Shown here piece after piece: positions 1-64,000 of a stretch of DNA of 64,000 nucleotides (its first letter is position 1; every line of letters begins with the position of its first letter). The position numbers were made by a program, and so were the translations under genes. The notes under the pieces were generated by a model. The model was not told the DNA's origin, made no database searches, and saw only the letters and a program-made list of their open reading frames with translations. The stretch spans positions 1,996,001-2,060,000 of the forward strand of contig CP063375.1 of assembly GCA_022813675.1 (NCBI GenBank), read 5' to 3'. Source of the stretch: Deferribacteraceae bacterium V6Fe1. Lineage in GTDB: Bacteria; Chrysiogenota; Deferribacteres; Deferribacterales; Deferrivibrionaceae.

Positions 1-1281
1 CCCTGACTCAATAAGATAATTGCCCAAAGAAAACTTGTCGGTTGTAGAATATATAAACTTTAGCTTACCACCGGAAAAATATGCTTTGACAGATATTGCA
101 GCAGTAATTATCTCCATCTCCCCTGTAAGTTCTCTTGAATAAATATTTAGAATGGAGTTTATTACATTCAATGTAAACAATTCGGTCTTATTCTCTTCTC
201 TCTCTTTCAGTAACAAAAGACCATACTTATTTAGTTTATCAACAATCAGATACAGCTCATGCCTCTCAACATTCACAACCTTTTCCAACTGAACTATACA
301 GGGATATTCATCTATTCTTGAAAGGACAAAACCTTCCGTAGGGGTGATATATATCTTTTCATCCAAAAACTTTAATCTGTTCAAAGCAAAACAAGAATTA
401 TCACCACCAAACTTTTTATAAAAATATCTTGTTATAAATATCTTAAGATTATCATAAAATTTTAATACCTGATCCCCTCTGTAACCCCTTGAAATAATTG
501 TCTTAACTTTTTTATAAGACTCATAAATTTTACCTTTATTAAAAAGCTCAAGTGCCACCAAAAAATCTAAAATCGGATCATTGATACTCGACGTATCAGC
601 GCTTTCCTTTTCTCCTACTATTTTGTATATTTTACTTTTCAGACCCTCATATATCAGTTTGTAAGTTACAAAATCGTCCCCGCCTTTCAAAAACAACACC
701 TCTTTGACAGATTTTTCTCCATCAAAAAGGCCAATCTTATCATTTTCAGCATCAACTACTTCAATTATGGAATTATCATTGAAATACTTGAGCATATTTT
801 TCATTTCGTCACTTCTTCTAAGCCCTTCCATCAAAAGATTTTCTACTGACACTTCCGTTGCAGTGTTTACATCAATATCCCTTTCGTTAAAATTAAAATA
901 TCCATTCTTCCAAGTTAAAAGGTAATAAGCGATTTCTTCTATCTGATATAGTATCGCTTTTTCCAATTGTTTTTTATCTATAAACTTATTTTCTATAAAT
1001 ATCTGACCTAATGGTTTTCTACTCTTTTTTTGTACACTTAAAGCTTTTATTAAGTGAGCTTTAGTTATCATTCGGTATTTTAATAATATTTGTCCCAGTA
1101 AAAATTTAGGATTGTTAGAGCTGGCATAAACTATTTTCCCTTTTTTAAATATAAAACTGGCTTCTTCGCTTTCATGCTGAATAAATAACTCTCCTGACTT
1201 ATTTGCCATAGCAATCCATTGAAAAACATCAGAAAGGGGCATTGACAATAAATCACCAACCAGACCTTTTTTAGATACCAC
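1..1281 (-). CDS. DUF4388 (PATAN) domain protein, 3' part outside the window
   Basis: An open frame of 427 codons runs without a stop from position 1281 to the left edge, so the C-terminus is missing. The chosen start is GTG at 1281, preceded by GAGGTG five bases upstream; the frame has a stop at 1294-1296. It overlaps the end of the inositol monophosphatase gene by 11 bases, so the two are probably one operon. Residues about 3-60 read GLVGDLLSMPLSDVFQWIAM, then a 'SGELFI...FKKGKIVYA' pattern, the signature of the DUF4388/PATAN domain found in regulatory proteins of Deltaproteobacteria and relatives. A segment resembling the type II secretion GspE N-terminal fold follows ('LGQILLKYRMITKAHL'). 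The remainder is not recognised. PATAN proteins are usually linked to signalling and gliding or type IV pilus functions; the role here is unknown. Confidence 0.75.
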   Translation of the reverse strand, partial: MVSKKGLVGDLLSMPLSDVFQWIAMANKSGELFIQHESEEASFIFKKGKIVYASSNNPKFLLGQILLKYRMITKAHLIKALSVQKKSRKPLGQIFIENKFIDKKQLEKAILYQIEEIAYYLLTWKNGYFNFNERDIDVNTATEVSVENLLMEGLRRSDEMKNMLKYFNDNSIIEVVDAENDKIGLFDGEKSVKEVLFLKGGDDFVTYKLIYEGLKSKIYKIVGEKESADTSSINDPILDFLVALELFNKGKIYESYKKVKTIISRGYRGDQVLKFYDNLKIFITRYFYKKFGGDNSCFALNRLKFLDEKIYITPTEGFVLSRIDEYPCIVQLEKVVNVERHELYLIVDKLNKYGLLLLKEREENKTELFTLNVINSILNIYSRELTGEMEIITAAISVKAYFSGGKLKFIYSTTDKFSLGNYLIESG

Positions 1282-2038
1282 ATAGCACCTCAATTAATTC
1301 ATTGTGTATTGTTTTATTTGATGCAACTATATATTCGTCTTCAAATGAAAAATTATCACCTTTTATATTTGATATTTTACCACCAGCTTCATTAACAATC
1401 AACACCCCTGCAGCCACATCCCAAGGTTTGAGTCCGCCTTCATAATATCCGTCAAAAACTCCTTGCGCCACATAGCACAAATCCAAAGAGGCAGCACCAG
1501 CCCTTCTAATCCCTCTTGAACTACTAAGGATTCTATCAAGTTTTGTTAGAATATCTTTTTTATTCTTTTCAACAAAACCATAAGGGAACCCTGTTGCCAG
1601 CAATGAATTTTCAATTTTGCTTTGCGCAGACACAAAAATACGATTACCGTTTAAAAAAGCTCCCTTACCTCTCTCCGCATAATAAAGTTCATCTAATATA
1701 GGGTTGTATACTGTAGCTGCTACAGGGTTCAAGTTTTCATAGACCCCAACAGATATGCCAACAAAAGGGAATCTATGGACAAAATTCGTGGTGCCATCTA
1801 TTGGATCGACTATCAAACACTTGTCTTTAAAATTTAAATTCTGATTTGTTTCTTCCCCCACAAATCTATAATCGGACAAATGTCTATAAAAATAATCTTT
1901 TAGAAACTCCTCAATCTTTAAGTCCGTTTCCGTCACTAAATCGGCTACCCCTTTGTTTGTTACAGTCTTAGACTTATAAAAGTCCTCTTTTAAAAATTTC
2001 CCGGCTGTTTTAACACCGCTTATCAAAATATCTTTCAC
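1271..2038 (-). CDS. suhB: inositol monophosphatase family protein
   Basis: A 255-residue protein of the Mg2+-dependent inositol-monophosphatase/SuhB superfamily, which hydrolyses sugar or inositol phosphates in the cytoplasm. The metal site is visible as GEE at residues 61-63, DPIDGTTNF at 78-86 and WD at 206-207 inside KPWDVAAG. Length fits the family (about 260). The start is GTG at 2038 with GAGGTAA upstream. The downstream DUF4388 gene starts inside its last codons. The exact substrate (inositol-1-phosphate, fructose-1,6-bisphosphate or another) cannot be read from the sequence, so the symbol is by family only. Confidence 0.88.
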   Translation of the reverse strand: MKDILISGVKTAGKFLKEDFYKSKTVTNKGVADLVTETDLKIEEFLKDYFYRHLSDYRFVGEETNQNLNFKDKCLIVDPIDGTTNFVHRFPFVGISVGVYENLNPVAATVYNPILDELYYAERGKGAFLNGNRIFVSAQSKIENSLLATGFPYGFVEKNKKDILTKLDRILSSSRGIRRAGAASLDLCYVAQGVFDGYYEGGLKPWDVAAGVLIVNEAGGKISNIKGDNFSFEDEYIVASNKTIHNELIEVLCGI

Positions 2039-2091
2039 ACTTACCTCATATTCATACTAATAATTTATGTTAACAATTAGATACAATAATG

Positions 2092-2122
2092 TAAACTTTA
2101 ATTTTCTAATAATCAAAGTTTA
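2092..2122. repeat. 8-bp inverted repeat in a divergent intergenic region
   Basis: TAAACTTT at 2092-2099 and AAAGTTTA at 2115-2122 form a perfect dyad with a 15-base spacer between two divergent genes. It could be an operator, but in DNA this AT-rich such a dyad can arise by chance. Confidence 0.3.
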
Positions 2123-2249
2123 TAAAATATACAAAATTTAGGCATATATAGTTAGTTAAAAAAACATAACACCTTGAAAAATAAAAAATATTTTATATCT
2201 TACACATAAGCAATATTGCAAAAATAACAGTATATATTTAGAGGTTAAA

Positions 2250-3425
2250 ATGTCAGAATTACTGCGTAACGAAAAAAGTAAATCCATATTTGAATTAACA
2301 AAGTCTCTTATCAAAGGCGAAATAAACAAAAACCTCATTGACGAATGCAAAAACGTATCACCTGCTGATATTATTAACGGTTTTCATCGTACTATTGAGG
2401 CTGGGTTTGACTTAAATGATGTGAAAAAAGCAGTCAATAAGGTCTTAAACCTTACTTACAAAGGTTTAATGGCAAATAAACAGGAAATATTGTATAATAA
2501 CAACTCTATATTCCACTACCTTGAAATAAAAAATAATCACACCAAAGAATTTATGTCAAATCTTAAAAATATTGTTAAAAATATTAAAAAAGATGAAGAT
2601 TTGAAAACTGTTAAGGACTCTCTTTTAGAAAAATTACACGAGCTTCAAGAAATAGACAAACATTATAAAATAAAAGAAAATATTATTTTTCCTACCTTTG
2701 AAAAAAGTTACCCAGAATACAAATGCGTATTAATCATGTGGTCTGAACATGACGATGTGAGAGAAACAATAAAACTCCTTACAAATAAGTTAAAAACTGA
2801 CAACATTACGGTGGAGGAGTTTCACAAGCTGATAGGTAAGCTTTTTTTTGATATTTATTCTTTGATACATAGAGAGTCAGACATTTTATATCCGGTACTT
2901 CTGGAACTTATAAATGAAAAAAAACAGTCTGAAATGCTCAAGGAAGGTATTGACCTAGGGCTAATCGATAGTCACGACTTGGAAATATCTGATGATATAA
3001 ATTTAAGTATTAACAATGGGGTCATTAAACTTGAAACAGGAACTTTAAGCCTGCAACAGTTATCAGCGATATTCAACAATTTGCCTGTAGATATAACCTT
3101 TATTGACGATAAGGATGAGGTAAAATACTTCTCAAACCCTAAAGATAGAGTTTTTATAAGGACAAAGTCAGCTATAGGTAGAAAAGTACAAAACTGTCAC
3201 CCTCAAAAAAGTCTTCACACTGTGGAAAACATATTAACCGCATTTAAAAATGGAGCAAAAAATGAAGCTGACTTTTGGATAAATATACAAGGCAAAATGA
3301 TTTATATAAAGTACTTTGCAATAAGGGATAACAATGGAAAATATATTGGGACACTTGAAGTAACTCAAGACATTACGGAAATTAAAAAAATTGAAGGTGA
3401 AAAAAGACTCCTTGATTGGAGCTGA
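2250..3425 (+). CDS. DUF438 - hemerythrin - PAS protein
   Basis: A 391-residue soluble protein with three recognisable parts. Residues about 5-85 match the DUF438 domain. Residues about 90-235 are a hemerythrin-like helical bundle with candidate iron ligands in HYKIKEN, WSEHDD and LIHRESD. Residues about 265-385 are a PAS domain ('FNNLPVDITFIDDKDEVKYF') ending in the usual 'TQDITEIKKIEGE' linker. This arrangement is common in anaerobes and is thought to sense oxygen, nitric oxide or iron-bound ligands. There is no kinase, cyclase or DNA-binding output domain, so it must signal through a partner or act as a scavenger. The start ATG has TTAGAGG six bases upstream. The gene stands alone, divergent from the suhB-type gene. 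Confidence 0.85.
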   Translation: MSELLRNEKSKSIFELTKSLIKGEINKNLIDECKNVSPADIINGFHRTIEAGFDLNDVKKAVNKVLNLTYKGLMANKQEILYNNNSIFHYLEIKNNHTKEFMSNLKNIVKNIKKDEDLKTVKDSLLEKLHELQEIDKHYKIKENIIFPTFEKSYPEYKCVLIMWSEHDDVRETIKLLTNKLKTDNITVEEFHKLIGKLFFDIYSLIHRESDILYPVLLELINEKKQSEMLKEGIDLGLIDSHDLEISDDINLSINNGVIKLETGTLSLQQLSAIFNNLPVDITFIDDKDEVKYFSNPKDRVFIRTKSAIGRKVQNCHPQKSLHTVENILTAFKNGAKNEADFWINIQGKMIYIKYFAIRDNNGKYIGTLEVTQDITEIKKIEGEKRLLDWS

Positions 3426-3467
3426 TAAAAGAAATTGCACAAAAAAATAAATTTTTAATTATTTTTA

Positions 3468-3496
3468 TTGACACATCACTTTTAACCCTTTAATAT
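3468..3496 (+). promoter_or_regulatory. consensus sigma-70 promoter of the pyr operon
   Basis: TTGACA at 3468-3473, a 17-base spacer and TAATAT at 3491-3496. Normal spacing puts +1 at G3503, so the transcript would begin 5'-GGGUAAAAAAUG. A dyad (ACCCT 3485-3489, AGGGT 3502-3506) flanks the -10 box. Confidence 0.8.
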
Positions 3497-3511
3497 CTAA
3501 GAGGGTAAAAA

Positions 3512-3556
3512 ATGAGAAGAAAATATAAAAAAATAAATTATGTGCCTTCCAACTAA
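3512..3556 (+). CDS. 14-codon leader ORF ahead of pyrR
   Basis: The frame ATG 3512 to TAA 3556 encodes MRRKYKKINYVPSN. An AGGG lies six bases upstream of the ATG but at the extreme 5' end of the predicted transcript. The frame runs through the 5' arm of the downstream terminator hairpin, and its stop codon is the first triplet of the hairpin loop. This is the geometry of a leader peptide whose translating ribosome would block the terminator, as in enterobacterial pyrL-pyrBI. The peptide has no known relative that I can name. It could also be a chance ORF. Confidence 0.4.
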   Translation: MRRKYKKINYVPSN

Positions 3557-3577
3557 TTGTTGGGAGGCTTTTTTTTT
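3544..3577 (+). terminator. attenuator-type intrinsic terminator before pyrR
   Basis: GCCTTCCAAC (3544-3553), loop TAATT, GTTGGGAGGC (3559-3568) with one G-T pair, followed by nine T (3569-3577). It lies between the pyr promoter and the pyrR ribosome binding site, so it can only act as an attenuator of pyrRBC. Confidence 0.85.
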
Positions 3578-3593
3578 GTCAAAAGGAGGATAT

Positions 3594-4127
3594 ATGAGCG
3601 GACGAGAAATTTTGAATGCACACGAAATCGACAGCATTATAACGAGGTTGGCATTTCAAGTTATAGAAAAATGTCAGGATATCGGCAAAATGAAGTTAAT
3701 CGGAATAAAGAGACGAGGAGCTATACTAGCCGATAGGATAGCCCATAAGATTAATGAATTCAAAAAAACTTCCGTTGATGTAGGTTATTTGGATATTACT
3801 CTATATAGAGATGACTTATCTGAGATATCCGATTTTCCTAAAATACTCGGCACAGAAATAAACTTTGATATAAAAGGTAAAAGTATATTTCTTGTTGATG
3901 ATGTAATTTTTACCGGAAGAACAGTTAGAGCTGCAATGGATGCAATAACTGACCTTGGCCGTCCCAAAAAAATTGTTTTTGTAGCTCTTATAGACAGAGG
4001 CCACAGAGAACTTCCCATCCAGCCTGACTTTACTGGCAAATACGTCCCGACCAGCCTTGATGAAAAAATTAATGTAATGCTTAAAGAAATAGATGCAATC
4101 GATTCTGTAACAATAGAAAAAATGTAA
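3594..4127 (+). CDS. pyrR: bifunctional pyr regulator / uracil phosphoribosyltransferase
   Basis: A 177-residue PRTase-fold protein. The PRPP-binding loop is VDDVIFTGRTVRAAMD, and 'IGIKRRGAILADRIA' is the conserved N-terminal PRTase segment. The start is ATG 3594, preceded by AAAGGAGGATAT; a longer frame from 3540 would run through the terminator and is rejected. In Bacillus, PyrR binds a conserved RNA loop in pyr leaders when UMP is high and promotes termination; it also has weak UPRTase activity. The short leader here does not show the Bacillus-type PyrR binding loop, so the target RNA, if any, is unclear. It is first in the pyrR-pyrB-pyrC operon. Confidence 0.92.
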   Translation: MSGREILNAHEIDSIITRLAFQVIEKCQDIGKMKLIGIKRRGAILADRIAHKINEFKKTSVDVGYLDITLYRDDLSEISDFPKILGTEINFDIKGKSIFLVDDVIFTGRTVRAAMDAITDLGRPKKIVFVALIDRGHRELPIQPDFTGKYVPTSLDEKINVMLKEIDAIDSVTIEKM

Positions 4128-4147
4128 ATCAACCATAGGGGTGAATT

Positions 4148-5068
4148 ATGTCATACACTAAAAAAGATTTGGTTGGAATGAAAGATCTGACTAAAGATGA
4201 AATCCTTTTTATCCTTGATCAAGCTGAAAAATTTAAGGAAATTAACAAAAGAGAAGTAAAAAAAGTGCCCACATTAAAAGGGAAGACAATTGTAAATCTT
4301 TTTTTTGAACCATCAACCAGAACAAGAACATCTTTTGAAATAGCAGGCAAAAGGCTTTCTGCCGACACTATAAATTTTTCCTCCTCCTCAAGTAGTACAA
4401 CAAAAGGCGAGACTTTGATTGATACAGTTAAAAACATTGAATCTATGAACTCAGACATATTTGTGGTAAGACATGCCTATTCCGGTTCGGTAAAATTTAT
4501 CGCGGAAAACACAAAAGCCGGTGTAGTTAATGCCGGTGACGGAACAAATGAGCACCCTACACAAGCCCTTTTGGATTTATTAACCATCAAAGAACACAAG
4601 AAAAAATTAGAAGGCTTGAATGTGGCAATTATAGGGGATATCACTCACAGCAGGGTTGCCAGATCTAATATATGGGCAATGAATAAACTTGGTATCAACG
4701 TCAAATTGTTTGGGCCCAAGACAATGCTTCCAAAAGAAACTGCGCCCTTTGGATGTTATATAGCATCAAATATGGAAGAAGCAGTTGAAGACTGTGATGT
4801 AATAATGATGCTTAGGATACAAAAAGAAAGGATGTCAACGGTATTACTCCCTTCGGACAGAGAATATGCCAAATTTTTTGGTTTGAACAAATCTAAACTA
4901 AAAAAAGCAAAAGGTGACTGCATTATCATGCATCCTGGGCCAATTAACAGAGGGGTTGAGCTTAGTAGTGAGCTTGCAGACTGTAAACAGTCAGTAATAC
5001 TTGACCAAGTTGAAAACGGCGTTGCAGTCAGAATGGCCGCACTATACATCGTAGCTAATAATATATAA
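4148..5068 (+). CDS. pyrB: aspartate carbamoyltransferase catalytic chain
   Basis: A 306-residue enzyme making N-carbamoyl-aspartate from carbamoyl phosphate and aspartate, the committed step of pyrimidine synthesis. The carbamoyl-phosphate loop FEPSTRTRTSFE is at residues 53-64, and HPTQALLD near 137 and 'MHPGPINRG' near 260 are typical. No pyrI regulatory chain is next to it, as expected for the PyrR-controlled type. It lies 20 bases after pyrR and 20 bases before pyrC, with a GGGGTG ribosome binding site. Regulation is presumably by the leader attenuator. Confidence 0.97.
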   Translation: MSYTKKDLVGMKDLTKDEILFILDQAEKFKEINKREVKKVPTLKGKTIVNLFFEPSTRTRTSFEIAGKRLSADTINFSSSSSSTTKGETLIDTVKNIESMNSDIFVVRHAYSGSVKFIAENTKAGVVNAGDGTNEHPTQALLDLLTIKEHKKKLEGLNVAIIGDITHSRVARSNIWAMNKLGINVKLFGPKTMLPKETAPFGCYIASNMEEAVEDCDVIMMLRIQKERMSTVLLPSDREYAKFFGLNKSKLKKAKGDCIIMHPGPINRGVELSSELADCKQSVILDQVENGVAVRMAALYIVANNI

Positions 5069-5088
5069 CCAATATTTAGGAGGAATAG

Positions 5089-6354
5089 ATGAGTATACTA
5101 TTAAAAGGATTAAAAATTATAAATCATAACAACATAGAAGAAGGTAATTTATTAATCGAAAAAGATACTATCAAGGGGATAACAAAAGAAACGCCTCAAG
5201 CAAAAGAAACTGTTGACTTATCAGGACTTATTGCAGTACCAGGACTTATTGATATGCATGTTCACTTTAGGGACCCGGGGCTTGAATACAAAGAAGATAT
5301 AGTTTCAGGCAGTCAAGCCGCTGTTGCCGGAGGGGTTACCACATGTTTGCCTATGGCAAATACAAAACCTGTCAATGATAACTCAACCATAACAAAATAT
5401 ATGATCGACAAAGCAAAAGAGTGCGGATTAATTGACCTATGCCCTATCGGAGCAATCACCAAAGGGATGAAAGGTGAAGAATTAACGGAAATGGGCGATA
5501 TGTTGGAAGCCGGTGCAGTTGCATTTTCTGATGACGGATTACCTGTCATGAATAGTGAAGTTATGAGACGAGCACTTGAATATATAAAAACTTTTGGAAG
5601 CTTCATAATAAGCCATTCAGAAGATAAAAATCTTGCAGGCAAAGGTGTAATTCACGACGGCAAAGTAGCTACAATTACCGGACTAAAAGGGATACCTGCT
5701 GAGGCTGAAGAGATAATGATTATAAGAGATATTCTACTTGCTAAAGCTACAAAAAGTCGTATTCACATTGCACATGTCAGCACAAAAGGCTCTTTAAAAC
5801 TAATAAAGTGGGCTAAAGAAGAAGGGATTGAAGTTACCTGTGAGGCAGCACCTCACCATTTTTCCTTTGATGAAGAGTGTCTCCTTGATTACGACACTAA
5901 TTACAAAATGAATCCGCCGTTGAGAGAAAAAGAGGATTTAGAGGCTATTGTAGATGGTCTTAAAAGTGGAATTATAGATGCCATTGCTACTGACCATGCA
6001 CCACATCATATAGATGAAAAATTTGTGGAGTTTGATAACGCTGCCTTTGGTATTACAGGATTACAAACACTTATCCCTCTTACTTTAAAGTTGATTAAAA
6101 ACAACAAACTCACATGGCAAGATTTTGTAAGACTAACATCATACAACCCTGCAAAAATACTAAACTTTTCAGACAAAGGTGAATTAAAGGCAGGCAAAAA
6201 AGCTGACATTACAATTATCGACCCTGATTTTACTTATATTTTTGATAAAAATATAAACAAATCAAAATCAATTAATTCTCCGTTATTTGGAAAAGAATTA
6301 ACAGGCATAGCAAAGCTTACTATAAAGGATGGAAAAATAGTCCATAAAATGTAA
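5089..6354 (+). CDS. pyrC: dihydroorotase (class I, long type)
   Basis: A 421-residue zinc amidohydrolase closing carbamoyl-aspartate to dihydroorotate. The HVHFRDPG metal motif is at residues 57-64; further metal ligands lie in 'IISHSED', 'IHIAHVST' and 'ATDHAPHH'. Length (about 420) and the HVHFRDPG form place it in the long class I type rather than the short E. coli type. AGGAGG precedes the ATG. It is the last gene of the pyr operon and converges with cimA. Confidence 0.96.
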   Translation: MSILLKGLKIINHNNIEEGNLLIEKDTIKGITKETPQAKETVDLSGLIAVPGLIDMHVHFRDPGLEYKEDIVSGSQAAVAGGVTTCLPMANTKPVNDNSTITKYMIDKAKECGLIDLCPIGAITKGMKGEELTEMGDMLEAGAVAFSDDGLPVMNSEVMRRALEYIKTFGSFIISHSEDKNLAGKGVIHDGKVATITGLKGIPAEAEEIMIIRDILLAKATKSRIHIAHVSTKGSLKLIKWAKEEGIEVTCEAAPHHFSFDEECLLDYDTNYKMNPPLREKEDLEAIVDGLKSGIIDAIATDHAPHHIDEKFVEFDNAAFGITGLQTLIPLTLKLIKNNKLTWQDFVRLTSYNPAKILNFSDKGELKAGKKADITIIDPDFTYIFDKNINKSKSINSPLFGKELTGIAKLTIKDGKIVHKM

Positions 6355-6440
6355 AAATGGCAAAAAAAATCCCGGTCATGTGCTTCAAGAGGGGAGGAGG
6401 GAAGAAGCTTGGAATGACCGGGCCAACTTTTGAAACTTTT
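6355..6440 (-). ncRNA. candidate small RNA or 3' UTR element with CU-rich loop and terminator
   Basis: Read on the minus strand, a long hairpin (CCCGGTCAT ... ATGACCGGG, arms at 6374-6382 and 6414-6422, inner GCTTC/GAAGC stem) is followed by ATTTTTTTT, so it terminates the hom-to-cimA operon. Its apical loop on that strand is CU-rich and contains CCTCCTCCCC, complementary to Shine-Dalgarno sequences. A weak promoter (TTGCTT, 18 bases, TAATAA) lies just upstream, so an independent or processed small RNA of about 80 nt is possible. On the plus strand there is no T tract. Confidence 0.4.
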
Positions 6441-6493
6441 ATTACAAGTTATTTAAAATTGCAAGCAATTTTTAACCAAAAGTTATCCTAATT

Positions 6494-8071
6494 TTACTTA
6501 TACGCATCTTTAAACAATTTATACTCAATAGAATCCACAAGTGCCTGATAACTGGCATCAATAATATTATGCGCTACTCCAACTGTACCCCATACATCCG
6601 TATCGTCTTTAGATTCTATCAATACTCTTGTTACAGCTTTTGTTCCGTCTTTACCTGTCAAAATTCTAACTTTGAAGTCCACCAAATTCATATTTTTCAA
6701 ATTCGGATAAAACTTCTCAAGTGCCTTTCTTAACGCTTGGTCAAGTGCATTGACAGGTCCATTTCCCAATGCGGCTGTGTGTTCAATCTCTCCGCCTACT
6801 CTCAACATAACAGTTGCTTCAGCAAAAGGGGGCTCAAGTGCACTTCTTTTTTCATCAATTACCCTAAAACTAAGAAGATCAAAGAATTTTGTCAAATTAC
6901 CCATATGCCTTCTTACAAGAAGCTCAAATGAAGCTTCTGCACCCTCAAACTGAAACCCTTTATTTTCAAGATCTTTAAGTTTTTCAAGCAATACATTAAG
7001 CTGCGGGTCATTAGAGTCAATATCAAGTCCAAAATCCTTTGCTTTATAAATAAGGTTACTTTTACCTGATAAATCTGAAACCAAAACCCTCTGCCTATTG
7101 CCGACAAGCTCAGGCTCAATATGTTCATAAGTCCTTGCATTCTTTAATATTGCACTTACATGCACCCCGCCTTTATGTGCAAAAGCAGACCTTCCCACAT
7201 AAGGCTGGTGTATATTATGTTTTAAATTGCCAAGTTCGTTAATAAGCCTTGAAACTGACCATAACCTTTTTAATTTCTCTGTTGTTACACACTCAAAACC
7301 ATATTTTAACTGTAAATTCGGTATTACCGAGCACAGATTTGCATTACCACAACGCTCTCCATATCCGTTTATAGTCCCCTGAACATGAACAATACCACTC
7401 TTTACAGCCAACACAGAATTTGCCACTGCACACTCACTATCATTGTGGCAGTGAATTCCAAGCGGATAATCACCAAGTTCTTTTTTTACCACATTAATAA
7501 TATCCACTATCTCATCAGGCATAGTCCCGCCATTTGTGTCACAAAGAACAAGACAGTCGGCTTTAGCTTCTTTTGCAGCTATTAAAGTTTTAATGGCATA
7601 TTCTGGATTTGCCTTATAACCGTCAAAGAAATGCTCGGCATCGTAAAATACTGTATCTACCTTTGATTTAAGGTAAGCAACAGAATCATTAATAATTTCA
7701 AGATTATTTTCGAGGGAAATTTTTAAAGCTTCAGTAACATGCAAATCCCATGTTTTGCCAAAAATGGTTACATTAGGGGCTTCACTTTTCAAAAGTGCCT
7801 GAATATTTTCATCATTGCTGCACTTTCTTTTGGCCCTGCGTGTGCTCCCAAAAGCGGCAATATGCTTTTGATTAACTTTTGATTTCTTGATTTCTTCAAA
7901 AAATTCTATATCCCTGGGATTAGAGCCAGGCCAACCACCCTCGATATAATCGATGCCGAAGTCAACAAGGACTTCGGCAATTCTGACTTTATCTTTTACC
8001 GTAAAATTTACGTCTTCAGCCTGTGTGCCATCCCTTAATGTTGTATCATATAATATTATCTTACGAGACAC
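6494..8071 (-). CDS. cimA: (R)-citramalate synthase
   Basis: A 525-residue protein of the isopropylmalate-synthase family. The catalytic barrel starts with '[17 protein letters not shown]' and '[13 protein letters not shown]', features of the citramalate synthase (GSU1798-like) branch; metal ligands are in '[16 protein letters not shown]'. The C-terminal LeuA regulatory domain (about 400-520) would bind isoleucine. The reaction is pyruvate + acetyl-CoA to citramalate, feeding 2-oxobutanoate for isoleucine without threonine deaminase. The start is GTG 8071 with GGAGGGAG upstream; it overlaps lysC by 11 bases and ends the hom operon. Confidence 0.93.
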
Positions 8072-9290
8072 TATCTCCCTCCGTTACAAATGCATCATGC
8101 AATACTCTTACAGCAAGCTCAGAAAATTTTTCATCTATTAAACAGGAAATTTTAATTTCACTGGTAGAAATCATCTGAATATTGATGTTGTTTTCAGCTA
8201 AAACCTCAAACATTTTAGCCGCAACACCGGCATGGCTCTTCATACCAACACCGACAATAGAAACCTTTGCAATATTTTCATCGCTAACAACCCTGTCGGC
8301 ACCAATTTTAGTACATACCTGATTACAAACATCCATAGCCCTTAAGAGATCGGTTTTTTGAACTGTAAATGACAGGTCTGTCTTGTCTTGCAAACCAACA
8401 TTCTGAATAATCATGTCAACATTTATATTCTGCTTTGCAAGTTCGCCAAATATTTCAGCCGCAATCCCCGGTCTGTCAGGTACGCCTACAATCGTAATCT
8501 TTGCTTGATTTTTATCAGATGTTACTCCTGAAACAATTACTTTTTCCATATCTTCATCCTCCTTAGTCACCAATGTGCCGGGCTTATCTTCAAGTGAAGA
8601 TAAAACCATTATATCTACATTATATTTCATACCAAATTCAACACTTCTTGATTGCAAAACTTTAGCTCCCAAAGAAGCAAGCTCAAGCATCTCTTCATAA
8701 GAAATCTTATCAAGTTTTTTTGCGTTTTTAACGATTCTAGGGTCAGCAGTATAAACACCATCAACATCCGTATATATTTCACATACTTTAGCATCAAGCG
8801 CCGCCGCTACAGCAACTGCTGTGGTATCTGAGCCACCTCTGCCAAGAGTTGTAATATCACCTGTAGCCGGGTAAATCCCTTGGAAACCGGCTACTATACA
8901 TATTTTACCTTCAGCTAAAGCTTTCTTTAACCTTTCAGCGGTAATTTTTACTATCCTTGCTGCAGAGTGAGCACCGTCAGTAATCATACCAATTTGCGGT
9001 CCTGTAAAGGATATTGCATCGTATCCCATTGTTTTTAAAGTCTGAGCTACAAGTGCAATACTTGCTTGCTCACCAGTTGAAACCAATTGGTCATATTCTC
9101 TTAAATCATACTTAGGAGTAATAGATTTAAGCAAATTTATAAGTCTATCAGTTTCTCCGGCCATAGCAGAAACCGTTACAACTACTTCATGCCCTTCATC
9201 TTTCTTCTTAGCAATAATTTCAGCTACATTTCTGATCCTTTCAATACTTCCAACACTTGTCCCGCCAAACTTCATTACAACAATGCTCAT
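8061..9290 (-). CDS. lysC: aspartate kinase
   Basis: A 409-residue aspartokinase of the amino-acid kinase fold, phosphorylating aspartate at the head of the lysine, threonine and methionine routes. KFGGTSVGS is at residues 7-15, '[16 protein letters not shown]' near 150, and two ACT regulatory domains occupy about 265-405. The length is that of the single-function alpha form. The start ATG has AGGAGG. It is the third gene of the operon, 15 bases after the homoserine kinase-like gene and overlapping cimA. Confidence 0.96.
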
Positions 9291-9305
9291 GTATTCCTCC
9301 TAACT

Positions 9306-10472
9306 CTACTCTATATTTTGAGTTTTTATAAAATATTCAGCCACTTTATAACCTTCTTCAAAAATAAAACTTGGTGTAATATTCTCATTGTAATATTTAT
9401 TTTTATCGGGTTTCACACCTTTGCCGTATATAATTGCCGGCACTGGTTCAGCAACATGTGTCCTCAGAGAAATCGGTGTGGGGTGATCGGGAGTAATGAG
9501 AATCCTCATATCCATTTTTTTAGTTGCTTCAATTAAAATAGGCAACACAATATTGTTAATATTTTCTACCGCCCTAACCTTCTCTTCAACCCTGCCCATA
9601 TGTCCGGCTTCATCAGGTGCTTCAATATGAATAAAAACATAATCATGATCATCCAATGCCTTTATGGCATACTCAGCCTTCCCTTTAAAATTGGTATCTA
9701 TAAATCCTGTAGCACCAGGCACATCAACAATATCAAGCCCAGCATATACCCCTATCCCTCTAATCAAGTCAACAGCGGCAACAACCGCCCCTTTTACTCC
9801 ATAAATATCTTCAAACCTCTTTATTTCAGGCTTTTTACCTTGCCCCCAAAGCCAAATAGAGTTTGCATTTTTGATATTTAACCTTTTTATAATTTCTCTG
9901 CTTCTTACCATTAAATCATTAATAAAAAATGCTTCTTCACCTTTGGGTAAATAATCTGCAATTGTCTTACCCATTATGTCATGTGGAGGAGTAGTTGAAA
10001 TATCAAAACTTTTATTTCTGACTACCATTATATTTCTATATCCTACACCTGAATAAAATTCTACACCCACTTCTTTTAGCTCTTTGTTAAGTTCATCTAT
10101 AATCAGTTTGGCTTGGCTATTATCGATATGATGGGCGCTAAAATCTTCCATTAAATGATAATCATCGCTTAACTTCACTATATTGCATCTGAAAACAAAA
10201 TCTTCTTTAGATATTTCAACACCAATACTTGCAGCCTCTATAGGGCTTCTACCAGTATAAACATCTTTGGGATTATAGCCAAAAATACTTAAATTACATA
10301 TATCGCTACCCGGATACATACCCTTCGGTGTAGTATAGATAAGGCCGCATCTGCCATTTTCAGCCAAATAGTCAAAGTTTGATGTATCTGCAAATTCCAA
10401 TACGGTTTTATTATCTATTTCAGGTATTTTATAATCAGACATACCGTCACAAAGCAAGACTACATATTTCAT
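9306..10472 (-). CDS. phosphoglycerate-mutase-like protein, probable homoserine kinase (ThrB substitute)
   Basis: A 388-residue member of the alkaline-phosphatase superfamily, closest to the archaeal ApgM type of cofactor-independent phosphoglycerate mutase: 'LLCDGMSD' near the N-terminus, 'PGSDICNLSIFGY' with the candidate serine nucleophile, 'HIEAPDEAGHMG' and 'TPDHPTP' metal motifs. It lies two bases after hom and just before lysC. A subfamily of these proteins (TIGR02535, 'proposed homoserine kinase') occurs in exactly this position in bacteria without a classical ThrB. I therefore infer homoserine phosphorylation rather than glycolysis. Phosphoglycerate mutase remains the alternative. 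Confidence 0.8.
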   Translation of the reverse strand: MKYVVLLCDGMSDYKIPEIDNKTVLEFADTSNFDYLAENGRCGLIYTTPKGMYPGSDICNLSIFGYNPKDVYTGRSPIEAASIGVEISKEDFVFRCNIVKLSDDYHLMEDFSAHHIDNSQAKLIIDELNKELKEVGVEFYSGVGYRNIMVVRNKSFDISTTPPHDIMGKTIADYLPKGEEAFFINDLMVRSREIIKRLNIKNANSIWLWGQGKKPEIKRFEDIYGVKGAVVAAVDLIRGIGVYAGLDIVDVPGATGFIDTNFKGKAEYAIKALDDHDYVFIHIEAPDEAGHMGRVEEKVRAVENINNIVLPILIEATKKMDMRILITPDHPTPISLRTHVAEPVPAIIYGKGVKPDKNKYYNENITPSFIFEEGYKVAEYFIKTQNIE

Positions 10473-10474
10473 TA

Positions 10475-11794
10475 CTATCTGCTCCCTTCTACACGTAAAA
10501 CTACAGTTTTATCCCTAACATACTCGAGAGAATCTATTTCTGCAACAGCATTGTTTACATTTCTACCCTTTGTTTCATGAGTCATAAACACAAGGGGCAC
10601 TACATCGCCGGGAGCTCTGTCTCCGGGCTGAATTGCAGACTTGATACTTATCCCATATTTACCTAATACACCTGCAATTTTTGATAATACTCCGGGCTTA
10701 TCAAGAGCCGAAAATCTTAAATAAAATGAAGACGTTATTTCATTTATATCCCTTACAGGATATTGCGGCTCATATTCACTTTTAAATCCGAGAGTCGGGA
10801 CTCTCTTGGCACTGCAAGATGTAATATCCCTTGCAATTGAGATAATATCACCAACAACAGCACTGCCCGTCGGAAGACTGCCAGCCCCTCTGCCGTAATG
10901 AATCGTCCTATCCACTTTGTCAGATACAAGATAAATAGCATTGAAAACATCATTTACCTTAGACAAAATATACCTTTCGGGGATAATTGTAGGGTGAACC
11001 CTTACCTCTATGTCATCTTCATGTTTCTTTGCAATAGCAAGAAGCTTGATTTTGCAATTGAGCTTCTTGGCAAAATCTATATCAACCTGCTTGATATTTG
11101 ATATCCCTTCTACAAATATTTCCTCAAAAGGGACTAACGTTTGAAAGGCAATCGAAGATAAAATAGCGATTTTATGTGCCGTATCAATCCCTTCAACGTC
11201 AAAAGTGGGGTCTGCCTCCGCATAGCCTAACTTTTGAGCATCAGCCAAAACTTCATCAAATTCCTTCCCTTCACTTTCCATTTTAGATAAAATATAATTA
11301 GCCGTACCATTTATAATCCCATAAATCTCATTTACATTGTTAGCTGCCAAATCCTCTTTTAATACTCTTATGATCGGTATGCCGCCACCGACACTCCCCT
11401 CAAACCCTAAATATAATCCCTTATCCTCTGACTTTTTAAATATCTCCTTGCCGTTAACTGCCAAAAGAGCTTTGTTTGCCGTCACGACATGCTTGCCCTT
11501 ATCCAGAGATTTCAGTATTACATCTTTTGCTACCGTGTACCCGCCTATTAATTCCACGACAATATCAATTTCGTTATCATTTATGACATCATCAATGTTT
11601 TTCGTTTTCACTTCTACATCTTTAACATATTCATTCTCAATACTATCTATTCTCAAATCGCAAACGGACTTTACATTTATATCTATTCCGGTCTTATTGA
11701 AAATGGTGCTTCTGTTATCCTTTAAAACAGTCAAAGTCCCCATACCGACAGTCCCAAGCCCTACTATACCGACGTTAATTTTACCAGCAGTCAC
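10475..11794 (-). CDS. hom: homoserine dehydrogenase
   Basis: A 439-residue NAD(P)-dependent enzyme reducing aspartate semialdehyde to homoserine. The Rossmann motif GLGTVGMG is near residue 10, the catalytic core includes 'GVANYILSKM'-like 'INGTANYILSKM' and 'GYAEADPTFDVEGIDTAHK', and an ACT domain (about 355-435) would bind threonine. Two GTG codons are available; GTG 11794 is chosen because GGAGG lies five bases before it, while GTG 11800 overlaps the Shine-Dalgarno. It is the first gene of the hom - kinase - lysC - cimA operon. Confidence 0.95.
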   Translation of the reverse strand: MTAGKINVGIVGLGTVGMGTLTVLKDNRSTIFNKTGIDINVKSVCDLRIDSIENEYVKDVEVKTKNIDDVINDNEIDIVVELIGGYTVAKDVILKSLDKGKHVVTANKALLAVNGKEIFKKSEDKGLYLGFEGSVGGGIPIIRVLKEDLAANNVNEIYGIINGTANYILSKMESEGKEFDEVLADAQKLGYAEADPTFDVEGIDTAHKIAILSSIAFQTLVPFEEIFVEGISNIKQVDIDFAKKLNCKIKLLAIAKKHEDDIEVRVHPTIIPERYILSKVNDVFNAIYLVSDKVDRTIHYGRGAGSLPTGSAVVGDIISIARDITSCSAKRVPTLGFKSEYEPQYPVRDINEITSSFYLRFSALDKPGVLSKIAGVLGKYGISIKSAIQPGDRAPGDVVPLVFMTHETKGRNVNNAVAEIDSLEYVRDKTVVLRVEGSR

Positions 11795-11827
11795 AGACAC
11801 CTCCAGTTAGGTATAAAATTTCCGGAG

Positions 11828-11856
11828 ATATTACTACTAAGAGGATAAGTTGTCAA
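11828..11856 (-). promoter_or_regulatory. promoter of the hom operon
   Basis: On the minus strand TTGACA (11856-11851), a 17-base spacer and TAATAT (11833-11828). The predicted 5' UTR is only about 27 bases, leaving no room for an attenuator or riboswitch, so control is probably by allostery or a repressor. Confidence 0.75.
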
Positions 11857-11953
11857 GAAATGCTAAAAAAAATTTAACGATATTTACATTTATTTTATGC
11901 AAAAAAATATTGCTTTTTAGCTTCAAAAGTTCTAATTACCTCTTTACCATATG

Positions 11954-11981
11954 TTGAAATATTAAAATATTTTAATATAAC
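11954..11981 (+). promoter_or_regulatory. promoter of the EAL gene filled by a 20-bp perfect palindrome
   Basis: TTGAAA (11954-11959), 16-base spacer, TATAAC (11976-11981). Positions 11959-11978 read ATATTAAAATATTTTAATAT, identical to its reverse complement, spanning the whole spacer and part of the -10 box. Candidate operator. Confidence 0.5.
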
Positions 11982-12007
11982 GATAATTAAGGAAGTATAA
12001 TGTAGAT

Positions 12008-13243
12008 ATGAACTGTCACAACCTCTTAACGCACTTCCAACCTATTTTCAGCCTAAAAGATAATAAAATTATTGGACTGGAGGCTCTTTCTCGTGGCTTA
12101 ACAGCTAATAATGACATCATATCCCCATACATACTTTTTAAAGAAGCTGCAATTCAAAATAATACCCTTATTTTGGACAGAAACTGCAGGTTAAACGCAC
12201 TTAAAAATTATGCTGCTCTCACAGAGAGAGATAATGACGATATCTTACTTTTTTTAAATGTGGACATTTCGATAATGGATAAATACACCATTGACTTTGG
12301 ATGGACAGCCACACAAGTCAAAATGTTTGGACTGAAACCTTCAAACATTGTCCTTGAAATCATTGAAGATAAATGTGAAAATACACAAAAATTAATGGAA
12401 TTTGTGGAAAATTACAGGAATCAAGGTTTCTTGATAGCAATAGACGATTTTGGCACTGACAATTCCAATTTTAACAGGATTGTCGAAATTAAGCCAGATA
12501 TTATCAAAATATCAGGTGAGCTTATACAAGGTATCAGTAAAAACTTTGTAAAAAAATCCATAGTTAAATCAATTGTTTCACTTTCCAAAAAAATTGGAAC
12601 TGTAATTGTGGCAGAATGTGTGGAATCTGCCGATGATGTAATAAAGTGCTTTGAAATCGGCATAGACCTTTTCCAAGGATTTTATTTTGCAAAACCTCAA
12701 GAAATCAGTAACATAAGAGAAGTTGCCCATATTATTTCTGAAAAATCCAAGGAGACATATAAAGACATAGAAACTAAATCATTATTAAAGAAAAATATAA
12801 TCGATAACTTTAACGATGTAATAACATCTGTTGTAACTTTGATAAGGCGATATGAAGAGCATCTCTTTGACAATTTACTTAATGAGTTAAAATCACAACT
12901 TAATAATGTCGAAAGTATCTATATTCTAAATAATAATGGGATACAGATAAGCTCAATTTATTGCAAAGACTGTTCAAATATTTTAAAAAGAAATATAATT
13001 TTCCGCTACGGGGATATTAACTCCGACCACTCTCAAAAAGATTACTTTTTAAATACATCTTGCTATTTAAATTCAAGATACATTACAGAAAAATATATAT
13101 CTACAATAACTAACACCCTTGTAGTAACTGTTGCATCAAAATTTAGAAACATAGAAAACAAAGAATTTATCCTCTGCATTAACTTTGACATTGCAGAAAT
13201 CGAAAGTAAAGCGTATAATCGCATTATATATGAACAAACTTAA
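12008..13243 (+). CDS. EAL-domain protein, probable c-di-GMP phosphodiesterase
   Basis: A 411-residue protein with an EAL domain at about 1-245 and a C-terminal region of about 165 residues that resembles the sensory domain after EAL in YkuI-type proteins. The catalytic set looks complete: EALSR near residue 26, the Asn in FLNVD, Glu in EIIEDKC, the DDFGT loop, Lys in DIIKI, AECVES and the Gln in LFQGFYFAKP. It should hydrolyse c-di-GMP, presumably gated by the C-terminal sensor. There is no signal peptide or membrane segment. A good Shine-Dalgarno (AAGGA) sits 14 bases upstream, spaced instead for an ATG-TAG at 12000. Confidence 0.85.
   Translation: MNCHNLLTHFQPIFSLKDNKIIGLEALSRGLTANNDIISPYILFKEAAIQNNTLILDRNCRLNALKNYAALTERDNDDILLFLNVDISIMDKYTIDFGWTATQVKMFGLKPSNIVLEIIEDKCENTQKLMEFVENYRNQGFLIAIDDFGTDNSNFNRIVEIKPDIIKISGELIQGISKNFVKKSIVKSIVSLSKKIGTVIVAECVESADDVIKCFEIGIDLFQGFYFAKPQEISNIREVAHIISEKSKETYKDIETKSLLKKNIIDNFNDVITSVVTLIRRYEEHLFDNLLNELKSQLNNVESIYILNNNGIQISSIYCKDCSNILKRNIIFRYGDINSDHSQKDYFLNTSCYLNSRYITEKYISTITNTLVVTVASKFRNIENKEFILCINFDIAEIESKAYNRIIYEQT
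13191..13219 (+). promoter_or_regulatory. internal promoter for the DUF255 gene, near-leaderless
   Basis: TTGCAG (13191-13196), 17 bases, TATAAT (13214-13219), inside the end of the EAL gene. The predicted +1 at about 13226 leaves a 4-base leader before ATG 13230, which has no Shine-Dalgarno. Confidence 0.45.
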
Positions 13244-14903
13244 CTTAGAGCCGTCACTATATTTGAGGCAACATCAAAACAACCCCGTCAACTGGCTAAC
13301 TTTGAGGGATAATCCATTTCAGTTGGCTAAAAATGAAAAAAAGCCTGTTTTCATAAGTATCGGTTACTCCTCTTGCCATTGGTGCCATGTGATGTCCAGA
13401 GAGACATTTGATAATGAGCAAGTGGCTAACATATTAAATAATGACTATATCTCGGTAAAAGTAGACAGGGAAGAATACCCTGATATTGACAAAAAATACC
13501 AACTTTACATTCAGCTTTTAGGGAAAAATGGCGGGTGGCCGCTCTCAGTTTTTACGGACGATGATGGCATTCCTTTTTTTGCCGGGACTTATTTCCCCCC
13601 TAATGAAAGTTACGGAATCCCTGGATTTATAGATATCTTGAGTCAAGTATCAAATTTTTACAAAAACGACAAAGAAAAATTAAAAAAAATACGAGAAGGG
13701 TATTTTAATATTTTGACAGAGCAAAAAAAGATAGATAGCTTTGACGCGTTAAACACAAAAACATTTGAAGAAGGGATATACAGATTATTAGATATGACTA
13801 ATGGTGGACTGAAAGGCACCACAAAATTTCCAAATATCCCTACGGTAATTGCTCTAACAAGTGAATATTTCTACCGCAACAAAAAAATAAAAGATTTTTT
13901 AAATTTAACTGCTTCAAAACTATGCACATCGGGAATATTTGACCATATTAACGGGGGTTTTTTCAGATATTGCATAGATGAAAATTGGTATGTGCCTCAT
14001 TTTGAAAAAATGCTTTACGACAATGCCTTGAATGTAAGTTTTCTTTCAAAAATGTATGAACTGACAAACAACAAAACATATTTGCACACGGCTGAAATGA
14101 CACTTGACTTTTTAATGGATGAATTTTTTACTGAACACGGTTTCATATCATCTATGAACGCTGAAAGTGAAGATTTTGATGGGAATAATTCAGAAGGATT
14201 TTATTATAAGATAAGTGAAAATGACATAAAAGTGCTTGAAGAAAATGAAACAATATTCATATCCGAAAAAATATTTTTAAAAAATAACGTCATAAATATA
14301 CAATCAAACGAATATAAAGATATATTAAAAGCTCATACAATTCTTGCTAAGCTGAATAAAACTAAAAAATCTCCGGACAAAGACAATAAGGTAATTATAA
14401 GCTGGAACAGTCTCCTTATAATTGCAATGTTAGACTACTTTGAAGTATCCGCCGATGATTTTTACTATAATACAGCACTTAATCTTTTTGGCAAACTCAA
14501 GCAACATTTTGACGGAGTAAACTTGTATAGAATAAGATACAATGATACCCTTTTTGAACATAGCTGCCTCGAAGACTACTCATATCTCCTTGCGGCTACC
14601 CAAAAGATATTTGACATTACTAAAGATGCCAAACTAAAAACGTTAGCAAAACAATTAATCGAGTCGGCAAATAAGTTATTTTTTAAAGATGGTATTTTGT
14701 ACTTTGACAAAAGTCACTCGGTATTTGATACTTTTGATGAAGCAATTTACTCGGCTTTTGGTATGTTTGTTATAAATGCAGTTTATTTTAGTGAGTTTGT
14801 TGACCTGAGCATAGATATTAATATGTTAAAACAGGTCGCATTTGACAGATTCAATAAATTCCCGTTGGCACACCCTACCCTATTAAATCTACAAAACAAT
14901 TAA
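13230..14903 (+). CDS. DUF255 thioredoxin-domain protein (YyaL/SSP411 family)
   Basis: A 557-residue cytoplasmic protein. The N-terminus 'SLYLRQHQNNPVNW' and the CHWCHVM redox motif in the thioredoxin-like domain (about 40-120) are diagnostic of the YyaL/spermatogenesis-associated-20 family; an alpha/alpha toroid of the six-hairpin glycosidase type follows. Family members are usually about 650-700 residues, so this one is short. The biochemical role of the family is not settled. The start is ATG 13230, overlapping the EAL gene by 14 bases; the frame extends to 13185 but without family homology. It has no Shine-Dalgarno. Confidence 0.88.
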   Translation: MNKLNLEPSLYLRQHQNNPVNWLTLRDNPFQLAKNEKKPVFISIGYSSCHWCHVMSRETFDNEQVANILNNDYISVKVDREEYPDIDKKYQLYIQLLGKNGGWPLSVFTDDDGIPFFAGTYFPPNESYGIPGFIDILSQVSNFYKNDKEKLKKIREGYFNILTEQKKIDSFDALNTKTFEEGIYRLLDMTNGGLKGTTKFPNIPTVIALTSEYFYRNKKIKDFLNLTASKLCTSGIFDHINGGFFRYCIDENWYVPHFEKMLYDNALNVSFLSKMYELTNNKTYLHTAEMTLDFLMDEFFTEHGFISSMNAESEDFDGNNSEGFYYKISENDIKVLEENETIFISEKIFLKNNVINIQSNEYKDILKAHTILAKLNKTKKSPDKDNKVIISWNSLLIIAMLDYFEVSADDFYYNTALNLFGKLKQHFDGVNLYRIRYNDTLFEHSCLEDYSYLLAATQKIFDITKDAKLKTLAKQLIESANKLFFKDGILYFDKSHSVFDTFDEAIYSAFGMFVINAVYFSEFVDLSIDINMLKQVAFDRFNKFPLAHPTLLNLQNN

Positions 14904-14945
14904 ATTAAATTTTTTCTAATTTATGCACCCCACAAATCTAAAATA

Positions 14946-14954
14946 TGGTATAAT
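14946..14954 (+). promoter_or_regulatory. extended -10 promoter of the cytochrome/flavoprotein operon
   Basis: TGGTATAAT at 14946-14954, an extended -10 element, about 28 bases before the AGGAGG ribosome binding site; no good -35 hexamer is visible. Confidence 0.5.
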
Positions 14955-14981
14955 ATCTTAGTAATTTTGTAGGAGGTATAT

Positions 14982-15542
14982 ATGAAAGTAAGATTTATTT
15001 TCCTTGTTTTCCTATTTTTAATTGCCGCAAGTTTTGTTTTCGCAGAAACCTATGAAAAAAGAATTGTAATCGTATGCGCCGGTTGTCATGGCACGAATGG
15101 AGCATCTGTAGGTGATTCAATCCCTATAATTGGAGGGCAAAAAGCCTCTTATTTAAAAAAGGTTATGATGGAGTATAAAAATGATAAAAAAGTCGGCTCC
15201 GTCATGCCGAAAATAGCAAAAGGGTATCATGATGAAAGAATTGATTTTGTTGCTAATTATTTTTCAAACAAACAATGGGTAAATACCAATAAACCTTTCG
15301 ATAAGAATTTGGCCGATAAAGGGAAAAAAATAGCTGACGTATGTTATGACTGTCATGGCAAACTCGGGGAAGGTATTGAAGCATTCCCAAGAATAGCTGG
15401 TCAGCCTGTCTTTTACTTAAAACAGGTATTATTCGACTATAAAAATGGTGTGTTAAAAAGTGATGAAATGTCATTTGTGAGCGAGTATAGCGATGTTGAC
15501 TTGGAAGCACTTGCAAATTATTTCTCTTCAATAAGGCGATAG
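14982..15542 (+). CDS. periplasmic dihaem cytochrome c (c4 type), probable FccA/SoxE partner
   Basis: A 186-residue protein with a cleavable signal peptide (hydrophobic 5-20, ending SFVFAETY) and two c-type haem motifs, CAGCH near residue 32 and CYDCH near 122, each followed by a 'GxxxGExxxxIPxIxGQ'-like loop. The duplicated domains identify the cytochrome c4 family. It is 10 bases upstream of a sulfide dehydrogenase flavoprotein gene, so it probably takes electrons from that subunit in the periplasm, as FccA does. Strong AGGAGG ribosome binding site. Confidence 0.88.
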   Translation: MKVRFIFLVFLFLIAASFVFAETYEKRIVIVCAGCHGTNGASVGDSIPIIGGQKASYLKKVMMEYKNDKKVGSVMPKIAKGYHDERIDFVANYFSNKQWVNTNKPFDKNLADKGKKIADVCYDCHGKLGEGIEAFPRIAGQPVFYLKQVLFDYKNGVLKSDEMSFVSEYSDVDLEALANYFSSIRR

Positions 15543-15552
15543 GAGGGATAAT

Positions 15553-16842
15553 ATGCTAAATATTAACAGAAGAAGCTTTATCAAAAATACCGCAATTGGT
15601 GTAGCAGGGCTATCAATAGTTGGATGTGCTGGCAAGTATCGTTCTGAATTTATACCTAAGAAAGAAAAAAGAGTAATCGTTGTTGGTGGTGGATTTGGAG
15701 GCTGCACAGCGGCAAAATATATCAAACTCAACGACCCTTCCATCGAAGTCATTTTAGTAGAAAAAAATAGCCATTTTGTTTCTTGCCCTATTTCTAACCT
15801 CGTAATTGTGGGTTTAAAGGATATGAATTATATTACATTTAAGTACGACTTACTGGAAAAAAATTACGGGATAAAAGTATTGCAGACAGAAGCCTTGGAG
15901 CTGAATTCAGAAAATAACACCCTTATTACTACAAAAGGTGCACTAAAATATGACAAACTGATTTTATCTCCCGGCGTAGGTTTTATTGAAGATAAAAGTA
16001 TTGGTTACTCATTAAACCTAACTGACAAAATCCCACATGCGTGGAAAGCCGGTAGGCAAACTGAAATATTAAGACGACAGCTAAGCGAACTTAAGAAAGG
16101 GGGCACTGTCATTTTAAGAGTGCCAAAATCTCCTTACAGGTGCCCACCGGGACCCTATGAAAGAGCATCATTAATTGCCAATTTTATAAAAAGGAATAAT
16201 TTGGGCGGTAAAATAATAATCCTTGATTCTAATGATGATGTTACCTCTAAAGGTAAACTGTTCAAAGCTGCCTGGGATGATTTTTACCGCAGAGAACTCG
16301 AATATTTCAGCCAAGTTGACGTTCAAAACATTGATACCGAAAATATGATAATAGATACAAATAAAGGGAAAATTAAAGCTGACATAATTAACTTTATTCC
16401 TGATCAAAAAGCTTCAAATACTGCGTTTAAGCTCGGTCTTGTTAAAGAAGATAAGCTTTGGGCATTTGTAAATTCATACACCTTTGAATCAGAAATGGTT
16501 AAAGATGTATATGTAGTCGGCGATTCTACAAATACCGGCAGTGTAGGGACTGTTCCAAAATCCGGCTACATTGCAAATTCTATGGGCAAAGTAGTAGCTG
16601 AATCTGTAGTAGCTTCGCTCAATGGAAAAACTCCACCAAAACCATTTATGGCAAATGCATGTTACAGCATGGTAAGTGATACCGAAGCTATCTGGGTAAC
16701 TGCAGTATACGAATATGATGAAAATACAAAAAGAACTATTACAATAAAAGGCGCTTCCGGGACACCTAAGACAAGATCAAAAATTGATGCCAAACATCAG
16801 CTCAGCTGGGCTGAAAATATTTGGAGTGATACTTTAATGTAA
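15553..16842 (+). CDS. fccB: flavocytochrome c sulfide dehydrogenase, flavoprotein subunit
   Basis: A 429-residue FAD protein with a twin-arginine signal (NRRSFIKNTAIGVAGLSIVG). The FAD-binding motif VVGGGFGGCTAAKY is at about 39-52. The redox-active cysteine pair of FccB/SoxF is present as SCPISN (near 79) and ANACYSMV (near 370), and the C-terminal FCSD domain is recognisable ('RSKIDAKHQLSWAENIW'). It would oxidise sulfide to sulfur or polysulfide in the periplasm and pass electrons to the adjacent dihaem cytochrome. No sox genes are present in the window, so SoxF versus FccB is a matter of name. Confidence 0.9.
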   Translation: MLNINRRSFIKNTAIGVAGLSIVGCAGKYRSEFIPKKEKRVIVVGGGFGGCTAAKYIKLNDPSIEVILVEKNSHFVSCPISNLVIVGLKDMNYITFKYDLLEKNYGIKVLQTEALELNSENNTLITTKGALKYDKLILSPGVGFIEDKSIGYSLNLTDKIPHAWKAGRQTEILRRQLSELKKGGTVILRVPKSPYRCPPGPYERASLIANFIKRNNLGGKIIILDSNDDVTSKGKLFKAAWDDFYRRELEYFSQVDVQNIDTENMIIDTNKGKIKADIINFIPDQKASNTAFKLGLVKEDKLWAFVNSYTFESEMVKDVYVVGDSTNTGSVGTVPKSGYIANSMGKVVAESVVASLNGKTPPKPFMANACYSMVSDTEAIWVTAVYEYDENTKRTITIKGASGTPKTRSKIDAKHQLSWAENIWSDTLM

Positions 16843-16846
16843 AAAA

Positions 16847-16871
16847 AGCAGCCTAAATAGGCTGCTTTTTT
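16847..16871. terminator. bidirectional terminator between fccB and rnpB
   Basis: GCAGCC (16848-16853), loop TAAATA, GGCTGC (16860-16865), flanked by A runs on the left and T runs on the right, so it works on both strands. It ends exactly where the rnpB 3' end begins. Confidence 0.9.
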
Positions 16872-17268
<397 letters not shown>

Positions 17269-17275
17269 AACGATT

Positions 17276-17281
17276 ATTATA
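17276..17281 (-). promoter_or_regulatory. -10 element of rnpB inside a coding region
   Basis: TATAAT on the minus strand with seven bases to the predicted rnpB 5' end; the -35 (TTTAAA) is poor. Confidence 0.6.
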
Positions 17282-17901
17282 GTAATTACAAAGAGATTTT
17301 AAAGGGCAAAATTCACAATTAGGCTTTTTTTTACAAAAATCCTTACAAAGATTCACAATTAATGCATGATATTCTTTAAAAACATCTACCTTTGGCTCCA
17401 CACATTTATGAAACATTTCTTGTAAGTTATCATAATCTTCCGAATCATTAATCCCAAGTCTTTTAAATAATCTTTTGGTATATGCGTCGATAACAAATAT
17501 TGGCAAACCTAAAGCATACAAAATTATTGAATCGGCAGTTTCCTTGCCTACGCCATTCACTGTCAGCAGACTTTTCCTGATATCGTAGACATCTATATTT
17601 TTTATATTATCAAAATCACCGCCACAAAAACGCTCAAAAAAATTAAGCACATTTTTTAATCTCTTAGCTTTCAAATTATAAAATCCAGAAGATTTAATCA
17701 AAGATTTCAATAATTCATCATCGGCATTGATTAATTTTTCAAAATCAAGCATACTATTGACTTTAAGATTTTTGATACTTTTCTCGACATTTGACCAGCT
17801 GGTATTTTGTGTCAAAACAGCCCCCACGATTATCTCCAATATCGATTCGGCAGGCCACCAACCGGTTTTTCCATAATACCCTTCAAGTAATAAATATACT
17901 T

Positions 17902-17911
17902 GATTTATTCT
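17902..17911. repeat. 10-bp target-site duplication, left copy
   Basis: GATTTATTCT immediately before the left IS end, repeated exactly at 19379-19388. Confidence 0.93.
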
Positions 17912-17970
17912 CTGGCATCACCCCATTTTTACATAAGAAATGTTATTTGACAGGTATTTATAATTGATAA

Positions 17971-18034
17971 TGCCTCCAAGATGTTGTATTATGATTTTAA
18001 CGAAAAAAGCAACAATAACAACAAAATGGAGGCA
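17971..18034 (+). promoter_or_regulatory. inverted repeat that can sequester the transposase ribosome binding site
   Basis: TGCCTCCA (17971-17978) is complementary to TGGAGGCA (18027-18034), which contains the GGAGG of the transposase. A TTGACA at 17947-17952 with a weak TAATGC 15 bases later would start transcription just after the left arm, so only read-through transcripts would contain both arms, as known for IS10 and IS50. Confidence 0.5.
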
Positions 18035-18038
18035 GTTT

Positions 18039-19352
18039 ATGATAGGTGAAATTACTAAAAATGTGAAGGGAAAAATGTTAAACACTACAAGAAACCTTCA
18101 TGATTATCTCACAAAGCCGCAACAAAAGTATATTCTTGAGATTATTTCAGGTTGTTTTGCTACTCGCAGTTTAAATCTTACTGCCATATCTGGTTATTTA
18201 AATGAGAAGTGTGGAATTAAACACACATTAAAGCGGTTGCAAAGAAATACATTTAATTATTCACATCTACTTGCTATTTCAAATGCATATAATATTGATT
18301 ACGCACTTAAAGAAACAGAATCAGATTCCAGGTTAATAATATCAATTGATGGTGGAGATTTGGTTCACAATTATGGTAGAAACTTTGAGCTTATTGGTAA
18401 AGTCCACGATGGTAGTAGTGGTCGTATTGCTAATGGCTTCCATTTAAATCATGCAGTGTGTTATAGCCCCAGTAGCAAACGTTTATTTTCATTATATTTA
18501 GATGCTTATAGTTCTAAATCTCAAGACTTTAAAAGTGAGAATACAGAGACCTTAAATATGCTGGATAAATTAAAAGATAAGTTTCGAAATAAGGGTTTAT
18601 TTGTATTTGATAGGGGTTATGACAGGGGAGTAATTTTAAGATATCTTCTTCGAGAAGATTTAAATTTTGTTATTAGGAGCACAGGTAAGAGGCATTTAGA
18701 ATATAAGGGCGAGAAGATGTCAGTATATAAAATTTGCAATGGTATAATAAACAGGCGTTACAAGAAGGGTGGTATTTCTTATGGTTATGCAAAATGTTAC
18801 TACAACAATCGAGCAGTTACAGTTATTAGTGTGAGCTTTCATGGTAATAAGAATAAACTTTATTTTTTATGTGAAGGCCACATAAGTAGCAGTAAGGAGG
18901 CTTACTTTAGGATTAAATCTTATTTTAAGAGATGGAAAATAGAAGAAAGCTATAGATTTATGAAACAGCAATTTGGGCTGGAAAAGTGTCTTGTGAGGAA
19001 GTTTGAATCTTTAAAGACTATATTATCGTTAGTATCCTTTTGTTGGAATGTATTAAGCCAAATAGAGAAAGATACAATTGTTTCAAAACTTTTAGAGAAT
19101 ATGGCAAAAAGGGAGAAATTTAATAGTAAGGGTAAGGTTGTATGTAAATTTATTTATTATCGAATTTCAGATGGGTTAATGAACTTGTTATTATCATCTA
19201 AAGAACGACTTTTTAGGTTTAGGGAAAAGATTTATGAATCAGATAAAGTGTGTTATTTTAAATTGGATTATTATTTTAAGATTAAGGAAAAAAGACATCG
19301 GATTAATGAGTTAGGAAAAATGAAAAGAAAGAAAAGTTTACTTGTAGCTTAA
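18039..19352 (+). CDS. IS4-family transposase
   Basis: A 437-residue DDE transposase. Candidate catalytic aspartates are in 'IISIDGGDLVH' and 'FVFDRGYDRG'. The IS4 Y-(2)-R-(3)-E-(6)-K motif is complete as YFKRWKIEESYRFMK. The start is ATG 18039, six bases after GGAGG; a longer frame back to 17964 lacks a ribosome binding site and is rejected. No frameshift or internal stop is seen, so the gene looks functional. Confidence 0.93.
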   Translation: MIGEITKNVKGKMLNTTRNLHDYLTKPQQKYILEIISGCFATRSLNLTAISGYLNEKCGIKHTLKRLQRNTFNYSHLLAISNAYNIDYALKETESDSRLIISIDGGDLVHNYGRNFELIGKVHDGSSGRIANGFHLNHAVCYSPSSKRLFSLYLDAYSSKSQDFKSENTETLNMLDKLKDKFRNKGLFVFDRGYDRGVILRYLLREDLNFVIRSTGKRHLEYKGEKMSVYKICNGIINRRYKKGGISYGYAKCYYNNRAVTVISVSFHGNKNKLYFLCEGHISSSKEAYFRIKSYFKRWKIEESYRFMKQQFGLEKCLVRKFESLKTILSLVSFCWNVLSQIEKDTIVSKLLENMAKREKFNSKGKVVCKFIYYRISDGLMNLLLSSKERLFRFREKIYESDKVCYFKLDYYFKIKEKRHRINELGKMKRKKSLLVA

Positions 19353-19378
19353 AGGTGCAAAAAATGGGGTGATGGCAG

Positions 19379-19388
19379 GATTTATTCT
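19379..19388. repeat. 10-bp target-site duplication, right copy
   Basis: GATTTATTCT immediately after the right IS end, identical to 17902-17911. Confidence 0.93.
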
Positions 19389-19397
19389 TTCTTGCAT
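19379..19397 (-). pseudogene. 5' fragment of the interrupted endonuclease III-type gene
   Basis: On the minus strand ATG 19397 begins MQERIN, with AAGG eight bases upstream. These codons continue in frame into 17911 once the IS and one target repeat are removed. This is the original start of the gene. Confidence 0.85.
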
Positions 19398-19426
19398 TTG
19401 TCAAACCTTTTTGAAATAATATAGTT

Positions 19427-19780
19427 ATGTTTGACTTATCACAACTAAACAATGAAATCAACATGATGAAATCTGAAACACTTTCCAGATATGGAAAAAA
19501 GGTAGATATAATCTGCACATTAATAGAAAAAGAAAAACGTTTCTTATATCGAAATGAAAAAATACTTTTTAAGATTGAAAAAAAAATACCAACATTGAGA
19601 CGGATAAAGAAAAAAATATACAATAGAGTTTTGGAAAATGTACAAAATAAAACAGCTAAATCTAAAATTAAGATTGAGAAAATGTTAAAATTAAAAGAAA
19701 AATATATTAATGAATATAAAGCTCAAAGAGAAGCCTTAGGAATATTAGATCACACTTTTATAGATGAATTTTATGATTAA
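19427..19780 (+). CDS. unknown 117-residue basic helical protein
   Basis: Not recognised. The protein is rich in lysine, glutamate and isoleucine with no signal peptide, membrane segment or cysteine pair. Long charged stretches such as KIEKMLKLKEKYINEYKAQ suggest alpha-helix or coiled coil. It was originally divergent from the endonuclease gene, with only 29 bases between start codons; it now adjoins the IS. There is no Shine-Dalgarno; AATAAT lies six bases before the ATG with TTGCAT 17 bases further up, so it may be leaderless. Base composition matches the neighbourhood. Confidence 0.6.
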   Translation: MFDLSQLNNEINMMKSETLSRYGKKVDIICTLIEKEKRFLYRNEKILFKIEKKIPTLRRIKKKIYNRVLENVQNKTAKSKIKIEKMLKLKEKYINEYKAQREALGILDHTFIDEFYD

Positions 19781-19871
19781 TTAAGCAGTACCTTTCTTTT
19801 ATTTTTCTAACTAATTCCATTATATAGCTAAAGTTTGTTATTTAATTTCCGATTGAAATTAAGAGGTCAAT

Positions 19872-20099
19872 ATGAACAATATACTTTTTCCTACTATTGC
19901 AGTCATAGGAAATACTGGCAATAATAACTATTTAAAAAGTGAAGTGAGAAAAAAATTCCGCTTTAACGGGAAAGTTATTCATATTAGACCGGGCAGAATA
20001 GAAGAAAATGGAAAAACTACAATGGTAATAACAACCGAATTAGCTTTAAAAGAGCTCGAGTCATTAAAAGGGAAAGAAGTTATTATTATTGCAGAATAA
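19872..20099 (+). CDS. unknown 75-residue protein
   Basis: Not recognised. An N-terminal hydrophobic stretch (ILFPTIAVIGNTG) is followed by a basic, beta-rich segment (KKFRFNGKVIHIRPGRIEE) and an acidic end. The pattern could be a small beta-barrel or AbrB-like fold, but no motif decides it. AAGAGG lies five bases upstream of ATG, which supports translation. Its 3' end abuts the candidate small RNA transcribed in the opposite direction. Confidence 0.55.
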   Translation: MNNILFPTIAVIGNTGNNNYLKSEVRKKFRFNGKVIHIRPGRIEENGKTTMVITTELALKELESLKGKEVIIIAE

Positions 20100-20105
20100 G
20101 TCGTT

Positions 20106-20131
20106 AAAAAAGAAGCCGGCATCCAGCCGGC
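20106..20131 (-). terminator. intrinsic terminator of the EamA gene or small RNA
   Basis: GCCGGC stems (20131-20126 and 20120-20115) around a 5-base loop, followed on the minus strand by TTCTTTTTT. Confidence 0.75.
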
Positions 20132-20173
20132 AATGGACGATCCTTCTAACAGCGTGGTTGTTCCACTACTGCC
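20106..20173 (-). ncRNA. candidate 68-nt structured small RNA
   Basis: On the minus strand an extended -10 (TGCTATAAT) predicts a transcript starting 5'-GGCAGUAGUGG at 20173. It can fold as hairpin GTGG/CCAC with loop AACAA, hairpin GGA/TCC, a closing GGCA/TGCC helix, and a strong terminator (GCCGGC, loop TGGAT, GCCGGC, then TTCTTTTTT at 20111-20106). No ORF of note lies in it. It sits just 3' of the EamA gene, so it may instead be the 3' UTR of that mRNA. I do not recognise an Rfam family. Confidence 0.5.
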
Positions 20174-20179
20174 GATTAC

Positions 20180-20188
20180 ATTATAGCA
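20180..20188 (-). promoter_or_regulatory. extended -10 promoter of the candidate small RNA
   Basis: TGCTATAAT on the minus strand, six bases before the predicted GG start. The -35 hexamer is poor (ACATAT). Confidence 0.5.
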
Positions 20189-20200
20189 CAATTTATGCCA

Positions 20201-21040
20201 TTATATGTTTAGCTTTATTATAAATGCTCCTAAAAAAATAATTATAGCACCAACAACCCTTCTAAAATATAATTTTTCTTTTAAAAAATAAATTCCAAGC
20301 AATACTCCAAAAACAGCGTTTATTTGTCGCAAAGATGTCGCATAAGAAACATTCATATATATAAGTCCCAGTCTATAACTCAAGAATGACATAAATATTA
20401 TTACCCCACCAATTAAAACATACATTTTATTTTTACTAAACTCAACTAAATGATTCTTATATCTTAATTTTGCCTGAATAGTCAAAAATAGTGTCATAAA
20501 AATTACCAGTGAGTAAACATATAGCATAAAACTTCTATCAGACACCCCAAACTTATCAACAATAGCTCCAAAAGAATAAAACATAGCAGATAAAACGGCA
20601 AAAGTTATCCCTTTAGTATCAAGACTGATTTTTGTTTTGGTAGAATGTATTATCATTACACCAATAAGTATTATTAATATTCCAAATAACCCAAAAGAGG
20701 TAACTTTTTCACCAATAAACAGTCTGGCCCATATAACAACCAGCAGCGGTGATGCAGTTGTAATAGGGTATGCAAGTGAAGCATCAGTTAGATTATAACT
20801 ACTTGATAAACAAAGATGATATAGTGTAAAACATACAGCTGCCATCAACCCGAAAGATATTGTTTTCAAGTCTAAAAACAAACTGTCTCTAAAAAAAAAT
20901 CCAACAACAATTGTAAAAACAAAAAGATTAACCAAATGCATCTGGTAATTAAATATGTATTTATTATTAGATTTTTTTAATAACATATTCCAACATGAAT
21001 GAGTAAAGGCACTAAAAACAACTAATATAAATCCTACCAT
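20201..21040 (-). CDS. EamA/DMT-family transporter
   Basis: A 279-residue inner-membrane protein with about ten hydrophobic helices in two EamA repeats, e.g. 'AVCFTLYHLCLSSSYNLTDASLAYPITTASPLLVVIWARLFIGEK' region and its counterpart ending 'GVLLGIYFLKEKLYFRR'. Such proteins export amino acids or other small metabolites; the substrate cannot be inferred. It stands alone, with a candidate small RNA immediately 3'. It is distinct from the three tandem EamA genes near the right end. Confidence 0.88.
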   Translation of the reverse strand: MVGFILVVFSAFTHSCWNMLLKKSNNKYIFNYQMHLVNLFVFTIVVGFFFRDSLFLDLKTISFGLMAAVCFTLYHLCLSSSYNLTDASLAYPITTASPLLVVIWARLFIGEKVTSFGLFGILIILIGVMIIHSTKTKISLDTKGITFAVLSAMFYSFGAIVDKFGVSDRSFMLYVYSLVIFMTLFLTIQAKLRYKNHLVEFSKNKMYVLIGGVIIFMSFLSYRLGLIYMNVSYATSLRQINAVFGVLLGIYFLKEKLYFRRVVGAIIIFLGAFIIKLNI

Positions 21041-21207
21041 AGTTATTTTTAATAATTCTGATTTAATTATAAATCAAGCATTATATTCAAAAAACGTTTA
21101 TTTATCATACCATCGTTATAAAGCTAACCGCACACTCGATAAAATTTACAAATACCCTTTATTTACTAATCAAATTAAGCCTATAATACATAAAGAATTC
21201 TGTTATT

Positions 21208-21224
21208 TTGTATACAATATACAA
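21208..21224. promoter_or_regulatory. dyad TTGTATA-CAA-TATACAA upstream of citrate synthase
   Basis: A perfect 7-3-7 inverted repeat. The GTATAC core resembles operators of FadR-type GntR regulators. It lies 86 bases before the gltA start and 24 bases before a strong -10-like TATAAT (21248-21253) that lacks a matching -35, the arrangement expected of an activator site. Confidence 0.45.
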
Positions 21225-21309
21225 TAAAATCGTTGACAATAGAAAATTATAATGCTAAAAAATAAACAACGGTTTAAAAAACAAGAACACTAATTCCAAG
21301 GAGGTTTAT

Positions 21310-22623
21310 ATGTCATTAAAGGAAGTATTAGCCAAGAAGATTGAAGCGCACAGACCCAGAACTGCCAGACTTGTTAAAGAGTATGGTGATGTTAAGGTTG
21401 GAGAGGTTACAATTTCGCAAGTTATTGGTGGGATGAGAGGAATAAAATCATTAGTTACAGATATTTCTTACCTTGATCCTATGGAAGGTATTCGCTTTAG
21501 AGGGATGACAATTCCTGAGACTTTTGCAGCTTTGCCAAAAGTACCAGGCTCAGAATACCCATATGTTGAAGGTTTCTGGTGGTTACTTCTTACCGGCGAT
21601 GTTCCTACTATGGAGCAAACTCTCGAAGTTGTAGCTGATTGGAAAAAACGTTCACAAGTTCCTGAGTATGTTTGGGATATTTTAAGAACTATGCCAAGAG
21701 ACACTCACCCTATGACTATGTTCTCAGCGGCAATTCTTGCTATGCAGAGAGAGTCTATTTTCGCTAAAAATTATGCAGCCGGTAAGTTTAATAAAATGAC
21801 TTGCTGGGAAGATATGTATGAAGATTGTAATAATCTTCTTGCAAAATTACCAACAATTGCTGCTTATATCTACAGAATGAAGTATAAAGGGGATACTCCT
21901 ATTGCTCCAAATCCTGAGCTTGACTGGGGTGGAAACTTTGCTCACATGATGGGCATAGATAAACCTTATGACGATGTTGCAAGAATGTATTTCATTCTTC
22001 ACTCCGACCACGAATCAGGAAACGTATCAGCGCACACTACTCACCTTGTTGCTTCAGCTCTTTCTGACGCATACTACTCACTTTCAGCTGGTATCAACGG
22101 TCTTGCAGGTCCTTTACACGGTCTTGCTAACCAAGAAGTTCTTGCTTGGACACAAAACTTTATGCAAAAACTTGGCGGTAAGCTTCCTACAAAAGAGGAG
22201 TTGGAGAAAGCTCTTTGGGATACACTTAACTCAGGTCAGGTTATCCCTGGATATGGTCACGCTGTTCTTAGAAAGACTGACCCAAGATATACTTCACAAA
22301 GAGAATTCTGTCTCAAGACTCCTGGACTTAAGGACTATCCATTGTTCCAGCTTGTCAGCATGATTTACGAAGTAGCTCCAAAAGTACTTATGGAGCATGG
22401 TAAAGCTAAAAACCCATGGCCAAACGTTGACGCTCAGTCTGGTGTTATTCAGTGGTACTACGGTGTTACTGAATATGATTTCTATACTGTATTGTTTGGT
22501 GTTGGTCGTGCTCTCGGTGTTCTTGCTAATATCACTTGGGACAGGGCTCTTGGTTATGCTATTGAAAGACCAAAATCTGTTACCACTGATATGCTTGAAG
22601 AAATCGCAGGAATTAAAAAGTAA
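21310..22623 (+). CDS. gltA: citrate synthase, eukaryotic (mitochondrial) type
   Basis: A 437-residue enzyme condensing acetyl-CoA and oxaloacetate. It resembles the mitochondrial form rather than the E. coli form: GEVTISQVIGGMRGIKSLV, 'MEGIRFRGMTIPE', 'SGNVSAHTTHLVASALSD', LAGPLHGLANQEVL and PGYGHAVLRKTDPRY. The catalytic histidines lie in the last two motifs (near 270 and 317) and the aspartate in PNVDAQSG (near 374). Geobacteraceae are known for a eukaryote-like citrate synthase. Strong AAGGAGG ribosome binding site; monocistronic, with its own terminator. Confidence 0.97.
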   Translation: MSLKEVLAKKIEAHRPRTARLVKEYGDVKVGEVTISQVIGGMRGIKSLVTDISYLDPMEGIRFRGMTIPETFAALPKVPGSEYPYVEGFWWLLLTGDVPTMEQTLEVVADWKKRSQVPEYVWDILRTMPRDTHPMTMFSAAILAMQRESIFAKNYAAGKFNKMTCWEDMYEDCNNLLAKLPTIAAYIYRMKYKGDTPIAPNPELDWGGNFAHMMGIDKPYDDVARMYFILHSDHESGNVSAHTTHLVASALSDAYYSLSAGINGLAGPLHGLANQEVLAWTQNFMQKLGGKLPTKEELEKALWDTLNSGQVIPGYGHAVLRKTDPRYTSQREFCLKTPGLKDYPLFQLVSMIYEVAPKVLMEHGKAKNPWPNVDAQSGVIQWYYGVTEYDFYTVLFGVGRALGVLANITWDRALGYAIERPKSVTTDMLEEIAGIKK

Positions 22624-22630
22624 TATATCT

Positions 22631-22654
22631 AAGGCCCCGAAAGGGGCCTTTTTT
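22631..22654 (+). terminator. terminator of gltA
   Basis: AAGGCCCC, loop GAAA, GGGGCCTT followed by TTTT; eight perfect base pairs. Confidence 0.95.
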
Positions 22655-22733
22655 ATTTATAAGGATTTCTACCCTTATCAAAGGCAAGTACTAATAAGAC
22701 ATATGACCATTGGATTTTAATTTTTTACTGATG

Positions 22734-23549
22734 CTATATGAACATTCCATCTTTTGCAATAATTGTGTTTGGGCAGATTTTTAGTGCCAATAAATGCATC
22801 CTTTCAAGCTCTTTATCTGAATATTCAGGGTTATGATGAAATAATACCAAACTCTTCACGTTTGCTTTCTTGGCTATTTCGCAACCCTTTACATAAGTAG
22901 AATGCCCCCACCCTTTTTTAGATACACCATCATTCAAGCCATCATAATCATCAGGGAAATATGTGGTATCAAATATTAAATAATCAACTCCTTGTGCAAA
23001 CTCTATCAAATCATTATCGGATTGCTCTGAATGTTCGTAATCTGTTGCATAAACATACTTCTTACCATTTAAAAAAATCTTATAAATCAAAGCACCGTTA
23101 GGGTGATTTCCATCTATATATTCTATCTCAATACCATCAAAGGAAAATTTTTTCTGACTTGAAATCACTTGAAGGCTCAATTTTGCATTAAATACTTCTA
23201 TCCCAACAGGGAAAAATGGTTTTTTATAAATATGTGACAAAAACTCATCAATCCCTTTAAAGCCATACTTTTCACTAATATAAAAATTAATTCTAACATT
23301 CTTATAAAATAAGGGTTTAAACCCTAATATCCCTATTAAATGATCCCAGTGTAAATGTGAAAAAAAAATATTAAACTCAGTAATTTCATCTAAGTCCTTC
23401 TTGTCTATGCTCTGAACGCCAGTCCCCATATCAAATAAAATGGCTGTACCTTTCACTGTAGCAATAAGGGATGATGTGTAAGACCCATATTTATTAAATC
23501 CTATACCATACACACTGTTAGTACCGCGGCAACCTAAGATTTTTAGCAC
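22734..23549 (-). CDS. metallo-beta-lactamase-fold hydrolase
   Basis: A 271-residue MBL-fold protein. The N-terminus 'LGCRGTNSVYG...YGSYTSS' matches the 'WGVRGSIP...GGNTSC' opening of a family that includes PhnP-like and cyclic-nucleotide phosphodiesterase-like enzymes. The zinc motif SHLHWDHL (HxHxDH) is near residue 63, with later ligands in DGNHPNG, YATDYEH and FHHNPEY. The likely activity is phosphodiester or phosphoester hydrolysis; the substrate is unknown. It starts at GTG 23549 with AAGAGG, overlapping the HATPase gene by seven bases, so the two are translationally coupled. Confidence 0.82.
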   Translation of the reverse strand: MLKILGCRGTNSVYGIGFNKYGSYTSSLIATVKGTAILFDMGTGVQSIDKKDLDEITEFNIFFSHLHWDHLIGILGFKPLFYKNVRINFYISEKYGFKGIDEFLSHIYKKPFFPVGIEVFNAKLSLQVISSQKKFSFDGIEIEYIDGNHPNGALIYKIFLNGKKYVYATDYEHSEQSDNDLIEFAQGVDYLIFDTTYFPDDYDGLNDGVSKKGWGHSTYVKGCEIAKKANVKSLVLFHHNPEYSDKELERMHLLALKICPNTIIAKDGMFI

Positions 23550-24352
23550 TTAAACCTCTTATATAGTTTAACGGAGTTGCCTTTGTCATTATATTCTATT
23601 TCATCAAAATACATCTTAGCTATCATTATTCCTCTGCCATGTAACTTTAATAAATCATCTTCATTTTTTTCACTGGCTTTCTTAACCTCAAAACCTTTAC
23701 CCATATCCGTAACTTTTGCTTCAAAATATTCATTATTGTAAAAGATATTGACAGTAACGTATCTTTTAGAAAAGTCTTCCCTTTGAAGCCTTTCATTCAG
23801 CATATCCGTATAGGTTCCTTTTTCCGTACTTTCAAATTTTTCATCTCCGGTTATTTCAAGGTTACCATGCTCAATCCCGTTGGTAATAATTTCAGATAAC
23901 CCGATTCTAAGTTTCTGAATATCTGATATACCACAAAAACAACTCAACTCTTTTGTAATATTGTAGACTATTTTATCAACTTCAAAAATATTGTTACGTA
24001 TAATAAATTCTTTATGAATAAAATTTGGATAAAACCCATCTGAAAAAAAACCGATCTTACCACCATGATAAATAGTGTCTATCAACATTCTAAATTGAAT
24101 AATATCAAATGATTCACTTAATTCGTATACACATTTTTTCGAGTCCTTCTGCCCGATAATAACGACAGGCAAATCACCGCAATCAAATTTTTTTTCAGAA
24201 TCCACGACATCGGTAATGTAAAAAATAAAGCCGTAGTCGATTTCACAGGGATTATCTACAAAATTAACACACTCAATCTCTTCAAGCTCACTATAATGTT
24301 GAACTTTTTGAAGTATGTTGTAATTTTCAATAAAACATGCTATTTTTTTCAT
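23543..24352 (-). CDS. degenerate receiver-like domain fused to an RsbW-type HATPase
   Basis: A 269-residue protein. Residues about 150-268 are a GHKL ATPase of the anti-sigma/RsbW type: N-box SEIITNGIEHGNL, G1 DMGKGF, G2 HGRGI. Residues 1-115 have a receiver-like alternation (CFIENY, FIFYITDV, PVVIIGQ) but lack the acidic phosphorylation pocket, so this is probably a pseudo-receiver. The role is probably phosphorylation or sequestration of a regulatory partner that is not in the window. It has no Shine-Dalgarno; an extended -10 (TGTTATAAT, 24367-24359) puts +1 on the A of ATG, so the mRNA may be leaderless. Confidence 0.78.
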   Translation of the reverse strand: MKKIACFIENYNILQKVQHYSELEEIECVNFVDNPCEIDYGFIFYITDVVDSEKKFDCGDLPVVIIGQKDSKKCVYELSESFDIIQFRMLIDTIYHGGKIGFFSDGFYPNFIHKEFIIRNNIFEVDKIVYNITKELSCFCGISDIQKLRIGLSEIITNGIEHGNLEITGDEKFESTEKGTYTDMLNERLQREDFSKRYVTVNIFYNNEYFEAKVTDMGKGFEVKKASEKNEDDLLKLHGRGIMIAKMYFDEIEYNDKGNSVKLYKRFKC

Positions 24353-24358
24353 ACGTTA

Positions 24359-24367
24359 ATTATAACA
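24359..24367 (-). promoter_or_regulatory. extended -10 promoter giving a leaderless transcript
   Basis: TGTTATAAT on the minus strand, exactly six bases (TAACGT) before ATG 24352. Confidence 0.55.
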
Positions 24368-24426
24368 TAAATTTTAACAAAATAAACTTTTTTTTGAATT
24401 TTATATTAAAGGATTAAGGAGGGCTT

Positions 24427-25848
24427 ATGTTACCAAAAGAAATTTTCAGACAATATGACATAAGAGGTGTTGTTCCAAAAACTTTTAACCAAGAAATAGC
24501 GTGTAATATCGCAAATGCTTTTGGATATCAAGTAAAAAAGAAGCTTAAAAAAGATAATCCAGTAGTTGCAGTCGGCAGAGATGTAAGGCTCTCATCAGAC
24601 GATATTTTTAAGGGTGTTTTAAAAGGGCTCAACGATGCAGGGTGTAATGCTATAGAGCTTGGGCACTGCCCTACCCCTGTAACATATTTTAGCGCTTTTC
24701 ATCTTAACACTGATGCTTTTTTAATGATTACAGGGAGTCACAATCCGTCTGACTATAACGGAATGAAGCTTGGTATAGGAAAATCTACATATCACTCAGA
24801 GCTTATCACATCTTTATATGAAGACTTCTCAACATATGGATACAGAGTTGAAAAAAATAAAGGGAACTATACAACTTATGACATAAAAAAAGAATATATA
24901 AAATGGACTCTTGAACATTTTGCAAGCTTGAAAGAAAAGCTTGGCAAGCTCAATAAAAATTTGACTGTTGTAATAGATGCAGGAAATGGAGTGGCATCGG
25001 ACGTGGCGCCTGAAATCTTCAAAAGCTTAGGTGTTAATGTAATTGAATTGTTTTGTGAATATGACGGCAACTTTCCAAATCACCACCCGGACCCAACGGT
25101 TGAGGAAAATTTAACAGACGCTAAAAATAAAGTGAAGGAAACAGGTGCTGACTTTGCCGTAGCTTATGATGGAGATGCTGACAGAATTGGGATTGTAGAC
25201 AATGAACAAAATGTGATATGGGGGGATATGTTAATACTTATCCTTGCAAAAGCAATAGCAAAAACTGTAGCAAGACCCACAATTATCGCAGATGTAAAGG
25301 CTTCTCAGGTATTATTTGATGAACTAAAAAAAGACGGTATAAACGCAATTATGTGGAAGACCGGACATTCCCTGATTAAATCAAAATTAAAAGAAACAAA
25401 CGCTGAGTTGGCTGGTGAAATGAGCGGCCACATATTTTTCGCAGACAGATATTTTGGATACGATGACGCCATATACTCATCGGTGAGATTTTTAGAATCT
25501 TATGTAGATGAGCTCTTGTCCGGTAACATTACAAAAGTTTCAGACCTTTTGAAAAATGTCCCAAAAGTTTACAATACTCCGGAAATAAGATTTGAGTGTG
25601 ACGAATCAAGAAAATTTGAAATAGTTGAAAATTTAGCCAAAAAATTTGAGGAATATAAAAAGAGTAATAACTTTGGTGTAAAAGATATTATTACAATTGA
25701 CGGGATTAGAGTTATCTTTAAAAACGGTTGGGGACTATTAAGAGCAAGCAACACCCAACCGGTATTAGTAATGAGATTTGAAGCCACTGACTTGAATTCT
25801 ATGAATGAATATAAAGAACTTTTTGAAAAAGAACTAAATTCACTTTAG
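24427..25848 (+). CDS. phosphomannomutase/phosphoglucomutase
   Basis: A 473-residue alpha-D-phosphohexomutase interconverting hexose 1- and 6-phosphates for glycan and nucleotide-sugar synthesis. The phosphoserine loop is TGSHNPSDYNGMK (near 100), the metal loop DGDADRIGIVD (near 243), the sugar loop GEMSGHIFF (near 326) and the phosphate-binding C-terminal loop 'RASNTQPVLVMRFE' (near 438). The order and length fit the AlgC/ManB type. AGGAGG upstream of ATG; monocistronic. Confidence 0.93.
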   Translation: MLPKEIFRQYDIRGVVPKTFNQEIACNIANAFGYQVKKKLKKDNPVVAVGRDVRLSSDDIFKGVLKGLNDAGCNAIELGHCPTPVTYFSAFHLNTDAFLMITGSHNPSDYNGMKLGIGKSTYHSELITSLYEDFSTYGYRVEKNKGNYTTYDIKKEYIKWTLEHFASLKEKLGKLNKNLTVVIDAGNGVASDVAPEIFKSLGVNVIELFCEYDGNFPNHHPDPTVEENLTDAKNKVKETGADFAVAYDGDADRIGIVDNEQNVIWGDMLILILAKAIAKTVARPTIIADVKASQVLFDELKKDGINAIMWKTGHSLIKSKLKETNAELAGEMSGHIFFADRYFGYDDAIYSSVRFLESYVDELLSGNITKVSDLLKNVPKVYNTPEIRFECDESRKFEIVENLAKKFEEYKKSNNFGVKDIITIDGIRVIFKNGWGLLRASNTQPVLVMRFEATDLNSMNEYKELFEKELNSL

Positions 25849-25851
25849 ATA

Positions 25852-25880
25852 AAAAAAGGGCAGTTTAACTGCCCTTTTTT
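25852..25880. terminator. bidirectional terminator between the phosphohexomutase and pckA
   Basis: GGGCAGTT, one-base loop, AACTGCCC at 25858-25874, flanked by A and T runs. Confidence 0.93.
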
Positions 25881-27459
25881 ATATTTCAGGCCCGCCTTTA
25901 ACAACATCTGTTTTATCGTGGGATTCAAACTTTTTAAAATTTTCAACAAAATTTTTCGCCAAGTTTTTTAAACTCTCTTTGTACTTATCTCTGTCTTTCC
26001 ACGCAAGCTCAGGATGGACTACATTTTCAGGAATACCAGGGATTTCTTTAGGAATACCGAATCCAAAAACCTCATTCCTGACAAAGTCAGCCTTTTCCAA
26101 GCTTCCATCCAAGATAGATTTTATAATTGCCCTTGTATGCTTAATTTTGAATCTCTCCCCTACTCCGTATGGCCCGCCGGTAAGCCCTGTGTTTACTAAC
26201 CAGCAAGTAACATTGTGTTTCGTTATTTTATCCCCCAACAGCTTAGCATACCTGAATGGGTGATGGACCATAAAAGGAGCCCCAAAACATGCACTAAATA
26301 CCGCCTTAGGCTCCGTAACCCCTTTTTCAGTCCCCGCAACTTTAGCAGTATAGCCTGAGACAAAGTGATACATTGCCTGCTCTTTACTTAATTTTGCCAC
26401 TGGTGGCAATACTCCAAACGCATCATAAGTCAAAAATATTATATTTTTGGGATGCCCCCCTTTACCGTCTTTTACAATTTTTGAAAGGTGAGTTATAGGG
26501 TAAGAAGCCCTTGTATTCTCTGTCAGAGAATCATCATCAAGATTAATTCTCCTTGTTTCAACGTCAATTGCAACATTTTCCAAAATTGTCCCAAATTTTC
26601 TAGTGGTTTCAAATATATCAGGCTCAGCTTCTTTGGAAAGATTAATCACCTTTGCATAACATCCACCTTCAATATTGAAAACACCACTATCATTCCAACC
26701 ATGCTCATCATCACCTATCAAATATCTTTCAGGGTCAGTGGACAGAGTTGTTTTACCGGTACCGGAAAGGCCAAAAAACAGTGCCACATCCCCTTTTTCA
26801 CCAATATTGGCAGAACAATGCATCGACATGATATCTTTCTTTGGCAGCAAGTAATTCATTACGGTAAAAATAGATTTTTTTATTTCACCGGCATAACTTG
26901 TCCCACCGATTAAGACAAGTTTTTCGTCAAAATTTACTATTATAAATGTTTCGGAATTTGTGCCATCCTCCTCAGGATTAGCATGAAATCTCGGAAGATC
27001 AATTACAGTAAAATCCGGCTTGAAATTTTCAAGCTTTTCATTATTAAGCTCCCTTATAAACATATTTCTTGCAAAGAGTGAATGCCATGCATACTCAGAA
27101 ATCACTCTTACTTTAAGTCTTGTTTCTTCATCACTCCCGGCGTAGCAATCCTGAACAAAAATCTCTTTTGTCTGCAAATAAGCCTTAATCTTGCTATATA
27201 TTTTTTCAAAAGACTCTTTGCTTATCGGTTTGTTATCCTTAGACCAATACACATCGCTTGTACCAGGCAAATCAACAATATATTTATCGTTTGCTGACCT
27301 TCCCGTATGATGACCGGTTCTAACTACAATGGGTCCCAAGTGAGCAATAATCCCCTCACTTCTTTTAACTATCGCCTCATAAAGAGCCGGGGTTGTAAGA
27401 TTTCTGTTTACATAGGCAATATTTTTAAAACCATACTCATCGTAAACAAGCTTTTTCAT
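25879..27459 (-). CDS. pckA: phosphoenolpyruvate carboxykinase (ATP)
   Basis: A 526-residue enzyme converting oxaloacetate and ATP to PEP, CO2 and ADP, the first step of gluconeogenesis. The P-loop GLSGTGKTTLSTDPERYLIG (near 240) and 'GDDEHGWNDSGVFNIEGGCYAK' region with the metal-binding Asp are diagnostic of the ATP type. Length fits (about 530). The start ATG follows AAAAGGGGGAAC. The stop is in the shared terminator. It converges with the phosphohexomutase gene. Confidence 0.97.
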   Translation of the reverse strand: MKKLVYDEYGFKNIAYVNRNLTTPALYEAIVKRSEGIIAHLGPIVVRTGHHTGRSANDKYIVDLPGTSDVYWSKDNKPISKESFEKIYSKIKAYLQTKEIFVQDCYAGSDEETRLKVRVISEYAWHSLFARNMFIRELNNEKLENFKPDFTVIDLPRFHANPEEDGTNSETFIIVNFDEKLVLIGGTSYAGEIKKSIFTVMNYLLPKKDIMSMHCSANIGEKGDVALFFGLSGTGKTTLSTDPERYLIGDDEHGWNDSGVFNIEGGCYAKVINLSKEAEPDIFETTRKFGTILENVAIDVETRRINLDDDSLTENTRASYPITHLSKIVKDGKGGHPKNIIFLTYDAFGVLPPVAKLSKEQAMYHFVSGYTAKVAGTEKGVTEPKAVFSACFGAPFMVHHPFRYAKLLGDKITKHNVTCWLVNTGLTGGPYGVGERFKIKHTRAIIKSILDGSLEKADFVRNEVFGFGIPKEIPGIPENVVHPELAWKDRDKYKESLKNLAKNFVENFKKFESHDKTDVVKGGPEI

Positions 27460-27482
27460 AGTTCCCCCTTTTAAAAATTATG

Positions 27483-27510
27483 TTGAAATTGCAACATATT
27501 GTATTATAAT
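27483..27510 (+). promoter_or_regulatory. promoter placing +1 on the ATG of the HNH gene
   Basis: TTGAAA (27483-27488), 16 bases, TATAAT (27505-27510), then six bases (TGCGAG) to ATG 27517. Confidence 0.65.
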
Positions 27511-27516
27511 TGCGAG

Positions 27517-30457
<2,941 letters not shown>

Positions 30458-30458
30458 T

Positions 30459-30485
30459 CGGCTGGCTTTTGCCAGCCTTCTTTTT
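30459..30485 (+). terminator. terminator of alaS
   Basis: GGCTGGC, loop TTTT, GCCAGCC followed by TTCTTTTT. The NUDIX start codon lies only about six bases after it. Confidence 0.88.
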
Positions 30486-30490
30486 ACATT

Positions 30491-31060
30491 ATGATATTGC
30501 ATAAATTAAAAAAAGATTTAAGCAAAAAGAAACCAGTATTTATTAATCAGGATGAAAGATTAGCTGCCGTAATGATTCCTCTTATAAAGTCTAACTTTGG
30601 GTATGAAATCATTTTTACAAAAAGGCATAACAACTTGCCCACTCATGCGGGGGAAGTTTCATTTCCAGGTGGAATTAAAGAAAAAAATGACCCTTCACTG
30701 GAGGCCACTGCCATAAGAGAAACAGTGGAAGAGATTGGAATAAACGCAAACCATATTGAAATAATCGGCAGGCTTGATGATGAGATGTCCATACATAAAT
30801 TTAAAGTTGCCCCTTTTTTAGGTTACATCAACGCCAATACTAAAATTGAAGATCTGAAGTTTCAAAAGTGTGAAGTGGAAAGAGTATTTTCTGTGCCTAT
30901 AGAATATTTCTTAACCTGCCAGCATTGGAAAGAAACTTGGGTCAGGAAAGATGATAAAGTTACCGTTCATTTTTACCCTTACAAAGACCTCATTATCTGG
31001 GGGCTTACCGGAAGGATACTTTCAAAGCTTCTTAAAATTGTTTCAGAATACTTAAAATAA
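30491..31060 (+). CDS. NUDIX hydrolase, probable coenzyme A pyrophosphatase
   Basis: A 189-residue NUDIX protein. The Nudix box is complete from GGIKEKNDPSLEA to RETVEEIGI (about 57-80), preceded by THAGEVSFPGG, close to the LRxHxGQxSFPGG motif of the NudL/CoA-diphosphatase family. It would cleave CoA or derivatives to phosphopantetheine and 3',5'-ADP. No Shine-Dalgarno or clear promoter precedes the ATG, which directly follows the alaS terminator, so expression may depend on read-through. Confidence 0.82.
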   Translation: MILHKLKKDLSKKKPVFINQDERLAAVMIPLIKSNFGYEIIFTKRHNNLPTHAGEVSFPGGIKEKNDPSLEATAIRETVEEIGINANHIEIIGRLDDEMSIHKFKVAPFLGYINANTKIEDLKFQKCEVERVFSVPIEYFLTCQHWKETWVRKDDKVTVHFYPYKDLIIWGLTGRILSKLLKIVSEYLK

Positions 31061-31227
31061 TAATTTTATGCCATTTTTTATGATATAATAATGAATGGGC
31101 GGTTAGTTTTCTAACAAGATAATGTTTTAATAGTTAATAAAATAATTTTATACTAATAAAATTAATTGCTTGTCATTAAATGGTTTTTAATATAAAAGTA
31201 ATTAACAAATAAAATAAGGGGTGTAAC

Positions 31228-34200
31228 ATGTATAACATTACATTCTCAAAAGACTCAGAAGCAGAGTATAAAAAACATGAATTATTTTACGAAGAAAAAA
31301 TTAACAAAATCTTCAGTGACTTCAAAAAATCCAACGAACCTTTTTATAATTTTGCCAAAATATTCATAAAAAGTGTTCCTTACAACCTTATCGAAATCCT
31401 TAGTAATAAAGATGTTTTAAATTTTGCATTAAAGCTTTTCGATGCATTTAACGGCAGAAAAAAGAAAAAATATTTACAAACTGTTATTGAGCCATATAAC
31501 AATGATTTCTTTATCGGTAATTTTTCAATAATAGTGATGAATACTGATGACAGACCTTTTCTTGTTGATAGTATTAGAGAATATTTTTATGAAATAAACT
31601 TAAACAGCCAATTTATCCTTCACCCAATTTTTAGCGTAAAAAGAAACGCTAAAGGTGATATTACAGAAGTAGATAAACCACAAATCGGCACAAAAAATGA
31701 ATCATTTGTTGTTATTTTCATTCAAGATGCACAGCCAGCAGATTTAAAAAATATATCTGACGAATTAAACAAAATCTATGACGAAGTCTGCCTTGCCGTT
31801 GATGATTATCCAGAAATGAGCAGAATGCTTGATAACTTAACCCTTTATTACAAAAACAAATCAAATGAAGTCTCATCTTTCTTGCAATGGATAAATAACA
31901 ACAATTTCATTCTCCAAGGGATAAGAATATTAAACGATATCAATTTAAAAGATGAAACTTACAAACTTGAGCAATATGGGGTCTACAAGCTCAATAGAAC
32001 TTTAGGGATAATCCCTAATATGATAAAAGCCCTTAAAAATAAATCTTTTAAATTTGTGAACGGCTATCCTATCGTTGTTGATAAGGCGCTTTATTCCTCA
32101 AAGGTTAAAAAAAGAAAAAATTATGATAGAATTATTCTCGTTGACGACAAAGGGGATTCCTTAACTTTAATATCGATGGTTGGAATTTTTTCGAAAGATG
32201 CATTAAAAACACCTCCTTACAATATCTCCATAGTAAAGCATAAAATGGATGAAATTGTAGACCATTTCGGATTCGTTAATGGCTCTCATGATCACAAATG
32301 GCTTATTGATATGCTTGACGCATTTCCTAAAACCGAAATTATATCTCTTGATAAAGAAACTTTAATTAATATTTTCAAAACCGTTTTCTCCATGCACGGG
32401 AAAAATCAAGTCATTTTCTATACAAAAAACTTTAAACCTCTAAAAAATTATTACGTGTTTATGACATTTCCACAGGAAAAGTTTTCAACCGAAACCTTAA
32501 TTGCAATAAAATCTATTTTTCAAAATGCACTTGATGCTTATACTTTGGATATTTCTGTAAGAAATGATGATCACGGTTATGTTTTTGCCCATTTTCATTT
32601 TTACATAAAAGATATCAAATCACTTGAAAAACTGAATTTAGCAAAAATAGAAACTCAAATAAAAGAGCTTATTAAAGATTGGAAAGACGAGCTATATGAA
32701 GAATTAAAAATCAGATTTTCTGGAATAAAAAGTGATCAGCTATTCCAAAAATTTGGAAACGCTTTTTCAGAAACTTATAAAACCAAATGCACACCTCATG
32801 AAGCGGGTGAAGATATATCTTTTCTTGATAATTTATCAGAAATTAAAGCTAATCTTTATACCGATGACACTAAAACTACAATAAAACTGTACACCAAAGA
32901 AAGGATTCTGTTAACAGATATAATGCCAGTAATTGACAATATCGGGATAAAAGTCAATGAAGAGTTCACTTACAAAGTAAAATGTGACAATGACAACTAT
33001 TTTATAAACTCAATTCATCTTGCTGACATCCATGAACCAAAACAATTCAAAGAGCAATATTCCAAAATTTTGCCCGAGCTCATAATAAATGTAATCACTG
33101 AGAAAGTGGAAAATGACAAGATTAACAGCTTATGCATCATCGAAAACTTAAATTATCGTGAAATCGACTTTTTGAGAGCTGTAAGAAACTATATTGAACA
33201 AATAAATCCTTTATATCGAAGGGTAAGCTTGAATGAAGCTCTTATAAATAACAGTCAAATATCCAAACTATTTATTGATTATCTCCACGAAAAATTTAAC
33301 CCGGGGCAAAAAAAGAGGGACTTTGTCACAGTAGAAAATAATATTTTAAACAATATTGATAAGGTCGTATCGGTACAAGAAGATAACATACTAAGGCATT
33401 TTTACAAAGTTATAACTGCAATTGTCAGGACAAACTACTTTATACCCGGTAAAAACTATATTTCATTTAAGATTAAGTCAAAAGAGCTTGATATCGTGCC
33501 TGAACCAAGACCAATGTTTGAGATTTATGTACACAGTGCTCAAATGGAAGGTATACATTTGAGAGGCGGAAAGGTTGCAAGAGGCGGGTTAAGATTCAGT
33601 GACAGACCTGATGATTTCAGAACGGAAATATTAGGATTGGTAAAAACCCAAATGGTAAAAAACACAGTAATCGTCCCTGTAGGCTCAAAAGGCGGGTTTA
33701 TTGTCAAAAAAAGATTTGAAGATAGAGAATTAGATAAAGAACACGTTATTAATCAATATAAAACACTCATAAAAGGGCTTCTTGACATTACTGACAATTA
33801 TAAGGGGAAAAAAGTGGTTCACCCTGATAATGTGGTAATTTACGATGAAAAAGACCCTTATTTGGTAGTTGCAGCAGACAAGGGTACGGCGACATTTAGT
33901 GATATTGCAAATAGTGTTTCCATCGAATATGGCTTTTGGCTGGGGGATGCTTTTGCTTCAGGCGGTAGTGCCGGATATGACCATAAAAAAGTAGGTATTA
34001 CTGCAAAAGGGGCTTGGGAATCTGTAAAAAGACACTTTAGAGAGCTTGGAAAAGATACTCAAAGTGAGCCGTTTACAGTCATTGGTATTGGAGATATGGC
34101 AGGAGATGTTTTTGGTAACGGTATGCTACTTTCAGACAAAATTAAGCTGTTAGCAGCTTTCAACCACATACATATATTCGTTGACCCTAATCCTGACCCC

Positions 34201-35922
34201 GAAACAAGCTATATTGAAAGGCTCAGAATGTTCAAACTTCCAAGATCCACATGGAAAGATTACAATCCTGAACTAATATCAAAAGGTGGAGGAATATTTG
34301 AAAGAAGTGCAAAAAAAATTGAAATTTCTCCTGAAATTAAAGAGGTTTTCGATATACCTACTGATGTAGTTTCAGGGGAAGAATTAATCAGATATATATT
34401 AAAAGCCAAAGCTGAGCTTTTATGGAATGGCGGAATCGGGACATATATTAAAGATGACTTTGAAACCAATGAAGAGGTTGGAGATAAGGCAAACGACAAT
34501 GTGAGGGTTAATGCTTCCGATTTAAGAGTGAAAGTAATTGGTGAAGGTGGCAACCTGGGTCTTACCCAAAAAGCACGTATAAGGTTTGCATTAAACGGAG
34601 GTCTGATAAACACTGATGCCATTGACAACTCTGCGGGTGTTGATATGTCGGACCACGAAGTAAACTTAAAAATCTTATTTGATGTGCTAATGAAGAATAA
34701 CGAACTGAAAGATATGAAGTCCAGAAATTCTCTCATAGCCAAACTAACTCCTGAAGTAACTGAACTTGTCTTAAGGGATAATTACTTACAAACTCAAACT
34801 ATAAGTTGTGATTTAATGAAGTCTGAAAGCAACATAATTTCATATGTTGATACTGCAGAGTATTTACAAAGTATAGGGCTATTAAACTTTAAAATAGAAA
34901 ATATTAACTTCATAAAAGAGAAAAGGCAGATAACAAGGCCTGAATTGGCTGTCCTTTTAGCTTATACAAAAATAATGTTATTTGATAGCACGGTAAATGA
35001 GTTTAATCATGATTCAGAGCTACTTAAACAGGAGTACATTCAATATTACCCTAAAACAGTCATAAAAAATTACTCTAAGTATTTTGACGAACACAAACTA
35101 AAAAATGAAATAACAGCAACAGTTGCAGTTAATAAAGCGGTAAATCAAGCAGGAATACCTTTCTTCATAGAGCTTCACAAATCAACGGGGCAGCCTTATG
35201 CCAAACTTATAGAAAGGTATCTTTTTGCAGACAAACTCCTTGAAACTTCAGAAATAAGGAAAAAAATAGAAGAGCTTGACTTAAAAGTTGATACAAAAGT
35301 CCAATATACAATGCTAATTGAGCTTGAAAAAACATTAAAGGTAGCAACAAATTGGCTTATTAATGACAATAATTTCAAGTTAATTAACGAAAACATGGAT
35401 ACATTTAAGAATGTATCAAAAATTGTAACAGGAAACCTTAAAGGCAAGTTTAAAGAAAATTATGATTCACTTTTTGGGGAATTAACATCTTGTAACTGTA
35501 AACCTGGAATCTCAAAAGCAGTTTGTGATATCAAATTTATGAAACCTGCATTTGACCTTTTTGAAATTATCTTAAAAAATAAACTCGATATGTCAAAAAC
35601 TGTTAAAAATTACTTTAATATAGGCTCACTATTTAACCTTCCTCTCTTTATAAAGGGGATAAAACAAACTAATATAACAACTACTTGGGATAGAATTAAC
35701 AAAGACAATTTATTAAACAGAATTAAACTATTCCAAAAAGATTTTTGTCGAAAATACACTGAGTATGGAGAAAGTTGGTTAAAATCATTGGAAAAGGAAG
35801 AACAAATATTTTTTGTGAACTATAATAAGTTTTTGGAATCTATCAGTGCAGGAGAGTTTAACAGCCTTATACCTTATAATGTAATGCTTGACTCTCTATT
35901 TAATATGTTAAACTCAAAATAA
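31228..35922 (+). CDS. NAD-specific glutamate dehydrogenase, 180-kDa class
   Basis: A 1564-residue oxidative enzyme deaminating glutamate to 2-oxoglutarate with NAD. The N-terminal third contains ACT-like regulatory regions. The catalytic domain holds 'HLRGGKVARGGLRFSDRPDD' and PVGSKGGFIVKK with the catalytic lysine near 818; 'GIGDMAGDVFGNGMLLSDKI' belongs to the nucleotide-binding domain. Length fits the Streptomyces/Pseudomonas GdhB class (about 1600). AAGGGGTG precedes ATG. An M16 peptidase gene starts 15 bases after its stop, suggesting co-transcription. It indicates amino acid catabolism. Confidence 0.95.
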   Translation: MYNITFSKDSEAEYKKHELFYEEKINKIFSDFKKSNEPFYNFAKIFIKSVPYNLIEILSNKDVLNFALKLFDAFNGRKKKKYLQTVIEPYNNDFFIGNFSIIVMNTDDRPFLVDSIREYFYEINLNSQFILHPIFSVKRNAKGDITEVDKPQIGTKNESFVVIFIQDAQPADLKNISDELNKIYDEVCLAVDDYPEMSRMLDNLTLYYKNKSNEVSSFLQWINNNNFILQGIRILNDINLKDETYKLEQYGVYKLNRTLGIIPNMIKALKNKSFKFVNGYPIVVDKALYSSKVKKRKNYDRIILVDDKGDSLTLISMVGIFSKDALKTPPYNISIVKHKMDEIVDHFGFVNGSHDHKWLIDMLDAFPKTEIISLDKETLINIFKTVFSMHGKNQVIFYTKNFKPLKNYYVFMTFPQEKFSTETLIAIKSIFQNALDAYTLDISVRNDDHGYVFAHFHFYIKDIKSLEKLNLAKIETQIKELIKDWKDELYEELKIRFSGIKSDQLFQKFGNAFSETYKTKCTPHEAGEDISFLDNLSEIKANLYTDDTKTTIKLYTKERILLTDIMPVIDNIGIKVNEEFTYKVKCDNDNYFINSIHLADIHEPKQFKEQYSKILPELIINVITEKVENDKINSLCIIENLNYREIDFLRAVRNYIEQINPLYRRVSLNEALINNSQISKLFIDYLHEKFNPGQKKRDFVTVENNILNNIDKVVSVQEDNILRHFYKVITAIVRTNYFIPGKNYISFKIKSKELDIVPEPRPMFEIYVHSAQMEGIHLRGGKVARGGLRFSDRPDDFRTEILGLVKTQMVKNTVIVPVGSKGGFIVKKRFEDRELDKEHVINQYKTLIKGLLDITDNYKGKKVVHPDNVVIYDEKDPYLVVAADKGTATFSDIANSVSIEYGFWLGDAFASGGSAGYDHKKVGITAKGAWESVKRHFRELGKDTQSEPFTVIGIGDMAGDVFGNGMLLSDKIKLLAAFNHIHIFVDPNPDPETSYIERLRMFKLPRSTWKDYNPELISKGGGIFERSAKKIEISPEIKEVFDIPTDVVSGEELIRYILKAKAELLWNGGIGTYIKDDFETNEEVGDKANDNVRVNASDLRVKVIGEGGNLGLTQKARIRFALNGGLINTDAIDNSAGVDMSDHEVNLKILFDVLMKNNELKDMKSRNSLIAKLTPEVTELVLRDNYLQTQTISCDLMKSESNIISYVDTAEYLQSIGLLNFKIENINFIKEKRQITRPELAVLLAYTKIMLFDSTVNEFNHDSELLKQEYIQYYPKTVIKNYSKYFDEHKLKNEITATVAVNKAVNQAGIPFFIELHKSTGQPYAKLIERYLFADKLLETSEIRKKIEELDLKVDTKVQYTMLIELEKTLKVATNWLINDNNFKLINENMDTFKNVSKIVTGNLKGKFKENYDSLFGELTSCNCKPGISKAVCDIKFMKPAFDLFEIILKNKLDMSKTVKNYFNIGSLFNLPLFIKGIKQTNITTTWDRINKDNLLNRIKLFQKDFCRKYTEYGESWLKSLEKEEQIFFVNYNKFLESISAGEFNSLIPYNVMLDSLFNMLNSK

Positions 35923-35937
35923 TGCTGAGGTTAAGAA

Positions 35938-37239
35938 GTGTTGAAAAAATCTTTGTTTGTTTTGCTCATAATACTATTTATGGAGGTCGCATTGACTGCT
36001 GCTGTTAAAGAAACAACCTTAAAAAACGGTGTAGACTTTGTATACAAGTATATTCCCAATGTTAAGGTTACTTCCGTTCAGGTTTGGATGAAAACAGGCT
36101 CTGTTAACGAGACCCAGGACATAAACGGAATTTCTCACTTTTTGGAGCATCTTGTTTTTAAAGGGACTTCAAAGTTCAAGCCTGATGAAATAGATTTAGT
36201 AGTAGAATCAAACGGCGGCCAAATGAATGCAGCTACAAGCAAAGATTACACTTTTTACTACATCACAATACCAACTTACAATTCAAAGGTTGCATTTGAA
36301 GTCCTAAGTGAAATGGTCTTCAATGCAACCTTTATTAAAGATGAAATAGACAAGGAAAGACCTGTGGTTATACAGGAAATCAAAAGAAAATATGATAACC
36401 CGACATTCGATATGTGGAAATATATTTCTGATACTCTTTATTCAGACACCCCCTACTCCATGGAAATTATCGGCACTGAGGATAATATAAGAAATTTTTC
36501 AAGAAAGCAGATAGTTGACTACTACAATAAATATTATCACCCTAAAAATATGACTTTGGTAGTTGTAGGTGACATTCCATATGAAGAAGCTAAAGCACTT
36601 GCCGGTCAATATTTTGAAAAATTTAGAGAGGTAAGCCCCGGAAAAGGTTACTCTTTTGACCAAACAATAAAGCTTAACAAAGACGAGTTTAAACTTTTCA
36701 AGAAAGATTTAACCCAAACCTATGCTGCAATTGTATATCCTGCTTTTCCTATTACAGACAAACGAACTTATGCACTTGACGTATTGACTGAAATTTTAAG
36801 CAGTGGAGAAAATTCAATTTTAAAATCCAAGTTGAAAAATGAGCTCAATTTAGTAACTTCTATTTATGCAGGCTCAATGGGACAAAAATTTGTGGGAAGC
36901 TTTGTAATCTATTTTACTGCCGATGATGATAATTTTAATAAAGTTATCGTTGAAACTGATAAAATACTAAAAAACATAATGGACGGAGATATAAACAACG
37001 ATATGCTTGTAAGAGCCAAAAACAGACTAAAAAGTCAAATGGTTTTTCAAAGAGAAAAAACATCGTCTGAGGCAAATGACATAGGATACTCATTTACACT
37101 TGATATCAAAGACTACTACTTCAACTACACTGATAAAATTAACTCAGTAACGATAGACGATTTGAAAAATGTTGCCAAAGAAATTTTTAATAATCACAGA
37201 ATGATTGTTGCCACATCCAAATCAGAATTAAAGCTATAA
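35938..37239 (+). CDS. M16-family zinc peptidase, exported
   Basis: A 433-residue protease with an N-terminal hydrophobic signal (residues 4-21). The inverted zinc motif HFLEH is at 67-71, with the third ligand glutamate in the 'VVIQEIKRKYD' helix near 147; a second, inactive M16 half follows. Bacterial members of this size degrade peptides in the periplasm or process signal peptides. GTG 35938 is the start, seven bases after GAGG. It appears co-transcribed with NAD-GDH, for which I see no functional reason. Confidence 0.9.
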   Translation: MLKKSLFVLLIILFMEVALTAAVKETTLKNGVDFVYKYIPNVKVTSVQVWMKTGSVNETQDINGISHFLEHLVFKGTSKFKPDEIDLVVESNGGQMNAATSKDYTFYYITIPTYNSKVAFEVLSEMVFNATFIKDEIDKERPVVIQEIKRKYDNPTFDMWKYISDTLYSDTPYSMEIIGTEDNIRNFSRKQIVDYYNKYYHPKNMTLVVVGDIPYEEAKALAGQYFEKFREVSPGKGYSFDQTIKLNKDEFKLFKKDLTQTYAAIVYPAFPITDKRTYALDVLTEILSSGENSILKSKLKNELNLVTSIYAGSMGQKFVGSFVIYFTADDDNFNKVIVETDKILKNIMDGDINNDMLVRAKNRLKSQMVFQREKTSSEANDIGYSFTLDIKDYYFNYTDKINSVTIDDLKNVAKEIFNNHRMIVATSKSELKL

Positions 37240-37259
37240 ATAAATACCTCCTCAAATTT

Positions 37260-37287
37260 GGCGGGAGACTAAGCTCCCGCATTTTTT
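37260..37287 (+). terminator. terminator after the M16 peptidase gene
   Basis: GCGGGAG, loop ACTAAG, CTCCCGC then ATTTTTT. It overlaps the 3' end of elbB on the other strand. Confidence 0.88.
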
Positions 37288-37951
37288 AAAAAAGCTCAAA
37301 AAGTTTATCTATAGTTTTTTCAATCCCAGCAGCCACTTCTGAAATACTTTGTCCAAGCATATATGCAGGTGTAGTTACAATCTTATTTTCTTTATCCACT
37401 ACAGCTTCTTTTACCGGACATGATACATGTGTAGCTCCAAGTGATTCTATTGCGCCGGCAACACCTTCGTCAGTACCTATTGTAATTGATGACTTGATAT
37501 CAGTCCCTTCAAGTGCCTTTGCTACCAACACAGGGGCTATGCAGATAGCCACAAGAGGCTTTTTAGCCTGTATCACTTCTTTGACCAATCTCTTTACATC
37601 TTTATCTATTTTGCAGTCAGGACCATCTACCGCAAAAGTGGAAAGGTTTTTAGCGGCACCAAATCCGCCAGGGAAAACAAGCGCATCGATATCATTCACG
37701 GATACCTCTTTGATATCCTTTATATTGCCTCTTGCAATCCTTGCTGACTCAACCAATACATTTCTTTTTTCACCTTTACTTACCTCACCTGTAAGATGAT
37801 TTACAACATGCATCTGTTCAATGTTTGGCGCCATCATTACTATATCAGCACTTTTTTTATCAAGATACAAAAGTGTCAAAACGGCTTCATGAATCTCACT
37901 TCCGTCAAATACTCCACAACCACTTAAAACAACACCAATTTTTTTACCCAT
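37286..37951 (-). CDS. elbB: ElbB-type DJ-1/PfpI family protein
   Basis: A 221-residue protein of the DJ-1/PfpI superfamily, ElbB branch, historically called isoprenoid biosynthesis protein and later described as a glyoxalase III-like enzyme. 'GVVLSGCGVFDGSEIHEAV' is the typical opening and AICIAPVLVAKAL holds the nucleophilic-elbow cysteine. ATG 37951 is chosen with GGAGG seven bases upstream; a 22-codon extension to 38017 is not conserved. Its cellular role remains uncertain. Confidence 0.9.
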   Translation of the reverse strand: MGKKIGVVLSGCGVFDGSEIHEAVLTLLYLDKKSADIVMMAPNIEQMHVVNHLTGEVSKGEKRNVLVESARIARGNIKDIKEVSVNDIDALVFPGGFGAAKNLSTFAVDGPDCKIDKDVKRLVKEVIQAKKPLVAICIAPVLVAKALEGTDIKSSITIGTDEGVAGAIESLGATHVSCPVKEAVVDKENKIVTTPAYMLGQSISEVAAGIEKTIDKLFELF

Positions 37952-38062
37952 TTTTACACCTCCAATAATAGTTGTATTTCTCTTGTAGCAAACCCAATAA
38001 TACAAATTTATAGACATAACATATCAAATTCAATGAGAAATCTTTAATAACAATTATACATG

Positions 38063-38698
38063 TTACTTCTCTATCACCAACCACACATACAAATCTCCAT
38101 TATTAGGGTCAACCCATTCGTCAAGAATAACAGCATTTTGCAATATCTCTTCAGACTTGTGAACGGAGAGTGAGCTTAATTTACTTGTATACGTGTCGCT
38201 TAGTTTGGAAAGTATCCTTGTCCTTTCTATTTTAAGTTCTGTACTGACGAAAACTTTCAACTGTTTGGCAAGCTCGGCTTGAGCTAACGTTTTAGCAAGC
38301 CTTTTCTGAGCAGCATATCCACCCCTTACAGATGATTTTCTTGCAATACCGATCGCCCCGAAATATCCGTCATAATTTGCATCATAAAACCATACAGGTC
38401 GTCCATCTTTTAAAGGGAATTTTGTATCATTTGATTGCTTTTTGTCCTTTACATTAGAAGGAGCTTTTTTCTCTTCTATTATAGAAGGCTTGTCTAAAAC
38501 AGGTTTATCCACATCTTTTTCAAATATAGGCTCTTTGATTTGAGGCTCCCCCGTTTCCTGATCCAGCTCATTAAAGGCTTTATCAGCCTCAGCTTGCTGG
38601 TGTGAAACAGTATTTTGTTTAATATAAGGCTTTGTGTAAGAACAGCCGGAGATAATTAGCAAAGCACAAATAATTACAAATAATATTCTTAAAAACAT
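38063..38698 (-). CDS. LPP20-family lipoprotein
   Basis: A 211-residue lipoprotein. The signal ends in a lipobox (LIISGCS, Cys near 19), followed by a charged low-complexity linker (about 40-95, EIxEP/KPxxEKK-like) and a C-terminal LPP20/SurA-like domain starting 'GYFGAIGIARKSS' with a long helix 'AAQKRLAKTLAQAELAKQLK'. Members are outer-membrane-associated lipoproteins of unknown role, common in Campylobacterota and Deferribacterota. AAGGAGG precedes ATG. It is divergent from the CHASE2 cyclase gene. Confidence 0.8.
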   Translation of the reverse strand: MFLRILFVIICALLIISGCSYTKPYIKQNTVSHQQAEADKAFNELDQETGEPQIKEPIFEKDVDKPVLDKPSIIEEKKAPSNVKDKKQSNDTKFPLKDGRPVWFYDANYDGYFGAIGIARKSSVRGGYAAQKRLAKTLAQAELAKQLKVFVSTELKIERTRILSKLSDTYTSKLSSLSVHKSEEILQNAVILDEWVDPNNGDLYVWLVIEK

Positions 38699-38747
38699 TT
38701 TTCCTCCTTAAATATTTTATGTTATACTATACCATATTGGAGATATT

Positions 38748-40820
38748 ATGAAAAGGGTATTGATATACAAAATATCGGCAATCTTGCTTATAGCATTTAT
38801 TGGTTTATTTTTTTACCATCAAAGATATAGCTTTTTAGAAAAAATATCACTTGGCGTAAATGATTATAAATACAAGATAAAGTCCTATTTTGCCCCTTCT
38901 GAGATAAATAAAGACATAGTTATTGTGGCGGTTGATGAAAAAAGTATTAATAAATTGGGAAGATGGCCTTGGGACAGAAAAAAGATAGCCGAACTATTTT
39001 CAAAGCTAAAACCTGCTGCTACTGTTGGCTTAGATATTGTATTTTCTGAACCATCAAATAAAACAGATGATAATCTCTTAGCAGATGTAATTATGGAAAA
39101 TGGAAATATAATTGGTGGAGTATTTTTTAGGAGTGAGGCAACAGAAACTGCAAACGAATCTTTGCTTGATGTGCTTTCTGACTCCGCAATTTTCAGAGTA
39201 AAACTTATAGATAAAACTATTGGCATAAAAGAATTTAAATATATCGAGCCAAATATCCCTGAAATAACCGAAAGTTTGGCTGCCTCAGCTTTTTTTACTA
39301 TAGAGCCTGACCTTGACGGACTTTATAGAAATTACCCTTTTTTCTATCTGCATAAAGGATTAATTTTTCCATCACTCGGTATGCAAATGCTCAGATTTTA
39401 CTTAAATACAGACATTGAGGCCACCTTTGACAGAAACGGTTTGAAAAAGTTTGTGCTTGGAAATCTAAAGTATGAAAATGCCAACACTCTAAGACTTAAT
39501 TTCTATAACAAAATAAACTATATTTCAGCTTATGACATTTTAAATGGTGCAGTTAAAGATAATGACTTAAAAAACAAAATTGTAATTGTGGGTGTAACTG
39601 AAACAGGAATATTTGATTTACGGCCTACCCCAATAGATACTGTCACACCTGGAGTATCGCTTCATGCAACTTTTATTTCTAACTTTATCGATAATAATCT
39701 AATATATGAAAAACCCATCCTTAATCGAATATCGATTTTACTTAGCTGCTTATTTGTTTTTCTTGTAAGTTTTATACGAAAAATTCTATTCAGAGTTGCA
39801 TCATACACTATTCTCTTTTTTATACTTTATTCGACCAGCGCATACCTTTTCATACATAACCACTTGTGGTTAAACGATTTTTACTTTACTTTTACATTTG
39901 CTTTAAGTGCTGTATCAATCGAATTAATCCTTTTTATACTTACCGACATGAAAGCAATTGGCATAAAAAAAGCCTTTTCATCATACGTGTCACCGGATGT
40001 AGTTGAAATAATGACAGAAAACCCTGACAAATTAAAACTTGGGGGAGAAACAAGAGAAATCACTATTATTTTTACCGATATAAGAGGATTTACTACACTT
40101 TCGGAAGGCTTAAAATCTGAGGAAGTTGTCTACATGCTAAATCAGCTTAATTCTCCGCTTACTCATGCTATTTTAAAGCACAAAGGTTTGCTTGATAAAT
40201 ATATAGGTGATGCAATTATGGCAATTTTCAATGCACCCGTGAATGTTTCTAATCATGCTGACATGGCTTGTAAGGCTTCTCTTGAAATGATAGACATTGT
40301 CAGAAAAGTTAATGAAAAATTCAAATCTGAGGGGTTGCCATCGGTAGATATCGGGATAGGTATTAATACGGGAATGGCTACCGTTGGAAATATCGGAAGC
40401 GATGTTAGATTTGACTACACAGCAATTGGTGATCCTGTAAATCTTGCATCTCGACTTGAAGGTCTTAATAAAATATATAAGACACATATTATTATAAGTG
40501 AATTTGTTGTAGAAAAACTTCTGGATAGTTACTGCTTCAGATTGCTTGATAAAGTGATTGTAAAAGGGAAAGAAACACCTGTCACAATATATCAGCTTCT
40601 GGAAAATAATGCTTTAAATTATGAGTTAAGCGACCTGTTTAATAATGCCATGACACTTTACTTCTCAAAGCAGTTTTATGATGCTTTGATAAAATTTGAC
40701 TATATTTACAATAAATTTAATGACCCAACATCTGCAGTTTTCATAGAAAGATGTAAGGGCTATATGTCAAATCCTCCGGAAGAAAACTGGAACGGTGCTT
40801 ATACCGCAAAAACAAAATAG
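38748..40820 (+). CDS. CHASE2-domain adenylate cyclase
   Basis: A 690-residue membrane protein: N-terminal helix (7-25), periplasmic CHASE2 sensor (about 30-310), three transmembrane helices (about 325-400), class III cyclase domain (about 430-610) and a short C-terminal tail. Metal-binding aspartates are in IFTDIRGF and KYIGDAIMAIF, the substrate-selecting Lys in LDKYIGD and Asp in FDYTAIGD point to ATP, and the transition-state Asn/Arg are in NLASRLEG. It should make cAMP in response to an envelope signal. A FecR protein gene converges with it, a frequent pairing for CHASE2 cyclases. Confidence 0.93.
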   Translation: MKRVLIYKISAILLIAFIGLFFYHQRYSFLEKISLGVNDYKYKIKSYFAPSEINKDIVIVAVDEKSINKLGRWPWDRKKIAELFSKLKPAATVGLDIVFSEPSNKTDDNLLADVIMENGNIIGGVFFRSEATETANESLLDVLSDSAIFRVKLIDKTIGIKEFKYIEPNIPEITESLAASAFFTIEPDLDGLYRNYPFFYLHKGLIFPSLGMQMLRFYLNTDIEATFDRNGLKKFVLGNLKYENANTLRLNFYNKINYISAYDILNGAVKDNDLKNKIVIVGVTETGIFDLRPTPIDTVTPGVSLHATFISNFIDNNLIYEKPILNRISILLSCLFVFLVSFIRKILFRVASYTILFFILYSTSAYLFIHNHLWLNDFYFTFTFALSAVSIELILFILTDMKAIGIKKAFSSYVSPDVVEIMTENPDKLKLGGETREITIIFTDIRGFTTLSEGLKSEEVVYMLNQLNSPLTHAILKHKGLLDKYIGDAIMAIFNAPVNVSNHADMACKASLEMIDIVRKVNEKFKSEGLPSVDIGIGINTGMATVGNIGSDVRFDYTAIGDPVNLASRLEGLNKIYKTHIIISEFVVEKLLDSYCFRLLDKVIVKGKETPVTIYQLLENNALNYELSDLFNNAMTLYFSKQFYDALIKFDYIYNKFNDPTSAVFIERCKGYMSNPPEENWNGAYTAKTK

Positions 40821-40832
40821 TAAACTTAAATT

Positions 40833-41546
40833 TTAAAACTTATTTAGCTCTTCAAAAAGCTCATTAATGTTTTCCGGAAAATCTATGTTTTTGACCTCAT
40901 TGGAATCAGATATCACAACGGCCATATTAGGCTTCATATCAAACTCTTTAACAAATTTAACAAACTCTTCTTTTAACTCTTTTTTATACTGAGTATAATC
41001 CTGGAATTGATCTTTTAAAAACTGATTATATTCATCAAGCTCCTTTTTAACATACCGTTTAAATTCCCCTTTAATCGATTTTAGCCCTACACTCCCTTCT
41101 TTACAAAACACTTTTACACTCTCATTATCTACAGCTACAGCAAATTGAGTCCCTTTAACACCTATGGTTGCAGTTTTAGTCTGAACAGTAAAGCCTTGCA
41201 CTTCATCCCTTTTTGTTACTTTAAATAAAACAGTACCGTTATCCGCAATAATTTTATTGTATTGTGGGAATGTCAATGATGACTTTTCTGTCAAAATTAT
41301 ACCTGTATTGTCTATTAACACAATTTTTGCCTCGGATTTTCTTCCAGTTCTAAGGGCATAACCACTAAATAGCTTGGTGTTATTATCACTTACAATTAAC
41401 CCTCTAAAATCATTCTCTTTAAATAGTTTCAAAATCCCTTTATATTCGGTAACTTCGCCAACGCACGATTTATTGTCTGATAGTCCGGCTGCAAAAATAT
41501 TTCCTGCAAATAAGAAAAGAGCAAAAAACAATGTCAACTTTCTCAT
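40833..41546 (-). CDS. FecR-domain exported protein
   Basis: A 237-residue protein with a signal peptide (ending near NIFAAG). The FecR domain spans about 45-155: 'LFSGYALRTGRKSEAKIVL', 'TEKSSLTFPQY', 'FTVQTKTATIGVKGTQFAV', 'VFCKEGSVGL'. The C-terminus is charged and helical. FecR domains next to CHASE2 cyclases are thought to form the periplasmic sensory input. AGGAGG lies five bases before ATG. It converges with the cyclase gene with 12 bases between stops and is divergent from priA. Confidence 0.88.
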   Translation of the reverse strand: MRKLTLFFALFLFAGNIFAAGLSDNKSCVGEVTEYKGILKLFKENDFRGLIVSDNNTKLFSGYALRTGRKSEAKIVLIDNTGIILTEKSSLTFPQYNKIIADNGTVLFKVTKRDEVQGFTVQTKTATIGVKGTQFAVAVDNESVKVFCKEGSVGLKSIKGEFKRYVKKELDEYNQFLKDQFQDYTQYKKELKEEFVKFVKEFDMKPNMAVVISDSNEVKNIDFPENINELFEELNKF

Positions 41547-41665
41547 GGCATCCTCCTAACAAATTATACTAACAGATATATTATAAAGCAACATTTTCTA
41601 CTCTCCTATACATCGTTTATTTAAAATTTTTTAATAAAGAACAAACAAGACTTATATTTATTTCA

Positions 41666-41693
41666 TTGACTAAAAAAAAGAGTTCAGTAATAA
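41666..41693 (+). promoter_or_regulatory. promoter placing +1 at the priA start codon
   Basis: TTGACT (41666-41671), 16 bases, TAATAA (41688-41693), six or seven bases to ATG 41701. No Shine-Dalgarno is present. Confidence 0.55.
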
Positions 41694-41700
41694 TTTTTAA

Positions 41701-43638
41701 ATGAAATTTTATGATGTATTGCTACCAATACCAAAAAGTTACATTTTAACCTATAAAAGTGAAAAAATACTTGATAAAGGGCTACGTGTAGTAGTCCCTT
41801 TAGGAAGAAGAAATGCTACCGGCATTGTTTACAAACAATCTGAAAAAAGTGAATTTGAATATGAAATTAAAGAGATTAAAGAGATTCTTGACAATAAACC
41901 ATTTTTCAAAGCAAATGATATTATTTTTTTAGAAAAATTATCAGCATATTATGGGTATTCGCTGGGAAATGTCTTTGCAGGAATCATCTCAAAAAAAATT
42001 TTAGAAATCTCCAGCACAGAGTATAATCAGGATATATCATCGCACTCAAAACTAGCCAAATTAAATATTGAACAACAAAAAATATACGAAGAAATTATAA
42101 AAAACGACAAATTTAACTGTTCTTTGATACACGGAGTGGCCGGCAGCGGTAAAACAGAAATTTATATTGAAGTAATCAAACATTTTATACAAAAAAATAA
42201 ACAAGTATTATTTATTGTGCCTGAGATATCTTTGACCCCACAACTCATACAAAGGGTATCTGACAGATTAGGGATAATTGTCGAAAGTTATCATAGTAAG
42301 CTGACTCAAAAACAAAGGGAAAAAGTAATAGTAGGCTTCAGAGATGGTCACATCCCAATTATAATAGGTGCGAGAAGCAGCCTGTTTATTCCATCAAACG
42401 ACTTGGGACTTATTATCATTGATGAAGAGCACGAAAACAGCTTTAAACAAGAGGAAGCTCCTTGTTACAATTTAAGAGATGCCGCCGTTTTAAAGGCAAA
42501 AGTTTTTAATATTCCCATAATCTTGGGCAGTGCTACCCCTTCTCTTGAATCATACTACAACGCTAAGATTGGTAAATATAGGTACTTTAAACTTACCAAC
42601 AAGTTCCACGGTGGTAGCGATTCATCACTTAAGATTATTGATCTAAAAGAAGAAGACAAACTGTCAGGATTTTTATCTCTCACGTTGTATGATGCAATAC
42701 ACAAACGTATTCAAAACAATGAGCAAACCATCCTTTTTTTAAACAGAAAAGGGTATTCATCCCAACTCATATGTCAAAGCTGCGGAGAAACACTATTTTG
42801 TCAAAACTGTGCTGTAACAATGACCTACTATAAAAGTGATGAAACAGCCAGATGTCATTATTGCGGTGAAAAGTTAAAATACCTGCAATGTAAATGCGGA
42901 AGTAACAATTTTATGGATTTTGGAGTTGGGACTGAAAAAGCATATTTAATACTTGAAAACCTTTTTCCAGGAGAAGTGGTCAAACTTGATGCTGATACCA
43001 TTACCTCTCAAAAAAGACTGAATGCAGTATTAAAGGATTTTGAAAAAAATAAATTTAAGATTCTATTAGGGACACAGCTTATAGCAAAAGGGTTAAATTT
43101 TCCAAATGTAACACTTGTTGGGATTTTAAATATTGACAATATATTTTCACTTCCTGATTTCAGAAATAACGAGAGGGCTTATCAACTACTTACTCAAGTA
43201 GCAGGTAGGGCTGGCCGATTTGAAAAAAAAGGGGAAGTGATAATACAGACTTTCAACCCTGAGTTACCGGTTTTTGGTCTCGTTAATGATGAAAAATTTT
43301 ATGAATATGAACTAAACAATAGAGAAATGTTTTCATACCCGCCATATTTTAAAGTAGTTAGATTTGTTTTTTCTCACATAAAAGAGCATATTGCAAAAGA
43401 ATCCTGCAAAAAAATAGAATATTTTACAAAGGGGTTAAACTTAGACTTAAAAATACTTCCGGCAGTGCCGGCACCAATATATAAAATCAAAAACAGATAC
43501 AGATTTCATTTAGTAATCAAATCTAAAAATCATAACGACATAAGAAAAACGGTGAGACTCGTTAAAAACGAAGTGGATAAGCTTAAGCTATCTACACTAA
43601 ACTTTAAAATTGATGTAGATCCTTATTTTTTCTTATAA
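41701..43638 (+). CDS. priA: primosomal protein N' (replication restart helicase)
   Basis: A 645-residue superfamily 2 helicase that reloads the replisome at stalled forks. The Walker A motif is HGVAGSGKTEIY (near 147), the Walker B motif IIDEEHENSFKQ (near 240), and eight cysteines from CQSCGE to KCGS (about 358-401) bind two zinc ions; helicase motifs V and VI include 'GTQLIAKGLNFPNV' and 'QVAGRAGR'. The protein is somewhat shorter than E. coli PriA (732), mostly in the N-terminal domain. The start has no Shine-Dalgarno; the promoter suggests a leaderless mRNA. Confidence 0.96.
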   Translation: MKFYDVLLPIPKSYILTYKSEKILDKGLRVVVPLGRRNATGIVYKQSEKSEFEYEIKEIKEILDNKPFFKANDIIFLEKLSAYYGYSLGNVFAGIISKKILEISSTEYNQDISSHSKLAKLNIEQQKIYEEIIKNDKFNCSLIHGVAGSGKTEIYIEVIKHFIQKNKQVLFIVPEISLTPQLIQRVSDRLGIIVESYHSKLTQKQREKVIVGFRDGHIPIIIGARSSLFIPSNDLGLIIIDEEHENSFKQEEAPCYNLRDAAVLKAKVFNIPIILGSATPSLESYYNAKIGKYRYFKLTNKFHGGSDSSLKIIDLKEEDKLSGFLSLTLYDAIHKRIQNNEQTILFLNRKGYSSQLICQSCGETLFCQNCAVTMTYYKSDETARCHYCGEKLKYLQCKCGSNNFMDFGVGTEKAYLILENLFPGEVVKLDADTITSQKRLNAVLKDFEKNKFKILLGTQLIAKGLNFPNVTLVGILNIDNIFSLPDFRNNERAYQLLTQVAGRAGRFEKKGEVIIQTFNPELPVFGLVNDEKFYEYELNNREMFSYPPYFKVVRFVFSHIKEHIAKESCKKIEYFTKGLNLDLKILPAVPAPIYKIKNRYRFHLVIKSKNHNDIRKTVRLVKNEVDKLKLSTLNFKIDVDPYFFL

Positions 43639-43640
43639 AA

Positions 43641-43668
43641 AAACCCGCCTTAAAGGCGGGTTTAAATT
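43641..43668. terminator. terminator between priA and the CoA-transferase gene
   Basis: AAACCCGCCT, loop TA, AAGGCGGGTTT at about 43643-43664, with A and T runs on both sides. Confidence 0.88.
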
Positions 43669-43670
43669 TA

Positions 43671-45236
43671 TTATTTATTCCAGAATCTCATTGTACCATT
43701 TTCAGCCAAGCTTAAGTGCATTTTATAACACTCATCGAGAAGCTGTGGTTCATGAGCATAGCCAGTAGCTTTTTCAGCTCTTTCAAGATAATCCATAAGG
43801 TAATCTTTATAAGCCGGATGGGCACACTTTTTAATGATTTCACGAGCTCTTTCTTTTGGAGCCATACCTCTAAGATCTGCAAGACCCTGCTCAGTAACAA
43901 GGACATCTATATCATGCTCTGTATGGTCAACATGTGGAGCCTTAGGCACAACGGCAGAAATACCAAACTCATCAGTTTTGGATGCTCTGCATGAAGGTGT
44001 ATGCATGATAGAAATATATGCATTCCTCTCAAAGTCACCTGAACCACCAAGACCATTAATCATTCTTGTCCCGCCCACACAAGTTGAGTTGGCATGAGCA
44101 TAAATATCAAACTCTACAGGTGTATTCATACCGATAACACCAAGTCTTCTGATACACTCAGGGTTATTGGAAATTTGCTGAGGTCTTAATATAATCTTAC
44201 TAGTGTATTCGTCAAATTTTGCAAAGAATCTCTCAAAACCTTTTGCAGAAAGTGAAAGTGACGTTGCATTGGCAAAATCAAGCTTTCCGCTATCAAAAAG
44301 GTCAAGCATTGTATCTTGTAAAACTTCAGTAAAAACTGTAAGATTTTTAAAATCACCATTAACAAGACCACCTACAACTGCATTTGCAATATTACCAACA
44401 CCTGACTGAAGCGGTAATAGATTTTTAGGTAATCTACCCATTTTAATTTCATGTTTAAAAAAATCCATAATATGCCCTGCAATAGTGTTTGACAAATCAT
44501 CAGGCTCAGTTAGTGCCCTACCGTTATCAGGCATTTTAGATTCAACGATTGCGACAATCTTTTTATCATCAACAGGGACATATGTTGTACCTATCCTGTC
44601 AGTAACCTTAGTAATAAGATAAGGCTTCCTGTTAGGTGGTAATTCGGTAGAAACTATATCATGAATACCTTCAAAAGATGGCACACCGGTATTTATCTCA
44701 ACTATAATTCTATCAGCTACATCAATAATTTCAGGAGCTGCTCCAATAGAGCCGGCAAGGACTATACCACCATCCTCAGTAATTGCAGAAGCTTCAATTA
44801 AAGCAAAGTCAAGTTTACCACCTTCATCTTTTGTATAAAAACCGTATTTTAAATCTTGAGCAAACATAGATAAGTGTTTGTCACCAAATCTAATTTTACC
44901 TGAATTAATACTTTTTTGAATGTTTTTACCGGTTTGATATGGCCACCTTCTGTCAATCATATCAAGTGTAGCCCATCTGTCTTCAGTTTCTACACCAACA
45001 GATGCACCTATAAACAGATTGAATTTCCATTTACCCTGCAAACCGTTTTGCTCAACATAATCAGCCAAAGCTATTGGCACTACTTTCGGATAACCAACCG
45101 GAGTAAAACCTGACCACCCAAGATTTAAAACTTTTTTACCGGCACCAGCCTCAGCAAAAAACTTAACAGTATCTTCCGGCTTCATTACTTTGGATAAAAG
45201 ACTTTTCTTTCTAATACGCTTTTCTAATTCTGACAT
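43671..45236 (-). CDS. acetyl-CoA hydrolase/transferase family, probable succinyl-CoA:acetate CoA-transferase
   Basis: A 521-residue family I-like CoA-transferase. The active-site glutamate is in '[11 protein letters not shown]' (near 300), and '[19 protein letters not shown]' is typical of the succinyl-CoA:acetate branch used by Geobacter to activate acetate while running the TCA cycle. This fits the citrate synthase in the window. Acetyl-CoA hydrolase is the alternative name. ATG 45236 is chosen because AAGGAGG lies six bases upstream; a GTG at 45257 would place this ribosome binding site inside the gene. It probably follows the amidase gene in one transcript. Confidence 0.9.
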
Positions 45237-45256
45237 ACATTCCTCCTTATTTGCCA

Positions 45257-46054
45257 CTAATGGACATCTTTGCTTTTATTTATTTTGAAAAATTTTTTCG
45301 CATCGTTAAGGCTCGGAATAGCCTGTCTTACTTCAGTGACCTTCTCTTTTACAATCTCCACTATCAACCTACTTGAGCCTTTTTCAATATACCCCACAGA
45401 CTCACCCCATGAATCAAACACGGCAGAATTACCGCATACAATCGTTTTCGCATCATTAATGACCTCAGCAGCATTACAACCAACAACATATGACTGATTT
45501 TCAATAGCCCTTGCCCTTAAAAGTGTTAACCAATGATATTTTTTAAACTCGGGCCATATGGCCGGAACTATCATCAAATCAGCTCCATTATAAGCAGCAA
45601 TTCTAAAAACTTCGGGGAATCTTATCTCATAGCAAGTATGTAACGATATATTAAAATCGCTGAAGTTAAACACAGGGATGTCCATATCCCCCCTGGAGAA
45701 ATAGATATCTTCTTTTAAAGGGGAAAAAAGAAAAGTTTTTCTATATTTTACAACGATTCCATTATTTGTAACTGCAAAGATAGTGTTGTAAACTTTGTCT
45801 GCGGATTTTTCAGGTAACGATAATACTGCCAACTGATTATTGCTAAGCTTTTTAGAAACTTGCTCAACTATATTCTCTGACGCTTCCGCATGAGTTACAA
45901 TATTCTTATAATCAAACCCAGTTGCCCACATTTCAGGGAAAACGACAAGGTTCACACCTTCATCGCTATAAAACGATAAGTCATTAACAAAATGGGTCAA
46001 GTTATCCTCGACAAACCCTGTTTTAATTATTCTCTGCGAACACCCTATTTTCAT
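45257..46054 (-). CDS. carbon-nitrogen hydrolase (nitrilase superfamily), omega-amidase-like
   Basis: A 265-residue protein with the Glu-Lys-Cys triad in VVFPEMW (near 42), KYRKTFLF and the [10 protein letters not shown] elbow. The closest recognisable branch is Nit2/YafV omega-amidase, which hydrolyses 2-oxoglutaramate or 2-oxosuccinamate in metabolite repair; other amides are possible. ATG 46054 is chosen over ATG 46060 since AAAGGA is correctly spaced only for the inner one. It is 20 bases upstream of the CoA-transferase start and divergent from the macrodomain gene. Confidence 0.85.
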
Positions 46055-46185
46055 AACCATTCCTTTTGTTTTCTTTTTTTAAAACATTATTTCTAAATTG
46101 TCAAGATTTATATTTAAATACAGGTATATATAAATTTCCTATAAGTTAAATCAAAAATTTTTGTAGTAAATTTTTACTGTTTAAT

Positions 46186-46193
46186 GCTATCAT
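46186..46193 (+). promoter_or_regulatory. extended -10-like element before the macrodomain gene
   Basis: TGCTATCAT ends five bases before ATG 46199 (TG at 46185-46186, hexamer 46188-46193). No -35 and no Shine-Dalgarno are visible; possible leaderless start. Confidence 0.35.
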
Positions 46194-46198
46194 AAAAT

Positions 46199-46720
46199 AT
46201 GGAAATAAAATTACTAAAAGGCGATATTACTGAACTTGACGTTGAATGTATAGTAAATCCGGCTAACAGCGAGTTGATACTTGGCGGTGGAGTTGCAGGT
46301 GCGATACGGCAAAAAGGCGGAGAAAAAATTCAGTTGGAGTGCAATAAAATAGGCCACTGCGAGGTTGGAAATGCTGTCATAACATCAGGCGGTAGTCTAA
46401 AAGCGAAATATGTCATTCACGCCGTTGGCCCGAGATATAACATAGACAAACAACCTGAAATAAAACTACATAACGCTGTGTATAATGCATTAAAGCTTGC
46501 CAATAAATACAATTTATCTTCTATTGCATTCCCTGCTATATCCACAGGGATATTTGGCTATCCAATCAAAGAAGCGGCCCACATTATATTAACTTCAATG
46601 TTTGAATTTAAAAAAATATATAACAATAAAATCAAATATTGTTATATATGTCTGTTTACCGAAGAAGATTTTAACATATTTAAAGATACATACAAAACTA
46701 TTAGTAATGGGTTTAAATGA
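46199..46720 (+). CDS. macrodomain protein (ADP-ribose-processing)
   Basis: A 173-residue single macrodomain: KGDITELDVECIVNPANS, GGGVAGAIRQKGG and 'AFPAISTGIFGYPIKEAA' are the ligand-binding loops of the MacroD/YmdB type. Such proteins hydrolyse O-acetyl-ADP-ribose or remove ADP-ribose from proteins. No sirtuin, ADP-ribosyltransferase or DarT toxin is adjacent. The start has no Shine-Dalgarno. The stop codon overlaps the ATG of the symporter gene (ATGA at 46717), so the two are translationally coupled. Confidence 0.9.
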   Translation: MEIKLLKGDITELDVECIVNPANSELILGGGVAGAIRQKGGEKIQLECNKIGHCEVGNAVITSGGSLKAKYVIHAVGPRYNIDKQPEIKLHNAVYNALKLANKYNLSSIAFPAISTGIFGYPIKEAAHIILTSMFEFKKIYNNKIKYCYICLFTEEDFNIFKDTYKTISNGFK

Positions 46721-47979
46721 CACAAAAATTGATATTCATAATATTTTCATTAATATTAAGTTTTCAGATTTTCAGCTCAAAACACAAAGCTAACAACAGT
46801 AATGATTTTATGTTGGCAGGAAGAAACCTCAGCTATTTCGGGGTAGCCGGAGTTATTATAGGAACCCTTGTCGGTGGTGCATCCACAATCGGAACCGTTC
46901 AGATGGCCTATTATTATGGGATTGCAGGGGTCATTTTTACTCTCGGTTCAGGAATCGCATGTCTTATTTTAGGGCTTTTTTTTTCTAACAAACTATATGA
47001 TTATAAAATAACAACTGTAACTGAATTTATTGGCAACTATTTTGGGGAAAGGTTTAAAAAAATTAGCAGTTTTTTTAGTACACTTGGCATATACATTCAT
47101 ATTATCGCTCAAATTATTGCATCAGGTGCAATAATTTCATTTTTTTTTAATACAAATTTGGTCATAGGTTCACTTATCTCTTCTGTATTAATCTTAACTT
47201 ATTCAGTATATGGCGGAGTAAAAGGCTCATCAGTAATTGGAAAAATAAAAATATTTGTCATATACTTTGTTATGACCGTAAGTTTTGTGGAAGCATTTAG
47301 GCATAGCGGTTTGGAAATTTTTGACAAGCTTCCCAAAAACACTGACTGGCTAAGCTTATTCAGTTATGGTAGGAAAAAAGCAATATTTGATATTATATTT
47401 ATGATAATTGGTGTTCTTTCGACACAAGTTTATTTGCAAGCTATCTTCTCAGCCAAAAGTAAAAAAGATGCAATATTGGGAAGCATATTAAGTGCTGTAT
47501 TGATCCCCCCCATAGGTTTTCTTGGCGTTTATATCGGTATGTATGTAAGAGCGAATGGTTTTGCCACTCAAAGCGGAGCAGAAGTTTTCCCATATTTCAT
47601 AAGCTCTCACTTCCCATCAACAATTAGTTCCATAATACTTGCTTTTATTCTATTTATTATTTTGGGGACAGCATCAGGACTTGTAGTGGGGGTTACAACA
47701 AATATTTTTAAAGATTTTCTATCAAACCAAAATTTTAAAAACGAAATAAAAATAATTCGTCTTGTAAACACCGTTGTAGTTTTAACATCATTCTTGATAG
47801 TCATGATGGGGATGCAGTCCAAAATATTAAAGTGGAGCTATCTGTCTATGGGGATTAGGGGCTCAATAATTTTTCTGCCGTTGTTTTCGATACTATATTT
47901 TAGAAATAAAGCTAACTTAAAAAAATATGAACTAATTTACTACATACTATTTGTCTTGATAATATACTATATGATATAA
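46717..47979 (+). CDS. sodium:solute symporter (SSS family)
   Basis: A 420-residue inner-membrane protein with about 12 hydrophobic helices. 'NDFMLAGRNLSYFGVAGVII' and 'TLVGGASTIGTVQMAYYYGI' match the first Na+-binding region of SSS transporters. The length is at the short end of the family (usually 450-550). The substrate is unknown; the linked macrodomain gene hints at a nucleoside- or ribose-type solute, but this is speculation. It has no independent ribosome binding site beyond the ATGA coupling. Confidence 0.85.
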   Translation: MTQKLIFIIFSLILSFQIFSSKHKANNSNDFMLAGRNLSYFGVAGVIIGTLVGGASTIGTVQMAYYYGIAGVIFTLGSGIACLILGLFFSNKLYDYKITTVTEFIGNYFGERFKKISSFFSTLGIYIHIIAQIIASGAIISFFFNTNLVIGSLISSVLILTYSVYGGVKGSSVIGKIKIFVIYFVMTVSFVEAFRHSGLEIFDKLPKNTDWLSLFSYGRKKAIFDIIFMIIGVLSTQVYLQAIFSAKSKKDAILGSILSAVLIPPIGFLGVYIGMYVRANGFATQSGAEVFPYFISSHFPSTISSIILAFILFIILGTASGLVVGVTTNIFKDFLSNQNFKNEIKIIRLVNTVVVLTSFLIVMMGMQSKILKWSYLSMGIRGSIIFLPLFSILYFRNKANLKKYELIYYILFVLIIYYMI

Positions 47980-48005
47980 GGGCGTAGCAAGTTACGCCCC
48001 TATTT
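47980..48005 (+). terminator. hairpin terminator after the symporter gene
   Basis: GGGCGTA, loop GCAAGT, TACGCCC followed by a mixed TATTTAATTT tract; it may serve both converging genes. Confidence 0.7.
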
Positions 48006-48017
48006 AATTTAATCGAA

Positions 48018-50327
48018 CTAACTGCAGTGAGAATAGCCACAAGAGTGGCAAACATCACACCCTTCTATGTACTGAATGGGTCCACCACACTCAGGACATG
48101 CGCCATTTCTAATTTGTTGCTCAACCGCACCTGAAACCTTTTTCTCCGCTTCAGCAAGTAATTTATCAACAGTTAATTTTTCCTGATTAATAACCTTAAA
48201 CTCCGAACCCATCATAATCGCCTTTTCGATAGCTTTTCCTACGGCATCGGCACAACTTAAAATCTGATTCTGGCCAAAACCGTATCTCATATGGCAAGAT
48301 ATCCCTTTTAATTGCTTCACTATAATGTCATGGTCACCACCACTCCTAAAAACAAGTGATATCAACCTACCTATTGCCTCACACTGACTCTGAGCACAAC
48401 CACCTGCCTTACCCATACTCGTAAAGACTTCAAAAGGCTCGTTATTTTCATCAAAATTTATTGTCACATACAACTTCCCACATCCTGTCATCATTTCCAA
48501 CGTCTTGCCAAACAATACCTTTGGTCTTGGTCTAGGTCTAAAAACTCCGTGATATTCCTGAGCCACCTCTTCTTTAGCTGACTTTTCCTTTGTACCCAAG
48601 TTAATTACCTGAGCATCACGACTGCCATCACGATAAATAGTAATACCTTTGCACCCTTGCTTGTACGCCAATACATAAACTTCTCTAACATCATCAACCG
48701 TTGCCTCATTAGGGAAATTAACTGTCTTGCTAACGGCATTATCAGTATATTTTTGAAATGCAGCCTGCATTCTAACGTGCCAGATAGGGGAAATCTCATG
48801 TGCAGTAACAAATACTTTTTTAATATGAGAAGGAACTTCATCTATATCATGAAGAGTGCCCTGCTCTGCTATTTTATCCATTAACTCTTTAGTAAAAAAG
48901 CCCTCTTTCTTCGCCCTTTCTTTAAATATAGGATTTACTTCCACAAGTTTGTTGTTATCCATCACATTTCTATAAAAAGCTATTGCAAAGTATGGTTCAA
49001 CACCACTTGAACAACCGCCAATAATTGAAATAGTACCGGTAGGTGCAATAGTTGTAACAGTAGCATTCCTCATATTTGAAAAACCCATGCCAGGATAAAT
49101 ACTGTCATCAAAATTAGGGAAATTACCCCTTTCTTTGGCAAGTTCGCTTGAAGCTATTCTCCCTTCTTCCTGTATAAATTTCATAACCTTTTCAGCCATT
49201 TCAATCGCTTCTTCACTGTTATATGGGATATCAAGCATTGCTAACATATCAGCAAAGCCCATAACACCAAGGCCTATCTTTCTATTCTTCTTAGTCATTT
49301 GTTCAATTTCTTTGATCGGGTAAGAATTCATATCAATTACGTCATCCAAAAACCTTACACCAGTGTGCACCACATATCTCAAATCATCCCAATCGATATC
49401 ATTTCCTTTCACAAAGCGACCGAGATTAATTGAACCCAAATTACATGATTCATAAGGTAAAAGGGGCTGCTCACCACAAGGGTTAGTACTTTCCATCTCC
49501 CCCTCTTTTGGTGTAGGATTAAATTTATTGATCCTGTCGATAAAAACAATACCCGGGTCTCCACCTTCCCATGCAAGTTTTACCATCTGGTCAAAGACAT
49601 CTTTTGCATTCAATTTCTTTACTGTCTTACCGGTCTTAGGATTTTTTAACTCATATTCCTCATTTTTAAGGGCTTTTTCCATAAACTCTTCAGTAATGGC
49701 TACTGAAAGGTTAAAATTCGTAAGTTTGCTTTTATCCTGCTTAGCATAAATAAACTCCATAATATCCGGATGGTCAACTCTAAGGATACCCATATTAGCT
49801 CCCCTTCTTGTACCACCCTGCTTTATAGTCTCTGTCGCAGAATCAAATACACTCATAAAAGAAACAGGGCCACTTGATACCCCTTTAGTAGTCTTAACCA
49901 CATCATCTTTAGGTCTTAGCCTTGAAAATGAAAACCCTGTACCGCCACCGGACTTATGAATAAGAGCAGTGTGCTTTACAGATTCGAAAATCTTATCAAG
50001 AGAATCTTCCACTGGTAAGACAAAACAAGCAGACAACTGCTGCAACTCTTTCCCTGCATTCATCAAAGTAGGAGAGTTAGGTAAAAATTTAAGTTCAGTC
50101 ATTATGTCATAAAACTTAATTGCACATTCTTCAAAATCTTTATCAGACCCATATTTTTTTTCCGCAGTGGCAATATTTATGGCGACTCGCTGAAACATCT
50201 CTTTAGGTGTTTCCACCACATTACCGGTTTCGTCCTTTTTTAAATACCTCTTCTTCAAAACTGTAATGGCATTTGCGCTTAATTTTGGTTCTGTATTCAT
50301 CTTCTCCAATAAATCTGTTTTGATCAT
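48018..50327 (-). CDS. nrdJ: adenosylcobalamin-dependent ribonucleotide reductase (class II)
   Basis: A 769-residue enzyme reducing ribonucleotides to deoxyribonucleotides without oxygen dependence. Active-site cysteines are in LSACFVLPV, NPCGEQPLLPYESCNLGS and the C-terminal zinc module CPECGG...CDVCHSCGYSHC. The radical-transfer region and 'TAPTGTISIIGGCSSGVEP'-like 'TIAPTGTISIIGGCSSG' are present. It has no intein. Promoter TTGAAA-N16-TACAAT (50396-50369, minus) and GGAGG precede the ATG. No cobalamin riboswitch is seen in the 170-base upstream gap. Confidence 0.96.
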   Translation of the reverse strand: MIKTDLLEKMNTEPKLSANAITVLKKRYLKKDETGNVVETPKEMFQRVAINIATAEKKYGSDKDFEECAIKFYDIMTELKFLPNSPTLMNAGKELQQLSACFVLPVEDSLDKIFESVKHTALIHKSGGGTGFSFSRLRPKDDVVKTTKGVSSGPVSFMSVFDSATETIKQGGTRRGANMGILRVDHPDIMEFIYAKQDKSKLTNFNLSVAITEEFMEKALKNEEYELKNPKTGKTVKKLNAKDVFDQMVKLAWEGGDPGIVFIDRINKFNPTPKEGEMESTNPCGEQPLLPYESCNLGSINLGRFVKGNDIDWDDLRYVVHTGVRFLDDVIDMNSYPIKEIEQMTKKNRKIGLGVMGFADMLAMLDIPYNSEEAIEMAEKVMKFIQEEGRIASSELAKERGNFPNFDDSIYPGMGFSNMRNATVTTIAPTGTISIIGGCSSGVEPYFAIAFYRNVMDNNKLVEVNPIFKERAKKEGFFTKELMDKIAEQGTLHDIDEVPSHIKKVFVTAHEISPIWHVRMQAAFQKYTDNAVSKTVNFPNEATVDDVREVYVLAYKQGCKGITIYRDGSRDAQVINLGTKEKSAKEEVAQEYHGVFRPRPRPKVLFGKTLEMMTGCGKLYVTINFDENNEPFEVFTSMGKAGGCAQSQCEAIGRLISLVFRSGGDHDIIVKQLKGISCHMRYGFGQNQILSCADAVGKAIEKAIMMGSEFKVINQEKLTVDKLLAEAEKKVSGAVEQQIRNGACPECGGPIQYIEGCDVCHSCGYSHCS

Positions 50328-50368
50328 TTAAACTTTCCTCCAAATAACTTTTTAAAATTAACTGACAG

Positions 50369-50396
50369 ATTGTAACCTATTATTTTATATTTTCAA
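50369..50396 (-). promoter_or_regulatory. promoter of nrdJ
   Basis: Minus strand: TTGAAA (50396-50391), 16 bases, TACAAT (50374-50369). Confidence 0.6.
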
Positions 50397-50462
50397 TACC
50401 AAAAAAGATTAAAATCTATAAGTTTATGGTAAAAAAGAACATAAAATATTTATTTTGTTATC

Positions 50463-50495
50463 AATAAGTTATAAACCATAACCTTATAACTTATT
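50463..50495. repeat. 12-bp perfect inverted repeat between the Rrf2 gene and nrdJ
   Basis: AATAAGTTATAA (50463-50474), a 9-base centre, TTATAACTTATT (50484-50495), directly after the Rrf2 stop codon. It lacks a T tract in the direction of the Rrf2 gene, so it is either a 3'-end hairpin or a binding site upstream of nrdJ. Confidence 0.5.
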
Positions 50496-50897
50496 TTAAT
50501 TTTTGACAATATTCTCAAGGGTATATTTTTTAAGCTCATTTATAAAAGAATCTCTTATTTTATTTAATACATTATGAATATTACAGCTATCAAGCCCTGT
50601 ACAAAAATCCGGATCAACCAAGCAATCGTTTATTTTAATTTCACCTTCAACTGCCTTTATGATATCGTATAACGTTATCTCACTCGGCTCTTTTACCATT
50701 TTAAATCCACCATTCTTGCCTCTTTCGGAATACAGCAAACTATTTCTTGCTAAAGACTGCAATATTTTACCTAAAAAACTGTCAGGAATATTACACTTCT
50801 CTGACAATTCATTACGCATAAAAAGCTTATTTCTTTCTTGAGATGCCATATATGCCATTACCTTTAAAGCATAGTCTCCGGCTCTTGTAATTTTCAT
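50496..50897 (-). CDS. Rrf2-family iron-sulfur transcription regulator
   Basis: A 133-residue winged-helix protein: 'MKITRAGDYALKVMAYMA' is the family opening, the recognition helix follows near 'NIPDSFLGKILQSLARNSLL', and 'ERGKNGGFKM' is the wing. Three cysteines (CLVDPDFCTGLDSC, about 92-105) match the Fe-S ligands of IscR, NsrR and RsrR. No isc, suf or NO-detoxification genes are adjacent. An inverted repeat lies over its own -10 box, so autoregulation is likely. Upstream of nrdJ, it may influence that gene too. Confidence 0.9.
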   Translation of the reverse strand: MKITRAGDYALKVMAYMASQERNKLFMRNELSEKCNIPDSFLGKILQSLARNSLLYSERGKNGGFKMVKEPSEITLYDIIKAVEGEIKINDCLVDPDFCTGLDSCNIHNVLNKIRDSFINELKKYTLENIVKN

Positions 50898-50930
50898 AAA
50901 ATATCCTCATATGTTTTATATAGCTTTATT

Positions 50931-50967
50931 TTAAGACAATAATAGTCTTAATTTACATTAATGTCAA
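50931..50967 (-). promoter_or_regulatory. Rrf2 gene promoter with operator-like dyad
   Basis: Minus strand: TTGACA (50967-50962), 17 bases, TATTAT (50944-50939). The perfect dyad TTAAGAC-N7-GTCTTAA (50931-50951) is centred on the -10 box. Confidence 0.65.
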
Positions 50968-51062
50968 GAAAGTTAAGCTAATTGTTACAAAAGTAAGATA
51001 AAAATATTTAAGAGGTCTCTGAAAGTAAGAAAAAAGCTGCAGCATAATGCTGCAGCATTAAG

Positions 51063-52175
51063 TTATCTGTTTTCTTCCAAGATTATTTGTCTGTCATTAA
51101 TCTTTTTAATGCTATAGCCTCTTTTTTGTTCAATGGCATTTGCAAGATATACAACCTTTTCAGGATAATCCAAAACTAATTTATCTGTACCCTGTGTTTC
51201 GATATTCAAAACCCAAGCAATATATTGCAAATCATTTTTAAGCTGTAAAAGCTTATCAACATCGGTATTCCCTGCAAGGACAATCTCAACTTTTTTATTT
51301 TCAATCCCCCTTATTTTTTCAGAAATACTGGAAATTATCCTATTAGTTACCTCATAGCTCAAGTTTTCCAACATGTTATAAACGGCATCATCTACTGAAG
51401 CAGCTTGCCCTCTGGCAGACACATAACCACTATCTAATATGATTTTTTGTCCGTCTTTTGTCCCTATAAGCCTGTATGTAAGTTTACCGTTTACTATATT
51501 AAAGGGGAGATTAATCCCGTACCCAATATTCTTCCCCTCCTTTGCCGTTGCAATACTTTCTACTTTACCAACCAAAAGGACTCCTGATAAAGCTCTATAT
51601 GCCAGGCTTCTTAATGTTAAAAAATCATTATTTTTCATTGCATTACTAAGCTGCTCTATAGAATACGGATTTCCAAGAGAAGCAATGTCAACGACTTCAA
51701 AATTCTGCAATACAAGTTCATTAATTATCTTCTCAGACAAAGGTGAAGATTCCAACACCCTTCCGTCGGGAAATACAACGGGCAATAACACAGAAATAGA
51801 TGTATTTTTTGCAAAGATACTTACAGTCTTAACTGCATCTTTCGGCTCAACCTCAGCCTTTATTTTCACCCAATAGGTATCTCCATCTTTGCCTTCGTCC
51901 AAAATTGTGAAGTTCTTGACCGCACCTGAAACTTCAGATTTGATAGATTCATCCACTAAAATAGCATTCTGAACGATTGTTTCTACTTTGATATTAACTT
52001 GAGCAGCATTTTCAAGGGCAGCCCATTTAGCTCTGATAATAGCCTGATTTTTTGCCGCACCTAAATCTCCATTCTGAATAAGGGCTTCGCCTGTGGACTC
52101 AACAACTTTACATTCGGCAAAGGATTGAGTGAGAAACCCAAACAGAAAAAATAGTATTAATATTTTTTTTATCAT
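51063..52175 (-). CDS. exported LPP20/FlgT-like protein
   Basis: A 370-residue protein with a cleavable signal peptide (ending SFAECK). The N-terminal region 'STGEALIQNGDLGAAKNQAIIRAKWAALENAAQ' has the character of the LPP20/FlgT-N domain, and the middle 'ISVLLPVVFPDGRVLESSPLSEKIINEL' resembles the FlgT middle or CsgG-like nucleotide-free fold. The function is probably in the cell envelope. It starts six bases after the CsgG-family gene, so both form an operon. No flagellar or curli genes are nearby. It has no strong motif for an enzymatic role. Confidence 0.65.
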   Translation of the reverse strand: MIKKILILFFLFGFLTQSFAECKVVESTGEALIQNGDLGAAKNQAIIRAKWAALENAAQVNIKVETIVQNAILVDESIKSEVSGAVKNFTILDEGKDGDTYWVKIKAEVEPKDAVKTVSIFAKNTSISVLLPVVFPDGRVLESSPLSEKIINELVLQNFEVVDIASLGNPYSIEQLSNAMKNNDFLTLRSLAYRALSGVLLVGKVESIATAKEGKNIGYGINLPFNIVNGKLTYRLIGTKDGQKIILDSGYVSARGQAASVDDAVYNMLENLSYEVTNRIISSISEKIRGIENKKVEIVLAGNTDVDKLLQLKNDLQYIAWVLNIETQGTDKLVLDYPEKVVYLANAIEQKRGYSIKKINDRQIILEENR

Positions 52176-52181
52176 TTTACT

Positions 52182-53372
52182 CTACCATAATTTTTTTATT
52201 ACACTTTGCCCTGAAAGCGGAGCACGTTTAACAAGTGTACCTAATTTCAATCTCATTTTAGCATTAGGCTCGCCTTCAACAAGCACCCAAGCACTTGAAT
52301 CGTCAACCTGATTGCTTACTGTCAGCTCAACAGGAATTTTAGATTTGGTACAACTGCTTTTCTTAGTCATAAAATCTTGGATTTCCAAAAACTCATAAGC
52401 TTCCAATTTATCTCCCGGTTTTAGTCCGCCATTTTTCCCAACGGAAACCATTGCAGCAGACTTATTGCCTCTTAACTGTACTATATGAGCCTTAGCTGAA
52501 AAATAATCGGAAAAAGCAGGCTTTATATCATCAACTGATTCAGCCATAGCTTTTTTTGCGGCAGTAACTACCAGTTCAGGATTAAAACCTGGTTGAGTGC
52601 CGCCAAGCTCCCTTCCGCTTACCTTCTTAGATAAAATTATCTTTCCAGTAGCAACATCAAGCAGCTGAACAGTCATATCAGTAGTAACGTTCCACCCTTC
52701 TGTCATAGATTTACCAGCTGCAAGTGCAAGGTTTAGCCAAACATTGCCCGTATCTTGACTGCTAGTCTTTGGCACATACTTGGCATTAATATTATCAACA
52801 GTACCGGTAATAACATAGCTGACACCAGCAATCTTTCCAAATTGTGCTACGGTATTAGGATCTGCCACATTCATTTGAAAACCTTGCTCTTGTAATATCT
52901 TTTCCATTTGAGAGCGACTGAAAACTTCGGCTCCGCCAATATTTACTATTGTATCTTCCACGGCTGATTGGGCAAATTCACCTAACTGTGGAGAAATTTG
53001 CCTGTAAAATGTGTTGATGTCTTTAGAATAGTTAATCTTAGTCTTACTGGCACCCACATAACCGACACCTACAGCTCCGGGAGCAGCAACTATACCAGCA
53101 GCACCCGCTGAAGTGTGAGTCCTTGTAGCTTCACCTTGTATTTGAGTGTTGACCCCTTCCATTTTACCAAATGTCGTGTTGTTGGTAAAAGGTAAAATAG
53201 CAACTGTAATCTTTTTGTTTTCATATTGAGGCATACATATTTGAGGTATATTTACCTGCTCAGTGTCAGCAGGAGTAACCTGCATACTACCCGGGTCGAT
53301 CTTTGGTGGTGCACACGCAAACATCATAAAAGACAGAGATGAGACTATAACAAAAATTTTGAAATACTTCAT
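52182..53372 (-). CDS. CsgG/HfaB-family lipoprotein
   Basis: A 396-residue lipoprotein (signal ending MMFACAPP, Cys near 20). The CsgG domain covers about 50-300: 'KITVAILPFTNNTTF', 'SAVEDTIVNIGGAEVFSRSQMEKILQEQGF', 'GVSYVITGTVDNI' and 'VQLLDVATGKIILSKKVSGRE'. CsgG proteins form an outer-membrane export channel in curli systems; many homologues outside curli loci have unknown partners. A glycine/alanine-rich insert (about 84-108) sits where CsgG has its membrane-spanning strands. Operon with the LPP20-like gene downstream. Confidence 0.85.
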   Translation of the reverse strand: MKYFKIFVIVSSLSFMMFACAPPKIDPGSMQVTPADTEQVNIPQICMPQYENKKITVAILPFTNNTTFGKMEGVNTQIQGEATRTHTSAGAAGIVAAPGAVGVGYVGASKTKINYSKDINTFYRQISPQLGEFAQSAVEDTIVNIGGAEVFSRSQMEKILQEQGFQMNVADPNTVAQFGKIAGVSYVITGTVDNINAKYVPKTSSQDTGNVWLNLALAAGKSMTEGWNVTTDMTVQLLDVATGKIILSKKVSGRELGGTQPGFNPELVVTAAKKAMAESVDDIKPAFSDYFSAKAHIVQLRGNKSAAMVSVGKNGGLKPGDKLEAYEFLEIQDFMTKKSSCTKSKIPVELTVSNQVDDSSAWVLVEGEPNAKMRLKLGTLVKRAPLSGQSVIKKLW

Positions 53373-53438
53373 TTGAAACCCCCTTCATTTTTAATAATAA
53401 CTCTTAGGTAATAAATTATACCACTGTATAAAAAAAAA

Positions 53439-54074
53439 TCACTTCAAATTTAAAAATTCAATAACTTTTTTTAAATCTTCCCAAGTTTCCTTTTTTTTGG
53501 AGGGGTTTCTTAATAAATAGGCAGGATGAAATGTAGGCATGACCTTAATATCATTAAAATTAGTAAATTGGCCTCGAAGTTTTGAAATCTGTTTTTCAGT
53601 GTTTAAAAGATAAGTAGCAGCTACACTGCCAAGACAAATAATAACTTTTGGTCTTACAATTTTTATCTGCTCCATCAGGTATTCAATACAAGACTGAGCT
53701 TCTTCCTTGAAAGGGTTTCTATTATCCGGAGGTCTGCACTTAACAATGTTAGCTATGTACACATCTTCCCTTTTAAGCCCCATAGCTTGAATCATTTTTG
53801 TTAAAAGTTGGCCTGCTCGCCCTACAAACGGTCTCCCTTGTTTATCCTCTTCAGCCCCTGGCCCTTCTCCAATAAACATCAAATCTGCGCTCACATTTCC
53901 TTCACCAAATACAATGTTTTGACGCGATTTTGCCAATTGGCATTTTTGGCAAGATTTTACTCTTTCAATAAGTGCATCAAAAGGGCCTGATTCGATATTG
54001 GCACATCTGTCTATTAAGATTTCGTCCACACCATAAACGTCTTTTATAAAATTTTCTTCTATAAATTTGCTCAT
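53439..54074 (-). CDS. uracil-DNA glycosylase, family 4 (Fe-S)
   Basis: A 211-residue enzyme removing uracil from DNA. Cluster cysteines are in '[19 protein letters not shown]' (near 41-44), with others at NIVKCRPP and further on. The family 4 active site is [17 protein letters not shown] (near 73) and the second motif HPAYLLRNP (near 182). It is last in the yicC-gmk-rpoZ-coaBC cluster and overlaps coaBC by four bases. Confidence 0.93.
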
Positions 54075-55261
54075 TGCAAGTATTCTACTATTTCAGAAAG
54101 AATTATCTCAGATATTTTTTCTTTTCTTTCTTTTAATATATGCTTTTTACTACCATCTTTTTTAAAAACAAAAACCTCATTAAAATCAGAGTCAAATGCG
54201 ATATCCTTTCTTGAAATATCGTTTGCGACAATCATATCAAGCTTTTTCCTTTCAAGCTTATCTTTGGCATATCTTTCTAAATCGTTGGATTCAGCTGCAA
54301 ATCCCACAAATATTTGACCTTCCTTTTTTAATTTAGAAAGCTCTGTAAGAATATCAGGATTTTTGACAAGTTTGATAAGTAACTCATCTCCGTCTTTTTT
54401 TATTTTCTCAACGGAAACATTTTCAACTCTATAGTCTGCTACGGCAGCAGCCATAATTAAAATATCATAGTCAAATATTTTATCCTTCAAAACAGTCAAC
54501 ATTTCAACTGCACTTTTCACATGTACAATAGGAAGAGAAGTTTTAATATTAACGGGACCAGAAACAAGCAATACTTCAGCACCAAACTTCTTGGCTGTTT
54601 CGGCCAGAGAATAGCCCATTTTCCCACTACTTCTGTTTGAAATATACCTTACAGGGTCAATATCTTCAACAGTTGGGCCAGCAGTGACAATCACTTTTTT
54701 ACCCTTTAAAATTTGCCCTTTAGTCAAACTGGAAAGCACAAACTCAAAAATTTTGTCAGGCTCCTGCATCTTACCTATACCAACGTCTTTACACGCAAGC
54801 TCGCCCTCAACGGGAGGAATTATCACAAACCCTCTATCTTTAAGTTTATTAATATTATCAGTAGTGATAGGATTTATATACATATTAGTATTCATAGCTG
54901 GGCAAATATATACCGGCTTATTTTTTTCATAAGCTAAAATTGTAGATGTCAGAAGGTTATCTGCAATACCATAAGCAATTTTAGCAATCGTGTTGGCAGT
55001 TGCCGGTGCAATAATAAACAGATCAGCCCAAGTAGCTAAATCTATGTGTTCAATATCTTTCGGGCTGACATCAACCTTAAAATCGTCAATGTAAACTCTA
55101 TTTTTTGTTAAAGTCTCAAGTGTAATAGGTGTGACAAACTTTGCAGCATTCTCTGTCAGAATAACTTTAACGCTGTCTCCATTTTGAATAAATTTTCTGC
55201 AAAGAAGGGGAATTTTATAGGCGGCAATACCGCCCGTTACCCCTATTAAAATATTACTCAT
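54071..55261 (-). CDS. coaBC: phosphopantothenoylcysteine synthetase/decarboxylase
   Basis: A 396-residue bifunctional coenzyme A biosynthesis enzyme. The N-terminal flavin decarboxylase (CoaC) has 'GVTGGIAAYKIPLL', the histidine in 'DIEHIDLATWAD' and 'YICPAMNTNMY'; the C-terminal CTP-dependent synthetase (CoaB) begins 'KKVIVTAGPTVEDIDPVRYI' near 185. ATG 55261 is chosen; an in-frame TTG at 55273 lies inside rpoZ. It overlaps rpoZ by eight bases and the glycosylase gene by four. Confidence 0.95.
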   Translation of the reverse strand: MSNILIGVTGGIAAYKIPLLCRKFIQNGDSVKVILTENAAKFVTPITLETLTKNRVYIDDFKVDVSPKDIEHIDLATWADLFIIAPATANTIAKIAYGIADNLLTSTILAYEKNKPVYICPAMNTNMYINPITTDNINKLKDRGFVIIPPVEGELACKDVGIGKMQEPDKIFEFVLSSLTKGQILKGKKVIVTAGPTVEDIDPVRYISNRSSGKMGYSLAETAKKFGAEVLLVSGPVNIKTSLPIVHVKSAVEMLTVLKDKIFDYDILIMAAAVADYRVENVSVEKIKKDGDELLIKLVKNPDILTELSKLKKEGQIFVGFAAESNDLERYAKDKLERKKLDMIVANDISRKDIAFDSDFNEVFVFKKDGSKKHILKERKEKISEIILSEIVEYLQ

Positions 55262-55475
55262 CTGCCTCTTCAATCTTCTCTATCTTTATCTTATTTTCAA
55301 CCAGCTCAAAGATAGCTTTTGTGGTTGGCTTAGTGCCACACTCTACTTGAGGCGGCAAAGTGCCTTCTCTTGCCTCAATAATTTCTCTTGCCCTCAGGCT
55401 TAAAATACGGTTAAGCCTATACTTACCTTTGATATCTTCTCTTTCAACAAGTTGTTCAATATTAATAAGTGCCAC
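55254..55475 (-). CDS. rpoZ: RNA polymerase omega subunit
   Basis: A 73-residue protein: 'YRLNRILSLRAREI' and 'TTKAIFELVENKI' are the conserved omega segments. It helps assemble and stabilise RNA polymerase. It lies one base after gmk, the common gmk-rpoZ arrangement, and overlaps the start of coaBC. Confidence 0.93.
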   Translation of the reverse strand: MALINIEQLVEREDIKGKYRLNRILSLRAREIIEAREGTLPPQVECGTKPTTKAIFELVENKIKIEKIEEADE

Positions 55476-55476
55476 T

Positions 55477-56088
55477 TTAAACCTCCAGGTTCATTATATC
55501 TTCTATTTTTTTCACATCTTTAGATCTTAAATGTTCAGCAATGTAAATTGCATTAAGCTCGTTAAATGCCTTTTTAAAATTTTTGTTTATTATAATATAA
55601 TCATAGTCCTTATAATATCTAACCTCTTTTTTGGCATTTTCAAGTCTTAATCTGAGTTTTTCTTCTGACTCTGTTCTTCTGTTTCTAAGCCGCTCTTCCA
55701 AATCTTTTAAGCTTGGGGCAATTATAAAAACATATATTCCAAAATTCAGCTTACTTTTCAACTGCCTTGCCCCCTGAGGGTCTATATCAAGTAAAATATT
55801 AACCCCTGACTCCAACTTTTCATTTATAAATTTTTTAGGCGTACCATAAAGATTTCCGTGTACCTCTGCCCATTCTAAAAACTCATCATCCTGAATCATT
55901 TTTCTAAAAGTATCCTCATTTACAAAAAAGTAATCTTTACCTTCAATTTCATCTGCTCTTGGTTTTCTTGTCGTAACAGAAATAGAATACTCAAGGTTAT
56001 CATATGTTTTTAGTAGCTCATTACACAAAGAGGTCTTGCCTGCACCGCTTGGTGCACTTATTACAAAAAGCTTACCTAAATCATTCAT
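55477..56088 (-). CDS. gmk: guanylate kinase
   Basis: A 203-residue enzyme phosphorylating GMP to GDP. The P-loop SAPSGAGKTSL is at about 11-21, GMP-binding residues are in VTTRKPRADEIEGKDYFFV, and 'LLDIDPQGARQLK' is conserved. The start ATG overlaps the yicC-type stop by four bases. Confidence 0.96.
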   Translation of the reverse strand: MNDLGKLFVISAPSGAGKTSLCNELLKTYDNLEYSISVTTRKPRADEIEGKDYFFVNEDTFRKMIQDDEFLEWAEVHGNLYGTPKKFINEKLESGVNILLDIDPQGARQLKSKLNFGIYVFIIAPSLKDLEERLRNRRTESEEKLRLRLENAKKEVRYYKDYDYIIINKNFKKAFNELNAIYIAEHLRSKDVKKIEDIMNLEV

Positions 56089-56954
56089 ATTATATTCTGA
56101 ACCTGTTCTCTTATTTTGTCAATTTCAGTTTTGGCATTTACCACACTGTTGATGACTTCGATTTGAGATGACTTCGACCCAATAGTATTAAACTCCCTGT
56201 TAAGCTCCTGACAAAAAAAGTCAAGCTTTTTACCACATGGGAACTCATTTTCAATAACATTCTTCATCTGCTGCAAATGCGAATTAATCCTTTCCACCTC
56301 TTCTGAAATATCAAGTCGCTCGGATATTATCCCGGCTTCGGTAATGATCCTGTCTTCATTTACTTTAGATACCAACTCTTCGATTCTCTTTTTGTATTTT
56401 TCAAAATTAATTTTATAGACCTCTTCCCTAAAAGTGTTGATTGATTGGTTTAATTGCGCGAGCTTATTTAAAGAATCCATAATGGCCAACTGTAAATTAT
56501 TCCCTTCAGCATTTCGCATTTCTTTTACTGAATTTAGGGCTTCCATCAATACGGCAACTACTTCTTTGTCTACAAAATCGGTAACATCGGACTCATCAAC
56601 ATAATCAATAATATTTTCAAATTTAAGAATATGCTCAATCTTTATATCATCTAAAATCTCACTTTTAATCTGTATCTCCCTTAAAACATCCATATACATA
56701 TTAAAATATTCTGTATTGAGCTTTGCTTTCTTCAATGGTTTACGAAGAAAGACATCTATCATTACATCAATCTTACCCCTTAAAAGCTCATTTTTAATGA
56801 TATTAGTCAGCTCCACTTCTTTAAGATATAAAAATTTAGGCAATTTAATCTTTATATCGGAATATTTGCTGTTAACCGCCTTTACAGAAACAGTGATATC
56901 AAACAGCTCAAAGTGCCTGGTTACACTCCCGTAACCTGTCATGCTCACAATCAT
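56085..56954 (-). CDS. YicC-family endoribonuclease
   Basis: A 289-residue YicC/YloC-type protein: 'MIVSMTGYGSVTRHFE', 'VKAVNSKYSDIKIKLP', and the conserved C-terminus 'KKLDFFCQELNREFNTIGSKS'. E. coli YicC has been described as an endoribonuclease. ATG 56954 is chosen with AGAGGA upstream; a 24-codon extension to 57026 is not conserved. First gene of the gmk-rpoZ-coaBC-udg cluster. Confidence 0.92.
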   Translation of the reverse strand: MIVSMTGYGSVTRHFELFDITVSVKAVNSKYSDIKIKLPKFLYLKEVELTNIIKNELLRGKIDVMIDVFLRKPLKKAKLNTEYFNMYMDVLREIQIKSEILDDIKIEHILKFENIIDYVDESDVTDFVDKEVVAVLMEALNSVKEMRNAEGNNLQLAIMDSLNKLAQLNQSINTFREEVYKINFEKYKKRIEELVSKVNEDRIITEAGIISERLDISEEVERINSHLQQMKNVIENEFPCGKKLDFFCQELNREFNTIGSKSSQIEVINSVVNAKTEIDKIREQVQNII

Positions 56955-56984
56955 AAAATTCCTCTTTATCTTTATGTAAAATAG

Positions 56985-57003
56985 TATAATATTCTGTATT
57001 ATA
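56985..57003. promoter_or_regulatory. 7-5-7 dyad in the yicC/slipin divergent promoter region
   Basis: TATAATA-TTCTG-TATTATA. On both strands the arms look like -10 boxes, so it may be a pair of divergent core promoters rather than an operator. Confidence 0.4.
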
Positions 57004-57047
57004 TAAAATTGAACCGAATAATACATAAATAAATCTTGGAGGTCAAT

Positions 57048-57794
57048 ATGTTTAGTTTGCCTATAATCATTTTTATTTTGCTTCTGATTGTGGTGTTCAA
57101 TACCGTAAAAATACTTAAAGAATATGAAAGAGGTGTAGTATTCAGGCTTGGGAGGTATGTTGCCGTAAGAGGTCCTGGGCTTATTATACTTATCCCCGGG
57201 ATTGAAAAAATGGTTAAAATAAATTTAAGAACAATTGTAATGGATGTCCCACCGCAAGATGTAATTACAAAGGATAATGTCTCAATCAAGGTTAATGCAG
57301 TTGTTTATTTTAGAGTCGTATCCCCTGAAAAAGCAATTTTGGAAGTGGAAGATTTTTATTATGCTACCAGTCAAATATCTCAAACAACTTTGAGAAGTAT
57401 TTTAGGTCAATTCGAACTTGACGACCTGCTTTCCAATAGAGAAAAGATAAACCTTGAGCTGCAAGATGTTATAGACAAACAGACAGATCCTTGGGGGGTA
57501 AAAGTCACAGCTGTTGAGATAAAACATATTGACCTGCCTCAAGAAATGCAAAGAGCTATGGCTAAACAGGCTGAAGCAGAAAGGGAAAGGCGCTCAAAAA
57601 TCATACATGCCGAAGGTGAACTACAATCTGCGGAAAAACTCTCTCAAGCAAGTGAAATTATGTCCAAAAATGCCATAACCATTCAGCTTAGATACTTGCA
57701 AACACTGAACGAAATAGCCTCAGAAAAAAACTCCACAATAGTCTTTCCAATTCCTATTGAATTATTAAATAATTTTATCAAAAAAGACAAATAA
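57048..57794 (+). CDS. slipin (stomatin/prohibitin-like SPFH protein)
   Basis: A 248-residue membrane-anchored protein. The N-terminal hydrophobic hairpin is at about 3-22, the SPFH domain '[20 protein letters not shown]' to '[21 protein letters not shown]' at about 27-175, and a helical, Ala/Glu-rich C-terminus follows. Bacterial slipins organise membrane microdomains and are usually next to an nfeD gene; none is present here. ATG 57048 is chosen with GGAGG five bases upstream, over TTG 57036 which precedes this site. Confidence 0.92.
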
Positions 57795-57824
57795 GATAGC
57801 CGCCTAATGGCGGCTATCTGTTAT
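57795..57824 (+). terminator. terminator between slipin and ackA
   Basis: GATAGCCGCC, loop TAAT, GGCGGCTATC followed by TGTTATTTT. Confidence 0.85.
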
Positions 57825-59065
57825 TTTAAAAAACTGTAAGGATATTCCGTGTGGTCTTTATATGTATTTTGCAAGATCGCCACAACGTCTTCAACAAACA
57901 CTAATTCTTCGTTTGTCGGTATTACAAAAACTTTTACCTTTGAATCGGGTGTAGAAATCTCAGTTTCACCTGACTTGCTGAATGTTTTTAAATTTTTCTC
58001 TTTATCAACCTTTATTCCCAAATCTTCCAACCCTTCAAGAGCTTTCTGCCTTATAACACCGGCATTTTCACCAACTCCGGCAGTAAAAACAATAGCATCA
58101 ACCCGCCCTAATACGGCATAATAGGCACCGATATATTTTTTCAACCTATAAGCCTCTATTTCTATGGCAAGCCTGCACCTTTCTTCACTGTCAACATGCT
58201 CCAAAACATCACGCCTGTCAGTATATTTCCCAGTAATACCCAAAATGCCCGATTTTTTATTTAGTATATTATCCATCTCTTTTGCACCAACATTCAACTG
58301 CTGTTGCATAAACAGTGGAACAGCAGGGTCCAAGTCACCGCATCTCGTCCCCATAACCGCACCTTCAAGAGGTGTTAATCCCATTGACGTATCGACAGAT
58401 TTTCCATTTTTTATGGCAGTATGGGAAACCCCGTTACCAATATGCATTGTTATAATGTTGCAATCTTTTGGGTCTTTGCCAAGAAGTACGGCAGCCCTTT
58501 TGGATACATACAAATGACTTGTCCCATGAAAACCATACCTTCTTACCCCAAAATCTTTATACCACTCATAAGGGACAGCATAGGTATAAGCATAATCAGG
58601 CATTGATTGATGAAACGCAGTATCAAAAATAGCCACATGCGGCACATCAGGTAAAACGGCCTTAGCAGCTCTTATCCCCGCAAGGTTTGGCGGATTATGA
58701 AGCGGTGCAAGATGTTGAACATCTTCAATAGCCTTAATCACCTCATCATCTATAAGAACGCTGCTCTTAAACCTTTCACCACCGTGTACTACCCTATGAC
58801 CGACAGCTGAGATTTCAACTATCTTTTCAATGACACCATGCTCTTTACTTTCAAGCGTATTAACAATTAGGTTAATGGCTGTGTTATGGTCATGGCACTC
58901 ATATTCATTTCTGTAAGTTTCTCTACCAGGGACTTCATGTATAATAAATGAGTCGCCTATACCAACCCTTTCAACCATACCTTTTGCAACAACCTGCTTA
59001 GCTTCCCAATCAAAAAGCTGATATTTAACTGAAGAACTTCCACAATTTAATGCAAGAATTTTCAT
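57821..59065 (-). CDS. ackA: acetate kinase
   Basis: A 414-residue ASKHA-fold kinase interconverting acetate + ATP and acetyl phosphate. 'LALNCGSSSVKYQLF' is the N-terminal phosphate loop; 'GHRVVHGGE', 'FDTAFHQSMPDYAY', 'RRYGFHGTSHLYV' and 'HIGNGVSHTAI' follow. Two adjacent ATG codons exist; 59065 has the better distance from GGGGG. It lies nine bases after pta, forming the usual pta-ackA pair. Confidence 0.97.
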   Translation of the reverse strand: MKILALNCGSSSVKYQLFDWEAKQVVAKGMVERVGIGDSFIIHEVPGRETYRNEYECHDHNTAINLIVNTLESKEHGVIEKIVEISAVGHRVVHGGERFKSSVLIDDEVIKAIEDVQHLAPLHNPPNLAGIRAAKAVLPDVPHVAIFDTAFHQSMPDYAYTYAVPYEWYKDFGVRRYGFHGTSHLYVSKRAAVLLGKDPKDCNIITMHIGNGVSHTAIKNGKSVDTSMGLTPLEGAVMGTRCGDLDPAVPLFMQQQLNVGAKEMDNILNKKSGILGITGKYTDRRDVLEHVDSEERCRLAIEIEAYRLKKYIGAYYAVLGRVDAIVFTAGVGENAGVIRQKALEGLEDLGIKVDKEKNLKTFSKSGETEISTPDSKVKVFVIPTNEELVFVEDVVAILQNTYKDHTEYPYSFLK

Positions 59066-59074
59066 CATTACCCC

Positions 59075-60061
59075 CTATGATTGAACCATAGTAATAGCAG
59101 CTACATTTACTATATCCATATATTTACAACCCCGTGATAAGTCATTTACAGGCTTTTTCAACCCCTGAATAATCGGGCCTATAGCCTCTGCAGAAGCTAC
59201 CCTTTCAACTAATTTATAACCAATATTACCTGAATCCAAATCAGGGAATATTAAAACATTGGCACTACCGGCCACATCGCTGCCCGGGGCTTTTCTCTCC
59301 CCTACACTTTTAATTAATGCGGCATCAGCCTGAAGCTCACCATCAACTTTAAGCTCAGGATTCATCTCTTTGACAATCTTTAAAGCTTCTAAAACTTTAT
59401 CCACATCCGGATGACTCGCGCTCCCCTTTGTAGAAAAAGATAACATTGCAACCTTAGGTTCAACTTCCAAAAAAGCCTTACAGCTATCAGCTGTGGCAAG
59501 TGCTATTTCAGCCAAAGTCCTTGCATCAGGATTTGGGTTAACTGCGCAGTCTGCAAATATAACCGCCCCATCTTTACCAAATTCTTTCTTTGGGGTAACC
59601 ATAATAAAACAGCTTGAAACTGTTTTCATGCCTGGCTTTGTGCCAATAACCCTTATAGCTGCTCTCAAAACATCAGCAGTAGTATGGCAAGCCCCTGTAA
59701 CAGCACCATTTGCGACCCCCTTTTCCACAAGCATACAACCAAAATAATTAACATCACACATAGCAGCCTGTGCTTCTTCCAGAGTCATCCCTTTGGATTT
59801 TCTTCTTTCATAATATTCATTAACAAAATCATTATAGTATTTGCTGTTTTTTGGTTCGATTATTTCACAATCAATAGCATAACCTTTTGATTTAAAAATT
59901 TGCTCAACCTTTTCTTGTTCGCCAAGTACAATAACTTTTGCCAAACCATTTTTTGAAATAGTATGAGCAGCATCAATTGTCCGCTCATCATTCCCTTCGG
60001 GTAACACCACAGTACCCTTCCTTTCTTTCGCCATTTCCCAAAACTTTTCCATCAAAGACAT
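59075..60061 (-). CDS. pta: phosphate acetyltransferase
   Basis: A 328-residue single-domain Pta interconverting acetyl-CoA and acetyl phosphate. '[18 protein letters not shown]', '[20 protein letters not shown]', 'SSCFIMV' and '[25 protein letters not shown]' are characteristic. ATG 60061 is chosen with GGAGG five bases upstream; the frame extends to 60100 without homology. Promoter TTGACA-N16-TAAAAT is on the same strand upstream. Confidence 0.96.
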
Positions 60062-60089
60062 ATTGGCCTCCAAAATATAATTATATTTT

Positions 60090-60117
60090 ATTTTAATCAA
60101 ACATTACTTCCTGTCAA
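60090..60117 (-). promoter_or_regulatory. promoter of pta-ackA
   Basis: Minus strand: TTGACA (60117-60112), 16 bases, TAAAAT (60095-60090). The rest of the 60062-60354 gap is AT-rich and shows nothing else that I can support. Confidence 0.65.
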
Positions 60118-60354
60118 GTTATTTTTAACTTTTTGAAAGTAATACTTAACAATATTATAACAATTTATACAAAATTACTCAATAGAACTTTTTTCTACTC
60201 CAAACAACACAACAAACACAAAGGCACATACTTATACTGATTGATAAATGCCACTTAATTTAAATTATGAACACATGTAAAATTACCCCAAAATGTATTT
60301 GATTTTGTTATAATAATCAATTATGACATATTAACTTTTTTAAAGGACGGTAAA

Positions 60355-61236
60355 ATGTTTAAAGGGGTTGCTGCCGCAATTGTTTCGGCTGTTTGTTTTG
60401 CATTTTTGGCAATTTTTGCAAAATTAGGCTACAATCTTGGCATCAGTACGTCCGATATGCTTTTTTTTAGATTTGCCTTAGGCTTTTTAACTTTTACTAT
60501 ATATTTTTTAATTAAAGATTATAACCTGTTTTTTATAAAAAAAATAAATTTACTGAAAGCATTTTTTGCCGGTTCATTTCTCTACTTTACTCAAAGTAAT
60601 CTATTTTTTCTCGCTGTCAAAAATATCTCGGTTTCAACGGCATCTTTGATTTTATATATGTATCCGCTTTTTGTAACTATTTTATCTATAATAATTTTCA
60701 AATACAAACTAAATACAGTAACATCGATATCGTTAGGGTTAATAATATTAGGCAGCTGCCTAATATTTTATGATGCCTTTGCCAACAAATATTCTTTTTT
60801 TGGTATTTTGTGTGCTTTAGGCGCAGCAACAACATTCTCGTTTTATCTTATTTTTATTCAATACTCCTTGCAAACCCAAAAACCACTCACATTTAGTTTT
60901 TATGTAATACTTTTTGCTTCAATAACATTTGCCTTTAATGCGGATTACTCAATGCCTGTCAATCATAATACCATACTACTTATTTTAGGACTCTCTTTTG
61001 TATCAACTTTTTTGGCAATTTCTCTTTTGTATGTATCAATAGAAATCATTGGGGCCGTTTACGCATCAATATTTTCATCTATAGAGCCCGTTATTACGGT
61101 ATTGGCATCCGTTGTCATACTTTCTGAAAAAGTCAATTCCATAAAAGTAGCCGGAATGACTCTAATATTAATATCAATCTTGCTACCGCAACTAAAAAAG
61201 CTAAGGTTTATGACTTATGAACAAAAAAGCTCTTGA
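60355..61236 (+). CDS. EamA/DMT-family transporter (first of three)
   Basis: A 293-residue protein with about ten transmembrane helices in two EamA halves; 'ALGFLTFTIYFLIKDYN' and 'VYASIFSSIEPVITVLASVVILSEK' mark the conserved ends of the halves. The substrate is unknown. AAAGGACGG precedes ATG. The next gene begins 20 bases before its stop, so the three form an operon. Confidence 0.88.
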   Translation: MFKGVAAAIVSAVCFAFLAIFAKLGYNLGISTSDMLFFRFALGFLTFTIYFLIKDYNLFFIKKINLLKAFFAGSFLYFTQSNLFFLAVKNISVSTASLILYMYPLFVTILSIIIFKYKLNTVTSISLGLIILGSCLIFYDAFANKYSFFGILCALGAATTFSFYLIFIQYSLQTQKPLTFSFYVILFASITFAFNADYSMPVNHNTILLILGLSFVSTFLAISLLYVSIEIIGAVYASIFSSIEPVITVLASVVILSEKVNSIKVAGMTLILISILLPQLKKLRFMTYEQKSS

Positions 61237-62098
61237 ATATTTGGCGGATTTATCACTTTTACTTATTGCTTTAATCTGGGGCAGCACTTTTATTATAGTT
61301 AAAGAAAGTATAGAAAAAGTAGAGCCAAGTTTATTTATCAGTTACAGGTTTTTAATAGCCTCCCTAATACTTTTGCCTTTTCTAATCATTAAAAAAGATA
61401 AAGTTAACAAAGATTCTGTTTTAGCAGGACTTTTTATAGGTGCGGTTTTATTTACCGTATTTTATTTTCAAACCTTTGCTTTAAAATATATTACTGCATC
61501 AGTCACCGGCTTTTTGACAGGTATTTATACATTATTTGTCCCCATATTATCATATGTATTCTTACGCAAAAAACCTTATCCTACCTCAATAGTCGCCGTC
61601 TTTTTGTCAACAATAGGTTTATACCTTATCTCTTTTCAAAACACCCTTAACTTTGGGGTTGGAGAAGTTTTTGCACTAATAAATGCTTTTGGTATTGCAG
61701 TTCATATCATACTTACAGACTATTACTCAAAAAAATATGATACCACTGTATTAACGGCGATACAAATTATGGTTGTAACTTTTTTATCCATCATCTTTAC
61801 CTACGCATCAGGTATTGATATAAAAATAAAACCTGAAAAAGATATAATCTTTGCGTTGATTCTAACCGGATTTTTGGCAACTGTAGTGGCTTTCTTCATA
61901 CAAACTGCCATGCAAAAATATACAACACCCACAAAAGCAGCAATCCTTTTTACACTTGAGCCTGTATCCTCTGCCATTTTTGGCTATTTAATAGGGAAAG
62001 AGATATTGACATTTAATCAATATATCGGTGCATCAATAATTATTATTGCTATGCTTGTCAGTGAAGTAGGCAGTGCATTAATAAGGAGTAAGAGATGA
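61217..62098 (+). CDS. EamA/DMT-family transporter (second of three)
   Basis: A 293-residue ten-helix protein; 'ALIWGSTFIIVKESIEKVEPSLFISYRF' region and 'TKAAILFTLEPVSSAIFGYL' are typical EamA signatures, closer to the YdcZ/RhaT-like 'WGSTF' branch than its neighbours. It starts inside the previous gene with only a distant AAGG, and its stop overlaps the next start (ATGA). Confidence 0.88.
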   Translation: MNKKALEYLADLSLLLIALIWGSTFIIVKESIEKVEPSLFISYRFLIASLILLPFLIIKKDKVNKDSVLAGLFIGAVLFTVFYFQTFALKYITASVTGFLTGIYTLFVPILSYVFLRKKPYPTSIVAVFLSTIGLYLISFQNTLNFGVGEVFALINAFGIAVHIILTDYYSKKYDTTVLTAIQIMVVTFLSIIFTYASGIDIKIKPEKDIIFALILTGFLATVVAFFIQTAMQKYTTPTKAAILFTLEPVSSAIFGYLIGKEILTFNQYIGASIIIIAMLVSEVGSALIRSKR

Positions 62099-62976
62099 AA
62101 CTGAAAATCTTTTTTATACTATTGTCAGGTGTTATCTCAATATCCTTTGCTGCAATTTTTGTGAGATTTTGTGACGATGTACCCCCTCTTATGATTGCAA
62201 CATACAGGCTTATTTTTGCAAGTATAATAATTATCTCTATTTTTAAATTTAAACATTATACCATAAGCTCAATAACCAAAAAAGACTTTATTCTGTCAAT
62301 AATATCCGGGGTAATACTTTCTGCCCATTTTTACACATGGTTTACCTCAATAAAACTTACCTCCATAGCAAGCAGCGTAGTATTAGTCACAACAAGCCCT
62401 ATCTTTGTCGGCATTTTTTCATTTTTTTTATTAAAAGAAAAACAGAACATAAATATTATTGTAGGGATAGCATTGTCTATTATTGGGAGCACAATTTTAA
62501 CAATGGGTGATATTAATATAAATAATGCATTGAGCTTTGACAAAAATGCTTTAATCGGAGATATTTTTGCCGTAATTGGTGCTATTGCTGCAGCGATATA
62601 CATGATGATTGGGAGTAAAGTAAGAGAAAACCTTGACATAATACCTTACATAACAATAACATACACAGCCAGCGCTTTAACACTATTATTAATCTCAATT
62701 TTGTCCGGACAAGTATTTATCGGATACAAGCCGTCTTCATACACTTTTATGTTTCTTTTAGCTATCATCCCTCAGCTGATTGGACATACATCGTTAAATT
62801 GGGCTTTAAAACACCTCAAAAGCAGCATGGTTGCAATTGTCACTTTAGGTGAGCCGATTGGTGCTGCAATGCTTGGCTATCTTTTTTTTGGAGAAAAGAT
62901 TGACAAATATCAATTTGTAGGAATAATTCTAATATTTATGGCAATACTTATAGCATCTAAAAAAGCTGCCAAATAA
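62095..62976 (+). CDS. EamA/DMT-family transporter (third of three)
   Basis: A 293-residue ten-helix protein; 'SISFAAIFVRFCDDVPPLMIATYRL' region and 'AIVTLGEPIGAAMLGYLFFGEKI' identify the EamA fold. AAGGAG lies six bases before ATG, which overlaps the preceding stop by four bases. The sequence differs clearly from the other two, so the identical length does not reflect a recent duplication. Confidence 0.88.
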   Translation: MKLKIFFILLSGVISISFAAIFVRFCDDVPPLMIATYRLIFASIIIISIFKFKHYTISSITKKDFILSIISGVILSAHFYTWFTSIKLTSIASSVVLVTTSPIFVGIFSFFLLKEKQNINIIVGIALSIIGSTILTMGDININNALSFDKNALIGDIFAVIGAIAAAIYMMIGSKVRENLDIIPYITITYTASALTLLLISILSGQVFIGYKPSSYTFMFLLAIIPQLIGHTSLNWALKHLKSSMVAIVTLGEPIGAAMLGYLFFGEKIDKYQFVGIILIFMAILIASKKAAK

Positions 62977-62992
62977 ATAAGGAGCTTAGGTA

Positions 62993-63946
62993 ATGTTTCC
63001 GTATATTTTTAAAATAGGTAACTTTGAAATCCGTTATTACAGCCTTATGTATCTAATAGGAATATTACTTGCAATCTATTTTACCAAAAAAAAGGCTAAA
63101 AAATTGCACTATAACCCTGATGAAATAGAAAACATAATCCTTTTTACATTTATGGGGGGGATATTAGGGGCAAGAATCTATTATGTGCTATTAAAGTGGG
63201 AATTTTATAAGAATACACCTTTTGAAATATTGGCTGTATGGCACGGCGGTCTTGCAATACACGGCGGAATAATAGGCGGTTTTTTGACTCTACTTTTAAT
63301 CACAAAACTCAAGAAAATAAAATTACTCTTTCTCGGGGATTTAATTTTACCATTTTTGCTTTTAGCTCAAGGGATTGGAAGATTTGGGAATTTTGCCAAC
63401 GGTGAAGCCCACGGAGTCCCAACAATTACTCCGTTATCCATAATATTTTCCCTAAAAAACAAATTTCCCGAATTTTGGGCTACGGTATTAGCTACACTAA
63501 AGATAGAAAACAACCCGATATCTGTTTCTACCATAAAAGAGTTAATCGATAGCGGTAAAAAAATAACTGTCATATTTGAAAACAAAGCTTACGAATTAAA
63601 ATATTATGTGCCTTGGGGGATAAGTTTTCCTAAAAAATACTTCCCCCCTGCCTACCAAGATTTTGGAACACTTCCTGTTCACCCCACCTTTTTTTATGAA
63701 ATGATTTTAAACTTCATTGGGGCCGCTTTTTTAATAATATTGTGGAAAAATGATAAAAATCTTGGGGCGGGAAAAATCACTGGGCTTTACCTGATACTTT
63801 ACGGAATCATAAGAGGTTTTGTCACCACTTTCAGAGCAGATGATCTTATGATTGGAATTTTCAGAGCACCTCATTTGGCAAGTATGGCAATGGTAATTAT
63901 AGGAGCCATTATTCTATACAAAGGGGGAACAAGTGAAAACAGATAG
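62993..63946 (+). CDS. lgt: prolipoprotein diacylglyceryl transferase
   Basis: A 317-residue inner-membrane enzyme that adds diacylglyceryl to the lipobox cysteine of prolipoproteins. HGGLAIHGGIIGG (near 83-95) and the signature GRFGNFANGEAHG (near 129-141) hold the key residues; 'VHPTFFYE' follows. An extra segment of about 60 residues between the signature and VHPTFFYE makes it longer than the common 260-290. It follows the EamA operon by 16 bases with AAGGAG. Confidence 0.95.
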   Translation: MFPYIFKIGNFEIRYYSLMYLIGILLAIYFTKKKAKKLHYNPDEIENIILFTFMGGILGARIYYVLLKWEFYKNTPFEILAVWHGGLAIHGGIIGGFLTLLLITKLKKIKLLFLGDLILPFLLLAQGIGRFGNFANGEAHGVPTITPLSIIFSLKNKFPEFWATVLATLKIENNPISVSTIKELIDSGKKITVIFENKAYELKYYVPWGISFPKKYFPPAYQDFGTLPVHPTFFYEMILNFIGAAFLIILWKNDKNLGAGKITGLYLILYGIIRGFVTTFRADDLMIGIFRAPHLASMAMVIIGAIILYKGGTSENR

Positions 63947-64000
63947 AGAAACCGCACTATCAGTTTTACAGGAATATACTAAATCCAATTCTCTTTTGAA
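63933..64000 (+). CDS. 5' end of a probable HD-domain hydrolase, cut by the window edge
   Basis: GTG 63933, five bases after GGGGG, opens MKTDRETALSVLQEYTKSN, close to the 'REEALxLLKEYVKNE' opening of HDIG-type HD-domain proteins that precedes their metal-binding histidine. It overlaps the lgt stop by 14 bases. Only 22 codons are visible, so the call is tentative. Confidence 0.5.
   Translation, partial: MKTDRETALSVLQEYTKSNSLL

Follow-up and report, generated by a model that had tools for sequence, protein, structure and literature searches.

The pyrRBC operon of Deferrivibrio metallireducens V6Fe1 (Deferribacterota) is preceded by a promoter, a very short leader ORF and an intrinsic terminator, whose relative positions are conserved within the phylum. 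This leader is probably a UTP-sensitive transcription attenuator coupled to translation of the ORF, a miniature of the type found upstream of pyrBI and pyrE in E. coli; from this arrangement we infer that the ORF is translated, that pausing depends on UTP, and in which direction regulation goes.

The leader and its proposed coupling to translation

The genome of V6Fe1, a thermophile with a growth optimum of ~60 °C (PMC11896075), is one contig of 2,358,333 bases, and the window analysed is a 64,000-nucleotide stretch of it. At curated thresholds, the sole Rfam match in the window is the bacterial class A RNase P RNA (16865–17271, minus strand). The pyr promoter (3468–3496, plus strand) comprises TTGACA (3468–3473), a 17-bp spacer and TAATAT (3491–3496), an arrangement that recurs before pyrR in 24 leaders of this phylum. 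It is followed by GGGT (3503–3506, plus strand), the predicted start region (+1 to +4); G3503 is at the usual +1 position, 7 bases beyond the -10 box, with A3502 as a possible alternative start. Among 59 TTGACA-N16-18-TANNAT sites genome-wide, a GGG 5–7 bases downstream is unique to the pyrR-leader promoter.

The intrinsic terminator, or attenuator (3544–3577, plus strand), begins 41 bases from 3503, and consists of a 10-bp stem (3544–3553 with 3559–3568), a 5-nt loop and a U9 tract (3569–3577), reading GCCUUCCAAC-UAAUU-GUUGGGAGGC over 3544–3568 and then U9. Folding of the leader RNA beats all 200 shuffles (z −3.7), with this one strong hairpin dominating and the A-rich leader body predicted to be unstructured outside it. 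Between start and terminator runs a predicted leader ORF of 14 codons (3512–3556, plus strand), encoding MRRKYKKINYVPSN, whose ATG lies at +10 (3512) and whose TAA (3554–3556) takes up bases 1–3 of the terminator loop. The first-pass annotation of this DNA had placed the promoter, the GGGT, the terminator and the 41-base spacing correctly, and its view of the region as an attenuator-type pyr leader is supported; the sensing step that it proposed, discussed below, is doubtful given the leader ORF and the broken GGGU of relatives.

Downstream are pyrR, the first gene of the operon (3594–4127, plus strand; NCBIfam NF003549, 226 bits against a cut-off of 138), pyrB, encoding aspartate carbamoyltransferase (4148–5068, plus strand; NF002032, 421.8 bits against 263), and pyrC, encoding dihydroorotase (5089–6354, plus strand; TIGR00857, 434.1 bits against 279). 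The pyrR frame stays open upstream across the terminator as far as the ATG at 3540 (3540–3593), so gene callers may add an 18-residue N-terminal extension, MCLPTNCWEAFFLSKGGY, to the protein; the proper start is ATG 3594, preceded by AAAGGAGG.

In E. coli pyrE, attenuation relies on a short translated leader and a terminator. The pyrBI leader (pyrL) has the same likeness to the arrangement described here, in that a short leader ORF, translated in E. coli and predicted in V6Fe1, overlaps or abuts an intrinsic terminator upstream of pyrimidine genes. By analogy, RNA polymerase would begin near 3503, placing the leader AUG at +10. With UTP plentiful, polymerase would run ahead, and the hairpin at 3544–3568 would form before a ribosome arrives, stopping transcription before pyrR. 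With UTP short, polymerase would be slowed at U residues upstream of and within the terminator, while the first ribosome loads, reads the 14 codons and, once at or close to the loop's stop codon, covers the 5' arm of the hairpin; with this arm covered, no hairpin would form and pyrRBC would be transcribed.

In pyrBI, whose terminator sits inside a leader gene of 135 bp, a ribosome close behind polymerase suppresses termination (PMC4824070). A ribosome halting a few bp before a terminator almost abolishes termination, its protection extending ~10 nt past the A site; terminators in the first 100 bp normally escape, and pause sites provide the coupling at the pyrBI attenuator (PMC4824070). Judged from its sequence, the geometry of the V6Fe1 leader is suited to coupling of this published kind. 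It differs from pyrBI and pyrE in scale and setting: the Deferribacterota ORFs are mostly 7–18 codons long, the 5' end lies only ~10 nt before the AUG, pyrR is the first gene of the operon, and the window's genus shows no evident UTP pause tract. In the Thermus pyr operon (pyrR-pyrB-...-pyrC), too, pyrR is preceded by a terminator and a short leader peptide, and coupling of transcription to translation has reportedly been proposed there.

Conservation of the leader across the Deferribacterota

When 51 genomes of the phylum were searched for PyrR, 48 gave a match at E ≤ 0.001, though some matches are no more than weak phosphoribosyltransferase hits, and upstream regions were compared at 44 pyrR loci. 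A contig scan with a single PyrR query found no extra pyrR loci, and an alignment-based PyrR scan yielded only distant ones, which serve as an out-group. The same promoter and terminator layout is present at 24 of the 44 loci, in families f1–f5 and one f7 genus; among these 44 it is missing in Mucispirillum-like genomes, f8, one f5 genus and the outermost lineages. In Mucispirillum-like and some other Deferribacterota (L028–L041; f7 and other genomes), pyrR lacks a terminator leader; the attenuator would have been lost or replaced there.

An ATG lies at +1 to +21 in all 24 layout leaders, and in 22 of them the ORF stops no more than 16 bases before or 20 bases after the first stem base, against 4.2 expected from dinucleotide shuffles; as the 24 leaders share ancestry, they do not count as separate trials. 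The two exceptions are the congener L003 and L023, whose ORF reads on through the terminator and, in thus spanning it, resembles the pyrBI leader gene. Under a looser positional rule with a required Shine-Dalgarno, the pattern is found in 20/24 Deferribacterota leaders and in 2/34 terminator-bearing pyrR leaders from other phyla. This association of ORF and terminator recurs in at least five families whose peptides are unrelated (MRRKYKKINYVPSN, MLNIFIGFRFIK, MGKNNLSK and MKKINFLKIIFCKDF), as expected if what counts is where the ribosome stands rather than the peptide or its codons. The reading frame is itself variable: the congener L002 differs from the window species by a 1-nt indel, which gives it the leader frame MRRIKKK, with a stop codon 7 nt before the stem. 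A similar pyrR leader was seen in an unrelated MAG (L119:1370–1440), with AAGGTGGGAATC-ATG and the peptide MRRNLTWA, whose stop codon abuts the terminator; it is possibly an independent instance of the same layout.

In several relatives (f3, f5), U-tracts immediately precede the leader stop codon. Among L004, L015 and L020–L026, several leader peptides have a common K/R-I-N-(F/I)-L-like stretch, and the U-tracts right before the stop codon (CUUUUU, AUUUUUUG) are candidate UTP-sensitive pause sites. The leader of the window's genus is A-rich, with Us found mainly where the hairpin starts and in its first bases, and no clear U-tract before the terminator, which makes the pause step the weakest part of the proposed coupling.

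The same lack of a clear U-rich pause tract in the genus would suit an attenuator that reads the general rate of translation or transcription (growth rate, overall NTP supply), with no specific sensing of UTP. Alternatively, the leader might mainly serve reinitiation into pyrR, as could be read from the congener L003 (genome G013), whose leader ORF, MKKNCENKNMSLPTNCWEAFFLNSRR, crosses the terminator and has its end at the Shine-Dalgarno of pyrR, which suggests that translation of the two is coupled. In most relatives, however, the ORF stops well before pyrR, and a general-rate signal sits poorly with the finding of this layout at pyrR but at no other pyrimidine gene analysed, and with the pyrimidine signal expected for such an operon. 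In the V6Fe1 genome, no leader terminator was seen upstream of carA, pyrF or upp; pyrG, considered as a parallel case, was set aside, as it lies downstream of a kdsB-like gene and no attenuator was found there. Taken together, a leader with no specific response to UTP seems very unlikely.

The G-run at the predicted transcription start

A different UTP sensor had been proposed in the first-pass annotation, modelled on B. subtilis pyrG: at low UTP, polymerase starting at GGGU would stall at +4 and add extra G residues, and the poly-G tail would pair with CCUUCC in the terminator arm, preventing termination. This proposal overlooked the conserved short ORF, which it leaves unexplained, and the G-run behaves as the Shine-Dalgarno of that ORF. 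The leader resembles that of pyrG (RF02371) in its predicted GGG start, its A-rich spacer and a terminator with a CU-rich 5' arm ~40 nt downstream, although here the fourth base is U and not C, a short ORF is conserved, and relatives have lost GGG but kept the terminator.

GGGU occurs near +1 in 10/24 layout leaders: at the predicted start in L001–L003 and L008, and one base earlier in six f5 leaders (L015, L020, L021, L024–L026). The comparison of +1 to +4 thus divides, with GGGU kept in 3/3 congeners and missing from 14/24 leaders of the same layout. Among the latter are close relatives with a broken GGG (TGGT in L019, AGGT in L022) that keep both terminator and ORF, and f2, f4 and f5g6 are without GGGU near +1, a result close to that named beforehand as refuting reiteration. 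The number of G residues reportedly governs pyrG reiteration in B. subtilis, to judge by the title of Elsholz et al. 2007, as cited in PMC4403831; with TGGT or AGGT, reiteration should then be weaker.

Individual leaders are the more telling as to what the G-run does. In L005 and L006, where the distance from promoter to ATG is longer, the G-run (AGGGAG, AGGAG) remains with the ATG. The corresponding distance statistic is modest on its own: the G-run lies ~8 nt before the leader ATG with an sd of 0.97 nt, against 3.59 to the -10 box, when it is sought at Shine-Dalgarno-plausible distances, a restriction that favours the ATG. The unrestricted G-run gives 3.13 to the ATG and 3.71 to the -10 box, a weak contrast because of the outliers L007, where there is a tie, and L023, which lacks a Shine-Dalgarno. 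From these sequences, the G-run looks like the Shine-Dalgarno of the leader ORF, and GGGT at 3503–3506 is probably all or part of it, given its spacing to the ATG across families. A start at 3503 would leave only GGGU of the Shine-Dalgarno transcribed, and one at A3502 would leave AGGG; if +1 is 3503, the computed Shine-Dalgarno energies include untranscribed bases.

The pairing step is feasible at 37 °C, where an antiterminator with six Gs has −9.4 kcal/mol, against −10.4 for the Rfam PyrG_leader (B. subtilis) consensus. At 60 °C, by nearest-neighbour extrapolation, it falls to −2.7 kcal/mol (six Gs), or −3.5 at best (10–12 Gs), against −9.3 for the terminator. In addition, the base after GGGU covaries with the base before GCC (A/U in L001 and L002, U/A in L003 and L008), which amounts to one possible compensatory event. 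The pyrimidine-rich 5' arm is present as described but is not special, being found with or without GGGU and having the usual terminator polarity in the genome: five hairpins of the form GCCTYYY...RRRAGGCTTTT were found genome-wide, and none of the opposite polarity, GCCARRR...YYYTGGCTTTT. The arm was therefore rejected as a distinguishing feature. RF02371 aligns at full length starting exactly at 3503, but at 28 bits, far under its cut-off of 65; this weak match was rejected as uninformative, as RF00515 and trpB score equally on an A-rich leader plus hairpin. Overall, poly-G reiteration in the window's genus is possible but not favoured, and we regard it as improbable.

As the 5'-terminal GGGU would be both start site and all or part of the leader Shine-Dalgarno, a two-step hybrid may also be envisaged, in which G reiteration brought on by a shortage of UTP at +4 alters the strength of leader translation, and this decides termination. 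Reiteration at a start overlapping the Shine-Dalgarno has been proposed to tune translation of S. agalactiae thyA (PMC4448216). Such a hybrid is quite unlikely here; if true, UTP would be sensed at initiation, and the signal converted into a ribosome-controlled terminator. More generally, a G-run at a predicted +1 may be a Shine-Dalgarno, and calls for caution.

PyrR and the significance of a ribosome-coupled leader

As pyrR is the first gene after the leader throughout the phylum, and that of the window scores as a PyrR equivalog, PyrR with UMP might itself bind an unrecognised element, such as the leader ribosome-binding site region or the hairpin, and block leader translation or stabilise the terminator. 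Attenuation in Bacillus is controlled by PyrR (PMC4403831), and the Bacillus pyr operon (RF00515) resembles the present one in having a terminator upstream of pyrimidine genes and pyrR within the operon. The PyrR-binding hairpin and antiterminator of Bacillus were, however, not found here: searched at permissive thresholds, Rfam RF00515 reaches 28.7 bits in the window, where its cut-off is 54 and its middle helix does not pair, and 0/14 relatives carry the element, whereas 6/6 Firmicutes controls score. That the leader lacks a recognisable PyrR-binding element, as the first reading of the DNA had noted, is thus upheld. The leader body, A-rich and without structure save the terminator, is also not conserved in sequence between families. 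We therefore consider regulation by PyrR binding unlikely, and PyrR may here have an enzymatic role, or may bind some unrecognised element.

Attenuation coupled to translation of the leader ORF, the reading that we prefer, suggests that a phylum far from the Proteobacteria uses ribosome-coupled attenuation on its pyrimidine genes, and does so upstream of pyrR, whose protein carries out attenuation in Bacillus through RNA binding. With its stem 41 nt from the 5' end and a frame of 14 codons, the V6Fe1 leader would provide a compact test of what a minimal coupling leader requires.
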